NCBI RefSeq assembly: GCF_036711975.1
Contig: NC_091971.1
Location: 5,711,501 to 5,775,500, forward strand
Origin: Onthophagus taurus
Taxonomy: Eukaryota > Arthropoda > Insecta > Coleoptera > Scarabaeidae
Length of the DNA: 64,000 bases
Direction of reading: 5' to 3'
Shown: in pieces, positions 1-64,000 of the stretch
How positions within the stretch are numbered: the first letter of the stretch is position 1
Layout: every line of letters starts with the position of its first letter
The notes under the pieces: model-generated
What the model was told of the DNA's origin: nothing
Database searches by the model: none
Seen by the model: the letters and a program-made list of their open reading frames with translations, nothing else
Translations under genes and position numbers: made by a program

Positions 1-1400
1 ACTTTAAAGAGGTGGATCTAAAAATATATATCGTCTTTTCCCCCCTTCAAGTACAGCTTTTACGTAATCCCAACACTTAATGCAACTAAAATGAAATAAA
101 ATCAAAATCAAAAGGGAAAAATTTTTGAATCTACATCGAAATTTGCATGAGGATATGTGAAAATGGGCACATGATGGTTTTGGATGCGAGAGGGGGCAAC
201 GTTTCTATGTGGCAAGTTCAAGTGCGATAACACAACGGTTAAATTTGGCGTGTAATCGGCGTCCGGAGTCATCGGTTCGTGAAGAGGCGAGCGAATGAAC
301 GAACACGGAGCACACAGCGATGCTCGGTCGTCGTGCTTTTCGGCCTCTATTTTTATAATTACGCGCCGCCGGCCGTCCCACGTGCCAATTTCTCATGGCA
401 CACTTCGCGCTTTCCGTTTGCGCAAATACCGACCGAACTGAAATCCTGAATTGAGCGATAACAAACCAACCCCGAAACCAACCCCCACGGCAATAGCAAC
501 AATAATACGTACAATAATAGCGTTTCTCTGATTCAAATTGCATTTCAAATTTACTAATCAAGAGGATACAAGAATTAAATAGTTGTAACAAAAAATCAAT
601 TCAAATTAAGTTGCGCAAACAAAAATAAATAATTGTATTAAAACCTTGTAGACATTAAGAAAGGAAACAGTTTACGTAAACGACCTAAAAAGAGATTTAC
701 AAAAAACAACTATAGATAAAGAACGTGAGTTAAAAGGGGGGTTACCCAGACGTTATAAATAAAACGTAATAACCCGCGGTTGTTAATGTGTATAAATTGT
801 TTTGGGGAGAATGTAACAAATTCCCGTTTTCCCCGAGGAACCTTATCTACCCCATCTAAGGTCCACAATTTCAACAAAGCGGAGTCCGAGATCGCTATTA
901 AAATCTGGAATGAAATTCGGAAGGGTTTTGTGTGCCGCTTGGTTGTTAAGAGGAACCGAGTCGGGGGCGGCAATAAATAAAAAGACGCTTTTTCTCGTAG
1001 CCAGAAGGCGTGCATTTTTATTGCCCGAAAACTGCCCAGTTTAAATTAAACTGGGAAGATAGTGTAACTTTCTGGGAATGCGAATTGCCGTTCCGGGCAA
1101 AACGGAATAATGGTGCCCCGCGGTTGTAAAGGCTTTTTTACAAATTGGGATTACCACCGGAACCGCAACCGGCCTCCCCAAACTGCTTTATTTATATGCG
1201 CATACCCGCCACCTACTTTCCCCCCAACATCCTTTTACGCCTTCGCTTCGTCCCGAATCCTCGAACCGAAACAACGAATTGCAAAATTATTTCACAGGTA
1301 AAAACGAAAAGCGTAGAGAATTTAAGTACACTGCACCTAATTGCATATGTATATTGTGTACCCCGAGTTTTCTAGCTTTAACGATATTTATTACTTCAAA
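1..1400. other. Gene-free stretch with GC-rich, promoter-like patches
   Basis: No coding exon could be supported here. About 230-470 and 780-1290 are much richer in G+C and CpG than the surrounding AT-rich DNA, as near promoters or enhancers of regulated insect genes. On the minus strand a TATAAAAATAG-like sequence lies near 345-357, so a promoter reading left out of the window is possible. Short open frames lack domain similarity or plausible splice partners. Regulatory DNA of a gene beyond the left edge is an inference only. Confidence 0.3.
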
Positions 1401-2133
1401 AAAAAACTAAAACAAAAATTGAATTAGAGATTTAAAAAAAGTTTTTACAACATGGTGATTCAAAAAACATGGTTCAAGTCAAACAATGTTTTTTCAAATT
1501 CCATATTAGCAGCATAAAGGAAAAGCAATTAAAATCCCTGATAGCCTCCAATATTATTGATGAGTGCTGTGTTACTCTGGAAACTCTTAAAATAATTCTG
1601 GCCTCCCTCAATACCTTCCTCATCATCTTATCAAATCCATGATGTCATTAAACATCATCCATGGCATCTTTATCATTATCCAACATCGTCCCTAATGTCG
1701 ATTAACATCATTCTCCTATAGTTCGTTTTTTTTCTATAATACTTGTCAATGTAAATTATTTAGGGTTTCTGTTGGTATTATCTAGGACCCTTATAAAATT
1801 AATGTTGTTTTCATGATTTTTAGTAACATTGTCAGTAACTAATTAGTTGAGGTTAAAATACTAATAAATTTTTAGATAAATACGATTTTGACGAAGTACA
1901 TATTTGTTATAAAAACGTGCTACAAAGTAATTAAATAGAATAAAATACCTTTTCTAGGTAAATAAATGGCAAATAAACACCCGACAACATTTTTTATGCA
2001 CCTTTTCTTTTTGAATAACGAAAGCTGAAACGTCAGTGTGACATATTTATTTCAAAACTTGATAAAACAAAACTCCCTGTTAATTTTGCCAACTTTACAA
2101 CAATTTGGCAGGTATTATAGAAAGAAAATGAAC
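1401..2133. other. AT-rich intergenic DNA with CATC-rich degenerate repeats
   Basis: From about 1540 to 1710 the plus strand repeats short words such as CATCATC, ATCCATGAT and CATCGTCC. They resemble the longer CATC-rich region near 46-49 kb. The rest is unstructured AT-rich sequence. No gene was seen. Confidence 0.35.
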
Positions 2134-2581
2134 TATAGTAGACGCCACGAGAGCTGGCAGTAAATCATCGTTTTCCGCTCTTACAAATGCCATACGTATG
2201 TAGTTCACAAACCGCTAGAGAGTAATGTGTGTTAGAAAGAGATAGCATTACTTTAATATGTCTGCTGTACAATTCAAATGGCCACGTCGAAAAAGTACGT
2301 CTGTTCTTCTAAGAGATGTAACTCTATAATTATAACCTCAAATCGAAACGTCTTGTGAGCGTTGTCATGAATCTGTTAGTGTTTTCACAAGCCGAAAATG
2401 TTTTCTTTGAAAGGAAAATCATTAAGTAATATCTTTGACAGTGTTTGACATATAACCTCCATTACTAACATAACCTACATTTAAATGTATGTGGTGAAAT
2501 AATCTAAGTCGTACGTCCATATCTTGATTCATACCATTTTTAAGCGATCTGTCACTGCCAGCTCTCGTGGTTTTTACTATA
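2134..2581. mobile_element. MITE-like element with about 26-bp terminal inverted repeats
   Basis: The left end (2134-2161) contains CCACGAGAGCTGGCAGT and the right end (about 2553-2581) contains its reverse complement, both next to TATAGTA/TACTATA sequence. The 450 bp between them have no coding capacity. This is the form of a non-autonomous DNA transposon. CATC-rich DNA lies on both sides, so it may have inserted into that repeat. The family was not identified. Confidence 0.6.
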
Positions 2582-4942
2582 TACATTATTGCTGACTTTA
2601 TTCATCTCTAAACATCAAATTTATACTACTAAACATTAACGCTGATATCTTCCTATACCATCGATGGCCTCTTCAACATTGCCTAAAGTATCTCAAAATC
2701 GTCTATATTTTCCTTCTACATTGTCCAAGAGTTTTCTACAAATCCTTTGTCTTTGACACCACCGAACATCGCCCATGATATCCTCTTATTTTACGGTCTC
2801 AGTTCTTCAACATCATCCATAATATCTCTATATTATTTTTGACATTTCTAAACATCAACCATCTTTTAATGTTGCTCAGTGGTCCGCAAGAGTACCAATC
2901 ACTAAAATTGTCTTGGCCTCCTTCAAAACATTCCTCATCTTCTTTCAACAAAGTTCTTGATATCGTCTTACATCGTTGTTGATCTACATCCCTCCTCTTT
3001 GAGATCTACATAATTTAATTTAAAAGGTACTAATTTGAATTAATCTCAATTTAGAGAAGCCATTTTGATGGCACATCTGAATAGACCTCTTGAAATTTTT
3101 TTCGGCATTTATCTAATGATGTAAAGAAATTTCAGACGTTCGAAACGGCTTCCATTCTCCACCGTCCAAAATCGCGCAGTCAATAAAGGGTCGGGTGCGC
3201 GGGAATTTTGCCTAACTCCTCCACCTCCTGCATAAAGTCATGAGTTCATCTGGTTTGATTGAAATCCTCTCTTATTCTTCGCGTTCCATCCATCCATCCA
3301 TTTCGGAAACCTCACGCCACCGACCGTCTCCGCGACGGCCGCCTTCATTGTTTTAACCGCGCCTCATACATACTTCATGCTTTCTCTCAGCCGCACCGCC
3401 AAAAGACCTCTTCCACCTTTCCAGCGAGCCCTCGTTTCTTGACAAATGTAGGACCACTAAGAAAATTAATGTGATTTTACGCCGTCTGTTCAAACGATTT
3501 TAAGTTGAATTCGAGGGAGGAATTCAAGTAACCAGAAATTTTATTATTATTTTTTTTTTGTAGACTTTTTTCATCTTGATCTTGTTGTGGGTGAATTCAA
3601 ACTGTACAAACAAGCCGGTTCGGTCATGCAGTAATCATTATACGCTCGGTTTGAGCTTGTTGAACCATTTTGGTTTACACCCCCTCTCGGTTTATTTATC
3701 TTTAACCCTCAACCCCTTGTTATATCAAGAGGTGGATAGGTATAGAACAACATTTAGGATACGTTTGTGTTTATTTTGGTTCAAAACAAGGTAGGAAGAG
3801 AATAAAAATAGAAATAACATAAAGTAAATTTTATTCATACGTTTTGTTTCTTAAAATTTCCTAAAAATACAAAAAAAAATATATATTTAACAATTATAAA
3901 ACTTCTTACGAACAAATAAAATGACTAGTTAAGGCACATTCAGTTTTTATTACAATTCCTGATAAAAAAATAATAACGGTAACTTTTTTTTTGATTTTTT
4001 TTAATTAATAGAAAATTTGAAAATTAAAAATTAAGCGAAATCGGAACAAACCCTTAAATAACCGCTAAATTATCACATGATCTGAGAAAGTTTTAATCGC
4101 TAATCGTAAAAAAATAATAAGGAACTAACAAAAAATCTAAATTAAAAAAACCAAAAATTAATGTTTAAATTTGTGATGTGTTTTGAATTTGTTTTTGTAT
4201 TAATTAGAAATTGTTGATTACTTTTTGTTTCATTAGATTTAGTTAAAGAGTAACGCGTTCCTTTCCAGTTGAGCATTGCACAGCATGTAGAAATATCTGT
4301 CGAAATCCCTACAGGAGAATATATCTACAAAAGGAACTAAGAGACATTTTTCTACAATATCCACGTTATTACTGAAAAAGGGCGATCGGGTACATATTAA
4401 TTTGCGGGAAAAAAACAAAGTGAGTATGGCAGCTAAGAATTGAAAGAAAAACGACAAAAAGTATTAGGGGTGAAAGTTAAAAAAATAAACAAAAATTTAC
4501 TAAATTAATTTGTTAGAAAGTTATCATATTATACAATATCCACCAAAAAGTTAACAACACCCTCCTTAGGATGTTGTTAACTTTTTGACTGTATATGTAC
4601 GTATTTATATCATAAAATTTTTGTGTTATTTTTCAACTTTAATCTTACACTAAAGAAGAAAAAAAAATTTTATTACATTATTAGGATGGTTTTCTTTTAA
4701 ATTAATACTTGATACCTTAATTAAAATTAATACTGTTGCTATTTAATTGCAATAATAATGAATCTCATTAAAGATAAAATTTGGATAAATTTTGAGTGTT
4801 TTAGTTTTTGAATTAATGTTATGATAAATAAATTACATCATTATTCTTATTCTAAAAAGATATTATAAAACTAATTTGAAATTAATAACAAAAAAGAGAC
4901 AGTCATCAAGTAAAGAATTAATAAATTTTTTGGATTACTAAA
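2582..4942. other. Intergenic DNA and probable MTF-1 3' UTR
   Basis: From 2582 to about 3000 the CATC-rich degenerate repeat continues. A GC-richer patch covers about 3130-3470 with no supported reading frame. From 3480 to 4942 the DNA is very AT-rich; its right part lies downstream of the minus-strand MTF-1 stop and probably contains that gene's 3' UTR. A perfect hairpin lies at 4545-4586 and is listed separately. Confidence 0.35.
4545..4586. repeat. Perfect 15-bp inverted repeat (hairpin) downstream of MTF-1
   Basis: AAAAAGTTAACAACA at 4545-4559 is followed, after a 12-nt loop, by its exact reverse complement at 4572-4586. It lies about 360-400 bp past the MTF-1 stop codon, within reach of the 3' UTR. 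It may be an RNA hairpin, a remnant of a foldback element, or chance in AT-rich DNA. Confidence 0.7.
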
Positions 4943-7900
4943 TTATTTCGAACACAATTTTTTGTTAACGCACCCCAAGCTTAGCGTCTTAAAGTTATTG
5001 CAACCTTTAGCCAACTGAAGCATTTTCTTTAGTTGCTCTATTGATTTTAAGCACACAACCACACAACAATCATCACCTTTTTCCGCACAATCATCAGTTT
5101 CCTCATCTTTCGTTGAGGTTTTCCCGCAACATCCCGCTTTTTCAGCGCAACCACAACCCCCGTTGTTCTCATTAGCAGTGTTATTTCTTTTTCTTACACC
5201 TTCTAATTCTTTCGATTTTGTTTCTTTTTCTTCATTTTGCGGAATTGACGTTCTTGTTAAGTCTGAAGAAGATTGATTACACCCGTGACAGCTATTATAT
5301 GGGTCACACTTACAATCGATACATTTACAAATATCCGCGTCTGCTGTTAAATCTTTTAAGATATTTGATGTTGCATCAAAATTACTTTCATTTAAAATAT
5401 TATCCATATAAAAATTTTTGTCGATCGATTCGGCTAAATTCGATTGAGGCGTTTCTAAGTTAATATAAGATTGAATTGTTGTCGGTAATGGATTTTCCAT
5501 TAAAATCGGTTCTTCATAAACTGGGTTTGTGTTAATCATCCCTAAACCACCCACCCAAGTTGATGGGACTTCTTCTTCCAAAGCCAAAGACATTTGTAGA
5601 GCTTCCGGCATATAAACTTGCTTATATTTATTTTCGGGCGGGGTAATATTTTGGATACTAACAATTTTTACATTCGACGATTTATCATTTTTATCGTTAA
5701 CATCGTCAACGTTATTATTATCGATATTATTATCGTTATTATTATTATTACCCGTTTCAAAAACATCATTAAACATATCAACATCAAAATTAGTCACGCT
5801 GGGTTCATTTCGACCGATATCTAATAAATCTCGAGCGGCCTTTTCAATTTCTGTGATAATACTATTCTCCTCAAGCTCCATTTCCGTGTTATTTAACGTT
5901 TCACCGTCTTTTCCATTTTCAACGTTTTCAGTGCCGATATTGTAGGAAAGTTGGGTGGGAATTGGATCCGCTGTATTAACGGTAGCGTAATTTTTTAAAC
6001 CGCTCGCAATTTCGTAATTTGCCGGATCTGATTGAACGGCAGCAAAAGTTTCTTTAAAAATCGCCGGATCGGGTTCCGCTATATTCCCGTTTAACAATAA
6101 CATATCCACTTGATCAGTGTGTTCTTGTTGTGAAATTGTATTAAGTGATGTGAAGGTTTGGGGTTGATGTAGTTGTTTTGGTTGGTTGTTGTAATCTAGA
6201 AAAATTAAGATTTTTGTCAGAATAATATTTCAATTTTGATAAGGCGATTATTATCTACTTATACTGTAGTTAGAAGCAGGTAAGTTTTTTATTAATTTTT
6301 TTTTTGAGGTTAATGGAAATTTTTAAACAAGCAAAAAATCATATTCTCATTCATTGTTTGAATCACAGTTTTGAATACGTCATTGTAGTAAAGACGATTA
6401 CTCTATTAAATACCATAGGTATCACACCTCTGGTGTTGCAACAAAATATATGACTTTAAACTTTCCACGACATCTACACAGGAAAGAACATACCAATAAG
6501 ATAGGAATCTGTGCTAAACCAAGAACGCATTGAAAACGAAGAATCTGATGAGCAAAAAGCTGCAGGAGTAAAATCAATGTCCACAACAATGAAAAAATTA
6601 ATACTAAAATCTGGCAAGTATTGTAATGAATATTATTATTTTTTTCTGATAACAAATATATATAGTTTGTTGGGTACATTTCTTATATTTATTGAATAGT
6701 TAGCAAAAATTCTTTTTGTTCTTTCTAAAACTATTGTATGTATTTAAAAATTAATATTGCTGTCATTAGGGTTTATGTCAGCAGTATCTAGGCCTTCATT
6801 AAGTACCTAGTTTTCTAAAAGGCATATTTAGTCTTCTGCTAACAGTATCTAGGCCTTCTTCAACAGTACACAATCTTCTGCTACCAGTATCTCTCACCTG
6901 GAAGCTATTTTTAATTCTCTGATAGCAGTATCCCACCTGTTAGCGGTATCTAGTCACCTGTAAGCAGTATCTAGTAATCTGAAGGCAACGTTTAGTCCAC
7001 TGATAGCAGCATCCAGGCTTATATCAGCAGTATCTAGTCCTTCATTAAATACCTAGTTTTCTAAAGGGCGTATTTAGTCTTCTACTAGCAGTATCTAGAC
7101 CTTCTTCAATAGTACATAATCTTTTGCAACCAGCATCTCTCATCTGGAAGCAATATTTAGTTCTCTGATAGCAGTATCCCACCTGTCAGCAGTATCTAGT
7201 CACCTGTAAGCAGTATCTAGTAATCTGAAAACAATATTTAGTCCTCTGATAGCAGCATCTAGTCTTATGTCAGCAGTATCTAGGCCTTCATTAAGTACAT
7301 AGTTTTCTAAAAGGCGTATTTGTCTTCTGCTAGCAGTATCTAGACCTTCTTCAACAGTACACAATCTTCTGCAACCAGTATCTCTTATCTGGAAGCAATA
7401 TTTAGTTCTCTGATAGCAGTATCCCACCTATCAGTAGTATCTAGTCACCTGTAAGCAGTATCTAGTAATCTAAAAGCAATATTTACTCTTCTGATAGCAG
7501 CATCCAGGCTTATGTCAGCAGTATCTAGTCTTTCATTAAGTACCTAGTTTTCTTAAAGGCGTATTTAGTCTTCTGCTAGCAGCATCTAGACCTTTTTTCA
7601 ATAGTACACAATCTTCTGCAACCAGTATCTCTCATCTGGAAGCAATATTTAGTTCTCTGATAGCAGTATCCAGTCTTTTTCCAGCAGTATCAAATCCTCT
7701 ATTAAGTACCTAGTCTATTGTTATAGCTATACTATATATAGTTTACAGGAAATATAAGATTTCGAAATTTTATAATTATATATGCAAATGAAAAATGTAA
7801 TTTAATATTTTTAACATAATTTTAGAATAAATTTGAAGATAATAAATACATGATTATATCAAAAACACAATACACAACAAGCAGCAATAGCGCAAACACT

Positions 7901-9788
7901 CTTTTAATTTTAATATTATAAGCTAAAATGTTATAAATGAAAAAATTTAATTAACGTAATAATTAAAATTAATCAACATCATGATTGGAACTGGAATTGA
8001 AATTTACACATACTTCCAAATTTTGTACAATAACGAACGTATTTTTACAAATTTTTTAATATTTAAACATATTTTGATTCCAATACAATCCCAATTCTGA
8101 TTCCAATTTAATTACTGGCAAGCTTATCCACCACTCTAACCAAAGCGAATTTTATTTCCACCAAAATCAAATCGAATGGACTAGCAAGACAAAAGCAGAA
8201 AAGCCCATAATATTTACCATTTCCAACCTCATCACCTTCCACAATACTTTCCAAACATTCCCAATTGACGTCCCTTTCACCCTCATAATCAAACGTACCT
8301 CCAAAATCATCATCAGTACCATCGCCCGGCGTAACTTTGCAATCTTCAATCTCAATATCAACCTCGCGTTTAACATTTAAACCTCCTTCTTCTTGATTAA
8401 TTTCTTGATTCTGATTTAATTCCTTTTCGTTAACCTTTTCTTGATACTTTGCGTGGGTTTTCGCGTGCGATTTTAAACTGTGCGGTGTTGTAAAAGCTCT
8501 GGTACAATCAGTTTCAGCACAAGCATAGGGTCTCTCACCGCTGTGTGTTCTTTTATGCGTTTTTAAATGGTGACTAGCTGTGAAAGCTTTGCCACAACCA
8601 TCCTCTTCACATCTAAATAAAATAATACATTAAATATTGATTTAAAATTTCTTTTCATTTTTTTACTTGTAAGGTCTTTCCCTGGTATGGGTTCTAACAT
8701 GCTTTTTTAGATCGCTTAAAGTCGTAAAAAACTTTAAACAACCATCAGAGACACAATTAAAAGTTTTCCCGTTATGAAGTCGTTCGTGCGCTCGTAATCT
8801 GTACAATGTATTGAAAGCTTTTTCACAGCCATCGTAGGTACATTCGAATGGTTTTACTTTGGTATGAACTCTTACGTGTATTTTTAAACTGTATGATGTT
8901 AAAAATTGTTTGCCACAATTGGGTTCTGTACATTTAAAACGATATTCACCTAAATAAAGAAAATATAAATCAATTCTTTACATTCTTAAAACATAAAAAA
9001 TATTATTTATATCTTATTTTAAAACTTACTGATGATAAAAATCCTTAATGAAGCAAAAACAATCATATTCATAATGAAATACATTTTTTAACCACAAAAT
9101 AATACCAACCTTTATGAGTTTTCATATGGGTTCTTAAATTTCCTACTGTGCTGTAAGTTCTTGCACAGCCATCATATTCACAATGAAATCGATTTACAAG
9201 CGTTTCTTTCGTTTCAGGATTCGTACTGTGTATGGTTATCGTAGCGTGTGATGGTTCATCGGGCATATCACCAGATGAACCTGGATTGATGTGCATGTAA
9301 ATCTCGTTAGGAGATACTGTATGATAAATATATCTACAAAAAAATAAAAAAATATTATTAAATTAAAATAACCTCAAAAATTTCAATCTGTCAAAACAAA
9401 ACTATCCTAGCCAAGTTTCAAACCAAAACTACAGATATCAGCTGATTTCTAACATTGCTAAATTTGGCCAGAACGGAATTTTACCCCCGATTCACATTTT
9501 TTATTCGTTTACATAATAATATTAATAGTTTATTTCGTGTACATACCCCGCATTTTCGTCGTTTTCATGCAATTTTCCGATATACGTAGCATTTTCCAAG
9601 CGATTCTTATCGCCGTCCTTGTCGTGGTGGTTTTCGTTAATGTTTATCACTGGATAGGTTTTGGAGAAACAAGCTTCGAGGCTCTCGTCGAAACAATCCT
9701 GAAGATCCTTTGTTACGATGATATCCTCGAAATTGCCGTCGAAACGTTCGGAATCCCCTTTTTTAGGCCAAGAACCCATTTTTTCCAT
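4943..9788 (-). CDS. MTF-1: Metal-responsive transcription factor 1 (MTF-1)
   Basis: Nuclear zinc-finger activator that senses zinc, cadmium and copper and switches on metallothionein-type genes. Five coding exons, in transcript order: 9788-9547, 9333-9110, 8949-8667, 8612-8218 and 6195-4943, giving 798 residues. All junctions have GT/AG and keep frame. The segment before the fingers ([12 protein letters not shown]...INPGS) matches the conserved block upstream of the vertebrate MTF-1 fingers. Six C2H2 fingers follow at about residues 129-306, with the MTF-1 linker KGEYRF after finger 1. A cysteine cluster of form CKCxxCKCxPxxxCxxC lies near 671-687, matching the insect MTF-1 copper-sensing cluster. 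The last 70 residues are also cysteine-rich. The second ATG, at 9779, could equally be the start. Intron 4 (about 2 kb) is filled mostly by a minisatellite. Family assignment is very secure. Confidence 0.95.
6760..7720. repeat. Minisatellite in MTF-1 intron 4, about 25-bp monomer with a 245-bp higher-order unit
   Basis: The plus strand repeats variants of AGCAGTATCTAGTCTTCTG. A distinctive block (GTCAGCAGTATCTAG followed by CTTCATTAA) recurs near 6776, 7021, 7266 and 7513, spacing about 245, 245 and 247 bp. About ten variant monomers therefore form a larger unit present about four times. The array lies wholly inside the intron between the last two MTF-1 exons. Related monomers occur near 33.7 kb and 36 kb. 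Confidence 0.85.
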
Positions 9789-10464
9789 TGGAACGATGAC
9801 AGATTCACCTTCGATACGAACATCACGAAAACATGATGCTCTTAGTTTAGAAACAAACCAAACAATAATAACTCCAGTGTGGAAAGCATCATAAGAGAAA
9901 TTGCATGATTATTACTCAACAGATGACACTATTGAGATTAGATAGTAATTTTGCTTCTTTTAAGATATTTATTTGTTAAATGTGTTTATTATTAAATTGT
10001 TTATAAATATTTTAATTATCATAAAGATTTATTAATATATAAAAAAAAATTTTGACAATGAATAAAGCGCCATCTATTGATAGATAACTTTAACATAAAT
10101 ATAATTAAATTTTAATATAAAGTTTTAAGTATTAAACCGATGCTACCTTATTTTAAAAATAATTTTTTATAATAAATCTTGTCTCACTTTGTAGTCCAAT
10201 TTTATTAAAATTAATTTAATAACAAATTAATTTAGCGACATCTACGAAAACCCACTTAGGTGTCAAATATCATTAAATATACAAAAATATTTAATAATAT
10301 AATATTATAATTAATTCTATGGAATATAATGAATGTATTAAATAATGTTATAACAATAATTTTTAATTTATAAATAAAGGGATATTTATTAATTTTAAAT
10401 TAATCCTGAAAAGTCGGTAATATAGATTTTGTTCTTACCCGTCAGTTTGACACTTCTACAAAAT
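9789..10464. promoter_or_regulatory. Divergent promoter region between MTF-1 and RpS4
   Basis: About 680 bp of AT-rich DNA separates the MTF-1 start (minus strand) from the RpS4 transcription start (plus strand). Both promoters must lie here or in the first exons. No further gene was seen. Classic metal response elements (TGCRCNC) were not systematically scored. Confidence 0.5.
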
Positions 10465-10488
10465 CCCTTTTCCGCCACACATCTCACG
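10465..10488 (+). promoter_or_regulatory. RpS4: 5' TOP-like transcription start of RpS4
   Basis: The pyrimidine run TCCCTTTTCCGCC just before the ATG at 10489 is the terminal oligopyrimidine form expected of ribosomal protein mRNAs, whose translation follows TOR signalling. The predicted 5' UTR is only about 20-24 nt. The exact start nucleotide is inferred. Confidence 0.6.
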
Positions 10489-11934
10489 ATGGTAAGTTGT
10501 TTACAGTTTTATCTTTTAATTTTTAACTCATCCTTTATTTTTTACTAAACCCAACGTCCTTTCCAACATCCTTTACCTTTTAGCTACACAAAGCGCCTTT
10601 TATTTAAAAAATATATCCCGTATTTTCAAAATAAACCCACTCATGGAGTTCCTAACCTCAAAATTTTGTTGTTTACAAATGATTTTTTTATTAAGCATTT
10701 GATTATGTTTTAGGCTCGAGGCCCTAAAAAACATTTGAAGCGTTTAAATGCGCCAAAAGCATGGATGTTGGATAAATTGGGGGGTGTTTTCGCCCCTCGC
10801 CCATCAACTGGGCCCCACAAACTGCGTGAATCACTCCCATTGGTGATTTTCTTAAGAAATCGTCTAAAGTATGCTTTAACCAATAGTGAAGTTACGAAAA
10901 TTGTTATGCAAAGATTGATTAAGGTTGATGGTAAAGTTAGGACTGATCCTAATTATCCAGCTGGGTTCATGGGTAAGCTGTTTTAAGACATTTCAACTTT
11001 AAAGTTGATTAATTTATGATATATTTTAGATGTTATTACCATTGCGAAAACTGGAGAATTCTTCCGTTTAATTTATGATGTAAAAGGAAGGTTTACAATC
11101 CATAGAATCACCGCTGAAGAAGCAAAAGTAAGTTTTTTTAAATGTTAATAATAAATTTTTCTTAAAAAAGTGATTAAATGATATTGGTTTGATATGCTTA
11201 AATGAATGTTCCTTACTCATATGATTTTATTATGAAAAAAACTTTAAGATGATTTTAATGTCATTAAATTTATTATTATTTTTTTGATTTTAGTACAAAC
11301 TCTGCAAAGTAAGGAAAGTACAGACTGGACCAAAAGGTATCCCATTCTTGGTAACACATGATGGTCGTACAATTCGTTATCCTGACCCTGTTATTAAAGT
11401 AAATGATACCATCCAATTGGAAATTGCAACATCTAAGATTCTTGATTTTATTAAATTTGATTCTGGAAATTTATGTATGATTACGGGAGGTCGTAACTTG
11501 GGGCGTGTTGGTACGGTGGTTAATAGGGAGCGTCATCCTGGTTCATTCGATATTGTCCACGTGAAGGATGCTAATGGACATACTTTTGCCACTAGGTAAA
11601 ATAATTAAATTATTATAAATAAATTTGGCCCTATCGAAGCTGTAATTTGTTTCTTTAAGACTTATTATAGTCATAATGAGGCCTAAATTAAATTAAAATC
11701 CCTATTTTGGTCACTTGTTAACTTGAAATTGGTTAAGGAGTATTACCCAAATAGTGAACATAATTAATTTTGATTTGTTTTCATTTTGTTAATTAATTTT
11801 TCTTTTTTAGGTTAAATAATATATTTATAATTGGTAAAGGATCAAAGGCATTTGTATCTCTTCCACGTGGTAAAGGTGTCAAGTTGAGCATAGCTGAAGA
11901 AAGGGATAAAAGGCTTGCTGCTAAGACACATTAA
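10489..11934 (+). CDS. RpS4: 40S ribosomal protein S4 (eS4)
   Basis: Component of the small ribosomal subunit. Five coding exons: 10489-10491 (the ATG alone), 10714-10972, 11030-11127, 11294-11595 and 11811-11934, giving 261 residues, the usual eS4 length. The protein begins [20 protein letters not shown] and contains the S4 RNA-binding region, the KOW segment ([11 protein letters not shown]) and the typical C-terminus ending KRLAAKTH. All introns are GT-AG. The intron directly after the start codon is common in ribosomal protein genes. The last intron holds an H/ACA snoRNA candidate. No AATAAA was seen close after the stop. An AATAAA near 12255 lies after a second snoRNA copy, so a longer 3' UTR with its own intron is possible but unproven. 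Confidence 0.97.
11625..11763 (+). ncRNA. H/ACA box snoRNA candidate in RpS4 intron 4
   Basis: The segment can fold as two hairpins with a hinge. The 5' hairpin is closed by GGCC at both ends. An AAATTA sequence in the hinge fits the H box ANANNA. In the 3' hairpin CTATTTTGGT pairs with ACCCAAATAG (nine of ten), an inner stem TTAAC/GTTAA leaves an open pocket, and ACA (11758-11760) follows the base of the stem by three nt. The pocket lies about 14 nt before ACA, as in pseudouridylation guides. Its target was not determined. Ribosomal protein introns are common snoRNA hosts. Confidence 0.65.
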
Positions 11935-12007
11935 AAGTTGTTAACATTAAGATGATTTTCAATATATAATTGAAAAAGATTTATTGTTTTATTTTTTGAT
12001 TTAAATG

Positions 12008-12145
12008 TGGCCCTATCGAAGCTATAATTTGTTTATTTAAGACTTATTATAGTCATATTGAGGCCTAAATTAAATTTAAATCTCTATTTTGGTCACTTGT
12101 TAACTGAAAATTGGTTAAGGAGTATTACCCAAATAGAGAACAGCT
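12008..12145 (+). ncRNA. Second copy of the H/ACA snoRNA candidate, downstream of RpS4
   Basis: This copy is closely similar to 11625-11763 along its whole length. The basal stem of the 3' hairpin is better paired here (CTCTATTT with AAATAGAG), and the pocket strands CACTTG and GGAGTATT are unchanged. ACA is at 12140-12142, followed by three nt. It starts 73 bp past the RpS4 stop codon. A TTTTGCAG acceptor-like site lies near 12254, but no good donor was seen before the snoRNA, so its host transcript is unclear. Confidence 0.6.
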
Positions 12146-13310
12146 TCATTTCATTTTTTTGTAATAAATTTTAATTTTGTATTTGGTAGTTAATCAAGGT
12201 ATTTTGCCTTATTTGGATTTATTCATTATTTTTTGTTGTTTTTTTTTTGCAGGAGAATAAATTAAAGGAACTTGTATTTATAAGAACACACTGAATATTA
12301 TTATTTACCTTACAATTCAATTAATGATCCTGCTGCAATTATTTATGAGAATTAAGATCCAAAAACGGATTTATCATTACAAGAAGTCTGAAATTACTTA
12401 TTAGAGACCCATATATTCCAGGAATCAAGAAAATATCTGATATAACCCAAGGTTTTTATATAAGAGGTACCACAGAATAACTGTTGGTTGTTCTGTGGGC
12501 ATACTACGCATTACGTCATTGGTAGAAAATAATACCAGGAAATAATTAAAATTTTTAAAATAATGTAACTGAATTACTTTAATGTGGTATATAATTAATT
12601 GCTGTAGGAAAACAGAAAATAATTCAACTTAATTTTTGATAAAAATTTACTTATCAATCTTATCATAGAATAATCGACTTAAACTAAAGTAGTAAATTGA
12701 TTTATGTTAATACTAGTGAAGACACTTCAACTCTCACTAAACATGGCCTGAGGTTGCGCGCGCAATCGCCGCCACTTACGTCACGAAACACTTCCGCTCT
12801 TGCCCCTCGCCCTCAAACTAAATATTGCAGCATAGAAACCTAGACAACCTCTTATATAAAAACGTTGGATATAACCGGGATATATTTCAGGCTCAAAAAT
12901 GATGTATAGATAAAAACGCTGCATAATACAAAAATATTACCCCCAAAGTTAAATTCAAAAACTATTTACTTAATCAGGCTTGCAGAAATTGTGTGATGAC
13001 TGATTTTGTAGACAACCTTTCTGTTTCTTACCTCACTGATAAGATCAGGGACCTTATACATAATTAAAATAGTAATCGCTTGCGGCCGAGGCTTATATTA
13101 ATCTAAAACTGGTTATTATGTCGTAGCACCTTGTCCACAAGTGACCTTGACTTCATCAGGCAATTGTTGATTTTTAGACTAATTAAGCCAAGGTCTATTT
13201 GGCATAGCGCAACGATCATAACATTTTTTTACTTGAAATCCCAATAAACAAAATTAACCTTACCTAACATTTTTTCACGATTTTATTAACATTTGAAAAA
13301 AAAAACTAAC
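12146..13310. other. Intergenic, no gene seen
   Basis: AT-rich DNA with a short GC-rich patch near 12740-12820 that includes a TACGTCAC half-CRE and reads like a weak promoter. Near 13080 the word TCGCTTGCGGCCGAGG matches an inverted repeat found at 61.65-61.72 kb. Near 13240-13280 there is a decayed unit of the tandem repeat that continues at 14.4 kb. Confidence 0.35.
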
Positions 13311-13998
13311 TAAAGCTAAATTTCCACATGCATAGATTACTGGCGCCAGTAAGAAGACAGTTTAGTGGCGCCAGAAGTTGTTTCCAAATAAATGTGATAA
13401 TCGTGTACTGCCACTGGAATAGAAAAGGCGTCAAGTGATGTACTTCGTGCTGGCATAAATGTGATAATGCAATTGTACTCCTTGGAACTCCACATGTTAT
13501 TAACAAAAAAAAAAACGAAAATAGCTGCTGAATTCGATCGTGGATTGCACATAGAAATTACCTAGGTGCATCAAGTACTTTAATTAGAGAACTATGTCAT
13601 GAATACATATTATGTCATAATTATACACATCGTCAGCTGATGCTCCACTTCTGCACGAATTTAAAACTTTGTGATATTCACTTGTATAGGTACGCATTGC
13701 GTATACTTCATATTTTTGCCTTGTTGTCTCAATTATCCTTCTTAAGGCTTCATTTCTAGCAGTTCGGTTCTATGTTCTGGAATTTTATGATTCCACAAAC
13801 ACGGGTATTCTCCATATGTTGCATATGCAGTTGCTCGTTTTCTTTACAAATATTACTATAGACGCCAAAAATTAGAAAAAGTAACTTTATTGGCGGTATG
13901 ATTACTGGAGCCAGTTTATTGGTGCCAATAGATTTTTACTATTTCCACATGCAACTTAACTCACGCCAGTAATCCATGCATGTGGAAACTTAATTTTA
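13311..13998. mobile_element. MITE-like element with about 30-bp terminal inverted repeats
   Basis: The left end near 13320 reads TTTCCACATGCATAGATTAC and the right end near 13990 carries the reverse complement of nearly the same sequence, followed inward by CTGGCG. Internal copies of CTGGCGCCAGT and TTCCACATGCA suggest degenerate subterminal repeats. There is no coding capacity. Remains of one tandem repeat family lie on both sides, so it appears to have inserted into that array. Confidence 0.55.
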
Positions 13999-14899
13999 CT
14001 CAACATTCTTTTTCATCTCAGATGATGGACATTTCTAAAGAAAAGATAATTGACATTACAAAAGAAATCTGCACACTATAATAATAACAATTTATTGTTT
14101 CCCAGAAGGTTCAATCTGTCTGTAGCATTCTCCCAAGATTTTACAATACCCTCTACCTTCCACCCTCTACTCAAAACACAACACTCGCTTACCCGCCTCC
14201 ACCCTCACCTTATTTCTCCCTGACATATTCTGATATATCCCAGAGTCTCCCCAAGTCTCCCTAGGCAATCCCAATACCCATCTTCAGTACCTGGTCTGCA
14301 CATCCTCTAAGAGCCCTTGCTCCTTCCATCCCCACATCTCTACCCCATACATCATTACGCTTTTATCAAGCTCTTCATGCTATGTTTAACTGCTATTACT
14401 AAAGAAAACTTCATGGTATAATTAATGTTTGTAAACAAAACTAACCTTACCTAACATTCCTTCACGCTATAATTGATATTACAAAAGAAAACTTCACGCT
14501 ATAATTAATGTTTGTAAACAGAACTTACCTTACCTAACATTCCTTCACGCTATAATTGACATTACAAAAGAAAACTTCACGCTATAATTGCCATTACTAA
14601 TTACTAAAGAAAACTTCACGTTATAATTAATGTTTGTAAACAAAACTTACCTTACCTAACATTCCTTCACGCTATAATTGATATTACAAAAGAAAACTTC
14701 ACGCTATAATTGCCATTACTAATTACTAAAGAAAACTTTACGCTATAATTAATGTTTGTAAACAAAACTTACCTTACTTAACATTCCTTCACGCTATAAT
14801 TGCCATTACTAATTATTAAAGAAAACTTCACGCTATAATTAATGTTTGTAAACAAAACTAACCTTACCTAACATTCCTTCACATATAATTGACATTTCA
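13999..14899. repeat. Tandem repeat array (about 85-125 bp unit) interrupted by a LINE
   Basis: Units contain TTCACGCTATAATTAATG, GTAAACAAAACTTACC and TTACCTAACATTCC. The word TAATGTTTGTAAACA occurs five times between 14420 and 14860, spaced about 85 to 125 bp. A more decayed unit lies at 13998-14080, and a LINE fragment (14080-14380) sits between it and the main array. Short internal words (AAAGAAAACTTCACG, CTATAATTG) show the unit itself grew from smaller repeats. Confidence 0.75.
14080..14380 (-). mobile_element. Non-LTR retrotransposon (LINE) 3' fragment
   Basis: On the minus strand, translation gives pieces such as MYGVEMWGWKEQ, RWVLGLPRETWG and VRVEAGKRVLCFE. These match the region near the C-terminus of insect LINE ORF2 proteins of the R1/Jockey/I group. 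Stops interrupt the frame. The 3' end is marked by an AATAAATTGTTATTATT-type tail near 14080. The same tail and family recur at 47.66 kb. Clade is not certain. Confidence 0.65.
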
Positions 14900-16495
14900 A
14901 AGGAAATCTATAAAGTTAAGAATAGAAGATGTAGAAGATTGTCGATAAGAAATGAATCAAAATATTAATTCTCAATCGTACATTTCAATCCTTTTTCGTT
15001 ATCTCAAACTGCTATAAATCCCATCGACATAAAACTTACGTATTAGTAAATTTTATGACTAAGGATAATGTTCATCACTTTTACTATTTTAAACAATGAT
15101 AAATGTAACAACAATAAATGATATGTATAAAACTAAATAAAACAACAATTTAGTTCCAAAGAGAATTTTTTTTCATCATTTTTATTTATTAAATCAATAC
15201 AATATACATCTTCCAGCGATATCAATAAAAAAAAGATAAAGATGTAATGTATACATGCTTTTTCATACATTTAAATACCGTTGAAATTTATTTCACCGTG
15301 TTGAATATACTCGATTAGTGAATGAGTTAATTAGCTTTTATTTTTTTTTGCAGTAAACATCTCCGCCGAACAACCTCTTTTCATCCCCTTTAACTCTTTA
15401 TTTATTTTTTTTTTTTTCGATTATAAAAAAGAAAATTAAATCCGAAACAATCAAAGCCTGGTAACCATTGATATTTATTTATTTAATTAATAAAAAAAGT
15501 AATTTTATAAACCACGCGAAAAAAGAAAACTTAAAGATTAATAGATAAAAAATGAAACTAACTTATAAATTAATAAAAAAAGCGTGGTTTTTAATATGGT
15601 TTTTCGGTTGTTGTAAAAAGTGGTTGTTTAAGCAGATAGAACAACAGTGCGCGGCGCTAAGCTACAATAATTATTGTTTATGTATTTTTTTTTGAGTTTT
15701 TAATTAACTAAAACGTAAAATGTGTTGTTGGTTACAATAGCCTTTTTTTTTAAACAGGTTAATATTTTTTAGCTTCTTCACACAGCCCAGCCCTTGAAAT
15801 ATAGTCCCAAATATACACATTTAACTATATCCTAATATCACTTCAGAAAATGTGTCGCCATTCTTAAAGATATTATTTATTAAAAAATAATATAAAGATA
15901 TTATTAGAGTATATAAAAACGTTAAGCAAAAGATAATGAAGGAAACTTAATAACTTTAATAACATCAATGAATTACTTTTTTCTTCCAATAATAACATAA
16001 TAAAAACTTGTATGTAAAATAGTAAACTAGCTAAAGGATTTAATTAATTAGGATTAATATTAATAAAGAAGTCGGTTTATTTCGATATTATTTTTTTAAG
16101 CAATCACCCTGTATGCGCAACTTTTTTTCTTCAATTATTGCGTTGAAAAAAAATTGAAAAATCACACCACATTTAGAAAGTTTTTTTTTGTTTTCGTAAA
16201 AACTCTTATTATCTACCAATAACAGACAGAGTTACTTCAGAAAAAAAGATTTTTGCTTTAAGTACACATTGTATTATAACTTTTTTAACATTTTTATCAT
16301 TAAAAACCGACATTATAAGCTGCCTTCCTAAATAAAGGAAGTTTTAAAATCTTAAAAGAAACAAATCCCAACAAAAAGGTTCATTTTTTATACGATTTTT
16401 TTCATCTTTTTTTCTTTTCATTCCTTCAAAGATTGCTTTTTTTTTTTAATTGTTTCAATTTCTCGCTTTTTCTCAACAACCAAAAAAAATCTTTT
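14900..16495. other. AT-rich 3' flank of CCDC6
   Basis: No gene was seen. The right part, directly downstream of the minus-strand CCDC6 stop at 16496, is rich in T runs and probably contains the 3' UTR. TTTATT words (AATAAA on the minus strand) occur, but none could be chosen as the polyadenylation signal. Confidence 0.4.
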
Positions 16496-19400
16496 TTACT
16501 CTTTTACAACTGATGTATCCATGGGACTAGCCGGTTGCGGGGCTGGATTAGCAGGTTTTATGAAACGATCTCCCCCGCTTCTTCTTGCCCCCGCGTTTGA
16601 AACCGGGGGACTGCTTGACCCCAGTGGTTGTAAAGATGGAATCGCTGAAGGAGGTTGCATTTGACCACAAGCAACGCAACGATTTCCGGTTACAATTAAT
16701 GAATCTCTTGGGGAAGGTGCTTGTAAATTCAAACCTAAATAATAAATAATGATTAATAAGGCACTGATAGCCTAAAAAGAGAGAGGCAGGAATTAGAGAA
16801 ACTAAGAACACAGTCGGACACGAGGAAATTTTACCAGAATGATATAATAAACCTATGATTATAATGAGCAATGACTAAGGGTGACGAATTCTCATGGAGC
16901 AAGGCGAAATACTGAAAAGATGTAGATTGTTATGAACAAAAACTGGAAACAAAACAAGCAGAACAAAGTCTGATCCCCTTGAGTTTTCTGATTTGGATCA
17001 TATTATTGAGAATTTGGCCTGACTAACTATTTCTGCAATACCAGGGGCATTGACAATACTCCTTTACAATTTGTCTTGGTATCGTTGCTCTACTCCTAAA
17101 ATGTTCTTACTGCCACAATTCCATAGCTGGATGCTATACAGGTGTTTCTGTAAGTCGTGGTAGGTATTATTTTAATCACAAATACTAGTGTAAAAATGAT
17201 GTCGATCCCTGTAAAAACTTTTGGTCTAAAGTGTCTAAACTCAAAAATGGTTAAGATATGGGCCTTAAAAGTCTTGTCAACGCAACGGCAAAATGATATT
17301 GTAAAAAAATCCGAAACGCAGACAACCTGATAGAAAACATTTCTAAAAGTATGTAAATAATGAGAATTAGAGTACTGTTGATATAAGAAGATGTTGGATA
17401 ATAACCTGACATATTGCTTTTCTTGCATTTTCTTGCTATTTACTTATTTCTTAATTAATGACGATATTTCAAAAACGAGGTTGTATCTTTTTTCGAATAA
17501 CTCTAAAACGATACGTCTAATCAAAAATCTCTAAGAGTGAGAATAATTTTATAAAGAAATAGGCTTTTAGAATCCGTTGAAAAATTTAAGGATTTATGAC
17601 ATAATACAAAAGTTTTAAGAAAATAACCTTTGTGAACACCTGTATAACATTGTGTGGTTGCATATTTTCAAAAGTGATCTTAAACGATTTCTCATAATGT
17701 ACTGTTTGCCAAATTTTAGCTTTCTAAAACAAACCATATTGAAAATGTTTAAACATTTCTTAACTTTGAACGCCCATATCTTAGCCATTTATGGGTGTAG
17801 ACTAAACATTTTTACACGAATCGTCATCATTTTTACTCTAGAATTTATGATTAAAATTATGCCACGACTTACAGAAACACCCTGTATATATGACCCCTGA
17901 TGATGACAATATTTATCTATGCCATAATTATTAGAACGAAGAGACGATGCGCTCCGGAAATGAACTTTATAAGGACTCATCTGATGAAGATTTATTGAAT
18001 ACAGATAAAACAATATGAAGCTGGCCAAAATAAGAACATTAATAATGATCCTTGTAATATTAGTAAATATAGTAAGATATCAGTAAGACAAGAAATAACA
18101 GAACGATGACAAAATATAACTTGAAGAATTGAATGGAGATGAAAAATAAATGTATACATTGAAAGGAATATATCCGAAATAAGCGCGTTGTGTGTATAAT
18201 ATCTAATTTCAGCAGTAATGTAATAGTATATTAAAAAACAAGTTTCGTAAGACACGCTTGAAATGCACAAATTCAATTTGAAAAACGAGTGGCGAAGAAA
18301 CGTGGCGAAATTAAGTCTTATGAAACGTATTTTTTTGTAATTCGCGTTTTTATGTAGAGAAATAGGTATGTAGCAGTTGGTAACACCGTAACACTTAAAA
18401 ATAGAAATTTGAATTGACAATTAGAAATTGTCAAAACACAAAATGTATTCACCTAAAAAAAATTTTTCATATACACCTCCCGAAATAAGAGAAATTGCTC
18501 AGAGTTCAATGTCTTCATCATTGTGGACCTTGTATTCGATGCTAAGAACGTGTTCAAACATCCAAAGACAAAAATTGTCACATTGACAACTAGAAAAATT
18601 AATGACACAATGTCACCAACTTGAACTGGTTCCATAAAATGTTACTAAAATCTCAGTCTCATTACAGCACCTGTTTGAGTTTGTTATAGCTTTCATTACC
18701 GTCGCGAATTACAAAAAACAATTAACGTATGTCCAATAACTGTAACATTACCTCCCAATAACTATAATAAGTCCAATGTCTGTCCTTTTTGCAATAAATA
18801 ATTAAAAATGTAATTGGTGCTTTCAGTATCATCTACAAAATCAGATAAGTTACTGCATTCATGTAAAATGAGCACAGGAATAATGTAAGAAACGCCTTTT
18901 TGTTATATTACTATTTTTTTAACTCAAAACTGTTATCCAAAACAAAGCGTTTGTCGACCTATGTATGTTTATGTGAAGTTTTTGTGCTAATTTTAAAAGA
19001 TCGACTGTTAAAGTCCTGCTACAAAAATTTGACACCCTGTATATATTATTCTAATATGTTATTCTGTAGTATTGTGTACCGTACAAGACAAATTTAATGT
19101 TTAATTTCAAATGTTAAAATTGTCAAATGTCAAATTTTTATTTTGATATCTTGGAAATCTTAAAAAAATAATCAAAAAGCTAAATGTCTTATTTCATACA
19201 TTGAAAATACTTTCTGTTTTGGAAAATACCGATATCAAAAATTCATTCAAATTCGTCAGTAATTTTATCAATAGAAAGGATCGCGAGAGACATTTAATAC
19301 AGCTAGTGAACAACAGATGGCGCTAGTGCGAAATGGGACATTTAAATTACACGAATTAATACTCCGCGCGGGTGTATTGAAAAGTTAATAAATATCAGCT

Positions 19401-20768
19401 ATAGATGGCAGTACTTAAAATATACAACTAGCGCCATCATAAAAGAAATATAAAATAAAAATAATCAACTTAACCTATAAAAAGTTAAAAAAAATTTTTT
19501 TTACCTGGACTTAATGGTCTACTTTGACTTGGTGATGGATTATATGGAACTGGCGAAACGGTATGTTGTCTAACCCCCAAAACTTGTTCGTTATAATGTC
19601 TCTCTTCTTCCATTTCTAAAGAACTCTCGCTTTCGGACAAATGTCTACACAAAGCCTCCCGTCTCTCAACCTCCAATTGCAACTTTCGTTGCAATCTCAA
19701 ATTTTCCTCGCGAATACAACGTTCCTCTTGCGCGTATTTTTGCATTTTTTGCGTATGCTCCTGTTGACTTAACGCTAAAGTTTGACGTAATCGAGCCACT
19801 TCCGATCTCAAAGTTTGAATGTGAGTGCTCAAATTGCTGGCGGTATCCCCATTGTTGATGTCGCGTGGACTTGCAGGATCGGAAACCGGCTGATCAAGTT
19901 TAATTTGAAGCGTGCGTTTCTCCGCTTCAAGTTTATCCATACGTTTCCAAAGTTTATTAACAAGCGCCTCTTGTTCTTGTTCGAGCGTATTTTCCAATTC
20001 AACTTTTTCACGTCGAAGTTGTTCCAAATTACTTTGTTTTGCGAGAATTTCCGCTTCTAATTTTTCAATTTTTCTCATGAGGCGATTTACGAGACACTCT
20101 TGTTCTTGTTCCAACGTTTGCTCTAAACGACACTTTTCTTGACGGAGTTGAGTTAGCTTTCGGGACAGATCATTCGTAAGGCACTCTTCTTCGCGTTCGT
20201 AATGGTGCGCAAGTGATTCTTTTTCTTTTTTGAGTGCTTGAATTTTTTTTAATAATGTGTTTGAAATGTATTCCTCTTCTTGTTCAGCTTTTGCTTGCTA
20301 AATTTATATAAAAAAAATGAGTGATTAAAAAAAAATATGACGAAAATTAATTTTTTGATAAGAATTTTTGATTAAGTAACTTTTCGGATTCCAAGTTAAT
20401 TATTATCAAATCTATTTGTAACGGGAGATATAAATGAGTAATTTTTAGTTTTAATTGATTAAGATTGATAAAAGAATTTTATTTAAACTCGAACAATTCG
20501 AGGAAATAATAAACAATGATGACTAATTCTTGAGATTAAGACAAAAACTTACGATTATAACTGAAGCTTGTCTAAGACCCCTATTCTCTTCTTGTAACGC
20601 TTTAACTCTAAGCTTGTACGTTTCCAATTCGACTTTGAGGACTCGATTTTGTTGTTGGAGGCTTTCGATTCTTTTTTGGAGTTGCTCCCGGGTTACAGGA
20701 CTCGGTGGCATCATGATGGGGCCTCCATCGATGCTGCTCGAATCTGATTCACTAGCAGAATCTGCCAT
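16496..20768 (-). CDS. Ccdc6: Coiled-coil domain-containing protein 6 (CCDC6) homologue
   Basis: Three coding exons: 20768-20553, 20297-19505 and 16734-16496, giving 415 residues. The start MADSASESD equals that of human CCDC6; an in-frame ATG six bases upstream (20774) is the alternative. Residues of about 25-310 form a long coiled coil with family blocks: QENKVL-type heptads, [56 protein letters not shown] and [26 protein letters not shown]. After SRPLSPG the protein is proline- and serine-rich and much shorter than in mammals. The family is cytosolic or nuclear; in mammals it is linked to DNA-damage checkpoint control and is known from the RET-PTC1 fusion. Intron 2 (2.8 kb) contains a foldback element. 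Family call very secure, function here inferred. Confidence 0.93.
17139..17884. mobile_element. Foldback/MITE element with long terminal inverted repeats in CCDC6 intron 2
   Basis: The left end begins CAGGTGTTTCTGTAAGTCG and the right end is the reverse complement of CAGGGTGTTTCTGTAAGTCG. TA lies directly outside both ends (17137-17138, 17885-17886), as for Tc1/mariner-type insertions. Inverted similarity extends at least 130-150 bp inward, including AAAAATGATG and TAAGATATGGGC blocks. No transposase was recognised, so it is non-autonomous. Confidence 0.75.
17885..19504. other. Remaining CCDC6 intron 2 sequence
   Basis: AT-rich intron DNA. A stray CACCCTGTATATATT end near 19030 looks like the remnant of another CAGGGTG-ended element. 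A long open frame at 17992-18420 (minus) is hydrophobic, low-complexity and without recognised domain, so it is not called. A CpG-bearing patch lies near 19255-19380. Confidence 0.35.
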
Positions 20769-21826
20769 ATTCATTGATAAAAAGTACTTTTTACTATTTC
20801 ACTTTTACGGATGGATTCAGCAAATGGATTCGGAAACTTCGCGTATACGAAAAGTTTTTAGGGGCGGTCGAGGAGCCTTTTTGAGGTGGATTTGGAGGTT
20901 TTTTAAAAGCGGGCGTTTTTGAGTTGGGTTATTTCGAAAAATATCGCTCGTTTAGTTTAAGTTTTCGTTGGAATCTGCGAACGATTTGTTCATTTACAAT
21001 GGATTATCACCCCACTTCGGTTCAACCGGTAAATGTCAAAAATTTACGTATGACATATAAGTTTAATTTTTTTCATAACCTATTTTAAGGTTAGTTTAAA
21101 TTAATATTTATTCACTTTTACATAATATTAACTAAATTTTAGGCGAGGAGCGATTAATTTTATTAAATATCCTATTTAAATGTAATGAAAGCGAAGTAAT
21201 TAAGATCTGATTAAGTTTTTCGCGATTGGTAGCACTGGAGATGTAAATATTTTTTGTTATAACCTTAATATTTATTATTTTTTTGACGTAGAATCAAAAC
21301 GGTTTTAATTAAATAATCAATTCCCCTTTAATAACGGAATAAACAACACCAAATCCCAATAACATAACCTAACTCTTTTTGAATTTCCCGCTTAATTCAA
21401 CTTATACATTTCTGATGATTTTATTTCTTGAAGTTGGCAACACTTTTTAATGAATTTCTCCTTAATCACTTTGACCTTTATTAATATCGCTTTTTCAATG
21501 AAATTTTAAACTGGATTAAATCAATTTGGATGTTTATATCTGTAAATTGAGTTAATAAAATTGATTTAATTTTAGGTTAGGTTTAGGATTTCTTTTAAGC
21601 TGATGATATAGTCAACGTAGCCAACTTAAAATAATAAAATGTAACTACACGTGGATTTATTATATTTATTACAATCAAAAGAATATACTTAATAATTCAA
21701 TAGTAACCGTAACAATACTAAGTTGAAATTAATTGGGTTAACAAGAGGATAAAAAGAGAATGTAATTTATAAAAATATACATTATACGACAAAAAAAAAC
21801 AAAATTATGAAAGAAAGAGTTGGGCT
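20769..21826. other. Intergenic: CCDC6 promoter side and SENP 3' flank
   Basis: The left 250 bp upstream of the CCDC6 start are GC-richer and probably hold its promoter and 5' UTR. The rest is AT-rich. The right end lies downstream of the SENP stop at 21827 and probably includes its 3' UTR. No other gene was seen. Confidence 0.4.
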
Positions 21827-24800
21827 TTACGAAATGTCCGATTTAAATTTTTTAACTTCTTGTCCATCATTATTTTTATGTCTTATAATTCTTTTAGCTT
21901 TTAAATATGATAAAGTATCCCTATTAGATGTTTTTTTCGCATCTGGAACGTCGGGTTTAACGTCGTTCGCCGCGATTGGAGTAGAAGAAAAATCCATATT
22001 CTCCAAGTTACTTTGTGAAGGTGAAATCGCGTCATCACAAGAAATCTCGGCGTTCTCAAAACTTTCATAGTCAGATGATTTAATTAAAACAGTCGATTCG
22101 GAAATATGATCTTCATCGTCGTTCTCATTCTCGTCGTGTTCTTCCTCCTCTTCCTCTTCGAGTTCATCCTCCAATCTAATGTTGGTTAATTTTCCGTTTA
22201 ACGTTGGTAATTGGATTTCGGGTAAAATCCCCGGATCTTTATTGTATTGAATCATTAATTGTTCGATTAATTTAGCTATGTCTTCGCGTTTTCGCGTCAC
22301 GGTCATTTCTTCAAACCACGTTTTTAACTCGCGAATTGGAAATTGATAACTTTTTATCGGAGTTTCAAAAAAACTTTCAACGTATTGTAATAAATATAAA
22401 CCGCAATCAGTAAAATTGGTTTGTTGAGGAACTTTTGGGCAACTACACTTTATATTGTCTTTATTAAATGTTTTTTCAATGTTCATTTTTGTGAGGTATT
22501 CACACGATAAATAATCTCGTAACGTTGCAACAACTCTTGATCGACTTGTTCCGGCCGCTAAAGAATCAAAAATTAATATGCATGGCCTAAAAGTTAATAA
22601 AAATAATAATTAGGTTATGATTAACAAGGGTTTTGGGGTTTTTACTGTTTTAAAGGTGGCACAACTCCTGATGGTTTGGGTTCTTCGATTTCTTCTTCAG
22701 ATTCTAATTCGCTCTCGTCGCCTTCAGCTTCATCTTTATCGCTTAATTCTCCGTCGCAAATTGGTGAGTCACCTTTTTCCATTTTGATTTGGGTGATTGT
22801 TACGTTCCCCATTGAAGATAATTTTTCTTAAATACAAAGAAATTAATAAAAAATTAATTAATTGATTATTTTAAATACTTTTTTGTTGCGATTTTTGCTT
22901 CGGTTCTAATTTATATGGTTTTCCGTCCATTGTATGACACCCTTCCATTCCAGGGAAACAAATTATGGCCAAAAACCAATGGCAGTTTTCGTTAATCGGG
23001 ATTATTATGAAATCTTTTTCGAAAATGTTTACATTTTTAGTCCAATTCTTTACACGGACGTGACGTTTTTGTGCCGCGGATAAATTCGCATCCATTTCCG
23101 CCGGATTCATTCTTCTAAAAACAAAAAATTTAATTTTTTTTATGTTAACAACACTGAAATTTTTCGCGCATGACATAAAACATAACCTAAAAAATATTTA
23201 AAGTTAATTAATTGGTAACATTGAATTTTGACACATTCATCAAGACCGAAATTACTTAAATTCTAATTTCTTTTTAAGCATAACCTCACATTATTTCAAA
23301 TTTAGTTTGTTACCAACGCATTTTTTTATGAATAGTGGTGGTAACACTGAATTTTGACATTTTAGTCAAAAAAAAAAATTAAAACTAAGAAAAATAAACC
23401 TTCACATAATTTTTTTATTAATCTAACCACCTTCAAAACATACCTAGTAGCTTTAAGCGGTTTTGTAGTAAGTCTTTTATAAAAGAAAGTAGAAAATATA
23501 TGAATTTTTTGCTGCTGCTCCTCTGGAAACTGCATCACAATATATTTTAAATAAAAATCGATGATAACATCATTTAAAAATTGATCTTGAGCTAAACATA
23601 AATAATCCTCAGTGTTTATGGATAAACCACCTTTTCCTTCTGGGGGATAAATCAATAATTGTTTAATTTCCGTAAATCTACAACAAAATAGTCAACTCAA
23701 ATATTATTTCTTTATATTAACCTCAAAATAAAACTTACGCTCCTATTGATGATGGCAAATTTTTCGAAATTTCTTTCGGACAAGTCTTCACTAAAATAGA
23801 ATTAGCCTCCTTTGCATTCAACTCCTCCATCGTTAACGGTGGTTTGCCATAAATTTGTTTAAAAACTACCTTAGCTTCGTCGCCAAAATGTTCGGGTAAA
23901 ATCGTGATTCTTTTAAACGCCTCTTGTTTTGAAATTGGATCGAAATAATACTCGGAACCTTTCTCCATTCCCAAAATGTTTCTAATTTGTGCCCCCATCA
24001 TCGGCGAGACGTAATAAAAAATAACTGGAAGCGCCTTTTGAAAGTTTGCTAATACTTTAACGATTTTCGATCGATCGATTTTAACCGTTTTTAATTCCGT
24101 TGGGTTTGCGGGATGGGGAACTTTCATTATCACCTCGTTGGAGCTTATTAAAATATTATTTTCAGCGGGTACGAACCTGTACGACCCGATTCTAATCGTC
24201 CTGCAGTAGATCGAAGTCGTTACACAAGTTGAGGGATCTTCGCGAACGTGATTTTTACTATTTTGATCTGTTAATTGGTATTCAGTTAATGATGGTTCTT
24301 TTCTACATATATCTTCTATTAAGGTGTGAGGTTCACTCAATTTTAAAGTTGTCTAAAAAAATTTAATCAAAAACTATTCAATTAAAATAAAAATCATTTA
24401 CCATTGCTTTGGACTCGTCTTCTTCTTCATCTGAGCTTAGGGTTAATATAATCGGTTCTTGTTCAACAAGTTTTGATTTTGAGCGAGTTTTTTTTATACC
24501 TCCGGCTGTACCTAAAGAAAAATTAGTTATAATTATAGTTAATTAGATTAAAAGCTTTAAATATAATTCTATATTAATAATTTTTAACATAACCTAACAT
24601 ATTCACTTTAATTTGACGTATTAAATTCTGTCAATTCGAATTTATTGATTTATGTTGGCATCCCTGATTAATTAAATTTCTGTCATATTAAAATAATAAA
24701 TAAGAAGTACAAAATAATAATCATAAATTTAAATTATATTATTAATGTAGACTCAATCAAAGTAGTAAATCATTACTTTATGTTATATTGTGTATATGGT

Positions 24801-27800
24801 TGCCTAAATTGTAATTTTTTTAATTTTATAAAACTTAAAGGTTATGTTTCTTTTTTCTTAGGAAATTTATTGTCGGTCCCCTCCTTTCTAAAGAAGCGTG
24901 ATTCTATGATGTTTCAATGCGCTGATTTATTATTGATTTGGTCTTCAGCTTGTTCAGGTGGATTCGTCAAAATGTTCTTTTGTGTTAATTCTTTAATCCA
25001 TCAACTCTTTTACAGGTTTTCTTTAAACTTGCAGTTAAATTTAATCGCTCCACGATTTAATTACATACCTTTGATAACAGAATTCAATCTCATATTACAT
25101 TTAATCCGGCATATATTTTATAATCTAACTCCTTTTTTATTTCACAATATTAAATTTTATGTAATACTCTATTTTTTAATTCGGAGGAGTCACAGTGTAA
25201 TTTTTCAAAGCTATTTCTTGGCGGTAGTTTTAAAACTAGAAAGGATTTTAAGTAAACTGTGGTTACGAATTTAATTACTTATTTGTTTAAACATAATAAA
25301 AACCAGGGCGTACCTACTTACTTTGTCCCAATGACACTAGAATCTAATAGGACTGCTACATCCATTGATGATTTGTAGCCCACTACGGGTTGGTTGCCCG
25401 CACTCTACGTCACACTATTTGCCACGCCCAGTTAACTGTCATTGAGTTCTACGCGTTTGAAGAGGCACGGCTAAACCCGAATATTTCTAGTTCTAGGTCT
25501 AGAGTGTTAGTTCTAGGTCTAGTTTTATAGTATCACTAGAACTAACACAAGACCTAGAACTAGAATCATTTGGATTTAGCCGTCTTGAGAGACGTGCGGC
25601 TAAATCCGAATGTTTCTAGTTTTAGGTCTAGTGTTAGTTCTAGTTTTACACTATCACTAGAACTAGCACAAGACCTAGAACTAGAATCATTCGGATTTAG
25701 CCGTCTTGAAAGACTTGTGGCTAAATCCGAATATTTCTAGTTTTAGGTCTAGTGTTAATTCTAGTTTTACACTATCACTAGGACTAACACAAGATCTAGA
25801 ACTAGAATCATTCGGGTTTAGCTGTCTTGAGAGACGTGTTGCTAAATCCGAATGTTTCTAGTTTTAGGTCTAGAGTGTAAGTTCTGGTTTTATAATATCA
25901 TTAGAACTAACACAAGACCTAGAACTAGAATCATTTGGATTTAGCCGTCTTGAGAGACGTGCGGCTAAATCCGAATGTTTCTAGTTTTAGGTCTAGTGTT
26001 AGTTCTAGTTTTACATTATCACTAGAACTAGCACAAGACCTAGAACTAGAATCATTCGGATTTAGCCGTCTTGAGAGACGTGCGGCTAAATCCGAATATT
26101 TCTAATTTTAGGTCTAGTGTTAATTCTAGTTTTACACTATCACTAGGACTAACACAAGATCTAGAACTAGAATCATTCGGGTTTAGCCGTCTTGAGAGAC
26201 GTGTGGCTAAATCCGAATGTTTCTAGTTTTAGGTCTAGAGTGTAAGTTCTGCTTTTATAATATCATTAGAACTAACACAAGACCTAGAACTAGAATCATT
26301 TGGATTTAGCCGTCTTGAGAGACGTGCGGCTAAATCCGAATGTTTCTAGTTCTAGGTCTAGTGTTAGTTCTAGTTTTACACTAGCACTATCACTAGAACT
26401 AACACAAGACCTAGAACTAGAATCATTCGGGTTTAGCCATACTAAACGTGTTTGTTAAGTTTCTAGGCGGCCGGCAACATCTCGAACTTTCCTAGTGTAA
26501 TTTTTGCTAAAACCTGACCAATAACAACCCTATTTTTTGGCGCTTCAATTTGAAAACACTCCTCCAAATTTAAAAAATAGAGTATAATTGTTTAAAATCC
26601 CCTAACATATAAGAGGATTTTAGGCAATAAATCATTTCTATTTAAACTTACCATTAGCTGTTTTTAAATTTTTCTTATCGTTTCCACTTTTAATCTCAAT
26701 CTTCTTATGAACAGCAGAGACAGGAATCTGATCCGAAAGAAGTCGGACTTTAACATCAACCGGCAACTTTGTCTTACATCTTGTACATTTATTAAAATCT
26801 TCTGATAAGTATCCACAATGCGTACAAACGGCTAATTTACCAGGAATGATCTTGGGTAATTCTTTGGGAGGTTCGAAAACTGGCGATTCGGGGGATTCAG
26901 ATCTCTGAGTGGAACTTTCTGAAGTTGGAGTGTCAATTACTTGTAATGGGGGTGAAGGAGTTACAGAGGATGGAGTTTCAGGCTGTTCAACTTGAACCGT
27001 GGTCATTACAGAAGAATTCGTGTTATCGGTTCCGTACGTTACATTCACCACGTAATGGATTTCTTTCAAATAAGTCTCTGTGCAATTTATTATGGTGTCG
27101 CTGTGTATAGGTAAACCAACTTGTTCTAAAATTTCCGTTATAGTGCATTGCTCCTTAGGCAAAGTGAACGTGATTAAACGTTGCTCCCCGGTTGAAAGAA
27201 TTATCAACATCCTAATTGAATCTCTATATTCGTCATCGATTGGTGTACTTTCAATAATTTGCTTTAGTTGTAAAGTAGGTTGGAAAACTGGAACTTCGCC
27301 CACGGGAGGGGTCGTTCCATGGGAATGAATGATGTAATTTGGATTATGAGTAGGAGTTGAACTAACTTGATGTTGAGGGGATTGTAATTGCCGATGGATT
27401 ACGCTTTGTTGTTGTGGACTCACATGCGGCGCAGTTCCCCGAATTGGTCTATTGAACCGCGATTGTTGTTGATAAAGATTCGGTCGCATTAAAGGACGTG
27501 CTCTTGGAGCTGTAGCTCTTATTTGACGCTTTTTTTGTTCAAGACTAAATAAATTTAAATAAAAAATCATTAAATGTCAAAATTTGACAGAAAGTTAAAA
27601 GATAACCTTAAAAAATCTTAATTTACTTACTCAGATTTATCCATGGTGTGAGTTTGCGGGTTTACACTCGTTGGTGGAAATTTCTTTTCAGAATTAACCT
27701 GTTAAAGTAATAAAAACGTAATAAAGTGTAACAATAGAAAAAATTTTATTTTATTTACTTCCGATGCTGAATTGTAACGAATTAAAGGTTGTTTCACTCG

Positions 27801-29123
27801 ATTTGTGGCCACACCTTGATTTAATTGATGAAGTTTCGGCTAAATTGAAGGAAAACGTCAATATATAAATAATAAAATCTTTTTTTTTTGCTTACACGAA
27901 CTGATTGCGCTGGAGTTTGCACAACGAAATTTGGTTGTCTCACTGAAGGAACTTGAATTTGCCTTTGCGGAACTAATACTGTTGGACTCTACAATAAAAC
28001 AGTTTTTAGTTTTAAATTAATTAAAAAAATTATAAAACAAAGTTGTAGGTTAAGAATCAATATGAAAAGTGAGGTTATAAATTAAAAATTATTACAATTT
28101 TTTCCTGTTCTAAATTATTTAAGTATTAAAAACAATCTTAACTCCAGCTAATTGGATGTATATTATTATTTTTAATTTTAAACTAATTTAGATGTATAAA
28201 ACAGTTTTTATAGGTTAAGAATCTTCAACATGAAAAGTGAGGTTATAATAATAAATTTTACTTATAAATTATTTAAAATAATAAATCTTTGAGTATTAAA
28301 AACAATCTTAACTCCAGCTAATTGGATGTATATTATTATTATCAATTTTAAACTAATTTAGATGTATAAAACAGTTTTTATAGGTTAAGAATCTTCAACA
28401 TGAAAAGTGAGGTTATAATAATAAATTTTGCTTATAAATTATTTAAAATAATAAATCTTTGAGTATTAAAAACAATTTTAACTCCACCTAATTCGTTTTC
28501 ATTTTTAAATTAATTTAAATACATAAAACAAAGCATTCTTACAGGTTAAGAATTTTCAACAGGAAATGTGAGGTTATAAATTATAAATCATCATAATTTT
28601 ACCTGTTGTAAATTATTTATAGTGATAGGTCTTTGAGTATTAAGAACAGTTTTAACTCCCGCTAATTGGGCATGAACTGGTGTTGTTTGTAGATGATTCA
28701 AAACTACCGGTTGAGTGGGCCGAGCTCCGTCAGACATACTTTCAACTCTTTGAACTTGATTGCTCTCGTCAACGTAAAATATTTGTTGTTGAGGAGCTTC
28801 TTGGAACTCAACGTTAGTATCTTGTATAATGTATTGTTGATTTTGAATAGGTACGGGAGTTTGGTCCACGATTATTTGTTGTGGCTGGCCATCTACCAGC
28901 ATTACTTGATCGGAAGAAACCAAAATCTAAGATAACCAACTTTAATTTTCTATATTTAAATGAGATTCTTTTTAACCTGTTGTGTTTGAAAGTCTTGATC
29001 GTTAGAACCAATAACGTATTGAACCGTCGTTTGATTATCAACAATATTCGCGGGATAAAATTGTTGTATTTCGCTGCCGGTCGGTTTATCAGTTTGGCTC
29101 AATACATGAAAGTACTGAGCCAT
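21827..29123 (-). CDS. velo: SENP6/7-type SUMO protease (Ulp1 family)
   Basis: Cysteine protease of the nuclear SENP6/SENP7 group, which trims poly-SUMO chains. Twelve coding exons: 29123-28977, 28926-28603, 27988-27896, 27839-27759, 27698-27631, 27544-26652, 24511-24402, 24352-23739, 23677-23444, 23114-22879, 22826-22646 and 22586-21827, giving 1,246 residues. Residues 1-440 are glutamine-, proline- and valine-rich. A zinc-ribbon-like CxxC-x10-CxxC lies near 478-495. The catalytic domain starts near 785 and shows His near 900 (ENCHWFLAI), Asp near 1001 (CILIFDSL) and Cys near 1055 ([11 protein letters not shown]), with the oxyanion Gln just before. An acidic insert of about 60 residues between His and Asp fits the split catalytic domain of SENP6/7. 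The tail is acidic, then basic. The Drosophila symbol is by family; orthology was not tested. Confidence 0.9.
24514..25163. other. SENP intron 6, part without recognised content
   Basis: AT-rich intron DNA to the left of the satellite-bearing element. A 164-codon open frame at 24780-25274 (plus) is highly hydrophobic and runs into the element's end, with no recognisable domain, so it is not called. Confidence 0.4.
25164..26585. mobile_element. 1.4-kb terminal-inverted-repeat element filled with a palindromic satellite (SENP intron 6)
   Basis: Perfect 16-bp inverted ends, ATACTCTATTTTTTAA at 25164-25179 and its reverse complement at 26570-26585, bound the element. From about 25465 to 26440 it is a tandem array (separate entry). 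A unique left part (25180-25460) includes GTACCTACTTACTTTGTCCC and is related to 51.83-51.95 kb. No transposase is encoded. It lies wholly within intron 6. Family not identified; the ends are not Helitron-like. Confidence 0.7.
25465..26440. repeat. Palindromic satellite, about 122-bp units in a three-type higher-order order
   Basis: Eight units start with GGCTAAA(T/C)CCGAAT near 25470, 25598, 25718, 25838, 25964, 26084, 26204 and 26326. Each is itself an inverted repeat: the left arm reads GGCTAAATCCGAATGTTTCT with CTAGTTTTAGGTCTAG, the right arm reads GACCTAGAACTAGAATCATT then CGGATTTAGCC. Variants follow the order C-A-B-C-A-B-C-A with a 366-bp super-period. Type C has TCTAGAGTGT, type B has TTAATTCTAG and CTAGGACTAAC, type A has AGAACTAGCACAAG. 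Confidence 0.85.
28040..28600. repeat. Tandem decayed copies of a SENP exon 2 / intron 2 junction segment
   Basis: Within intron 2 three units of about 180 bp repeat AGGTTAAGAATCTTCAACA, TGAAAAGTGAGGTTATAA and GAGTATTAAAAACAATCTTA followed by ACTCCAGCTAATTGGATG. The last block matches the 3' part of functional exon 2 (GAGTATTAAGAACAGTTTTA then ACTCCCGCTAATTGGGC). So the repeated unit spans the exon's 3' end, its donor and flanking intron. The extra copies have lost the donor and the reading frame. Confidence 0.8.
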
Positions 29124-29866
29124 ATTTTGGGGACCCGGATTGTTAATGAAGCACGCGCATTTTTCAGCGGCGAGAACGTGGTCCGAAAAAAACGTCCGTT
29201 TACTTCAATTTGCGACAATATACGCGTAATAAAATTAAAGAACGATACGCACTGAACAACTTAACACGTATTTACAACGTTTTTGAAACGTTCTTTTGAT
29301 TGCTTTCGCTGGTAAATAACGCGACAAAATTACTCCGGTCAACGTTAAAATGGCGTTGAACCTACTTGACGCATGTGCACTAAAATCATTGGGGAAAATA
29401 AGAACATCTTTTTTTGTTCGTATCCAAGATATGTTTCAAAATTAAAATTAATTTATAAAATGAAATCGAAATCAAAATTCAAATTCAATCAGATTTCATT
29501 AATTCATAAGAAAAACTGATGAATTTTCAGGGTTTCCACACGTCCGAAATTAAAATATGGTCACAAATGTCAACTGAAACCAATGCGATAACCAAGATGA
29601 CAACTGAAATTCATCAACTGTCACAATCGCATTAAAAAATTCATTTTTAAAGCTTTTAAATTATAAATATCAATTTAATTAATCAAAAATAAATTTAAAT
29701 ACCTCAAAATTTTAATAAAAACTTTATTAATAAGCGGATAATCTTATCGGGGTTGGTGTAAATCAAAATTAAATTGGTATCGGTTTTAGTGACTTTTCTC
29801 AATTTGACAATAATAGAACAAAAAGGTTATGTTACGATATCTTAAAAATTTACGAAAAAAATAATA
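29124..29866. promoter_or_regulatory. Divergent promoter region between SENP and the first ZAD gene
   Basis: About 740 bp separate the start codons of the minus-strand SENP gene and the plus-strand ZAD1 gene. The SENP side (29124-29370) is CpG-richer, as expected of a broadly active promoter; the rest is AT-rich. No other gene was seen. Confidence 0.5.
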
Positions 29867-31528
29867 ATGGAAATAATCATAGAACTTCCTCAAGATATTA
29901 ATAAACTGTGTCGCACCTGCATGGATATCGTTAAAAGTGAAAATAAAAGGGATATCTTCACCGTGGAGAATGAAGATTTACTCTTAATGTTAAAAAACGT
30001 CATCTGCGTAAAAATTTCTGCACAAGACGGTCTTCCTAAGTATCTATGCGGTGAGTGCGTTAAAAAACTTGAATTCGCGTACAGTTTTAAACAACAATGC
30101 GAAGACACTTACATTAATTTTAAAGGATTCTTAAATCCTAACCAAGAAGAACAATCGGAAAGCACTGAAAATACGCTTAAATTGGAAGATTTGAATAAAT
30201 TTATTTGCGTCGTGTGTTCGGAGAGGTTTCCTTCACAGTATTCGTTAAGTAGACATGAAATAACTCACGATAAATCTAAATCCCTTACAAGCAGGTTTGA
30301 AAGTAGTAATAACACAGAGGAGGAACAAGAATATGACGAAAAATTGGTAGGGGGTGATGTTTTAGAATTAATTGATGAACGTAAAAACAATGGTATTCAA
30401 AGGATGGAAATAGAAACGATCGAGGTGATTGAAGCAAATGAAAGCACAGTTCTCCTTGATAACTTAAATGAAAATAATGGAGTAAAAACTTGTGATATAT
30501 GCAATCGAGAATACCCAGATCATTTAACTTTATGTTTTCATTTTATAAATCATGCTTTATTAATTGAAAGTGATACAGACCCAGATATTTTCCAACAATA
30601 TTTTTTTTGCGATTGTTGTGGGGAAACTTTTGAGACTAAAAGTGACATTGATAACCACATGTTGAACTGCTTTTCAAATAAAATGATATATAAATGTGAT
30701 AAATGCGAAATTCAATTTAAAACGGATATCGACCTCTTAAAACACGACGAACAAGAACATAAATTACTTAATAACTTATCTTGGAATGAAGTTTTTTTAA
30801 AAACGATTGAAAAAAATGAATTCGTTTGCCCGATTTGTACCGAATCTTTCGCTACAAAACATGCTTTAACCGTGCATTCAGTTAAACACGTTTTAAAACA
30901 AGTTACTTGTAGGATTTGCAAGAAAACGTTTTGTTCGCAAATTGCTTGTAATAACCATTTGAAAATTCATCCGAATTATAAGCACGTTTGTGAGCGATGT
31001 GGTCGTTGCTTAGGGAGTAGACATGCTTTAAAAACACACATTATGGGGGTACATTCAACGTCGAGTAACTATGTGTGTACGGTTTGCTCAAAAAAATTTA
31101 AAACACCAAGTCGGTTATATATTCATAAATTAATTCATAAAAAGGATAAGAAATACGATTGTAGACTTTGTGGTTATAAAACAAACAATGTGGGGGATTT
31201 AAAGGTTCACAATAGGATTCATACTTTAGAGAGGCCCTATAAATGCAACTTTGTTAATTGCAATCGAATGTTTAAAACGTCCAGCCACTTAAATGAACAC
31301 ATCCAAAGACATTTACAAATTAAAAAGTACCAGTGTGATCAATGCCAAATGGTTTTTGGACATCAACATACATTAAAAATGCACATTATGGTACATACAG
31401 GGGAAAAGCCGTTTAATTGTGAAGTGTGCGGATTGAAATTTCGCCGAAAACACCACCTAAAAAATCATATGAAGCAACACGAACCTCAAGAAATAGATGA
31501 ATTTGAAACTATTAATATTAATATTTAA
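29867..31528 (+). CDS. ZAD-C2H2 zinc-finger protein, gene 1 of a pair
   Basis: Single-exon gene of 553 residues, probably a nuclear DNA-binding protein. Residues about 14-88 form a ZAD (zinc-finger-associated domain), with CRTC and CGEC zinc-binding pairs and the FKQQCEDTY helix; ZADs mediate dimerisation and are arthropod-specific. Twelve C2H2 fingers follow: FICVVC near 111, then a run from about 203 to 541. Finger spacing is irregular and most linkers differ from TGEKP; only the last, before FNCEVC, is canonical (HTGEKPF). Finger 10 has four residues between its cysteines (CNFVNC). Lineage-specific ZAD genes are hard to assign to orthologues, so no symbol is given. It lies 280 bp upstream of a second ZAD gene on the same strand. 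Confidence 0.9.
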   Translation: MEIIIELPQDINKLCRTCMDIVKSENKRDIFTVENEDLLLMLKNVICVKISAQDGLPKYLCGECVKKLEFAYSFKQQCEDTYINFKGFLNPNQEEQSESTENTLKLEDLNKFICVVCSERFPSQYSLSRHEITHDKSKSLTSRFESSNNTEEEQEYDEKLVGGDVLELIDERKNNGIQRMEIETIEVIEANESTVLLDNLNENNGVKTCDICNREYPDHLTLCFHFINHALLIESDTDPDIFQQYFFCDCCGETFETKSDIDNHMLNCFSNKMIYKCDKCEIQFKTDIDLLKHDEQEHKLLNNLSWNEVFLKTIEKNEFVCPICTESFATKHALTVHSVKHVLKQVTCRICKKTFCSQIACNNHLKIHPNYKHVCERCGRCLGSRHALKTHIMGVHSTSSNYVCTVCSKKFKTPSRLYIHKLIHKKDKKYDCRLCGYKTNNVGDLKVHNRIHTLERPYKCNFVNCNRMFKTSSHLNEHIQRHLQIKKYQCDQCQMVFGHQHTLKMHIMVHTGEKPFNCEVCGLKFRRKHHLKNHMKQHEPQEIDEFETININI

Positions 31529-31807
31529 TTAATTTAAATCAAATTTTGTTTTATTATTTTCCATTGTATAAATATTAATTAAAATTGTTAATTATATTTA
31601 ATTATAAAATTTAAATTTCCCGCCCTCAAAAACATCCCGCTTATGATTGGTCCGTTAACTGTCATTCTTTTTATTTTCAATGTGGTGTTTTGTTCGGCGG
31701 CCATTTTAGTGCGGTTTGTGTCATGTAAAGACGTACGTTCCGGTTCTAGCCCCGTTTCGTTTGATCGGTTCCGCGGGACGTCGGTGTTTTCTCTCGACGG
31801 CGTCGCA
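31529..31807. promoter_or_regulatory. Spacer and probable promoter of ZAD gene 2
   Basis: The first 90 bp are AT-rich and follow the ZAD1 stop. From about 31640 the sequence becomes GC-rich with several CpGs, fitting the promoter and 5' UTR of the next gene. The open frame extends upstream in frame from the chosen ATG at 31808 to 31643, so an earlier start cannot be excluded. Confidence 0.4.
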
Positions 31808-34800
31808 ATGGATATGAGCATCTATTTGACGGCGCCCCTCCAAATGGATAAGATCTGCAGGGCCTGTTTATCCGAAAAAGGAGACATGAGGCCCCTTTAC
31901 GGGGCATGTCTCGATGAAATGCTTGTTTCATTCGCCTCCGTTCAGGTATTAAATCAGTAATTTTCCCAAAAAAATCTATTTGCGAATTATTAAATTAATT
32001 AGAAAAATAATAAATATTGATGATATGTTTTAATTCAATCAATTAATCATGTTAAATTAATTGGTAAAACTTAATTTGGGAATGTTTTTCCTTGTTCAAA
32101 AACGTGTAGAATGGGTTGCATATATGAATGGTATTTCAAACAATATCTTGTCTTCTAATTATACTTCTATATATTTTTTAATTTGTCTTTGATAAGCATA
32201 TACCTCTACTAACTAGAAGGATTTTCAAACCCCCGGCCCCGTGGTTCAATCCTCACATAATAACCAAGATTACCCAGCACACATAGGGCTGTTCCCCCAA
32301 GCCAAAATAGCATAATTAATATGGGAGTGAATAAAGCATAGTATACAGCTTTAAGGACTCTTCCATCCACAATCTTAGATATACTACGAAAAGGTAAACA
32401 CCACTACAAATCTTACTTCCAATAGCACATACATGATCGTCAAACTTCAACCTGAGAGGGGCAATAGATACGCCCAAGAACCTCGCAACAGGGGGATTCT
32501 TAAAAACAAACTGCTTCAATGAAATCATCATCACCCAAATACTGAGGAAAGTCATTAATGTAAAGCAGGAATAGCAGCGGACCAAGTATGGATCCCAATG
32601 GTACTCCTCGCCTCAAACTGAGCTCACTCGATACTGCACCATGCAACGTTACTTGCTGTGTTCTATTCTTCAGGTAGGACTCGACAAGAGCAACAGCAGC
32701 GTCACTAGCAAAGATGTGACACGCAGTCAAATGCCCGCGTCAGATCCAAAAACATTGCAATGCAATGATGACCCCTTTCAAAAGAATCCAAGGAGCTAGG
32801 ATAGTAGCTAATCCACCTAGCTTTATTTTTTGCAGTGTTTATAAAGTTGCTAGTTAGCTTCAGCTATAGCTTTTCTATACTCACAAAACACGTTTGTAAG
32901 AAAATTTGCTAATCCAATCAAAAACTGTTGCTATAATCAAAGTTTTGTAAGAGGCCAATTGATAGATAATTGATCACTTTACACGAAAATACTGTCCGTT
33001 TAACAAAATTAGCAGTGGCGTTGAAAATATTTTTAAAAAAAGGTTTTTTATTGCAGATAATGTTTAATTTTAAAGAAACTTTGACACTCTTATATCTCGT
33101 TAAGGTGGCATTTGCAAGCTCATGTATATGAAGACTTTTCATCTGGATTTTTGATGTATTACCTGCCCTAGAAGTCTGTAAGCGGTTTTTTGAATCACGC
33201 TGCATATCCAGCTTAAAAGACACTAAGCAGGCTAAACCACTATTGAAAGTTCTAAATAGTTTAATGGAGATAAACAGAATAATGATCTGCCTCCTCATCT
33301 GAGCGACGTTCATGCGATCAATAAATTTTTCATTGACTCTATTCCTAAATTTGATCAGGACATTGTAGCGGTGATTAATGACTACTTATTGAGTTCAGTG
33401 CTTACTCAGGAGGAGCCAATGGGAAGTGCTTACAATTTTCCAATCAATTAGCAGCAATGCTTCTGGTTCTGATGGTATCAACAAGAAAATGCTGTCGTTG
33501 TGTTTTCCATTTGATAAACTTTTTATTTGAACACTCTGTTTTTCCCCATAGCTGGAAGAAGGTTCAATTAATTCCTCTTAAAAAGAAGCCCAACCCAAAC
33601 AGATTGGCTGATCTTAGACCCATAGCTCTTCTACCACTGTTGTCTGAATTTAGAAATAAGCTTAAGCAAATTTTTCAATATTTCGCGTTTTGCAAGCAGT
33701 ATCTAATCCTCTATTAGCAATACTTTTTTCTGCCAACAATATCTAGTCTTCCTATGATATGGTATCTACTATTTTGCTATCTGAAACAGTATTGATAATA
33801 AGTTAGCGATTCGTTTGAACAGTTTGGGTTGCGTACTTTTTAATTTTCAAAGATTCGCGGAAAATACATTACCAATTTGGCGCTAGAGCAGAGACCTGCT
33901 TCAAAGAACGATACAGGGAAGGAAGATACAATAATATTTACTTTTATTTACAGATTAACCAAGATGATAATTTACCTCATTTAATGTGTGTACAATGCGT
34001 GTTACAATGTAGCAGAGCTTACACATTTAAGCAACAATGCGAGAAATCTGATAACATCTTAAGACAGTATATAAGTCCAGAATTCCAGGTAATTTCCTCA
34101 AAAACTGTATTAATTCTTCCTTTTAATAAAAAAAATGTTTAGAAAATTCTCAATCAACACATAGTAGATCAAACGAAAGCAGAGCTTCAAGAACAATTAC
34201 AATTTAGCGATACAGTTGAACAAGTTATGGTGGCTGATATCCCAGAATTTATAACAGCAGAATACGTTGGTCCAGCTAGTTTATTGGTACATTAAAAATC
34301 ATAAAAATCAACTTCATTTTATTATCATAATCAATTTTAGGAAGTTAAACAAGAGGATAACCATGTGACTGAATTCATTCATTCCGAAATAGACGTTTTC
34401 CAAGAAGAAACAATAGTAAATGCAGATCCAGATGAAACTGAACCGCAACAAGAACAACCCGAAAAAGATATACCTCAACCTTCCACTTCATCATCAAACT
34501 CACTTCGATATCAATGTACGAAATGTTCGGAAGCGTTCGCTTTAAAAGTCGACTTAAAAGTGCATATGATGACTCATCCGAAAGACTTAGATCATATCTG
34601 TCATGTTTGTAATAAAGCGTTTCCGGAGGCGAGAGTTTTAAAGCGGCATTTAAAAATTCATATGGAGAAAAAACCTCATAAATGCGATCAGTGTGATAAA
34701 ACGTTTGCGGAAAGTTCAAATTTGAGTAAACATAAAAAGAAACACACCGGTGAATTGAGAAATATTAAAGGGAAGCCGCATTTGTGTTCGGTTTGTGGGA

Positions 34801-35576
34801 GGGCGTTTAAATGGGCTTCGAGTTTATCGAAACACATGAAATATCATACGGGTCATAAATTGTTCACTTGCGAGTATTGTAATAAACAATACGTTGAAGC
34901 GAGAAGTTTAAGGATTCATATTCGGTCGCATACAGGAGAAAGGCCGCACGTTTGCGGGGTGTGCCAAAAAAGTTTCACGCAACTTTGTAATTTAGAGAAA
35001 CATATTCGGGTTCATACTGGTGAAAAACCATATTTATGTCCGATTTGTGGTAAAGGATTTACTCAATCGGGTTATGTGAGTATTCATATGAGAATACATA
35101 CAGGAGAACGTCCGTATATTTGCTCAACTTGTGGAAAAGCGTTTGCAGGATCAAATACGCTGGCGATTCACCAAAGAACTCACACAGGAGAAAAACCTTA
35201 CACTTGTACAATTTGCGAAAAAAGTTTTGGACGTAGAGAAACTTTGGTTATTCATACAAGATCACACACTGGTCATAAACCGCATGTTTGCGGAATGTGC
35301 AATAAAGCGTTTACAAGTTCTGGGCATTTATCGACTCATATGAGGACACATACAGGGGAGAAACCGCATAGTTGCACGATTTGCGGGAAAAGATTCGCCG
35401 GGTCGAGTAGTTTGCATATGAGAACTCATTTGGGGGAGAAAAGTTACATTTGTAAATTGTGCAATAAGACGTTCGTTCAACAAAATAATTTACAACAACA
35501 CATGCTTACACATACAGTTATAACTAAACCCAAGTTACCAAAAGTCGAAACTGTGCAAGTTGCGGAATTTGCGTAA
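31808..35576 (+). CDS. ZAD-C2H2 zinc-finger protein, gene 2 of the pair
   Basis: Four coding exons: 31808-31945, 33954-34088, 34143-34286 and 34341-35576, giving 550 residues. The ZAD (CRAC in exon 1, CVQC and FKQQCEKSD in exon 2) is split by a 2-kb intron containing LINE pieces. An acidic linker follows, then twelve C2H2 fingers in exon 4, most joined by canonical HTGEKPY-type linkers, so this is probably a sequence-specific DNA-binding protein. Finger 11 (HSCTICGKRFAGSSSLHMRTH) is two residues shorter than normal between Cys and His. The stop TAA overlaps a good donor (GC|GTAAGA, GT at 35573), and an acceptor TTTTTGCAG ends at 35635; splicing would replace the end with AIIL and a stop at 35646-35648. 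Later in-frame ATGs (31814, 31844) are alternatives; the last is just before the ZAD. Confidence 0.9.
32230..32830 (-). mobile_element. LINE reverse transcriptase fragment in ZAD2 intron 1
   Basis: On the minus strand, translation shows FLDLTRAFDCVSH, YLKNRTQQVTLHGAVSSEL and RRGVPLGSILGPLLFLLYIN, which are reverse transcriptase motifs of Jockey/CR1-type non-LTR elements. The YxDD motif was not found intact. It is broken by stops and frame changes and is clearly dead. Confidence 0.75.
33300..33690 (+). mobile_element. LINE reverse transcriptase fragment (plus strand) in ZAD2 intron 1
   Basis: Translation gives FHLINFLFEHSVFPHSWKKV, QLIPLKKKPNPNRLADLRPI and ALLPLLSE, the N-terminal RT blocks of a Jockey/CR1-type LINE (SWK, P.K, DLRPIALLP). 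It lies opposite in orientation to the fragment at 32.3-32.8 kb. At its right edge (33690-33790) a short piece of the AGCAGTATCTAG minisatellite follows. Confidence 0.7.
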
Positions 35577-35960
35577 GAATTTTTTTAATAATATTTTAAT
35601 ACAAAAATATTAACGTAACGTTTCTATTTTTGCAGCATAATTTTGTAGATCCATCATTAAACCAACACAACAAATCATGTAATCAAGGAGTATGTTAAAA
35701 AAATAATTGATAAATTAATTTAAGGATTAGAATGTAAATTAAGTAGACTTGGTAGAATTGGATGATAAGAGTAAAAGTTTTGTACATCCAAAAGTTATTA
35801 TATTTTTGCATTTTATGTTGATACATTTAACAGTTTTGTTCAAACAATGTACATAATTTATTTATAAATTATCTTGTTAGAACAGGTGTGATAAAATGAA
35901 CATAATACTATTTTGTTTTTAATTCAAATATACCTAAATTCCTTTTAAATAAAAACTTTT
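35577..35960. other. 3' flank of ZAD gene 2
   Basis: Probable 3' UTR, with a possible small intron at 35573-35635 (see the ZAD2 entry). AATAAA words occur in the AT-rich stretch to 35960. No other gene was seen. Confidence 0.4.
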
Positions 35961-36420
35961 ATAGTGAGTTGCGAATAGAAGGCTAAATACTTCTGCCAGA
36001 AGACTAAATGTTGCTGATAGAAGACTATATATTGCTGGTGGGAGACTAAATAATGCTTATGGAAGATTGAACACCGCTAATAAACGAGCTGGTACTGTTA
36101 ATTGAAGAAGACACTGTTGGCAGAAAAGTAAATATTGATGTCAGAGGTCTAAATACTGCTAATTGAGAAAGATGGAAGGTGGAAGAGGACTAAATATTGG
36201 TAATAGTAAACCAGATATTGCAGACAGAAAAAAGTAATGTGAATAGAAGACTAGATACTGTTTGCAAAAGACTAAATACTGCTAATAGAAATCTAGATAT
36301 TGTTGGAAGAAAAGGGTAGTGCTAATAGGAGACAAGATACTATTGGCATAAAACCAGACATTGTTGTCAGAAAACTAAATGTTGCTAATAGAAGATTAGA
36401 TACAAATAAATCGCTGGATA
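35960..36420. repeat. Minisatellite of the same family as MTF-1 intron 4, opposite orientation
   Basis: The plus strand repeats variants of GAAGACTAAATACTGCTAAT at roughly 25-35 bp spacing. Its reverse complement (AGCAGTATTTAGTCTTC) is the monomer found at 6.8-7.7 kb. Units here are more diverged and show no clear higher-order period. Confidence 0.7.
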
Positions 36421-37589
36421 TATGCCTTTTCAAGGTCTGTGTTCCATTCATGACGATTATTTGCTGGCTGGATCCCATATACGTAAATAATAATGTGAAT
36501 ATTTTGACGAACACACTGAATCTTTGGTCACATAATCGTGAATTTACAAGAAAAAACGTGATTGAGCTACTGTCTCGGCAGCGAGCGACCTCAGCTTCAT
36601 TCTCTCAACTCGTAACAAGAATGCATCGTCACCCTATTATACAAATAATTATTGTATGTCAAGCCATCTACAAGATCTTTTTACTGCTTATTCTTTTAAC
36701 TGGTGACAACATTGCATCGTGACTTTACCTTACAAGTAAGTATAATGTATTAAGGCAGCGAATTAAATTTCTTCTTTTTTAGGTCCTAGAATCCTTAAGG
36801 CTGCCTGACGAATCATAATCATAATCAATTCTGAGACTCTCTTATAATATTATAACTTCTCAGAAATCCTTTCCTAACATCAAATTAAGTGTCGATGTCC
36901 TGCCCCAGATATACAAATGTAATGTCTCAAAAAAAAACATCCAATAATAATCTCGTTCGTTTTCATCAAAGCCACGCGTGACTGAATTGTCGCGTCTACG
37001 TGACTAAACCATGTAATAACTATTATTGCACAATAACGTCACTTATAATTTATAAGTACGTTCATAAATATTCATATTTTTGAGAAATTACGTTTTTTTA
37101 TTAGATACGATTTATTGCCGTTTCGATTAAAATCAATGACGGAATTTATTCTTATAAACTATTATGTTGATATTCTATTTTAAAACATTGTTATCGTTTT
37201 TAAAGAGCACGTTGCAGACGCGTGATAGTAGATATAAACAAAATTAAATAAATGCACGATACGAGCATAGGTCGTGGGATTCCGGACTTTCCCCACTCCG
37301 GGCTCAATCCGAGTTCTCCTGGATTCGATCCGTACGCATGTTTCTATTTATCTACATCACACAGCATATTTTAACCACGAGGAAACCGCGTGTTTCGATT
37401 TGTTATTGTGTTTATCAATGACAAAAATAACTTCACCTTAACATAAAGTTGTTATTCATTTTACGAGTCTGATAAGAACTCATTTTGTATTAATATTACT
37501 CTAATGATAGTTTCTTTTTAATTAAGAATGTATTAAATGAATTAATAAAAGTAAAGGTATCACTTTAATGACCTTGTATATTAAAGTTG
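36421..37589. other. Intergenic, no gene seen
   Basis: AT-rich DNA with scattered CpG words near 36960-37080 and 37240-37400. A GGATTCGATCC-like word near 37320 recalls a tRNA T-loop but no cloverleaf could be folded. Nothing coding was supported. Confidence 0.3.
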
Positions 37590-37965
37590 TGACATACAGT
37601 CAAGATGCGTCAGAGTAAAATGAATGTCACGGAAACGTCACAAGGAATGCCCCTGGATCAGAGTCGAGTTGAGATAGAGAATCTGAAAAAAAGAGAAGGA
37701 GGTAGTTAGATAAAGTGTGTGGCACGCGACGTCTGCGTGGACGCCCCCCGCATAACGTCAGAAACTCTAAACGTTGTAAACACCACGGACCTACCGTTTT
37801 ATTTTTGTTCTCGAGACGTTCCTTCTCCATTCTACCTTTAACTCGAACGCCTGTTGTCTTTGTTTATCACGGAATCACCGCGTGGTTGTCGGTGCAAAGG
37901 TGGATCGTGGCTCAAACGGTTTTCTCGCAGCCTCAACTTGTGTACTTTCTCATTTATTTTATTTT
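37590..37965. promoter_or_regulatory. CpG-rich island, possible promoter or 5' exon
   Basis: A sharp CpG- and GC-rich stretch (for example GGCACGCGACGTCTGCGTGG near 37720) stands out from AT-rich neighbours. It could be the promoter and noncoding first exon of the plus-strand gene whose coding part begins at 41054, with the satellite inside its first intron. This is inference; no protein similarity was found here. Confidence 0.3.
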
Positions 37966-38394
37966 ATTTTTAAAATTATTTAAATGCCTGAACTAAAATA
38001 AAATAAAAAATAGTTTTGGTGTGATAAAAAATTTGGATCACAATGATTATTTTGATACTAAATTATTTTTTATTAGAATTAAAGAATTAAAAATAGAATT
38101 ATTATTATCTTAAGACTTTTTTTAAATTTGAAATAATAACTAAAATAACGTATGGTACAAAATTCAAGGTGGTTTTTGATTTAAATTTAGTTTTGACGCA
38201 AAGGATTTTTCCAAGAAAATTCTAATATCTAACATAGAATGGGGATGTCTCGGTTCCAGAATAAATAATTGGCAAATGGATGAGGATTACGAGGTGGGTT
38301 TGCCAAATGGACTCTGATCGTTGATGTAGATTTTATGGAACTAGACTCTCAACTTATTCTAATTTTAATTGAAAAACTAAAAGTAGATTTGTTG
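37966..38394. other. Intergenic AT-rich spacer, no gene seen
   Basis: AT-rich DNA between the CpG-rich patch and the satellite array. A slightly more complex stretch near 38230-38340 has no supported reading frame. Confidence 0.3.
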
Positions 38395-40220
38395 GTTAAT
38401 CATTAAATTCTTAAAATCACAAAAATTTAGGTTGATTTTAAAAATTATTATCTCAAATACGAATAGAGATTTTCAAATATGGTTTGGTTTTTGAAAACGT
38501 TTATATTTTCTTCTATATATTACAAATATTTCATTAAAATATCTTGAGAATTAGATTTTTTGCGATATTTTAAAAATGATGGTCGAAAATTGTTAACTAA
38601 AAATTTGGCTTAATTTCAAAAGTTATTATCTCAAAGACGAAAAGAGATCTTCAAATACGGCTTGTTTTATGAGAAAGTACACATCTTCTTCTATAAATGA
38701 CGAATATTTCATGAAGATATCTTAAGAATTAAATTTTTTGCGATATTTTAAAACTGATGATCGAAACTTGTAACTAAAAATTTGGGTTGATTTCAAAATT
38801 TATTATCTTAAAAACGAATAGAGATTTTCAAATGCGGTTTGATTCATGAGAAAGTACATATCTTCTTCTACGATCTCCGAATATTTCATCAACATATCTT
38901 AAGAATTCGATTTTTTGCGAATTTTTAAAAATGTCGATAATTGTTGATTTCATAAAATCATAAAAATTCGGGTTGCCTTCAACAATTCTTATCTCAAAGA
39001 CGAATAGAGATTTTCAAATACGGCTTGTTTCATTAAAAAGTACATATCTTCTTCTATAAATGACGAATATTTCATCAAGATATCTTAAGAATTCAATTTT
39101 TTGCGATATTTTAAAGCTGATGGTCGAAATTTGTTAACTAAAAATTTGGGTTGATTTCAAAAGTTATTATCTCAAAGACTAATAGAGATTTTCAAATGCA
39201 GTTTGATTCATGAGAAAGTACATATCTTCTTCTACGATCTTCGAATATTTCATCAAGATATCTTAAGAATTCGATTTTTTGCGATTTTTTAAAATGATGG
39301 TCGAAAATTGTTAACTAAAAATTTGGGTCGACTTCAACAATTCTTATCTCAAAGACGAAAAGAGATCTTCAAATACGGCTTGTTTCATGAGAAAGTACAC
39401 ATTTTCCTCTATAAATGACGAATATTTCATCGAGATATCTTAAGAATTCAATGTTTTGTGATATTTTAAAACTGATGGTCGAAAATTGTTAACTAAAAAT
39501 TTGGGTTGATTTCAAAAGTTATAATCTCAAAAACGAATAGAGATTTTCAAATGCGGTTTGATTCATGAGAAAGTACATATCTTCTTCTACGATCTCCGAA
39601 TATTTCATCAACATATCTTAAGAATTCGATTTTTTGCGAATTTTTAAAAATGTCGATAGTTGTTGATTTCATAAAATCATAAAAATTCGGGTTACCTTCA
39701 ACAATTCTTATCTCAAAGACGAATAGAGATTTTCAAATACGGCTTGTTTCATTAGAAAGTACATATCTTCTTCTATAAATGACGAATATTTCATCAAGAT
39801 ATCTTAAGAATTCAATTTTTTGCGATATTTTAAAGCTGATGGTCGAAATTTGTTAACTAAAAATTTGGGTTGATTTTAAAAGTTATTATCTCAAAGACGA
39901 ATAGAGATTTTCAAATGCAGTTTGATTCATGAGAAAGTACATATCTTCTTCAATAATTTCCCAATGTTTCATTAAGATATCTTAAGAATTCGATTTTTTA
40001 CAATTTTTTAAACATGATGATCGAAAATTGTTAACTAATAAATTTGGGTTGATTTCAAAAATTATTATCTCAAACACGAATAGAAATTTTCAAATGTGGT
40101 TGGGTTTATGAAAAAGTCCATATCTTCTTCTATAATTTCCTAATATTTAATCAAAATATGTTAATAATCCGATTTTTCGCGATTTTTTAAACATAATTGT
40201 CGAAAATAATTGATTTCAAA
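38395..40220. repeat. 178-bp satellite array with four-unit higher-order periodicity
   Basis: Ten units, each with GAGATTTTCAAAT(A/G)CGG, GAAAGTACATATCTTCTTCT, ATATTTCATCAAGATATCTT and AATTTGGGTTGATTTC. The GAGAT(T/C)TTCAAAT word falls near 38466, 38644, 38821, 39007, 39185, 39362, 39540, 39726, 39904 and 40083 (GAAAT in the last). Spacing is 176-179 bp except for two units of 186 bp, four units apart. Those two share the variant TTGATTTCATAAAATC and lie 719 bp apart, so two higher-order repeats of four are present. Outer units are more diverged. Confidence 0.9.
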
Positions 40221-41053
40221 ACGTTGATATCATTGTGACATCTCAACAAAGTAAAAGCTGGTTTAGTTATAATTGAAGTTGATTAAACGACATTGTAATT
40301 ATTAGACTGACGCAAATTGATAAAGTTTTCATTGCCAGATAGCAAAAAAATGTTAATAACACTTTTTTTTATCCATCAATGGAAAAATTTCAGACCTTGA
40401 TACTTTAAAAAATTACTCTTAACCAGTTGGATAAACAATTTCACTGCTTAAATTAACACATTTTAAAATTTACATAACAAAACCAGAAAAAAAATCGTGA
40501 GTAAACAAAATTCCGTTTAACAAGTTCACGTAAATTGATTTATTTCACTACCTTAAAATAACAATTAATCAGTTAATCATTAATTAAAATTTATTGTGTC
40601 ATAAAAATTCGTTATTTTTGAAGATAAAATCGGAATAAATTAATGGAAATTTACAAAAAAAATTAATACGAGCACGCGAATAAAAAGTATCAAAAGCACT
40701 TAAAATATCTTAATAATTTTCTCGAGATGAACTGTTTTTTTATGAAATCTTTTTGATTATCAACAAACGTTCGACCACGAGGACGACGAGTGATGATGTT
40801 TTCGATGTTTCTCAACGTTCCCGATTTAAAGATTAATCGGGGGTAAACATAAACCGAATAAAACGTCCGTTTATTTATATACAGCACCACGTTTTGATCG
40901 AATGCACAAATATTATCGTGGTATCGATATCGATCCAATTTTCATTTTTTTAAGGAATGTTTAAGAAACGCTGACAATCATCTGACCTTGTCCGATTCTA
41001 TTGACCGTTTTTCCTTCATTCGATGGCCAGGTAACATTAAAATTACAGTTGTT
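40221..41053. other. Intergenic upstream of the 41-kb gene
   Basis: AT-rich DNA to about 40700, then a slightly GC-richer stretch (40740-41050) with CGACCACGAGG and TCGATATCGATCC words that may be proximal promoter or 5' UTR of the gene starting at 41054. No other gene was seen. Confidence 0.35.
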
Positions 41054-43388
41054 ATGAACTACCCCAACAACTCGTCTTTCAGTTACACTTTAGAATCTGA
41101 CACTAAAACGTTGTTTAAAAAAAAAATTAAACAAATAATGATGTCATCAATTATAAACGATACAAATTTGCCAAAATGTTTTATAAATAAAATTGTTTCG
41201 CCAACTGACGAGGAAGGAATAACAGTTGTAAGAAGTGGGATTCAAAATATGACTGATATCGCAAAATGGATTAAGGAATTTGGTCAAAATACTTGCACCC
41301 ATTGGGTCGTTTCAAAAGTAATAAGTGAAGGCCAAAGAATTGTTTGTTCAAAACAATATGTTTGTCAATACAGTTCTTCAAGAAAACATAAAGAAAAACG
41401 TGGTATAACAAAAGATATTTTATGTCCGGCTAAAATTAATTTTCAAATTAAAATAAATACTTCTTATACAAGAGCTAGTGATATCCACATTAGGGTAATC
41501 AAAAATGATAATAAAATTGAATTTAATCGAAACAATATTTTTTTATAGGAAGGTTTATGTGGTGTTATAATAATTAAAAATAAACACACCCATCCAATTG
41601 ATATGGAAGATAACTTAATAAGACAAACAGCACTAAACGCACCATTAAAAGAAACATTTTTCGAATATTTTTCTTGCGGTTTAAACATTTCTGAATCAAT
41701 AAAACATTACCAACAAGGTTTAGATAATAATAATAAATTGGATAATAATTTAAATAAAACGTCTCCAACCGAACGAACAGTTCGTTTTTGGCACGAACAA
41801 TGGAAAAAATTAGAACATTTAAAACGGCGTACAGAAATCGCTTTAAGTAAAGTAAGTTAATTTATATTAAATAAATTTATTGATTTCTTTTAAAACAAAC
41901 AACACAATTATAATAGTTTCAGTATCAATCGATTACCAATCGATCTTTAATTATTCATAATATTACTTCATGTTCTAGAACACGTTTTCAGCGGTTCTCA
42001 AAAAGAATCATTTTCAAATTAAATTAATTTTCTTCGAAATTTATAAAATTTTTTTTATAATTGTCAAATTTTTGTAAAGTTTATTACAGTTGGTAACATT
42101 AACAGGGAATTTTATTATTTCATGTTTTTAAAATGAGTTGTCACATTGACATTTGACGTTCAAAAAGACAATTTAATTTCCGATTTTATATTTATACTCA
42201 AATAATTCATATGGGTGATATTTGTTTAAAACATTTTCTTCCATTCATTATAAACCTCGAAAATTCTTTAGTGATGAACATGAATTTAGCGATGAAGACG
42301 ATTTATAACAATTTTTTTGTGGTGTTTTAAAACTATAAGCTTGACCTTGAGACGTATAAAAAAAAACGGTGTTTATAAAAGGTTTTTACCAATAATCACT
42401 TCGCAGAACATGTATTTTAGTAACCCACAGTGTTCTTTTATGTACCTTTTCGAAGTATCCTTCATATCTTCCTTAATCACAAGCATCATTTAGAAGTTTT
42501 CCCACAGTTTGCTTCCTGAACCTTCCTCATCTTCTTATGCACATTAAACACGTCAAATTTGTCTTGCAAAACCTTCATTTTATGGCAAATCTCATGCTGC
42601 TCATCTTTTGTAAGCTGGTGGATTGTTCATTTGCTTCCTTCGTTCTTCCATGAGCATCAAACTATTCTCCGTTATCCAAGATTTGTATTTCCCTCCATCA
42701 CCCATGAGGTATTTATTTAATTTGTATATACGTATTATTGTTTTTATATGTCTTTCTCCTCTTGGTACTTTACTACTTCGTTCCTAAACTTTCTGAGATT
42801 ATACTTTGGTTGTTTAGCTTTTTGTATGATCTTGAATTATCTGTGATTCATCAAAATACAGTCTCCAAGGGGACGTCGGGGTGTATAGTTGTCTATCTAG
42901 GAGCTTATAAAGGATGTTTATTATTACCAGGTCATGCTTGACCGCACTACATTATGCTTAAGATAAAATTGATATAATTTTGATAAAATTTTTAGTTTTT
43001 TTGTTGGCAGGCAAACCTAAATCGAAATTACGACTCAACATTTTCTCAAAATTACTATCAAAACTCAAAAGAAGCATCCCAACAACCGCAACAATCTCAA
43101 AAACAAATTTGTATTATTAAAGAAGACGATGTTGTAATAGAAGATCGAAATTTATTATCTCCAACATCCGCTATGGACAACAGTGACGCAATTTCAACAA
43201 ACTCTCAATCGTTAACAATTAGAAACGATGAATCGATCGCCTTTGGTGATTACGTCGGATTAAGTTTGAGCCGAATGGAAGAACATATCCGATCGGTTGT
43301 GATCCACAAAATAAGCAAGATTATTTTTGAAGCCGATATGGGGAAGTTGAATAAAGATGGGAATGAGGAAGTTACACAAAAAAATTAA
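41054..43388 (+). CDS. Uncharacterised protein with CCHH treble-clef-like domain and BESS-like C-terminus
   Basis: Three coding exons: 41054-41494, 41549-41851 and 43011-43388, giving 373 residues. The frame is open upstream to at least 40988, but 41054 is the first ATG. Residues about 60-170 resemble the zinc-binding domain of MULE-linked/FLYWCH-type proteins: CTHW, QYVC, a basic KHKEKRG stretch, CPAKI and HTHPID, allowing a C...C...HxH site. Next comes a helical segment (about 170-245: LIRQTALNAPLKETFFEYF, ISESIKHYQQGLD, WHEQWKKLEHLKRR). Exon 3 is glutamine- and serine-rich and ends with FGDYVGLSLSRMEEHIRSVV and KISKIIFEADMG, close to a BESS motif, a protein-interaction helix of insect transcription factors. 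No transposase catalytic domain is present, so it reads as a host gene. An acceptor at 41922 could give an alternative last exon (about 32 residues). Product name not known. Confidence 0.75.
42430..42700 (-). mobile_element. RTE-type LINE fragment in intron 2 of the 41-kb gene
   Basis: On the minus strand, translation gives WITENSLMLMEERRKQMNNP and PAYKR, similar to the endonuclease-RT linker WMTEEILDLMEERR...NPEKYK of RTE-type non-LTR elements. Several stops follow. Only a short piece is recognisable. The rest of intron 2 (41852-43010) is AT-rich without other recognised content. Confidence 0.5.
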
Positions 43389-44328
43389 TTTAATTTAATT
43401 GTAATTTTTGTTTAACTGGTTAAAACTAGATTTGAGATTTTGAATGCAAGCCAAAAGAATCTCTTTTTTAGTGGATGGGCCAACCTTGTTTACATCAAAA
43501 ACTCTCAGTTGTGATTATTTGGATATACGCCCGTTTAATACAAAGTCCACGTGTGGGGAGGGATTTATTTTAAAACCCTTTAAAACTTTCCAAACATAAA
43601 ATTTTTTTGTTATTATTAAAATTATTTTCTTCTCTTGTATTTATAAACTTTATAAAGTGCATTCGAATCGTTTCAAGCATGCAAGTTAACGTTCCATAAC
43701 GAATATTAAGAGGTATTACTGTAAAACTTTCTCGCTTAATGATCACGTGAATAACGAATGATTTGATATAACAGGATATTTATAAAACATCACTTAAAAA
43801 GTTTGTTAATAAAAAAACGTTGATTAGTGTAAATGAATCATTGAATTTGTTGACACACCAAATAAAAATAGATAACAAATCTAAAAAAAAAATAATCGGT
43901 TATTTTAAAAGTCGACCTTGAACCAAAAATTTACAATCGTTTGTATTTGTTGATTAAAAACGATTATTTGTTGTTTAATCTAATTTAATTCATTAGGATT
44001 ATTAAATAATGAAACTATTTTTTTTTTTTAAGATAATTTTTATTCGTATATAAATATAAATAACTTTCTTTAAACTTTAATTTTTATAACCTCGTCTTAT
44101 TTATTAAAAGAAACGAGATAATCTTAAGAATCTAAGAAGTACGAACAATAAATAATACACACAAAGAAAAAAAAAACTTAAAAATCACAGATAATACTCT
44201 TGGTTTTAAAGCGGAATGTCATCAGTCATTCAATTTTTTTTTTAATTATTTGTAATTATAAAAAAATTTATTAAAAGTCTTTTTCCAGATCCTTTTTGTT
44301 TGAATTGTTTAACTTATTTTAACTTTCT
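43389..44328. other. Convergent 3' flanks of the 41-kb gene and cabut
   Basis: AT-rich DNA that must hold the 3' UTRs of two convergent genes. The half next to cabut has long T runs and probable polyadenylation signals on the minus strand. No gene was seen. Confidence 0.4.
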
Positions 44329-45481
44329 TCAACTTTCAATCGGTGCAGGTTGTAAAGGCCTCAACATCGACACAAAACATCTTTGTTGTTGTTGAACGAC
44401 GGGCCTCGACGATTTCGTATGTCTCTTAACATGTTTCGCGAGATGATCAGATCGCATGAACTTCCTTTGACAATGAGTGCACTCAAACTTTTTCTCCCCA
44501 GTGTGAGTTCTTTTATGTCTCGATAACTCATCCGACCTTGAAAATCTCCTTCCGCATTGATCCCATTGACACACAAACGGTTTCTCACCGGTATGAGTCC
44601 TATTATGAGCTTTCAGATGCGACGATTTAAAATAATTTTTACCACACCCTTCAAATTTACACTCATAAACTCTCCTTCGCGTTTGTGCCGTTTGATTTTG
44701 GGTTAAAATTTGAGTACTTTGCGGTAATATTTGAGTCGGTTGGGTTAAAAGTACGAGTTGAGCAGGGATTATTTGACCATCTTGTGAGAGGAAAACCGTT
44801 CGTGGTGGTTGATTTGTAAGGAGTTTTGGTGCTAAAGGTTGGAGATTCGGTTTTAATTGGTTCACTAAGAATTTTGGATTTGGTTGGAGAGTGCTTTCTT
44901 GGGTTATTTTTTGAGGGGGCTCATTTGAGAGGGGGGGTTGAGGAATTTGAAAGGATTGAGATGAAATTTGTGGTTTATCCATTTTAAATTTTAATGTTTT
45001 CACTAAATTTATTGTGTTTTGTTGTATTGGAGAACACGACCCATCTTTATTCGCTTTCATTATCACTGAAAACGTCCTCATGTTGTTGTTATTATTATTA
45101 TTATTAATATTATTATGATTCACTGATGAAGTTAAAGAACGTTGCGGATCTTGAACAATATCTTCAGCTTCAATTTCCGGAGGAGGCGTCATAGGCTTCT
45201 CAAAGCTTTTTCCAATTTCATATTTACAAATCCTTTTCTTCAATGGATAATCGTGGTAATCCTCAGCTTCTGAATCTGAAGGTTGAGGGGTTAAAGGCTG
45301 GTGATGATGACTAAAAGGCGAAGAGATTTCTCTTTTCCTTTTCATGTTTTCCTCAAAAACTTCCTAAATAAATCAAAAACAAAAATAATTAGCACAAAAT
45401 AATTAATAAAAATTTTCTTTGACTTACAGTTATTTTAATCATTTCCGGCGTAGAAGGCGGTGACAACAACAGTTCACTCAT
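44329..45481 (-). CDS. cbt: Cabut, a KLF10/11 (TIEG)-type zinc-finger transcription factor
   Basis: Two coding exons: 45481-45428 and 45363-44329, giving 362 residues. The N-terminus [18 protein letters not shown] is followed by a proline-, serine- and glutamine-rich region with an asparagine run near 103-112. Three Krüppel-type C2H2 fingers lie near residues 253-335 ([34 protein letters not shown]) with TGEK linkers and the SRSDELSRH contact helix typical of SP/KLF proteins that bind GC/GT boxes. The last finger is the short KLF type (CxxC). The N-terminal peptide and fingers fit Drosophila cabut, a nuclear regulator downstream of sugar sensing, JNK and ecdysone signals. The single intron is 64 bp. 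The upstream DNA carries a carbohydrate response element and two CREs (separate entries). Confidence 0.9.
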
Positions 45482-45694
45482 TTTTTTGTTTTAAAACAAA
45501 ACTCGCAATTTACTTTATGAATTCGAAGCAGCTCCGATGCTTAGCACTCTTTGTACCGTTGAAAAATGAAATTCTAGCTGTGTGCCTCGTAGTGTTATTG
45601 TGTCTCGCCCGCCCGCAACCGAATCCGTTTCAACCAATCCCCGTTAAGAAAACGTGGGGCTCGTCCGATTTGGTCCAATCGCAAAGTAGCGGAG

Positions 45695-45711
45695 CACGCG
45701 ATGACCGCGTG
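45695..45711. promoter_or_regulatory. cbt: Carbohydrate response element (ChoRE) candidate upstream of cabut
   Basis: CACGCGATGACCGCGTG fits the published ChoRE form CAYGYG-N5-CRCRTG at every fixed position. It lies 214 bp before the cabut start codon. Mondo-Mlx (ChREBP) heterodimers bind such paired E-boxes, and cabut is a known strong Mondo-Mlx target in Drosophila. Position relative to the transcription start is unknown. Confidence 0.7.
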
Positions 45712-45728
45712 AACACCATCGTGGTATT

Positions 45729-45734
45729 CACGTG
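45729..45734. promoter_or_regulatory. cbt: CACGTG E-box upstream of cabut
   Basis: A palindromic CACGTG 18 bp beyond the ChoRE. On the minus strand it is followed by AATAC and CACGAT, a second ChoRE-like pair with two mismatches in its second half, so it may assist the main site. Confidence 0.5.
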
Positions 45735-45770
45735 AACACCGGCTGATCGAGGCTGGTCCGGTCGTGATCT

Positions 45771-45805
45771 TGACGTCACGACAGCGTGAATCCAACGTGA
45801 CGTCA
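45771..45805. promoter_or_regulatory. cbt: Two palindromic CRE sites upstream of cabut
   Basis: TGACGTCA occurs at 45771-45778 and again at 45798-45805, 27 bp apart, both within GTGACGTCAC or TTGACGTCAC contexts. This is the full binding site for CREB/ATF-type bZIP factors. It fits cabut being an early-response gene, but occupancy is inferred. Confidence 0.65.
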
Positions 45806-46248
45806 CCGAAGTGTAGCGTGAATCAATATAGAAACCACTCGGTAGGTGTGTGCACATTATACACACGTAAGTCGTGCCTAACTTCCATCTTTTTCTAGAT
45901 TCATAAGGAGGAACTTACTTTATCTTTGTTGTTGTTTCGATTGATGTCCGTGTTCGTGGTCGGGGATTTTGTAAAGGATTTTTTAAAAGGGGATTTAAAA
46001 AGCGTGATAGAAATGTGTTCCTGGTGGAAATTACTATTTTTAATGTTTTAATAGTAATTGTGTGATAAAAGATTAAAATTTCGCCAAGTCACTTTTCAAA
46101 TTTTATGAAGATTATCTGCTTTTGATCAATTTTTGATATTGCTCAAAACATAGCCCCGAGTGATTTAATATCGTTTCTGATATATTTGAATATCATCTTG
46201 GACAAATCATCCAGATCGTCTCTCAACATTACTCCTGTGCCTAACATA
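45806..46248. other. Upstream flank of cabut, then repeat DNA
   Basis: 45806-46080 probably holds more cabut regulatory DNA. From about 46160 the ATATCGTTTCTGATAT-type repeat DNA begins, which matches 48520-48600. Confidence 0.35.
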
Positions 46249-47503
46249 CACTTAGCGTCATAAAAACGCATCACTTAAAATCTTGACCAGCTTCAAACTG
46301 CAATAACTTTTGAACGTATTGCTCAATTTGAATAACTTTTCCGTCAAGGTCTACTTGTCCAATATTTTTGTAGGTGCCTTCCCCATTTTGGCGTTCTTCA
46401 AATATCGCTAAAGCGTGTTTTCTTCCTACACTTTGAATCAGTTTGATCAGTTCTGTTTCTGATCAAGTTTCTATTGTTGTTAATACCAAAGTTACAACCT
46501 CTAAAAGATAACGCAGCTTGTTCTGCAGCGCCATCAGAAATTAAAGCAAGTCATGGATGTCCATAAAATTTAATTAAACCGTGACAAGTAAATCAATTTC
46601 CTTTCCTCGTTTGAATGGTAATATAATATCATGGTAGAATCAGGTTATGAATTTCATTTTGCCGAATCTGACCTCGATCGTCTGAGAACAGTACGTATCG
46701 CCACTCTGCATTGGTCAATACTCTGCAAATTGTAATCGAGCAACACGATGTTCTCGAAACAACTCTGGTCCAGTTGCTGATCTCTGTGATGTCAACCCCG
46801 CTTCTTCAAATATCTTTCTTACTGTGCGTTCACTGACGTTCACCCGACGCACTTGCTCCAGACGATTTCTTATCTCAACTACTGTGGTATGTCGATTTCT
46901 TAACACGTTACAATATATTGATCATTACGGGGTTGTACGTCTTCTTCCTGACCCAGGTTGTCTGATGAAAGTGCTAGTCACATAACGAATGCTGCGTCCA
47001 TCTTCCACCAAAGCCACTGCCTAAGCAACTTCTGCATGACTTAAAGGCATTTTTCTTGTCTAGCAACAATCAACGACATTAACGACACTAAACGTTACTG
47101 AAATGTTCTCGTCAATTTCTATATCTTCTTTTAATTTCTGATGATGCTGCCGAAGAAGCTGCGTTATTCTTTAGAGCTTGTAACTTTGGTGTTAACAATA
47201 ATAGGACGTTGAACAAAAAAAAGAAGTGATCAGAACAGACGAGACTACAAGCTCCTTGTGTTTAAAATTAATTCCTTTTGTTGGTGCACCCCACAGCAAG
47301 CTTGTAGGAAGAAAACACGCATTAGCGTTATTCACCATTACTGAAATTGAAGATCTCTAAAATGGGGAAGGCACCTACAGAAAATTGACAAATGGTAGAC
47401 TTTCCAAATAAAAAAATCCTTGTTGAAATCGACCAATACGTTCAAAAGTTATTTCAGTTTGAAACTGGTTATCATACTATTGGGTTTTTTGTGCCGCTGA
47501 GTG
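46249..47503 (-). mobile_element. Decayed Tc1/mariner-type transposon with long inverted repeats
   Basis: Ends are CACTTAGCGTCATAAAAA (46249) and, inverted, CACTCAGCGGCACAAAAAA, with TA on both sides. Inverted similarity continues for about 300 bp, including ATAACTTTTGAACGTATTG and TGCGTGTTTTCTTCCTAC. On the minus strand the centre encodes remnants of a Tc1-type transposase: AVALVEDGRSIRYVTSTFIR with PGSGRRRTT, then VSERTVRKIFEEAGL, then WRYVLFSDD. Internal stops and the lack of the later DDE region show it is dead. It interrupts repeat DNA whose uninterrupted copy lies at 48586-48640. Confidence 0.85.
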
Positions 47504-47663
47504 TAGTTTCAAACATCCTTCAATATTGTTTCTGACAAATTGTATTGTACTCCCAAACATTGCTAGATATACTCTCTTTGATATCTCTCAACCCTTGGTA
47601 TCCTACAATATTATTCGAGATAACCCTAAATACCTTCATGACATTAAGGATTCCAAGCTGTCT

Positions 47664-47945
47664 TTAATAATAATAATTTATTGTTTCCCAGAAGGTTACC
47701 CTCCAATCAATCTCCTCTTCTGTCAACTCACTGCACTCCACCTGTAGATGGTGTAAAGACTCACATCCTCCATCCAATATCTATTAGTCATTTCTTCATT
47801 ACCACATCTAAACCTGGCTACCAACTTCTTCTCCTCTTTACCTCAATCCATCATTAGGTACTTTGGTAGCCCTTCCGCTACAATTTCGGCATATTTTGGG
47901 TTGTACCTACTTTGCCTTATCGCCGTCCTTCTTTAATATTTCAAA
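47664..47945 (-). mobile_element. LINE 3' fragment, first copy
   Basis: The segment opens with the AATAATAATAATTTATTGT and TTCCCAGAAGGTT tail, shared with the LINE at 14.08 kb. It then carries CCTCCATCCAATATCTATTA, which on the minus strand corresponds to the RYW motif at the end of insect LINE ORF2 proteins (RxGNExRxNRYW). It is degenerate. Confidence 0.6.
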
Positions 47946-48749
47946 TAGACATTTCAATATAGTCCAAGTTCGTTCTGACTGGTATACCTCAACATGGACT
48001 CATCCAAGGATCTCGGCCATCGCTCAATATCGCCCTAGGTACAACTTATATCATCCCGGACATCCCCAGAATCGTCCTTGGTACATATCAACAACGTCCC
48101 AGGCATATATATGATGCTTATTATACATAGATATCTCTAAATATCATACCCAACCCAACCTAAACCCAATCCAACCTCAACCCGGTCTAAATCATCCCTC
48201 AATATCAGCCCTGACATACATCAACAACATCCTAGATGTTTCTCAATAGTCTGACATTACAGCACGTCTTCTAGGACTACTCTCAATATCATCCCTGCAA
48301 ACCTCACCCCAATCATCTCGGCCACCCTTCAACATCACCCCGGATATCTGCCTATATCATTCCTAGTAGTTCTCAATATTGTTTTTGGAACATTTCTAGA
48401 TTATTCCAATTATTCTTATTGTTTCTGATATTCGTGAGTATCATCCCGGGCATCTCTTAACGTTGTCCGGGACATTTTTCAAAATTGTTCTTGAGTTGTC
48501 TTCTCAAAGATTTAATATCGTTTCTGATATCTTTGAATATCATCCTGGCCGAATCATCTAAATCGTCTCTCAGCATTACTCCTGTGCCTAACATAGTTTC
48601 AAACATCCTTCAATATTGTTTCTGACAAATTGGATTGTAGTCCCAAACATTCCTAGACATGCTCTCTTTGATAACTCTCAACCCTAAGTATCCTACATTA
48701 TCATTCGAGATAAATATCTTTATGACATTAAGGATTCCAAGCAAATTGT

Positions 48750-48960
48750 CTATCCTTCCCACATAGTCTGCACCCCCCTCCTCATCCTCCATCCAATATC
48801 TATTGGCCCTTTCTTCATTGCCACATCTAAACCAACTTCTTCTCCTTCTCACCTCACTCCCTCAGCAGGTACTTTGGTAGCTCTTCTGCTACAATTTCGG
48901 CATATTTTGGGTTGTACCTATTTTGCCTTATCGCCGTCCTTCTTTAATATCTTGAAATCT
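48750..48960 (-). mobile_element. LINE 3' fragment, second copy
   Basis: On the minus strand the translation RRRRSWFRCGNEERANRYWM followed by EDEEGGADYVGRI matches the C-terminal region of R1/Jockey-type LINE ORF2. It is homologous to 47.75-47.94 kb, but the 3' tail region is replaced or missing. The frame is short and broken. Confidence 0.6.
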
Positions 48961-49200
48961 TTCAAAGCCATCCCAAATAGCAATCTCGTCTCGAATATTT
49001 CTCAATATCACCGTATTCGTAGTCCAAGTTTCATTCATCAATTTTGTGTCTGATAAACTTCAATATCGGCTAAGACATTCCTCAGAATCCCTAGAACATG
49101 TCAATATCGTCCAAGTTATCATTCAATACCCTCCGAGATATCCTTCTAGTTTTATTATTCAAATCCATGATTAGCTTTCTGACATTTTTTAATATGGATC

Positions 49201-51074
49201 TGTTCAACAACTAAAAATCATGTCCAAAGCTCCATAAAAACTAATAGTAATTGGAACATTGTGTAAAAATATTGTGTACACGAAGGTGCAGAGATCAATA
49301 ATTAATTATTTATTTTTACAATGTTACAATTCAAATTAAAGTAGAAACAATTAAATAAGATTTGTTGACAAAAAAAAAGATTTGGGGAACAAATAAATTT
49401 TTTTCTAACGTATTGATAATAAACAGTAGATTTAAAAGGATTTAAATGAGATTATTGTTAATAAATCAGGATTATCCCGATTTTCACATTTTGTTTTAAT
49501 TAAAACTGTTTAAAAAGTTGACTCAGATGTATAAAAATGTTAACGAAGTTACAACTTGGAATTTTAAATTCCAAGGATGCTTTTTCATTGTTTAACGAGT
49601 AAAAGAATTTTTTTAAACTACTTTGAAATTCTTAAAGATGTAAATTATTTTTTTAAGATCACCACCTTTAATGATTGGAATAAAACAACATGATAAAAAA
49701 GATTACTCTAAATTATTTTTTGGTAAACAAAGGCAGGAAAAAGGATGTGGCTTGAGTTAAAAGCAAATAAATATAAATATTTATGTAGGTTTTGCATATT
49801 ATGTGATTTAGTAAAATAAATAACAATTTTTTCTTTATTTGATTGAAAATTTTTATTTTAAAAATTTTTTTGATATCATGTTCCTTAAATACTTAAAATT
49901 TACAACGTTTAACTTTATCCTCGGTCAACAACATTCGTTACCGGGCAAAGGTAGCAAAATGCCATTTATCCACGCAGTGATGGAAAATTTTAATGTTTTC
50001 GTTCTAGAGAAATGATTGTCCTCGAGTGGGTTTGGCTTTATCTAGACGTATTCACGCAAAATTGCGACATAAATCTATCGCTTCTAAACGCTTATCTCTG
50101 TTTATTACAGCTTTTGTAGGTGTGTCTAAAAAACAATATTCTATTGTGCCTTTTACAATTAATACCTACTTGTCAAATTTATTTTTGTACGATATTTTTG
50201 TAAATAAATAAAGAATGAATTTAATTTTTTTTATTTGGTCAAAAATACCAAAAGACCTTGGTTAAAATGTGTACAAGTGAAACCGTTGACCTGAAGAGAG
50301 AAAAGGAGGTGTTGGCTTTTTAAAAGGCGGTGATTGGGAAATTGACGTCAGCTTTAAATTAACGGGAATAATATTGTTTTTATACGTCTTATTCTCTACT
50401 AATTTGGATGCAGTGTTAAAGTGGATATGTTAGGCGGAATTACCAGCGTAAAAATAGAACGGGATCAGTACAAAGTCCATAGTGGTATTGCAACTGTATT
50501 ACACCACTAAGACTACTTTATTGTGCCAAAAAATTAATTTAAACCTACTCAATTGCATCAGTCCCGGGCCCCATTTGATACTCTAAATTCATTTCGTTCC
50601 AAACTAATGATGCAATCAATTTTTTTAACTTTCTACACGTTTCTTAATAGGTGAAAAATAAGTTAAAATTTTTTGGTTTATTGATTTTATTTTTCAAGAC
50701 GGAGTGACTCCAAATTTAGACTTTGGATGGCGATCTCTGACGCAGATACGTGAAGTCCAACACTTATTTAATTTATTATAGACATAACTTAGTTTTGTAC
50801 ACAATGTTTAAATTTTTAACCAAATATGAGTCGTAATAAACTGGTCAATATTGACGGATTTTTGGAATAATACGTGGATTTAAGCACATCATCACAAAAT
50901 CATGTTTAAATATTTTATTGTTTGATTAAATTATTTTATAAAGCTATAAAATAGTGATATCTATAAAAAAATCTCCAATTGTTTAAAACTATACAATGAA
51001 TATAATACAGAAAGCGCACTTAAACTTAATACGCCTAAAAAATTAGCAACACTTTATATATTTTCTTTAAAACT
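49201..51074. other. Intergenic and 3' flank of lgd
   Basis: Mostly AT-rich DNA without recognised genes. A short open frame at 50026-50211 has no domain. The right end, downstream of the lgd stop at 51075, probably holds its 3' UTR. Slightly GC-richer islets near 49920-50060, 50440-50520 and 50700-50760 could be old element pieces. Confidence 0.35.
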
Positions 51075-54000
51075 CTAGTGATCAAGTACAAGCCACTTTT
51101 CGGAAATTTGCTCAATTTGTTTGCTTACCATCGGATTTCGAACTCGAATTTTAACTTCAAGTTTACCACCAGTTTTTTTCCTACCATCCATAATCTATTA
51201 ATAAAAAAAATATATACAAATATATTTTAAAAGATGAGTATTTTAACTTACATCAAAACTATCGTGAATCTCACACTGCGTCTCCAATGGTTGTAATTTA
51301 ACGTTCACCGTCCCTAACAAAGCGTCTGATCTGAAGAAACCCCTGAAACAACATAATTCGCTAGCGCAACAGCTAGCACACCCCAAAATCATGTCGAAAA
51401 ATTGTTACAAAAAAAAGTTAATGAAAGAAACAATAAAATTTATTGAAAAAAAGTAAAGGAAGAAACATAAATTAAGGTGTGCTTTTAGTATTAAAATGTT
51501 AACCCTTTAACAGACTAAAATATAACTATACTCTATTTTTTAATTCGAGATGTGTTACTTCTGGTAATAGTCCTAGTGTAAAACTAGAACTAACACTAGA
51601 TCTAGAAAAATTCGGGTTTAGCCGTGCGTCTAGTTTTAGTTCAAAAAAAATATGCAACATAGTGATATTTTATGCTAACTAGCGCTGCCTACCAGCCATC
51701 TTAAGAGAGGTACAGCTAAAGAGAATGTTTCTAGGTCTAGTGTTAGTTCTAGTACTAGTATTAGTCTAGTGCTAGTTTTAGTGTAATGTCAAATTATATT
51801 CATATATTGCATTTTATGTGGGACAAAGTAAGTAGGTACGCCGTGATTTTTATTATGTTTAAACAAATAAGTAATTAAATTCGTAACTACAGTTTACTTA
51901 AAACCTTCTCTGGTTTAAAACTCGGGCCAAAAAATAACATTGAAAAATTACACTGTGTAAACGCGATGTTTCATTTGATTGCAGTAAAAGGTAACGATTA
52001 AAATTAGGATCATAAAGATGGTTACAACGCAGACAACACATACCAAGAGGAAGCTAATGAATGTAATTAACACAGTTTTCAAAGGTGTGCCAATTACGTT
52101 AAGATAGTGGTATCTTATCTTATTTATTCTCATTCTTACATATTTTTAATTAATTAAAATAATATAAGAATGTTTGACCATGTCGTTGTTGTCTTTGTCC
52201 AGTTGTAATCATTAAATAATCAAATTCCATTTATTTATTTTATTTATTCAATTCGAGATGCTGACAGGTTAGCACCAATGAAGGGGATAGCTTTCAGAAA
52301 GACATACTCAATGTGATCTGAAAATAATAGTTTCGAATCTAGAATCACACCAAGATCTTTGATAGAAGTGACACATTTAATAGATTTAATACTAGGTAGA
52401 TATGAAAAATCAATGTTATATCTTTTCTTGCTAAAACAAACTTTAGAGCATTTTGTAGTTTTAAGTTTGTTATTATAACAATAAATGACTCTATCGTTTT
52501 AATCTATATATCTCTTTGTAATTTAATGCAGTCACCAACAGTACATATACAGTGCGTTTCAAAAGTAACGGATAAATTCGATAAAATAAATTTTTGAGTT
52601 ATGACGTCATCGAAGTTTTTTTTAAATAGAACACCCTATTTTTTATATCGGAATTTGAAAGAGGATTTTTTCTGAATTATGTACAGGGTGGTTCAAATTC
52701 GATGTCTTCGAAGAGTTAGAAAAAAATTAGCTTACATGTCATGATCTCGTTTTTCGAGAAACTGCTAATGCCAAAAACCTCAAAGCGTTATCGTCTTTTG
52801 TTTTTCCCCTAGAGGCCAAAATTGAAAATATCGTAAAACCAGCAAGTGGAATTATCTTGGTTATTATTATAGGTGGAGTATTAGAACTAAGACATTATAT
52901 GAACACTTTTTTACAGAGAATTTGATGAAGTAGTCAAAAAAAAATTTTCTGTTGTAGATTTTGAGATATTATGACAAATTTACTTTATTTTCTAATATGT
53001 AACATTCTAACATGTTAAACTTTTCGTAATCTATGATTATTTGAATTAAGAAATATATGTATGAGCGCCATCTATCAATAATTTACTAAGTCATTTAATA
53101 ATAAAATTAAATATTAATAAAAAATGTGAAATAATGCAATCTATTCCAACTTTTGTGTAAAACAAATATAAATTAAATAGTTCAACAAATGTATTTGTTT
53201 CAAATATCAGAAATATGTTTTTCTTAATTTTTAGTTATAATTTACAGGAAACTGTAAATTTCATTTCTTTTAAACACTGCACGGACTACGTTATACGTTC
53301 GGACTCTATTTCCGAAACCAATCATTATAAGAATCTCGATTCTTTCAGTTTCAGTAAGCGTCGTATTACTTTCTTACTTATTGAACAGTCAATAATTAAA
53401 AAATAACCAATAATAGATAAACAATAAGATCAATAAACAACAAAAAAATAAGAACGAATAGCGAGAATAGCAACAAATAGCAACGAATAACAATAATTAA
53501 CACAAGAAACTCCACAATACCACTCAAAATAATCTCATTAACGCACAATAAACTGTTTCAAATCGAATTTTGACACTTGGAAATTTTAAATCAAAACAAT
53601 TGGTTGCCATGGTTACGCACGGCTACTACTATTTTTTATATCAAATGAATGGGAAATAATGAAACTTTAAATTAATTTTTCTCGAAAATTTTCTTATGTA
53701 ACCGATATTAATATTTATTGTACATAATTCAGAAGAAAATCCTCTTTCAAATTCCGATATAAAAAATGAGGTTCTATTTAAAAAAACCTTCGAGACGTCA
53801 TAACTCGTTTAAAAATGGCGGAAAAAATTTAAAATATACACCAAAAAATTGCAAAAAATGTAAATATTTAGACCCGTTTCAGCGATTTTTTCATATATTG
53901 TTTATAATAATTTTATCGAATTTATCCGTTACTTTTGAAACCCACTGTAGAAGACAGAAGAGATAGCTCTCCTTAGGTACTCCAGCTGTAATAGTTCATG

Positions 54001-56321
54001 ATTTCGAAACATAGTCAAGTAAACGAATGGGATTCATTGAAAGTTAGGGTTATTTGGTTATACTTCTGTTAAAGGGTTAATCTTTTTTTATAATTCATTA
54101 TTCCTAATTAACTCACCCTTTAGAATAAACCTCAAATTTAACAGAATGTCTTTTAAAAACCCTCAAACAAGTCCTAACGCTCCTTTGGATCGGAATTAAA
54201 TATTTTGAATCATACTCTGGGTTATTTGTATTTTTAACTGTGCTCGTTTTTTCTTTGTAAGTTTCTTCCTAAATTTACAAAAAAAAACATTACTTAATTG
54301 CAAAATTTCCAAAATAAAACTTACTTGTGGATAAGGAAATTCAAATTTAACATATGTATCAATTTCCTTTGGATTAGCACAATTATAATTGATCCCCCTT
54401 ATAATAAACAATTCGACATCGTTATCATTCAATTCTGTAAAAGTTTTAACAACCGAAAACTCTTTCATTTCATAATGAAACGTAGGTATAGCCGCGTCCA
54501 CACTCTTTTTCGCCAAACGTACTAAATCAAGATCTTTCGATACGGAAAGTGCTAATCTTTCGAATCGATTCGTCCCCGCAACATCTCCAATAGCCTTATT
54601 ATGATCGCGCGTTGTAAGACACATTTTTAATTGTTTGTTTAATTGAGATTCAAGTCGCGTTAAGACATCTCTATCCGTATCCTCTTCCGTACATTCGTCC
54701 GGCATTACAAGTTCAAATTCATTTTCTAATTTAGAACGAGCTGAAGGCGGAAGTGGCAAAGAACTTATATCTACAGGTAAACCACCTTGAGACGCTTCAA
54801 TTAACGGATCAAAACCTTTCGCCGCCCGAAGATATTCTTTGGCTTGATCGACTTCCCCTTTTTTCTTAGCGTTAATCGCCGCTAATTTAAATTCTTTTTG
54901 TTGGGCGAGAAGAAATTTTAATTGTTTTTCAGCTCTGGTTGTTTGATGTTTTTTTGGGGTAACAATGATTTTATTTTCTTCTTCTTTTTTCGGGGTAGGT
55001 TTCAGTTCGTTTTCGGGTAATTTAGGTTGAGGTTTTGGTTCAATTAATGGGGCATAACCAGGTGGATTAGGCAACTCATCCAATGGAACGGGTTTTCCGC
55101 TTTTATGTGATTTAATTGCCTGTTCAAATTGTTTTACAATTCTTCCCATTCGCCGAGCTTTACTTGAATTTCCTTGTTCTTTTGCTGCATCTTCTTGTTT
55201 TTTATAAACCTCTAATCGTTGTTGGAGGGCTTCTTCTAAGCTACCAGCTGTTATAAGTTGTTCAGGTTCTTCATTTTCAACCGGAATTTGAGGAACATCA
55301 ACATTCTCTTGTTTTTCAACTGAGTTTTCTTCTTTTTTAGGTTCATATGGAGGTGGGGGACCTGGCATATCACTTACATCGACAGTTTGACCATTTTCAA
55401 CAGCTTTTATAACTTGTTCAAAAGCTTTTACAACTTTTACATACGTTAAAGCTGCTTCTAAGTCACCAGCTTTTTTTGCTATAACTGCTGCCATTTTGTA
55501 TTCATTTCTTCTTTGGTTACATAATTCCAATAATTTTTTATTATCTTCAGATAACTCTATTGGTTTGGGTTCTTCATTTATTACTTGATTTTGATTATTT
55601 GCATGAATTTGTGGTTTTTGTGGTGGAGGGGGAGGGGCTACTCGAGTAGGACTCAATACAGTGTCATTTTTATTATCATTTTTACGAATATTAACGGTAA
55701 CTTCCGGTGGGATATCATCAGGATTAATAACCCCACCTTTTTCAGCTTGTTTTACAAGATCTTTTAAAGTTTTAACACCCCTATTAAACCTTCTTGCACG
55801 ACTAGATTCCCCAGCTTCCTTAGCATTAGATTCAGCAGTTTCATAAAGTTTTAATCTTTCTTTTAACAAAGAAACCACACCGGAAGAATCATCATTAGAA
55901 CTAGATTTTTCTTCAACTTGTATGAGAGGTTCTTCATCATGATCAACTCCAGTTAATTCGCTTAATTCATTTAATAAATCAGGATCATCTTCATCTCCTG
56001 ATAATTCCTCGTCAGAAGGGATATCTTTCATACTTTCTGCTACCATCGAATCTAAATCTGCTTGCGGAACATGCTTTTTTCTTGGTGGCTTTTTTGGCTT
56101 CCCACCTCCAGACAAAGCGGCTAATTCGGCTTCTAAATCGCTGTCCCCTTCATCAATATCGTCATCATTTTCAAAGGATAAATTCGTGGGGACATCAAAT
56201 AATCCATACTGATAAAAAAAAACATGTTATAGTTAACATTTAGGCGAATTTAAGTACTTACTTGGGATAAATTCTTTCCTGAATGATCCCTTTTAGGGGT
56301 CGCTTTCTTTTTACCGAACAT
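51075..56321 (-). CDS. lgd: Lgd (lethal giant discs), CC2D1A/B family
   Basis: Endosomal-sorting regulator that binds the ESCRT-III subunit Shrub/CHMP4 and limits Notch activation in flies. Five coding exons: 56321-56262, 56208-54325, 54268-54117, 51342-51252 and 51194-51075, giving 768 residues; all junctions are GT-AG and in frame. The N-terminus MFGKKK...NLSQYGLFDVP followed by an acidic stretch is family-typical. Four DM14 domains lie near 131-189, 245-304, 345-402 and 450-508, each ending in a P-rich DxxxLPxPP-type segment. A C2 domain spans about 607-735 (RGINYNCANPKEIDTYVKFE, VFKRHSVKFEVYSKG, GFFRSDALLGTVNVKL). The conserved end MDGRKKTGGKLEVKIRVRNP and SEKWLVLDH closes the protein. 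Intron 3 (2.8 kb) holds several mobile elements. It is divergent from Sdhaf4, 360 bp away. Confidence 0.95.
51525..51955. mobile_element. Truncated relative of the satellite-bearing element, in lgd intron 3
   Basis: One end reads ATACTCTATTTTTTAATTCG, as at 25164. Next comes one degenerate palindromic unit (CTAGTGTAAAACTAGAACTA, CGGGTTTAGCC) and scattered CTAGTGTTAGTTCTAG words. The right part (51825-51955) is the inverted counterpart of 25190-25340 (GTAAGTAGGTACG, TTTAAACAAATAAGTAATTA). The second terminal repeat was not found, so this copy is incomplete or rearranged. Confidence 0.65.
52240..52549 (-). mobile_element. LINE reverse transcriptase fragment, left half, in lgd intron 3
   Basis: Minus-strand translation gives KTTKCSKVCFSKKRYNIDFS, YLPSIKSIKCVTSIKDLGVI and LDSKLLFSDHIEYVFLKA, the region after the catalytic motif of a Jockey/CR1-type RT (IKDLGVILDSKL..SDHI). 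The reading is interrupted at its upstream side by the DNA transposon at 52550-53947. Related sequence resumes at 53950. Confidence 0.75.
52550..53947. mobile_element. 1.4-kb DNA transposon with about 140-bp terminal inverted repeats
   Basis: Ends are CAGTGCGTTTCAAAAGTAAC and the inverted CAGTGGGTTTCAAAAGTAAC, flanked by TA on both sides. Inverted similarity continues through GGATAAATTCGATAAA and GAAAGAGGATTTT to CTGAATTATGTAC. Just inside the left repeat a second element-like end, CAGGGTGGTTCAAATTCGAT (52684), suggests a nested insertion. No transposase frame was recognised. It splits a LINE fragment. Confidence 0.75.
53950..54060 (-). mobile_element. LINE fragment, right half, in lgd intron 3
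   Basis: Short continuation of the LINE sequence interrupted by the transposon at 52550-53947. On the minus strand the two sides join near the CIKLQRDI-like RT region. The piece is too short and degenerate for a clade call. Assignment rests on position and orientation. Confidence 0.4.
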
Positions 56322-56680
56322 TATTTATTTATCAACAATAATTTTACATAAATTCTTCAACGGTTATAAACTATTTGTCATCTGATGAAATCATTGTTGT
56401 TTTCAGATTAGATACATAAGCGCCATCTCTTGACAACAATTATTTCGTATTAATTTAATTAAAATTATTGTTTTAACTAAAAATTTATCAATTTTTATTC
56501 AAATTTAAGTAAAAATAAATTAATAAATCTAAATTAAATCAACAAATACATTAATTTTATCATTTTAGGTTGGTATTAATAATAATAACCTGTCAACACC
56601 ATTTTTATTGTCAAACAAAAACAAAACAAACAATTTAGACACGAAATTCATTGCTTTAAATTCACCCAATTTCTTATAAA
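56322..56680. promoter_or_regulatory. Divergent promoter region between lgd and Sdhaf4
   Basis: Only 359 bp separate the two start codons, so the promoters probably overlap or share elements. The DNA is AT-rich, with no clear TATA box chosen on either strand. Confidence 0.55.
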
Positions 56681-57136
56681 ATGAGTATTATGATGTACAT
56701 GTTGAGGCGAATGCAAGGTTCGCCGTACGCCATCCGACAAGTTAACGGTAAATCAATTCTTTCTTATAATTTAATATAAATGTAAAACATAACCTCAAAA
56801 CTTTTATTTTATCAATATAAAATCTTGGTTATATGTAAGTAAAGAAAAACCCACTTTTTTTATAAACTTTTAGAGATATTATTACGTTCTTCATCTTCAG
56901 AGGGAAAACCTCTAAGTCCTAGGATGAAAGAATTCAAACAGAAACTGAGAGAAACTTCGCATATTAAGTCATTAGAAGATTTACCGCAGGAACATCCAGA
57001 AGCTGAAAATTCTAGCGCATTTGATCCTTGGCCTGATAATACTAATCCACATACGGGAGAAATAGGGGGACCCACAGGACCGGAACCAACTCGATATGGA
57101 GATTGGGAACGAAAAGGACGAGTATCAGACTTTTAG
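56681..57136 (+). CDS. Sdhaf4: Succinate dehydrogenase assembly factor 4 (SDHAF4)
   Basis: Small mitochondrial matrix chaperone that binds flavinylated SdhA and protects it before assembly into complex II. Two coding exons: 56681-56747 and 56874-57136, giving 109 residues. The N-terminus [20 protein letters not shown] is basic and amphipathic, suiting a mitochondrial presequence. The C-terminal DUF1674 motif is intact: [20 protein letters not shown] followed by [17 protein letters not shown], the invariant family ending. The Drosophila homologue is Sirup. Length is normal. It shares an intergenic region with lgd on the other strand. Confidence 0.96.
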
Positions 57137-57602
57137 ATATAATAAGACTTTATTAGGATGAAATAAGACGCTTATTCTAGAAAAAATTGGTTTTATTTTA
57201 GAGTTATTTGAGTATTAACAGTCTATCCTGTTATTTTTGTGAACTATTTTGAATGATATGTTTACTACCTCCAATTTGTTATTAAACTGCTGGTAAATAA
57301 TACTTTATTAAATTTTTCATCCTAAATGTCCGCGATGATACTATATACCTTGAATCCGCTATTAACCTCCCATCACTAGTTAATATCCCTATTAAAAGCT
57401 GCCATAATCTTCCCATTATTCCCAATTAAACAATTAACATCTTTGGGGGTTCCCCAACAGGAAAGGTTCAATGAATTATCATTGACCATGTAATAATAAT
57501 AATATATTTATTGAGCTTTCAAATGTTTTACAAAATTTTATTTATTAAAATTATTTTCTTTATTTAATCTTACAAAATAAGTAATGTATAAAAAAATATA
57601 TA
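57137..57602. other. 3' flank of Sdhaf4
   Basis: Probable 3' UTR followed by AT-rich DNA. Near 57490 AATAATAATAATATATTTATT resembles the 3' tail of the LINE family seen at 14.08 and 47.66 kb, but no LINE coding sequence follows. No gene was seen. Confidence 0.35.
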
Positions 57603-59009
57603 CAGGATGGTCCATTTAACGTGAGGCATGCGATTATCTCGAAAACGGTTCATTTTTACATAAAAATGAACCAAATGAAAGTTGTTCTGTGCGAAGGGGG
57701 AAACCATATGACGATAACAAACAAGAGTTTGTCGAACTGCTTATGTCGACATTTTCAGAATATCGCTCTCAGAGACTTAATGGGTTGAATTGTTTTAAAA
57801 TGTAACAGTTAAAACTAAATTTGCATAAAAACTGCTTGGCAACAAATTCTGAATTTATTCCCCATCGTTTTACATTAAAGCAAAGTGTTTAAACTAAGTC
57901 ATTAAATCATGGATACTCTTAAGTGTGGCAGAAAACGGCGAAATGATTTTTATTTATGGAGAAACTGGCAGAAAAGTTGCTGATAGTATATATAGATAGT
58001 TTATGTCGAGAACGTTTTCCTCATCGAAATACGCCTTCGAGAAGTACCTTTTACAGAGTTGTGAATGAGTTTACTAACACTGGAAATGTGGAATCAAGAA
58101 CTTTCAACTACGGAAGAAAAGGAAATTGCGGTATTAGCTAGCTTAGTAAATCCTCAAGTTAGCACTCGACGACTTGCAATTGACGCCGGAATATTGCAGA
58201 CCAGCATTTTAAGAATATTAAAGCGAAACAAGTATCACCCATACCACACTTCATTGCATCAACAGCTTTATGGAAGTGATTTTGAAAATCGATTAATATT
58301 TTGTCAATGGGCACAAGAACGAATGCGGTTGGACGTCAATTTCTTTGGTAACTTTTACAAACAATGGACAAGGTAATAGACATAACATGCACTATTGGAA
58401 AGTTGAAAATCCGAGATAGTGAAGTAGAACATCAACGACCCTGGTCGGTTAATGTTTGGTTTGTAGTGTGGCGTAATTGGTAATAAATTGATACAAATAA
58501 ATCTACAACGTTACTTGTAGATTTGAGCAGGGAACAAAGACAAAATATGTGGTTGCAAAATGATGGGTATACAGCACATTTTTTACATATTGCACGTGAA
58601 GCTTTAGATCGGGATTATGCTGGGCGATGGATTGGAAGGAGAGATTCATGAAAGAGCAGATAAGAAATGCATGCAGAAATAGTAGCTAAGAAAACCTTTT
58701 AAGATGATTAATAGTATAGTTTAATCATTTTTTTATAAATAAACAATATTTAAAACTATTTGAATAAAAAAATTATTTAGAAAAGATGTTTATCTGTCGT
58801 ACTGGCAAAACCAAAAGGTAATTTTTTTTAAATTATTTTACTTTTGCAATCAAAAACATAGAGTGCCATTTAAAAAAATGGTCGTAACCTTCATATGACC
58901 TTGAAAATAAGGTCAAGGTCAAAAAATGTTAACGTCATATGGTTTCCCCCTTCACACAGAAAAACTTTCAGTTGGTTCATTTTTATGTACAATGTTAAAT
59001 GGACCACTG
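57603..59009 (+). mobile_element. Decayed mariner-type transposon (DUF4817/IS630-like transposase)
   Basis: Terminal inverted repeats of about 115 bp begin CAGGATGGTCCATTTAACG and, inverted, CAGTGGTCCATTTAACATTG, with TA on both sides. On the plus strand 57956-58650 shows a decayed transposase: RERFPHRNTPSRSTFYRVVN (DUF4817-like helix-turn-helix), NPQVSTRRLAIDAGI, HPYHTSLHQQLYGSDFENRL, HRPWSVNVW-like sequence, LSREQRQNMWLQNDGYTAHF and GRWIGRRDS. Stops and frame changes interrupt it, so it is dead. Its 3' end lies 80 bp downstream of the ZAD3 stop codon. Confidence 0.85.
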
Positions 59010-59090
59010 TATATACCTAAAAAATAATAATATGTCAATTATCTTGATTTCTTTGATCTTGAGTTGGTTCGGTATATTTGGGTTGATGCT

Positions 59091-62000
59091 TTACGATGTA
59101 TATCGTTTGTGTTGGTGTTGGGTTGGGTTGTTATGTTTTGGGGATGCTGCATGAACCTAAAATCAATTTTGCTTTTATTAATAATTAAGGAAATAAATAA
59201 AATTTTTTTACCTTCATATGACTTGTTAAAGTACTTGATCGCGCAAAGGCTTTTCCACAAATAGCGCAAACATACGGCTTTTCTCCGGTATGTGTTCTCA
59301 GGTGTCCTACTAATATTGATTTTCGCATGAAACCTCTTCCGCAATCATTACAAACGTAGGAACGTTCTGCTGTGTGATTACTCATGTGATATTTTAGTCT
59401 CCTTTTTGTTGTAAATCTAAAAAATTAAAGTTTATAATTTTATTAACACCGAGACTTAACATACCGGGGTGTCTCACGTATCTGGTTGGGTTGGGTTTCA
59501 GAAAGGAAATTTAATTGACTACAAATTATCTATAAACATTGCTATACCTATTTACTGTAGTTTCATATTGGGAAATTTATCAAAATATGCATGGAAAGCA
59601 GGTTTTTTTTTATAAGAAAGCCATTGAATATAGACAGTTTTTGGTCCATGTTTGTATTATTGTTGTTATTAGTTATATTTGACGACGGGTGTAGACTATT
59701 TGTAGTCAATTAAATTCCCTTTCTGATAGGCCATTTGATTTCCATTTAAATTTTTTACTGTCTCGGCAGCCATCTTGAAAATATGAACAAAATATTGAAC
59801 AACCTATACTACCAAAATTTCAAAACTCTACGAATAGTGGAACATAAAAAAGTTCTAAGGAACCAGTTACATGAGACATGTGTATACCTATTTACTATAA
59901 CTGGTCAAATAACCGGTTTTTAGAAAAGGACATTATTTTTCCTGATTGAAGAGAAATATTGATTTTAGTAAGGAAATATTAAACAAAGTAATTTGTTTAC
60001 GACGTGTAGTAATTCGTCCTTAAAATAATTTTTAAAATTTTGTAAAATAGAAATTAATAGTATCAATGTAATATCAATTTTGATTTGTGATCTCTTTAAC
60101 AAGAATAAGAAACAGTGTTTGAAGATGGCCAGGGGCCGAAACTAGTTAGACTTATATTAAATAAATAAAGACCAGTTTAAAAGTACAGATTCAAACTTCA
60201 AATTATTATTTACCTCCTTTAAAATTAACAACTAGTAGGCTGGATTTCAATTATAATTCTTTAATTTATAAAAAAATAAATTTTACCTTTTTTTACAAAT
60301 ATTACACTCAACAGGCTTTTCAATTCCGGGTAAGCATTTATGATTTTTTAAACCACTAGAATGCTTAAAATCTTTCCTACAACATTCACAAGCAAATGGT
60401 CTCTCATTTGTATGCGTCCTCATGTGAAGTTTTAAAGTTCCCTTTGAAACGAATTTATTTTGGCATATTTCGCAAGTAAAAGGCTTTTCTCCACTATGAC
60501 TTCTTAAATGTAACTCAAAATGGAATTTTCTTTCAAACGATTTCTCACAAACAGTACACAGATACGGTTTGTCTCCTGTATGTTGTTTAATATGAACATT
60601 TAACGTTACTGCATCTGGAAATTCACTTTTACAATAAACACAAATGTGTTTTAATAAATCAGGATCGCCTTCTTTTTTCTCGTGAATTCTCATATGAGCT
60701 GTCAAACCGTTTTTGGCGTAATAGGCTTTACTGCATATTTTACAAACAAACGGTTTTTCTGCGCTATGTTTTAATATGTGTTGATTTAATAAAGATTGAT
60801 GGGTAAATCGTTTTTTGCATACTTCACATTCGTGGGGTTTTTGTTCATCGGGAATATGAGATATCATATGATTATTGCAGTAGAATTTTTTTGTAAAAGA
60901 TCTAGGACAAAGTTTACATTTAAAAGGGCGATTTTCAATGTGAGTTGTTAAGTGCTTCTTAAATGAATACAAATTAAAGAACTGCTTTTTACAAACATCA
61001 CAATGATTCGCTAATTTTTTCGTTTTATTTAATATAACCTCTTCCGATTTCGATAAAACTTTTTCTTTTAATTTACTATTAATTAATTTGGATTCCTTTA
61101 ATTGTTTTTGAGTGACAAGGTTTTCATTCGCTGGATTTAAAGAAACTGATGTATTTGATGAATCGTCCATTGTAACACTCTCCGCAACTACCGAATACTC
61201 AGAGACTTCGATTTCTTCTTGTTTTAGTTCTTCTTCTTTAGCTGCTTGTCTCTCTATGAATTGTCGTACATTTGTATCTGATTGTTCACATAATTGTTTA
61301 AATGAAAATGCTCTTGTTACTTGATGAATGCAATCTAAACATAGTTGAGAAGGAAGACCATCTCCTGTTTGAATCTAAAAGAAAATACTTTGATATTAAA
61401 ATATTCAAATCAATTTATTTTATTTTAGATTATATACACTTGTTATGATTTTTGTGAATTTTTATCTACTGACTTTTACAACTGTTTATCACAGTTTTTT
61501 AGAATTATTAATTTCACATCGAGTTATTGGCCATACTTGTCGATTTAATAGCTTTGTGTTGCAATTATGCAACAGCAATTATGTTGTTTATGAGCAAGTC
61601 TAAGTTGAAATCTTAAGGAATGATATTTTCATCTAATAAGCCCAGGTCGCTTGCGGCCAAGGTGCCCAATATAATAAGGTGCAATATTGAACAGCACATA
61701 CAGAAGCGCCTCGGCCGCAAGCGACTTAAGTTCAACTTGAAATCGAGATTGTATGATTTCATCTAATCAAGCCGAGGTTGCTCGCAGCCGAGATTATACT
61801 TTTGATACAATATTTATGCAGTAATCAACAGTAGTGATGGGACGGTATTTTTGAGGAGCGTACCGCTTCCACGCGATTTTAAAATACCCGTTACAGAACG
61901 TTACTAATATTACATATTTGTAGTGATGGTTCGATATTTGAGGAACGATATTTTGGAGCATTATTCTAATGGAACGTACTATTCCGGCGCGATTTTTAAA

Positions 62001-62410
62001 ATACCCGATTCCGAACGTTGTATTATAACGTTATACATATAAGACGTTATATATATATTAAAGCCCCCTTCATATATATATATATTATTTTATGATAATA
62101 ATATATGGGAATATATAATTTTTTCTAACTTGCTACGAAACCAGCTATGTTTTTGCTCAAGGTCACGGTATTATTTTGGAGCGGTATTTTTATGTAGCGA
62201 CCATTCTTGAAGCGCGAAAAAGTATACAAAAAAATGAAATTGTTTATAGACCTGTACATTGGCAAAATTCATAATCATTTCAGCTAAATGTAACGTTTGC
62301 CCAATTGATTCATCAGGCATAAAGATGGATTGCATCACTTCCTTCTCGGTGAGACAAGCCCGACATATTTTGCTGATGTCAAATTGACTCCATTTGTTTT
62401 TAACCTCCAT
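59091..62410 (-). CDS. ZAD-C2H2 zinc-finger protein, gene 3
   Basis: Four coding exons: 62410-62252, 61374-60287, 59416-59212 and 59156-59091, giving 505 residues. The ZAD (CRAC near 17-20, CLDC near 63-66, [11 protein letters not shown]) is split between exons 1 and 2. An acidic, lysine-rich linker follows. Eleven C2H2-type fingers start near residue 166. Finger 8 ([20 protein letters not shown]) ends in HxC and is C2HC. Finger 9 is split by intron 2. Finger 11 gets its last histidine from exon 4 (HMK|VH). The tail [20 protein letters not shown] is histidine-rich. Most linkers are TGEKPY-like, so DNA binding is likely. The last exons are closely similar to those of the partial gene at 63.6-64 kb, so the two are recent tandem duplicates. 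Intron 2 contains an element-like foldback near 59470-59880. Confidence 0.9.
59467..59885. mobile_element. Foldback sequence in intron 2 of ZAD gene 3
   Basis: TGTCTCACGTATCTGGTT near 59471 is mirrored by AACCAGTTACATGAGACAT near 59863. Inside, CAGAAAGGAAATTTAATTGA and CTACAAATTATCTATA near 59500 are mirrored by the inverse near 59680-59730. Arms are unequally spaced. Probably an old non-autonomous DNA element; no target duplication was established. Confidence 0.5.
61400..62250. repeat. Intron 1 of ZAD gene 3: small inverted and direct repeats
   Basis: TCGCTTGCGGCCAAGG (61647) and CCTCGGCCGCAAGCGA (61709) are an imperfect inverted pair; a third degenerate copy (GCCGAGGTTGCTCGC) follows near 61775, and the same word occurs at 13.08 kb. 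From 61830 to 62035 a segment starting GTAGTGATGG and ending ATTTTAAAATACCCG and GAACGTT is present twice in tandem in diverged form. A TATATA-rich patch follows. Confidence 0.6.
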
Positions 62411-63573
62411 TTGAAAAGAAAAACAAGACCGGATACCACATTAATATTAAACCGCACTTCCACTGGTTGGGTGCACTGGTGGATTGTTTTGTGTATAAAG
62501 TTCGTGGACGCAGCTTTATTCATCCTTATTTATTTGTGATATAAAGTTCAAATTCGACCACAACTTATTTGGCCCTCTATATCATCAACAAACTGTCACT
62601 TTTAGTAACAAATTTTTTTATCTTTTAAATATTAACATTTGTTATTATTTGGAAATTTTAACACTAACATTTGTTAATAATAAAGTCGAGGTAATAACAA
62701 ACAAATTTTTTTAAAAAAGATTCTTTAGAAACTTGGATTAATTTTAGATGTTAGTTTAGTTGCCTATAAGTTAGGGGTTTATTATAAAAACATTTTTGAT
62801 TTGACTTTAAATTTTTGAAATCGTAAACATTAAAATAAACACGAAAGTTATCGTTATTCTTTTTCATATAATAATAAAATACGATTTTGCTTTTCTTTCT
62901 GTGAATTAAATTTTTTTTTACAGAAAGACTGCCGGGGGTCTTGGGTACACAGAAGAGTGCCGAGATGTTTTTAATAGATTAAAGATTTTAACTCTACCAT
63001 CACTTTTTATTCTCGAATGTGCTCTGTATGCTTTTGCGATAGATGCCGATATTCATGTGCATGATACTAGGAATATGAATAAAATTTATAATAATTACTG
63101 GCGTTTATCCAAAACACAGCTTGGGCCAGAGTACTTATCTCGAGTGGTACTTAACAAGCTGCCGAGTGAATTAATAGGAGAGTCTAATAGGATTTTTAAA
63201 GGTAGCTTAAAAAAGATTTTGTGTCAGAAAATATTTTAGTCTGTACAGGAGTTCCTAAATGCAGGGATAGGATTGTAACCACCATACGCTCTTGGTTTTT
63301 GTTTCTGCTAGTGTATTTATTAAATAAAAAAATGTATTGAAAATGTATTTATTTGGACGAGTGTAAGAGCAGCAGCTTAATAGCGGATATGCGAGTTATC
63401 TGTTAATTCCTTGATCATCCATCGCTCGAAAGCATTCTTGTTGCATCTTGAGGTATCATTGTTTGCAGACCTTGTTGAGGAATCATTCTTTGAGGTTTTT
63501 GTTGAGGTATCATCCTTGTATTTTGTTGAACTGGTTATATATTTGGGTTGATGCTCTATAATGTATTGTATTT
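62411..63573. other. Intergenic between the two tandem ZAD genes
   Basis: 62411-62560 probably holds the ZAD3 promoter. 62560-62920 is AT-rich. A LINE fragment fills about 62925-63290. 63300-63573 lies downstream of the partial gene's stop and includes a repeated TTGTTGAGG(T/A)ATCAT motif near 63440-63515. No other gene was seen. Confidence 0.4.
62925..63290 (+). mobile_element. LINE ORF2 C-terminal fragment
   Basis: Plus-strand translation gives GLGYTEECRDVFNRLKILTL, PSLFILECALYAFAIDADIH and VHDTRNMNKIYNNYWRLSKT followed by QLGPEYLSRVVLNKLPSELI. This is the end of ORF2 in insect Jockey/CR1-type LINEs (C.. LF..L.ILTLPSLYI.E...; HxxNTRNK; NKLP). One short intact frame remains. It lies between two duplicated zinc-finger genes. 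Confidence 0.75.
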
Positions 63574-64000
63574 CTATTGGTCTTGGTTGTTATATTTTGG
63601 GGATGGTGCATGAACCTAAAATAAATTTTTTTTTATCAATAATTAATGAATTACATTTTTTTACCTTCATATGAGTACTTAAAGTACTTGATTGCGCAAA
63701 GGCTTTTCCACAAATAGCGCAAACATATGGCTTTTCTCCGGTATGTGTTCTCAGGTGTCTTACTAATATTGTGTTCACTGTGAAACCTCTTCCACAAACA
63801 TTACAAACGTAGGGACGTTCTCCTGTGTGATTTCTCATGTGATATTTTAGTTGCATTACGCTTGTAAATCTTAAAAAATCAAAGTTTATTATTTTATTAG
63901 TTTATAAAAAATAAATTACACCTTTTTACACAAATATTACACTCAATGGGTGTTTCAGTTCCATGTAATCTTTTATGTCTTGTTAAGACACTGGAATGCC
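63574..64000 (-). CDS. ZAD-C2H2 zinc-finger protein, gene 4 (3' end only)
   Basis: Three coding exon pieces are inside the window: 64000-63922 (continues past the edge), 63869-63665 and 63615-63574. They encode part of one finger ending [20 protein letters not shown], a split finger ([21 protein letters not shown]), a finger starting [20 protein letters not shown] and a last one, [20 protein letters not shown]. The last finger gains its final histidine from the terminal exon (HMK|VH), as in ZAD gene 3. The tail is [13 protein letters not shown]. Intron positions and phases equal those of gene 3, and even the flank after the stop is alike, so this is a tandem duplicate. The ZAD itself would lie beyond 64000 and was not seen. 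Confidence 0.85.

Follow-up and report, generated by a model that had tools for sequence, protein, structure and literature searches.

The window analyzed here is a 64,000-nucleotide stretch of Onthophagus taurus DNA, in which a non-coding element that we call alpha extends from TACTC to GAGTA over 1420 bp, with an array and a foreign repeat piece included in this length. A sequence-only reading of the same DNA had described a terminal-inverted-repeat element at 25164-26585 and had placed it in an intron of a SUMO protease gene. The coordinates given there differ from ours (25165-26584) by a base or two at most. The copy lies ∼66 bp inside a GTAAGT-type putative splice donor at 26651, reading leftward, and of four leftward open reading frames (ORFs) compared with Pfam only 21827-22606 matches Peptidase_C48, the Ulp1 protease domain. 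The element is therefore likely to sit in an intron of a SUMO-protease gene, the linkage of the exons being presumed. The features of the two alpha copies in the window are as follows.

25163 to 25164: left target-site position, AA here where TA is expected (one base changed), in the flank ...atgtaa before TACTC
25165 to 26584, no strand assigned: whole alpha element, non-coding, TACTC...GAGTA, from the located ends and same-ended family members
25165 to 25190, forward strand: left terminal inverted repeat
25165 to 25326, forward strand: L end module (aL), family-wide, which adjoins arrays at other loci too
25327 to 25459, forward strand: foreign 133-bp repeat piece (L2), in place of the core/M5 segment of other copies
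25469 to 26438, forward strand: array of eight ∼121-bp near-palindromic units, C-A-B-C-A-B-C-A, from TRF, spacing, unit identity and folding
26459 to 26584, forward strand: R end module (aR), family-wide, which in at least eight other copies meets the array at an identical point
26558 to 26584, reverse strand: right terminal inverted repeat, differing by one base in length from the left one
26585 to 26586: right target-site duplication TA, GAGTA being followed by taattg
51529 to 51976, reverse strand: degraded second alpha copy, with an R-side terminal inverted repeat at 51529, one unit, M5, core and the L end minus its outer ∼29 bp

The last of these is the second locus from which mobility had been argued earlier, and it proves to hold alpha again, degraded and on the opposite strand. 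The part of the window copy that had been called its unique left part contains the L2 piece of another repeat, which was overlooked at the time; L2 occurs as inverted pairs at five of the eight other fetched loci that hold it. Several further repeats share the window. A separate tandem array at 38421-40207 has a period of 178 or 364 bp, with ∼10 copies of the shorter unit, and CTAG-rich minisatellites lie at 6773-7671 (21-, 42- and 246-bp periods) and 35975-36348 (periods of 21 and 82); relatives of the window CTAG-rich minisatellite flank an alpha copy at another locus (L080). A repeat with the motif CTTCACGCTATAATT occupies 14387-14896, and similar sequence adjoins an array at L003 and occurs in L067.

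At the ends of the window copy the 15-mer TACTCTATTTTTTAA is exact on both sides, at 25165-25179 on the forward strand and 26570-26584 on the reverse strand. With the flanking A the inverted match is 16 bp, so the perfect 16-bp inverted ends reported before are borne out, and it continues as an imperfect inverted repeat of ∼26/27 bp, the copy opening with TACTCTATTTTTTAATTCGGAGGAGT and closing with its inverted counterpart, one base longer. Allowing three or fewer mismatches, TACTCTATTTTTTAA has 20 matches in the 64-kb window against 19.3 expected, so that loose matches are not rarer than chance in such AT-rich DNA. We judge the ends to be real from their recurrence across the genome instead, where a 27-bp end pattern has 40 matches with two or fewer mismatches and its reversed control has none. 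With three or fewer mismatches the R end is found at 242 places and the L end at 143 (controls, 0).

The modules of alpha recur in the same order, L end - core - pogo-like fragment - M5 - units - R end, although few copies keep every module. Across the 74 stretches mapped (19 duplicate loci excluded, a few of the 74 still overlapping), both ends are present in 15; array units lie between the ends in 11 of these, only an M5 piece in one and neither in three, a non-random sample in that the ends themselves were used to retrieve the alpha loci. Two-ended copies other than that in the window measure about 290-1500 bp. The junction between array and R end falls at R position 21 and is identical in at least eight copies, and this constant position of the array in many copies indicates that alpha multiplied together with it. 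The description of a mobile terminal-inverted-repeat element with a palindromic tandem array as its body is thus supported by genome copies that share both the ends and the array position. One alpha copy (L074, 1501-1915) has two R ends, with outer flanks also inverted for ∼14 bp, as if from template switching. L067 carries, at about 2515-2942, a short element that has related ends (TACTCTCTTTTTAAACCAGGAGGAGT) but no array and probably belongs to a sister MITE family. A composite pattern for alpha gave no genome matches and was perhaps too strict.

In the fetched loci, a permissive pattern picks out 63 alpha-type ends (one of them, at L067, belonging to the sister family); the dinucleotide TA precedes 55 of these, and a pyrimidine stands ahead of that position in 60. 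Among the 15 two-ended copies, TA flanks both sides in 10 and is imperfect in five, the window copy (AA/TA) included. The one empty site found gives a more direct view of the insertion. The array-bearing locus L058 has a paralogous empty site, L057. When the flanks of L058 are joined through a single TA, their alignment to L057 scores 109, compared with a maximum of 47 in 1500 random windows; the other joins compared, which keep one or two more TA, score 104 or 102. This alignment, at a single paralogous site, places the element boundaries at TACTC...GAGTA and makes TA the target-site duplication.

The empty site lacks the ends and the array together, and this bears on whether the terminal-inverted-repeat element could be a coincidence, with unrelated transposons nested by chance in an ordinary euchromatic satellite. 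In favor of such nesting are the abundance of the satellite and the many short terminal-inverted-repeat elements of the genome, but it would account neither for an empty site without both ends and array nor for the repeated succession of L end, core, M5, units and R end. We regard this explanation as largely refuted already and very improbable.

The TA duplication and short terminal inverted repeats fit a TA-inserting, Tc1/mariner-like element, going by the general features of that group. Terminal inverted repeats of ∼27 bp (TACTCTATTTTTTTAATTCGGAGGAGT) common to dispersed copies are those of a MITE, whereas the window copy, at 1420 bp, is larger than the few hundred bp usual for MITEs. In foldback-type elements the inverted termini are long and consist of tandem repeats, whereas alpha has termini of ∼27 bp and an internal array; Helitrons have neither inverted ends nor a target duplication, and alpha has both terminal inverted repeats and the TA duplication. 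The array itself has the properties of a satellite, with head-to-tail tandem units, homogenization within arrays and high copy number. No transposase was recognized inside the fetched alpha copies, where ORFs of at least 130 amino acids were judged by eye and three repeat-side ORFs were run through Pfam, and no autonomous partner with alpha ends was found in the fetched loci, which reach only ∼1.5 kb past the match. A Tc1 transposase ORF (DDE_3) adjoining an alpha R end at L067/L091 was considered as a partner and rejected as a nested copy with its own ends.

Within the window copy, TRF detects tandem repetition from 25468 to 26438, with periods of 121 bp (88% matches) and 365 bp (95%), and the ungapped unit spacings are 121, 121, 123, 121, 121, 123 and 121. 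In a comparison of the six fully bounded units, those three apart are 98% identical (three pairs) and those one or two apart 90% (five and four pairs). The eight near-palindromic units and their order C-A-B-C-A-B-C-A therefore stand as first read, with the unit and super-period corrected from ∼122 and 366 bp to ∼121 and 365 bp.

The super-period of three units in the window (lag-3 identity 0.98 versus 0.90) is not a constant of the satellite. One array (L011) has a period of two units (lag-2 identity 0.97 versus 0.88), another (L027) a weak period of six (lag-6 identity 0.96 versus 0.89-0.94), a third (L030) is nearly uniform and in a fourth (L028) an M5-type unit forms part of a 363-bp block; a clear super-period is missing from most of the 20 loci that have at least five units. 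When 207 units from 32 loci were compared, 148 were most closely related to a unit of their own locus, against a mean of 9 and a maximum of 19 in 200 label shuffles, and 59 to a unit of another. Given that the periods differ by locus and that most units are closest to others of their own array, the higher-order order has probably formed locally, by unequal exchange or slippage, as judged from unit relationships. Repeated exchange, to which the order had first been attributed, is supported, and the differing periods suggest that each locus undergoes it separately. Unit spacings are mostly 109, 115, 121 or 127 bp (exceptions include the 123 of the window array), the 6-bp steps expected of slippage in a CTAGNN-like unit interior. 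There are 76 between-locus pairs of units more than 97% identical, so that exchange between loci or recent common ancestry may also be involved.

All eight window units fold as DNA into strong predicted hairpins (-25.0 to -43.8 kcal/mol, z of -9.8 to -18.2), which none of 200 shuffles equaled for any unit, and the energies recur roughly in threes along the array. The palindrome might then be functional, with hairpins extruded in vivo being recognized or used in amplification and the arms kept complementary by selection or conversion. To assess arm pairing we used 107-nt hairpins from 23 loci, of which 114 were found, 93 were distinct and four were dropped for less than 78% identity to the consensus, leaving 89. 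Over these, 90.5% of arm cells still pair, and they show 36 extra standard pair types and 134 one-sided changes, compared with 17-29 and 31-79 in slid controls. This high pairing and the excesses, together with the stable folds, are what a functional palindrome would lead one to expect, but excesses of both kinds are also expected wherever more cells pair. Facing arm positions correlate no more than others (mean r of 0.027 over 20 pairs, versus 0.021 for 100 near pairs and 0.022 for 1155 other pairs), and the 14 cells changed on both arm sides fall within the 6-17 of the slid controls. With compensatory evolution absent from these comparisons, we see nothing to indicate that a functional hairpin is being maintained. 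We consider a functional palindrome unlikely; its symmetry seems to go back to a founder unit.

The satellite extends far beyond alpha. The spacer motif of the unit, with three or fewer mismatches, occurs at 7815 + 7878 = 15,693 places in the genome, so that the 242 R and 143 L ends of alpha explain only a small part of it. Arrays also lie in other carriers or in none that we recognize, and the suggestion that the alpha family is what spreads the satellite is not supported: alpha is one carrier among several, and the satellite has neither its only source nor its main home there. An apparent strand bias of the spacer motifs on one contig (C1), where the matches listed were one-stranded, was set aside after a second exact pattern disagreed.

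At L006 an array lies between TTAA-flanked inverted ends (gamma; E of 5e-8) that none of 192 mismatched flank pairs matched in quality. The gamma end is found at 26 places in the genome, of which, among the matches listed, at least three (L006 included) are within ∼600 bp of array units. At L028 together with L092, ends that we take to be pogo-like, CAGTAAAAYCTCGATATAACGGA at TA, lie on both sides of an array (delta); this end occurs at 834 places, several of them near arrays among the matches listed. A third set of loci (beta; L010, L011 and L015) has a common non-alpha flank pair around the arrays, with weak inverted repeats that 21, 3 and 3 of the 192 mismatched pairs equaled, respectively. 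Inverted flank repeats were rejected as proof of a carrier in themselves, mismatched flank pairs reaching E of 3e-7 and the own pair of L027 being equaled by 14 of 192. Only L006 passes the mismatched-pair test, with L011 and L015 borderline, and hence beta is defined by the flanks its loci have in common.

We tallied carrier modules at 14 array loci that were read on both flanks and are among the most similar to the window array, a non-random set that excludes L017/L025 and L026 because a flank was lacking. Six have modules on both sides (the window, L006, L010, L011, L015 and L028), three on one side (L007, L014 and L030), and five have neither a recognized module nor an inverted repeat beyond the mismatched-pair controls (L003/L004, L005/L023, L009, L018/L022 and L027, the last with only 99 bp of left flank). 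One way to account for these data is that the satellite spreads mainly alone, for example by excision of circular DNA and reinsertion, and that terminal-inverted-repeat elements captured or nested arrays secondarily, alpha once. The excess of spacer motifs over alpha ends, the five loci of the tally with no known carrier and the three with a one-sided one are in its favor, but the constant position of the array inside many alpha copies means that the array did multiply with alpha, and the gamma and delta ends near arrays likewise speak against it. This explanation, which is compatible with a real alpha element and concerns the main route of spread, we put at a little under even odds. A spread by several vehicles, in which the palindromic satellite is cargo in at least three unrelated terminal-inverted-repeat families (alpha, the TTAA-ended gamma and the pogo-like delta), perhaps in a fourth (beta), and is re-amplified wherever it lands, we propose tentatively, as a reading with appreciably less than an even chance of being right.

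Unit matches are enriched toward the contig ends. Exact 62-base unit matches lie less than 6 Mb from contig ends at 38 of 55 loci (19.5 expected), as do 14 of 23 perfect L ends (7.6 expected) and, among the matches listed, 24 of 52 perfect R ends (17.6 expected), the 6-Mb limit having been picked post hoc and C10 (four unit loci) and some other contigs left out.

With a probability of roughly 80%, the feature in the window is a non-autonomous, MITE-like copy of alpha that passively carries a palindromic array, re-homogenized locally, of a satellite that is found also in other carriers and in none. On this reading, alpha would insert at TA through its terminal inverted repeats and would probably be moved by a transposase encoded elsewhere, with the ∼121-bp satellite array traveling passively inside it, as the empty site illustrates for one copy. 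The array would then lengthen, shorten and re-homogenize at its own locus, presumably via unequal exchange or slippage, which could give rise to the locus-specific higher-order repeats that the unit relationships support. The satellite would also have entered TTAA-ended, pogo-like-ended and third, shared-flank elements, and some arrays would be left with no recognized carrier. These data address the question of how short satellite arrays become scattered through gene-rich DNA. Given that the same array is found in several carriers and without a recognized one, transposition, which moves it, can be separated by sequence from local exchange, which amplifies it, and the arrays beside exons, with their strong predicted hairpins, lend themselves to tests of replication stability.

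Satellite-bearing MITEs are already known, and the unusual part here is that one palindromic satellite has several carriers. The MITE miDNA4 of Xenopus tropicalis was reportedly described by Scalvenzi and Pollet in 2014. It is a non-autonomous Tc1/mariner-type MITE with an internal satellite in one to many copies, and in the model proposed for it a captured repeat expands and the ends are finally lost, which leaves a plain satellite; Xstir of Xenopus and clam MITEs are described as satellite-bearing too (PMC12628747, PMC9659126). Alpha resembles miDNA4 in being a non-autonomous Tc1/mariner-type element with an internal satellite, and differs from it in the strong palindromic unit, in some locus-own higher-order repeats and in the additional TTAA-ended and pogo-like-ended carriers. 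Six unit and end motifs had no match in the literature text searched. Tetris and Galileo, of the foldback type, carry repeats in long inverted termini. The beetle element Rehavkus-1_TC also has a satellite in its termini (PMC10218199). These three, like alpha, are DNA transposons that contain tandem repeats with a link to satellites, but their repeats lie in long inverted termini, whereas the termini of alpha are short and repeat-free. Helitrons have central tandem repeats able to become satellites (PMC5139131, PMC12628747, PMC9659126). Such central repeats are common to both, with inverted ends and a target duplication only in alpha. A further parallel is TCAST of Tribolium castaneum, which resembles the alpha satellite in forming short arrays, in occurring inside terminal-inverted-repeat elements near genes and in having a second, unrelated carrier, a CR1 retrotransposon (PMC3411249). 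TCAST is part of ∼269-bp terminal inverted repeats with ACT duplications (PMC3411249), whereas in alpha the array is internal to terminal inverted repeats of ∼27 bp and the duplication is TA.
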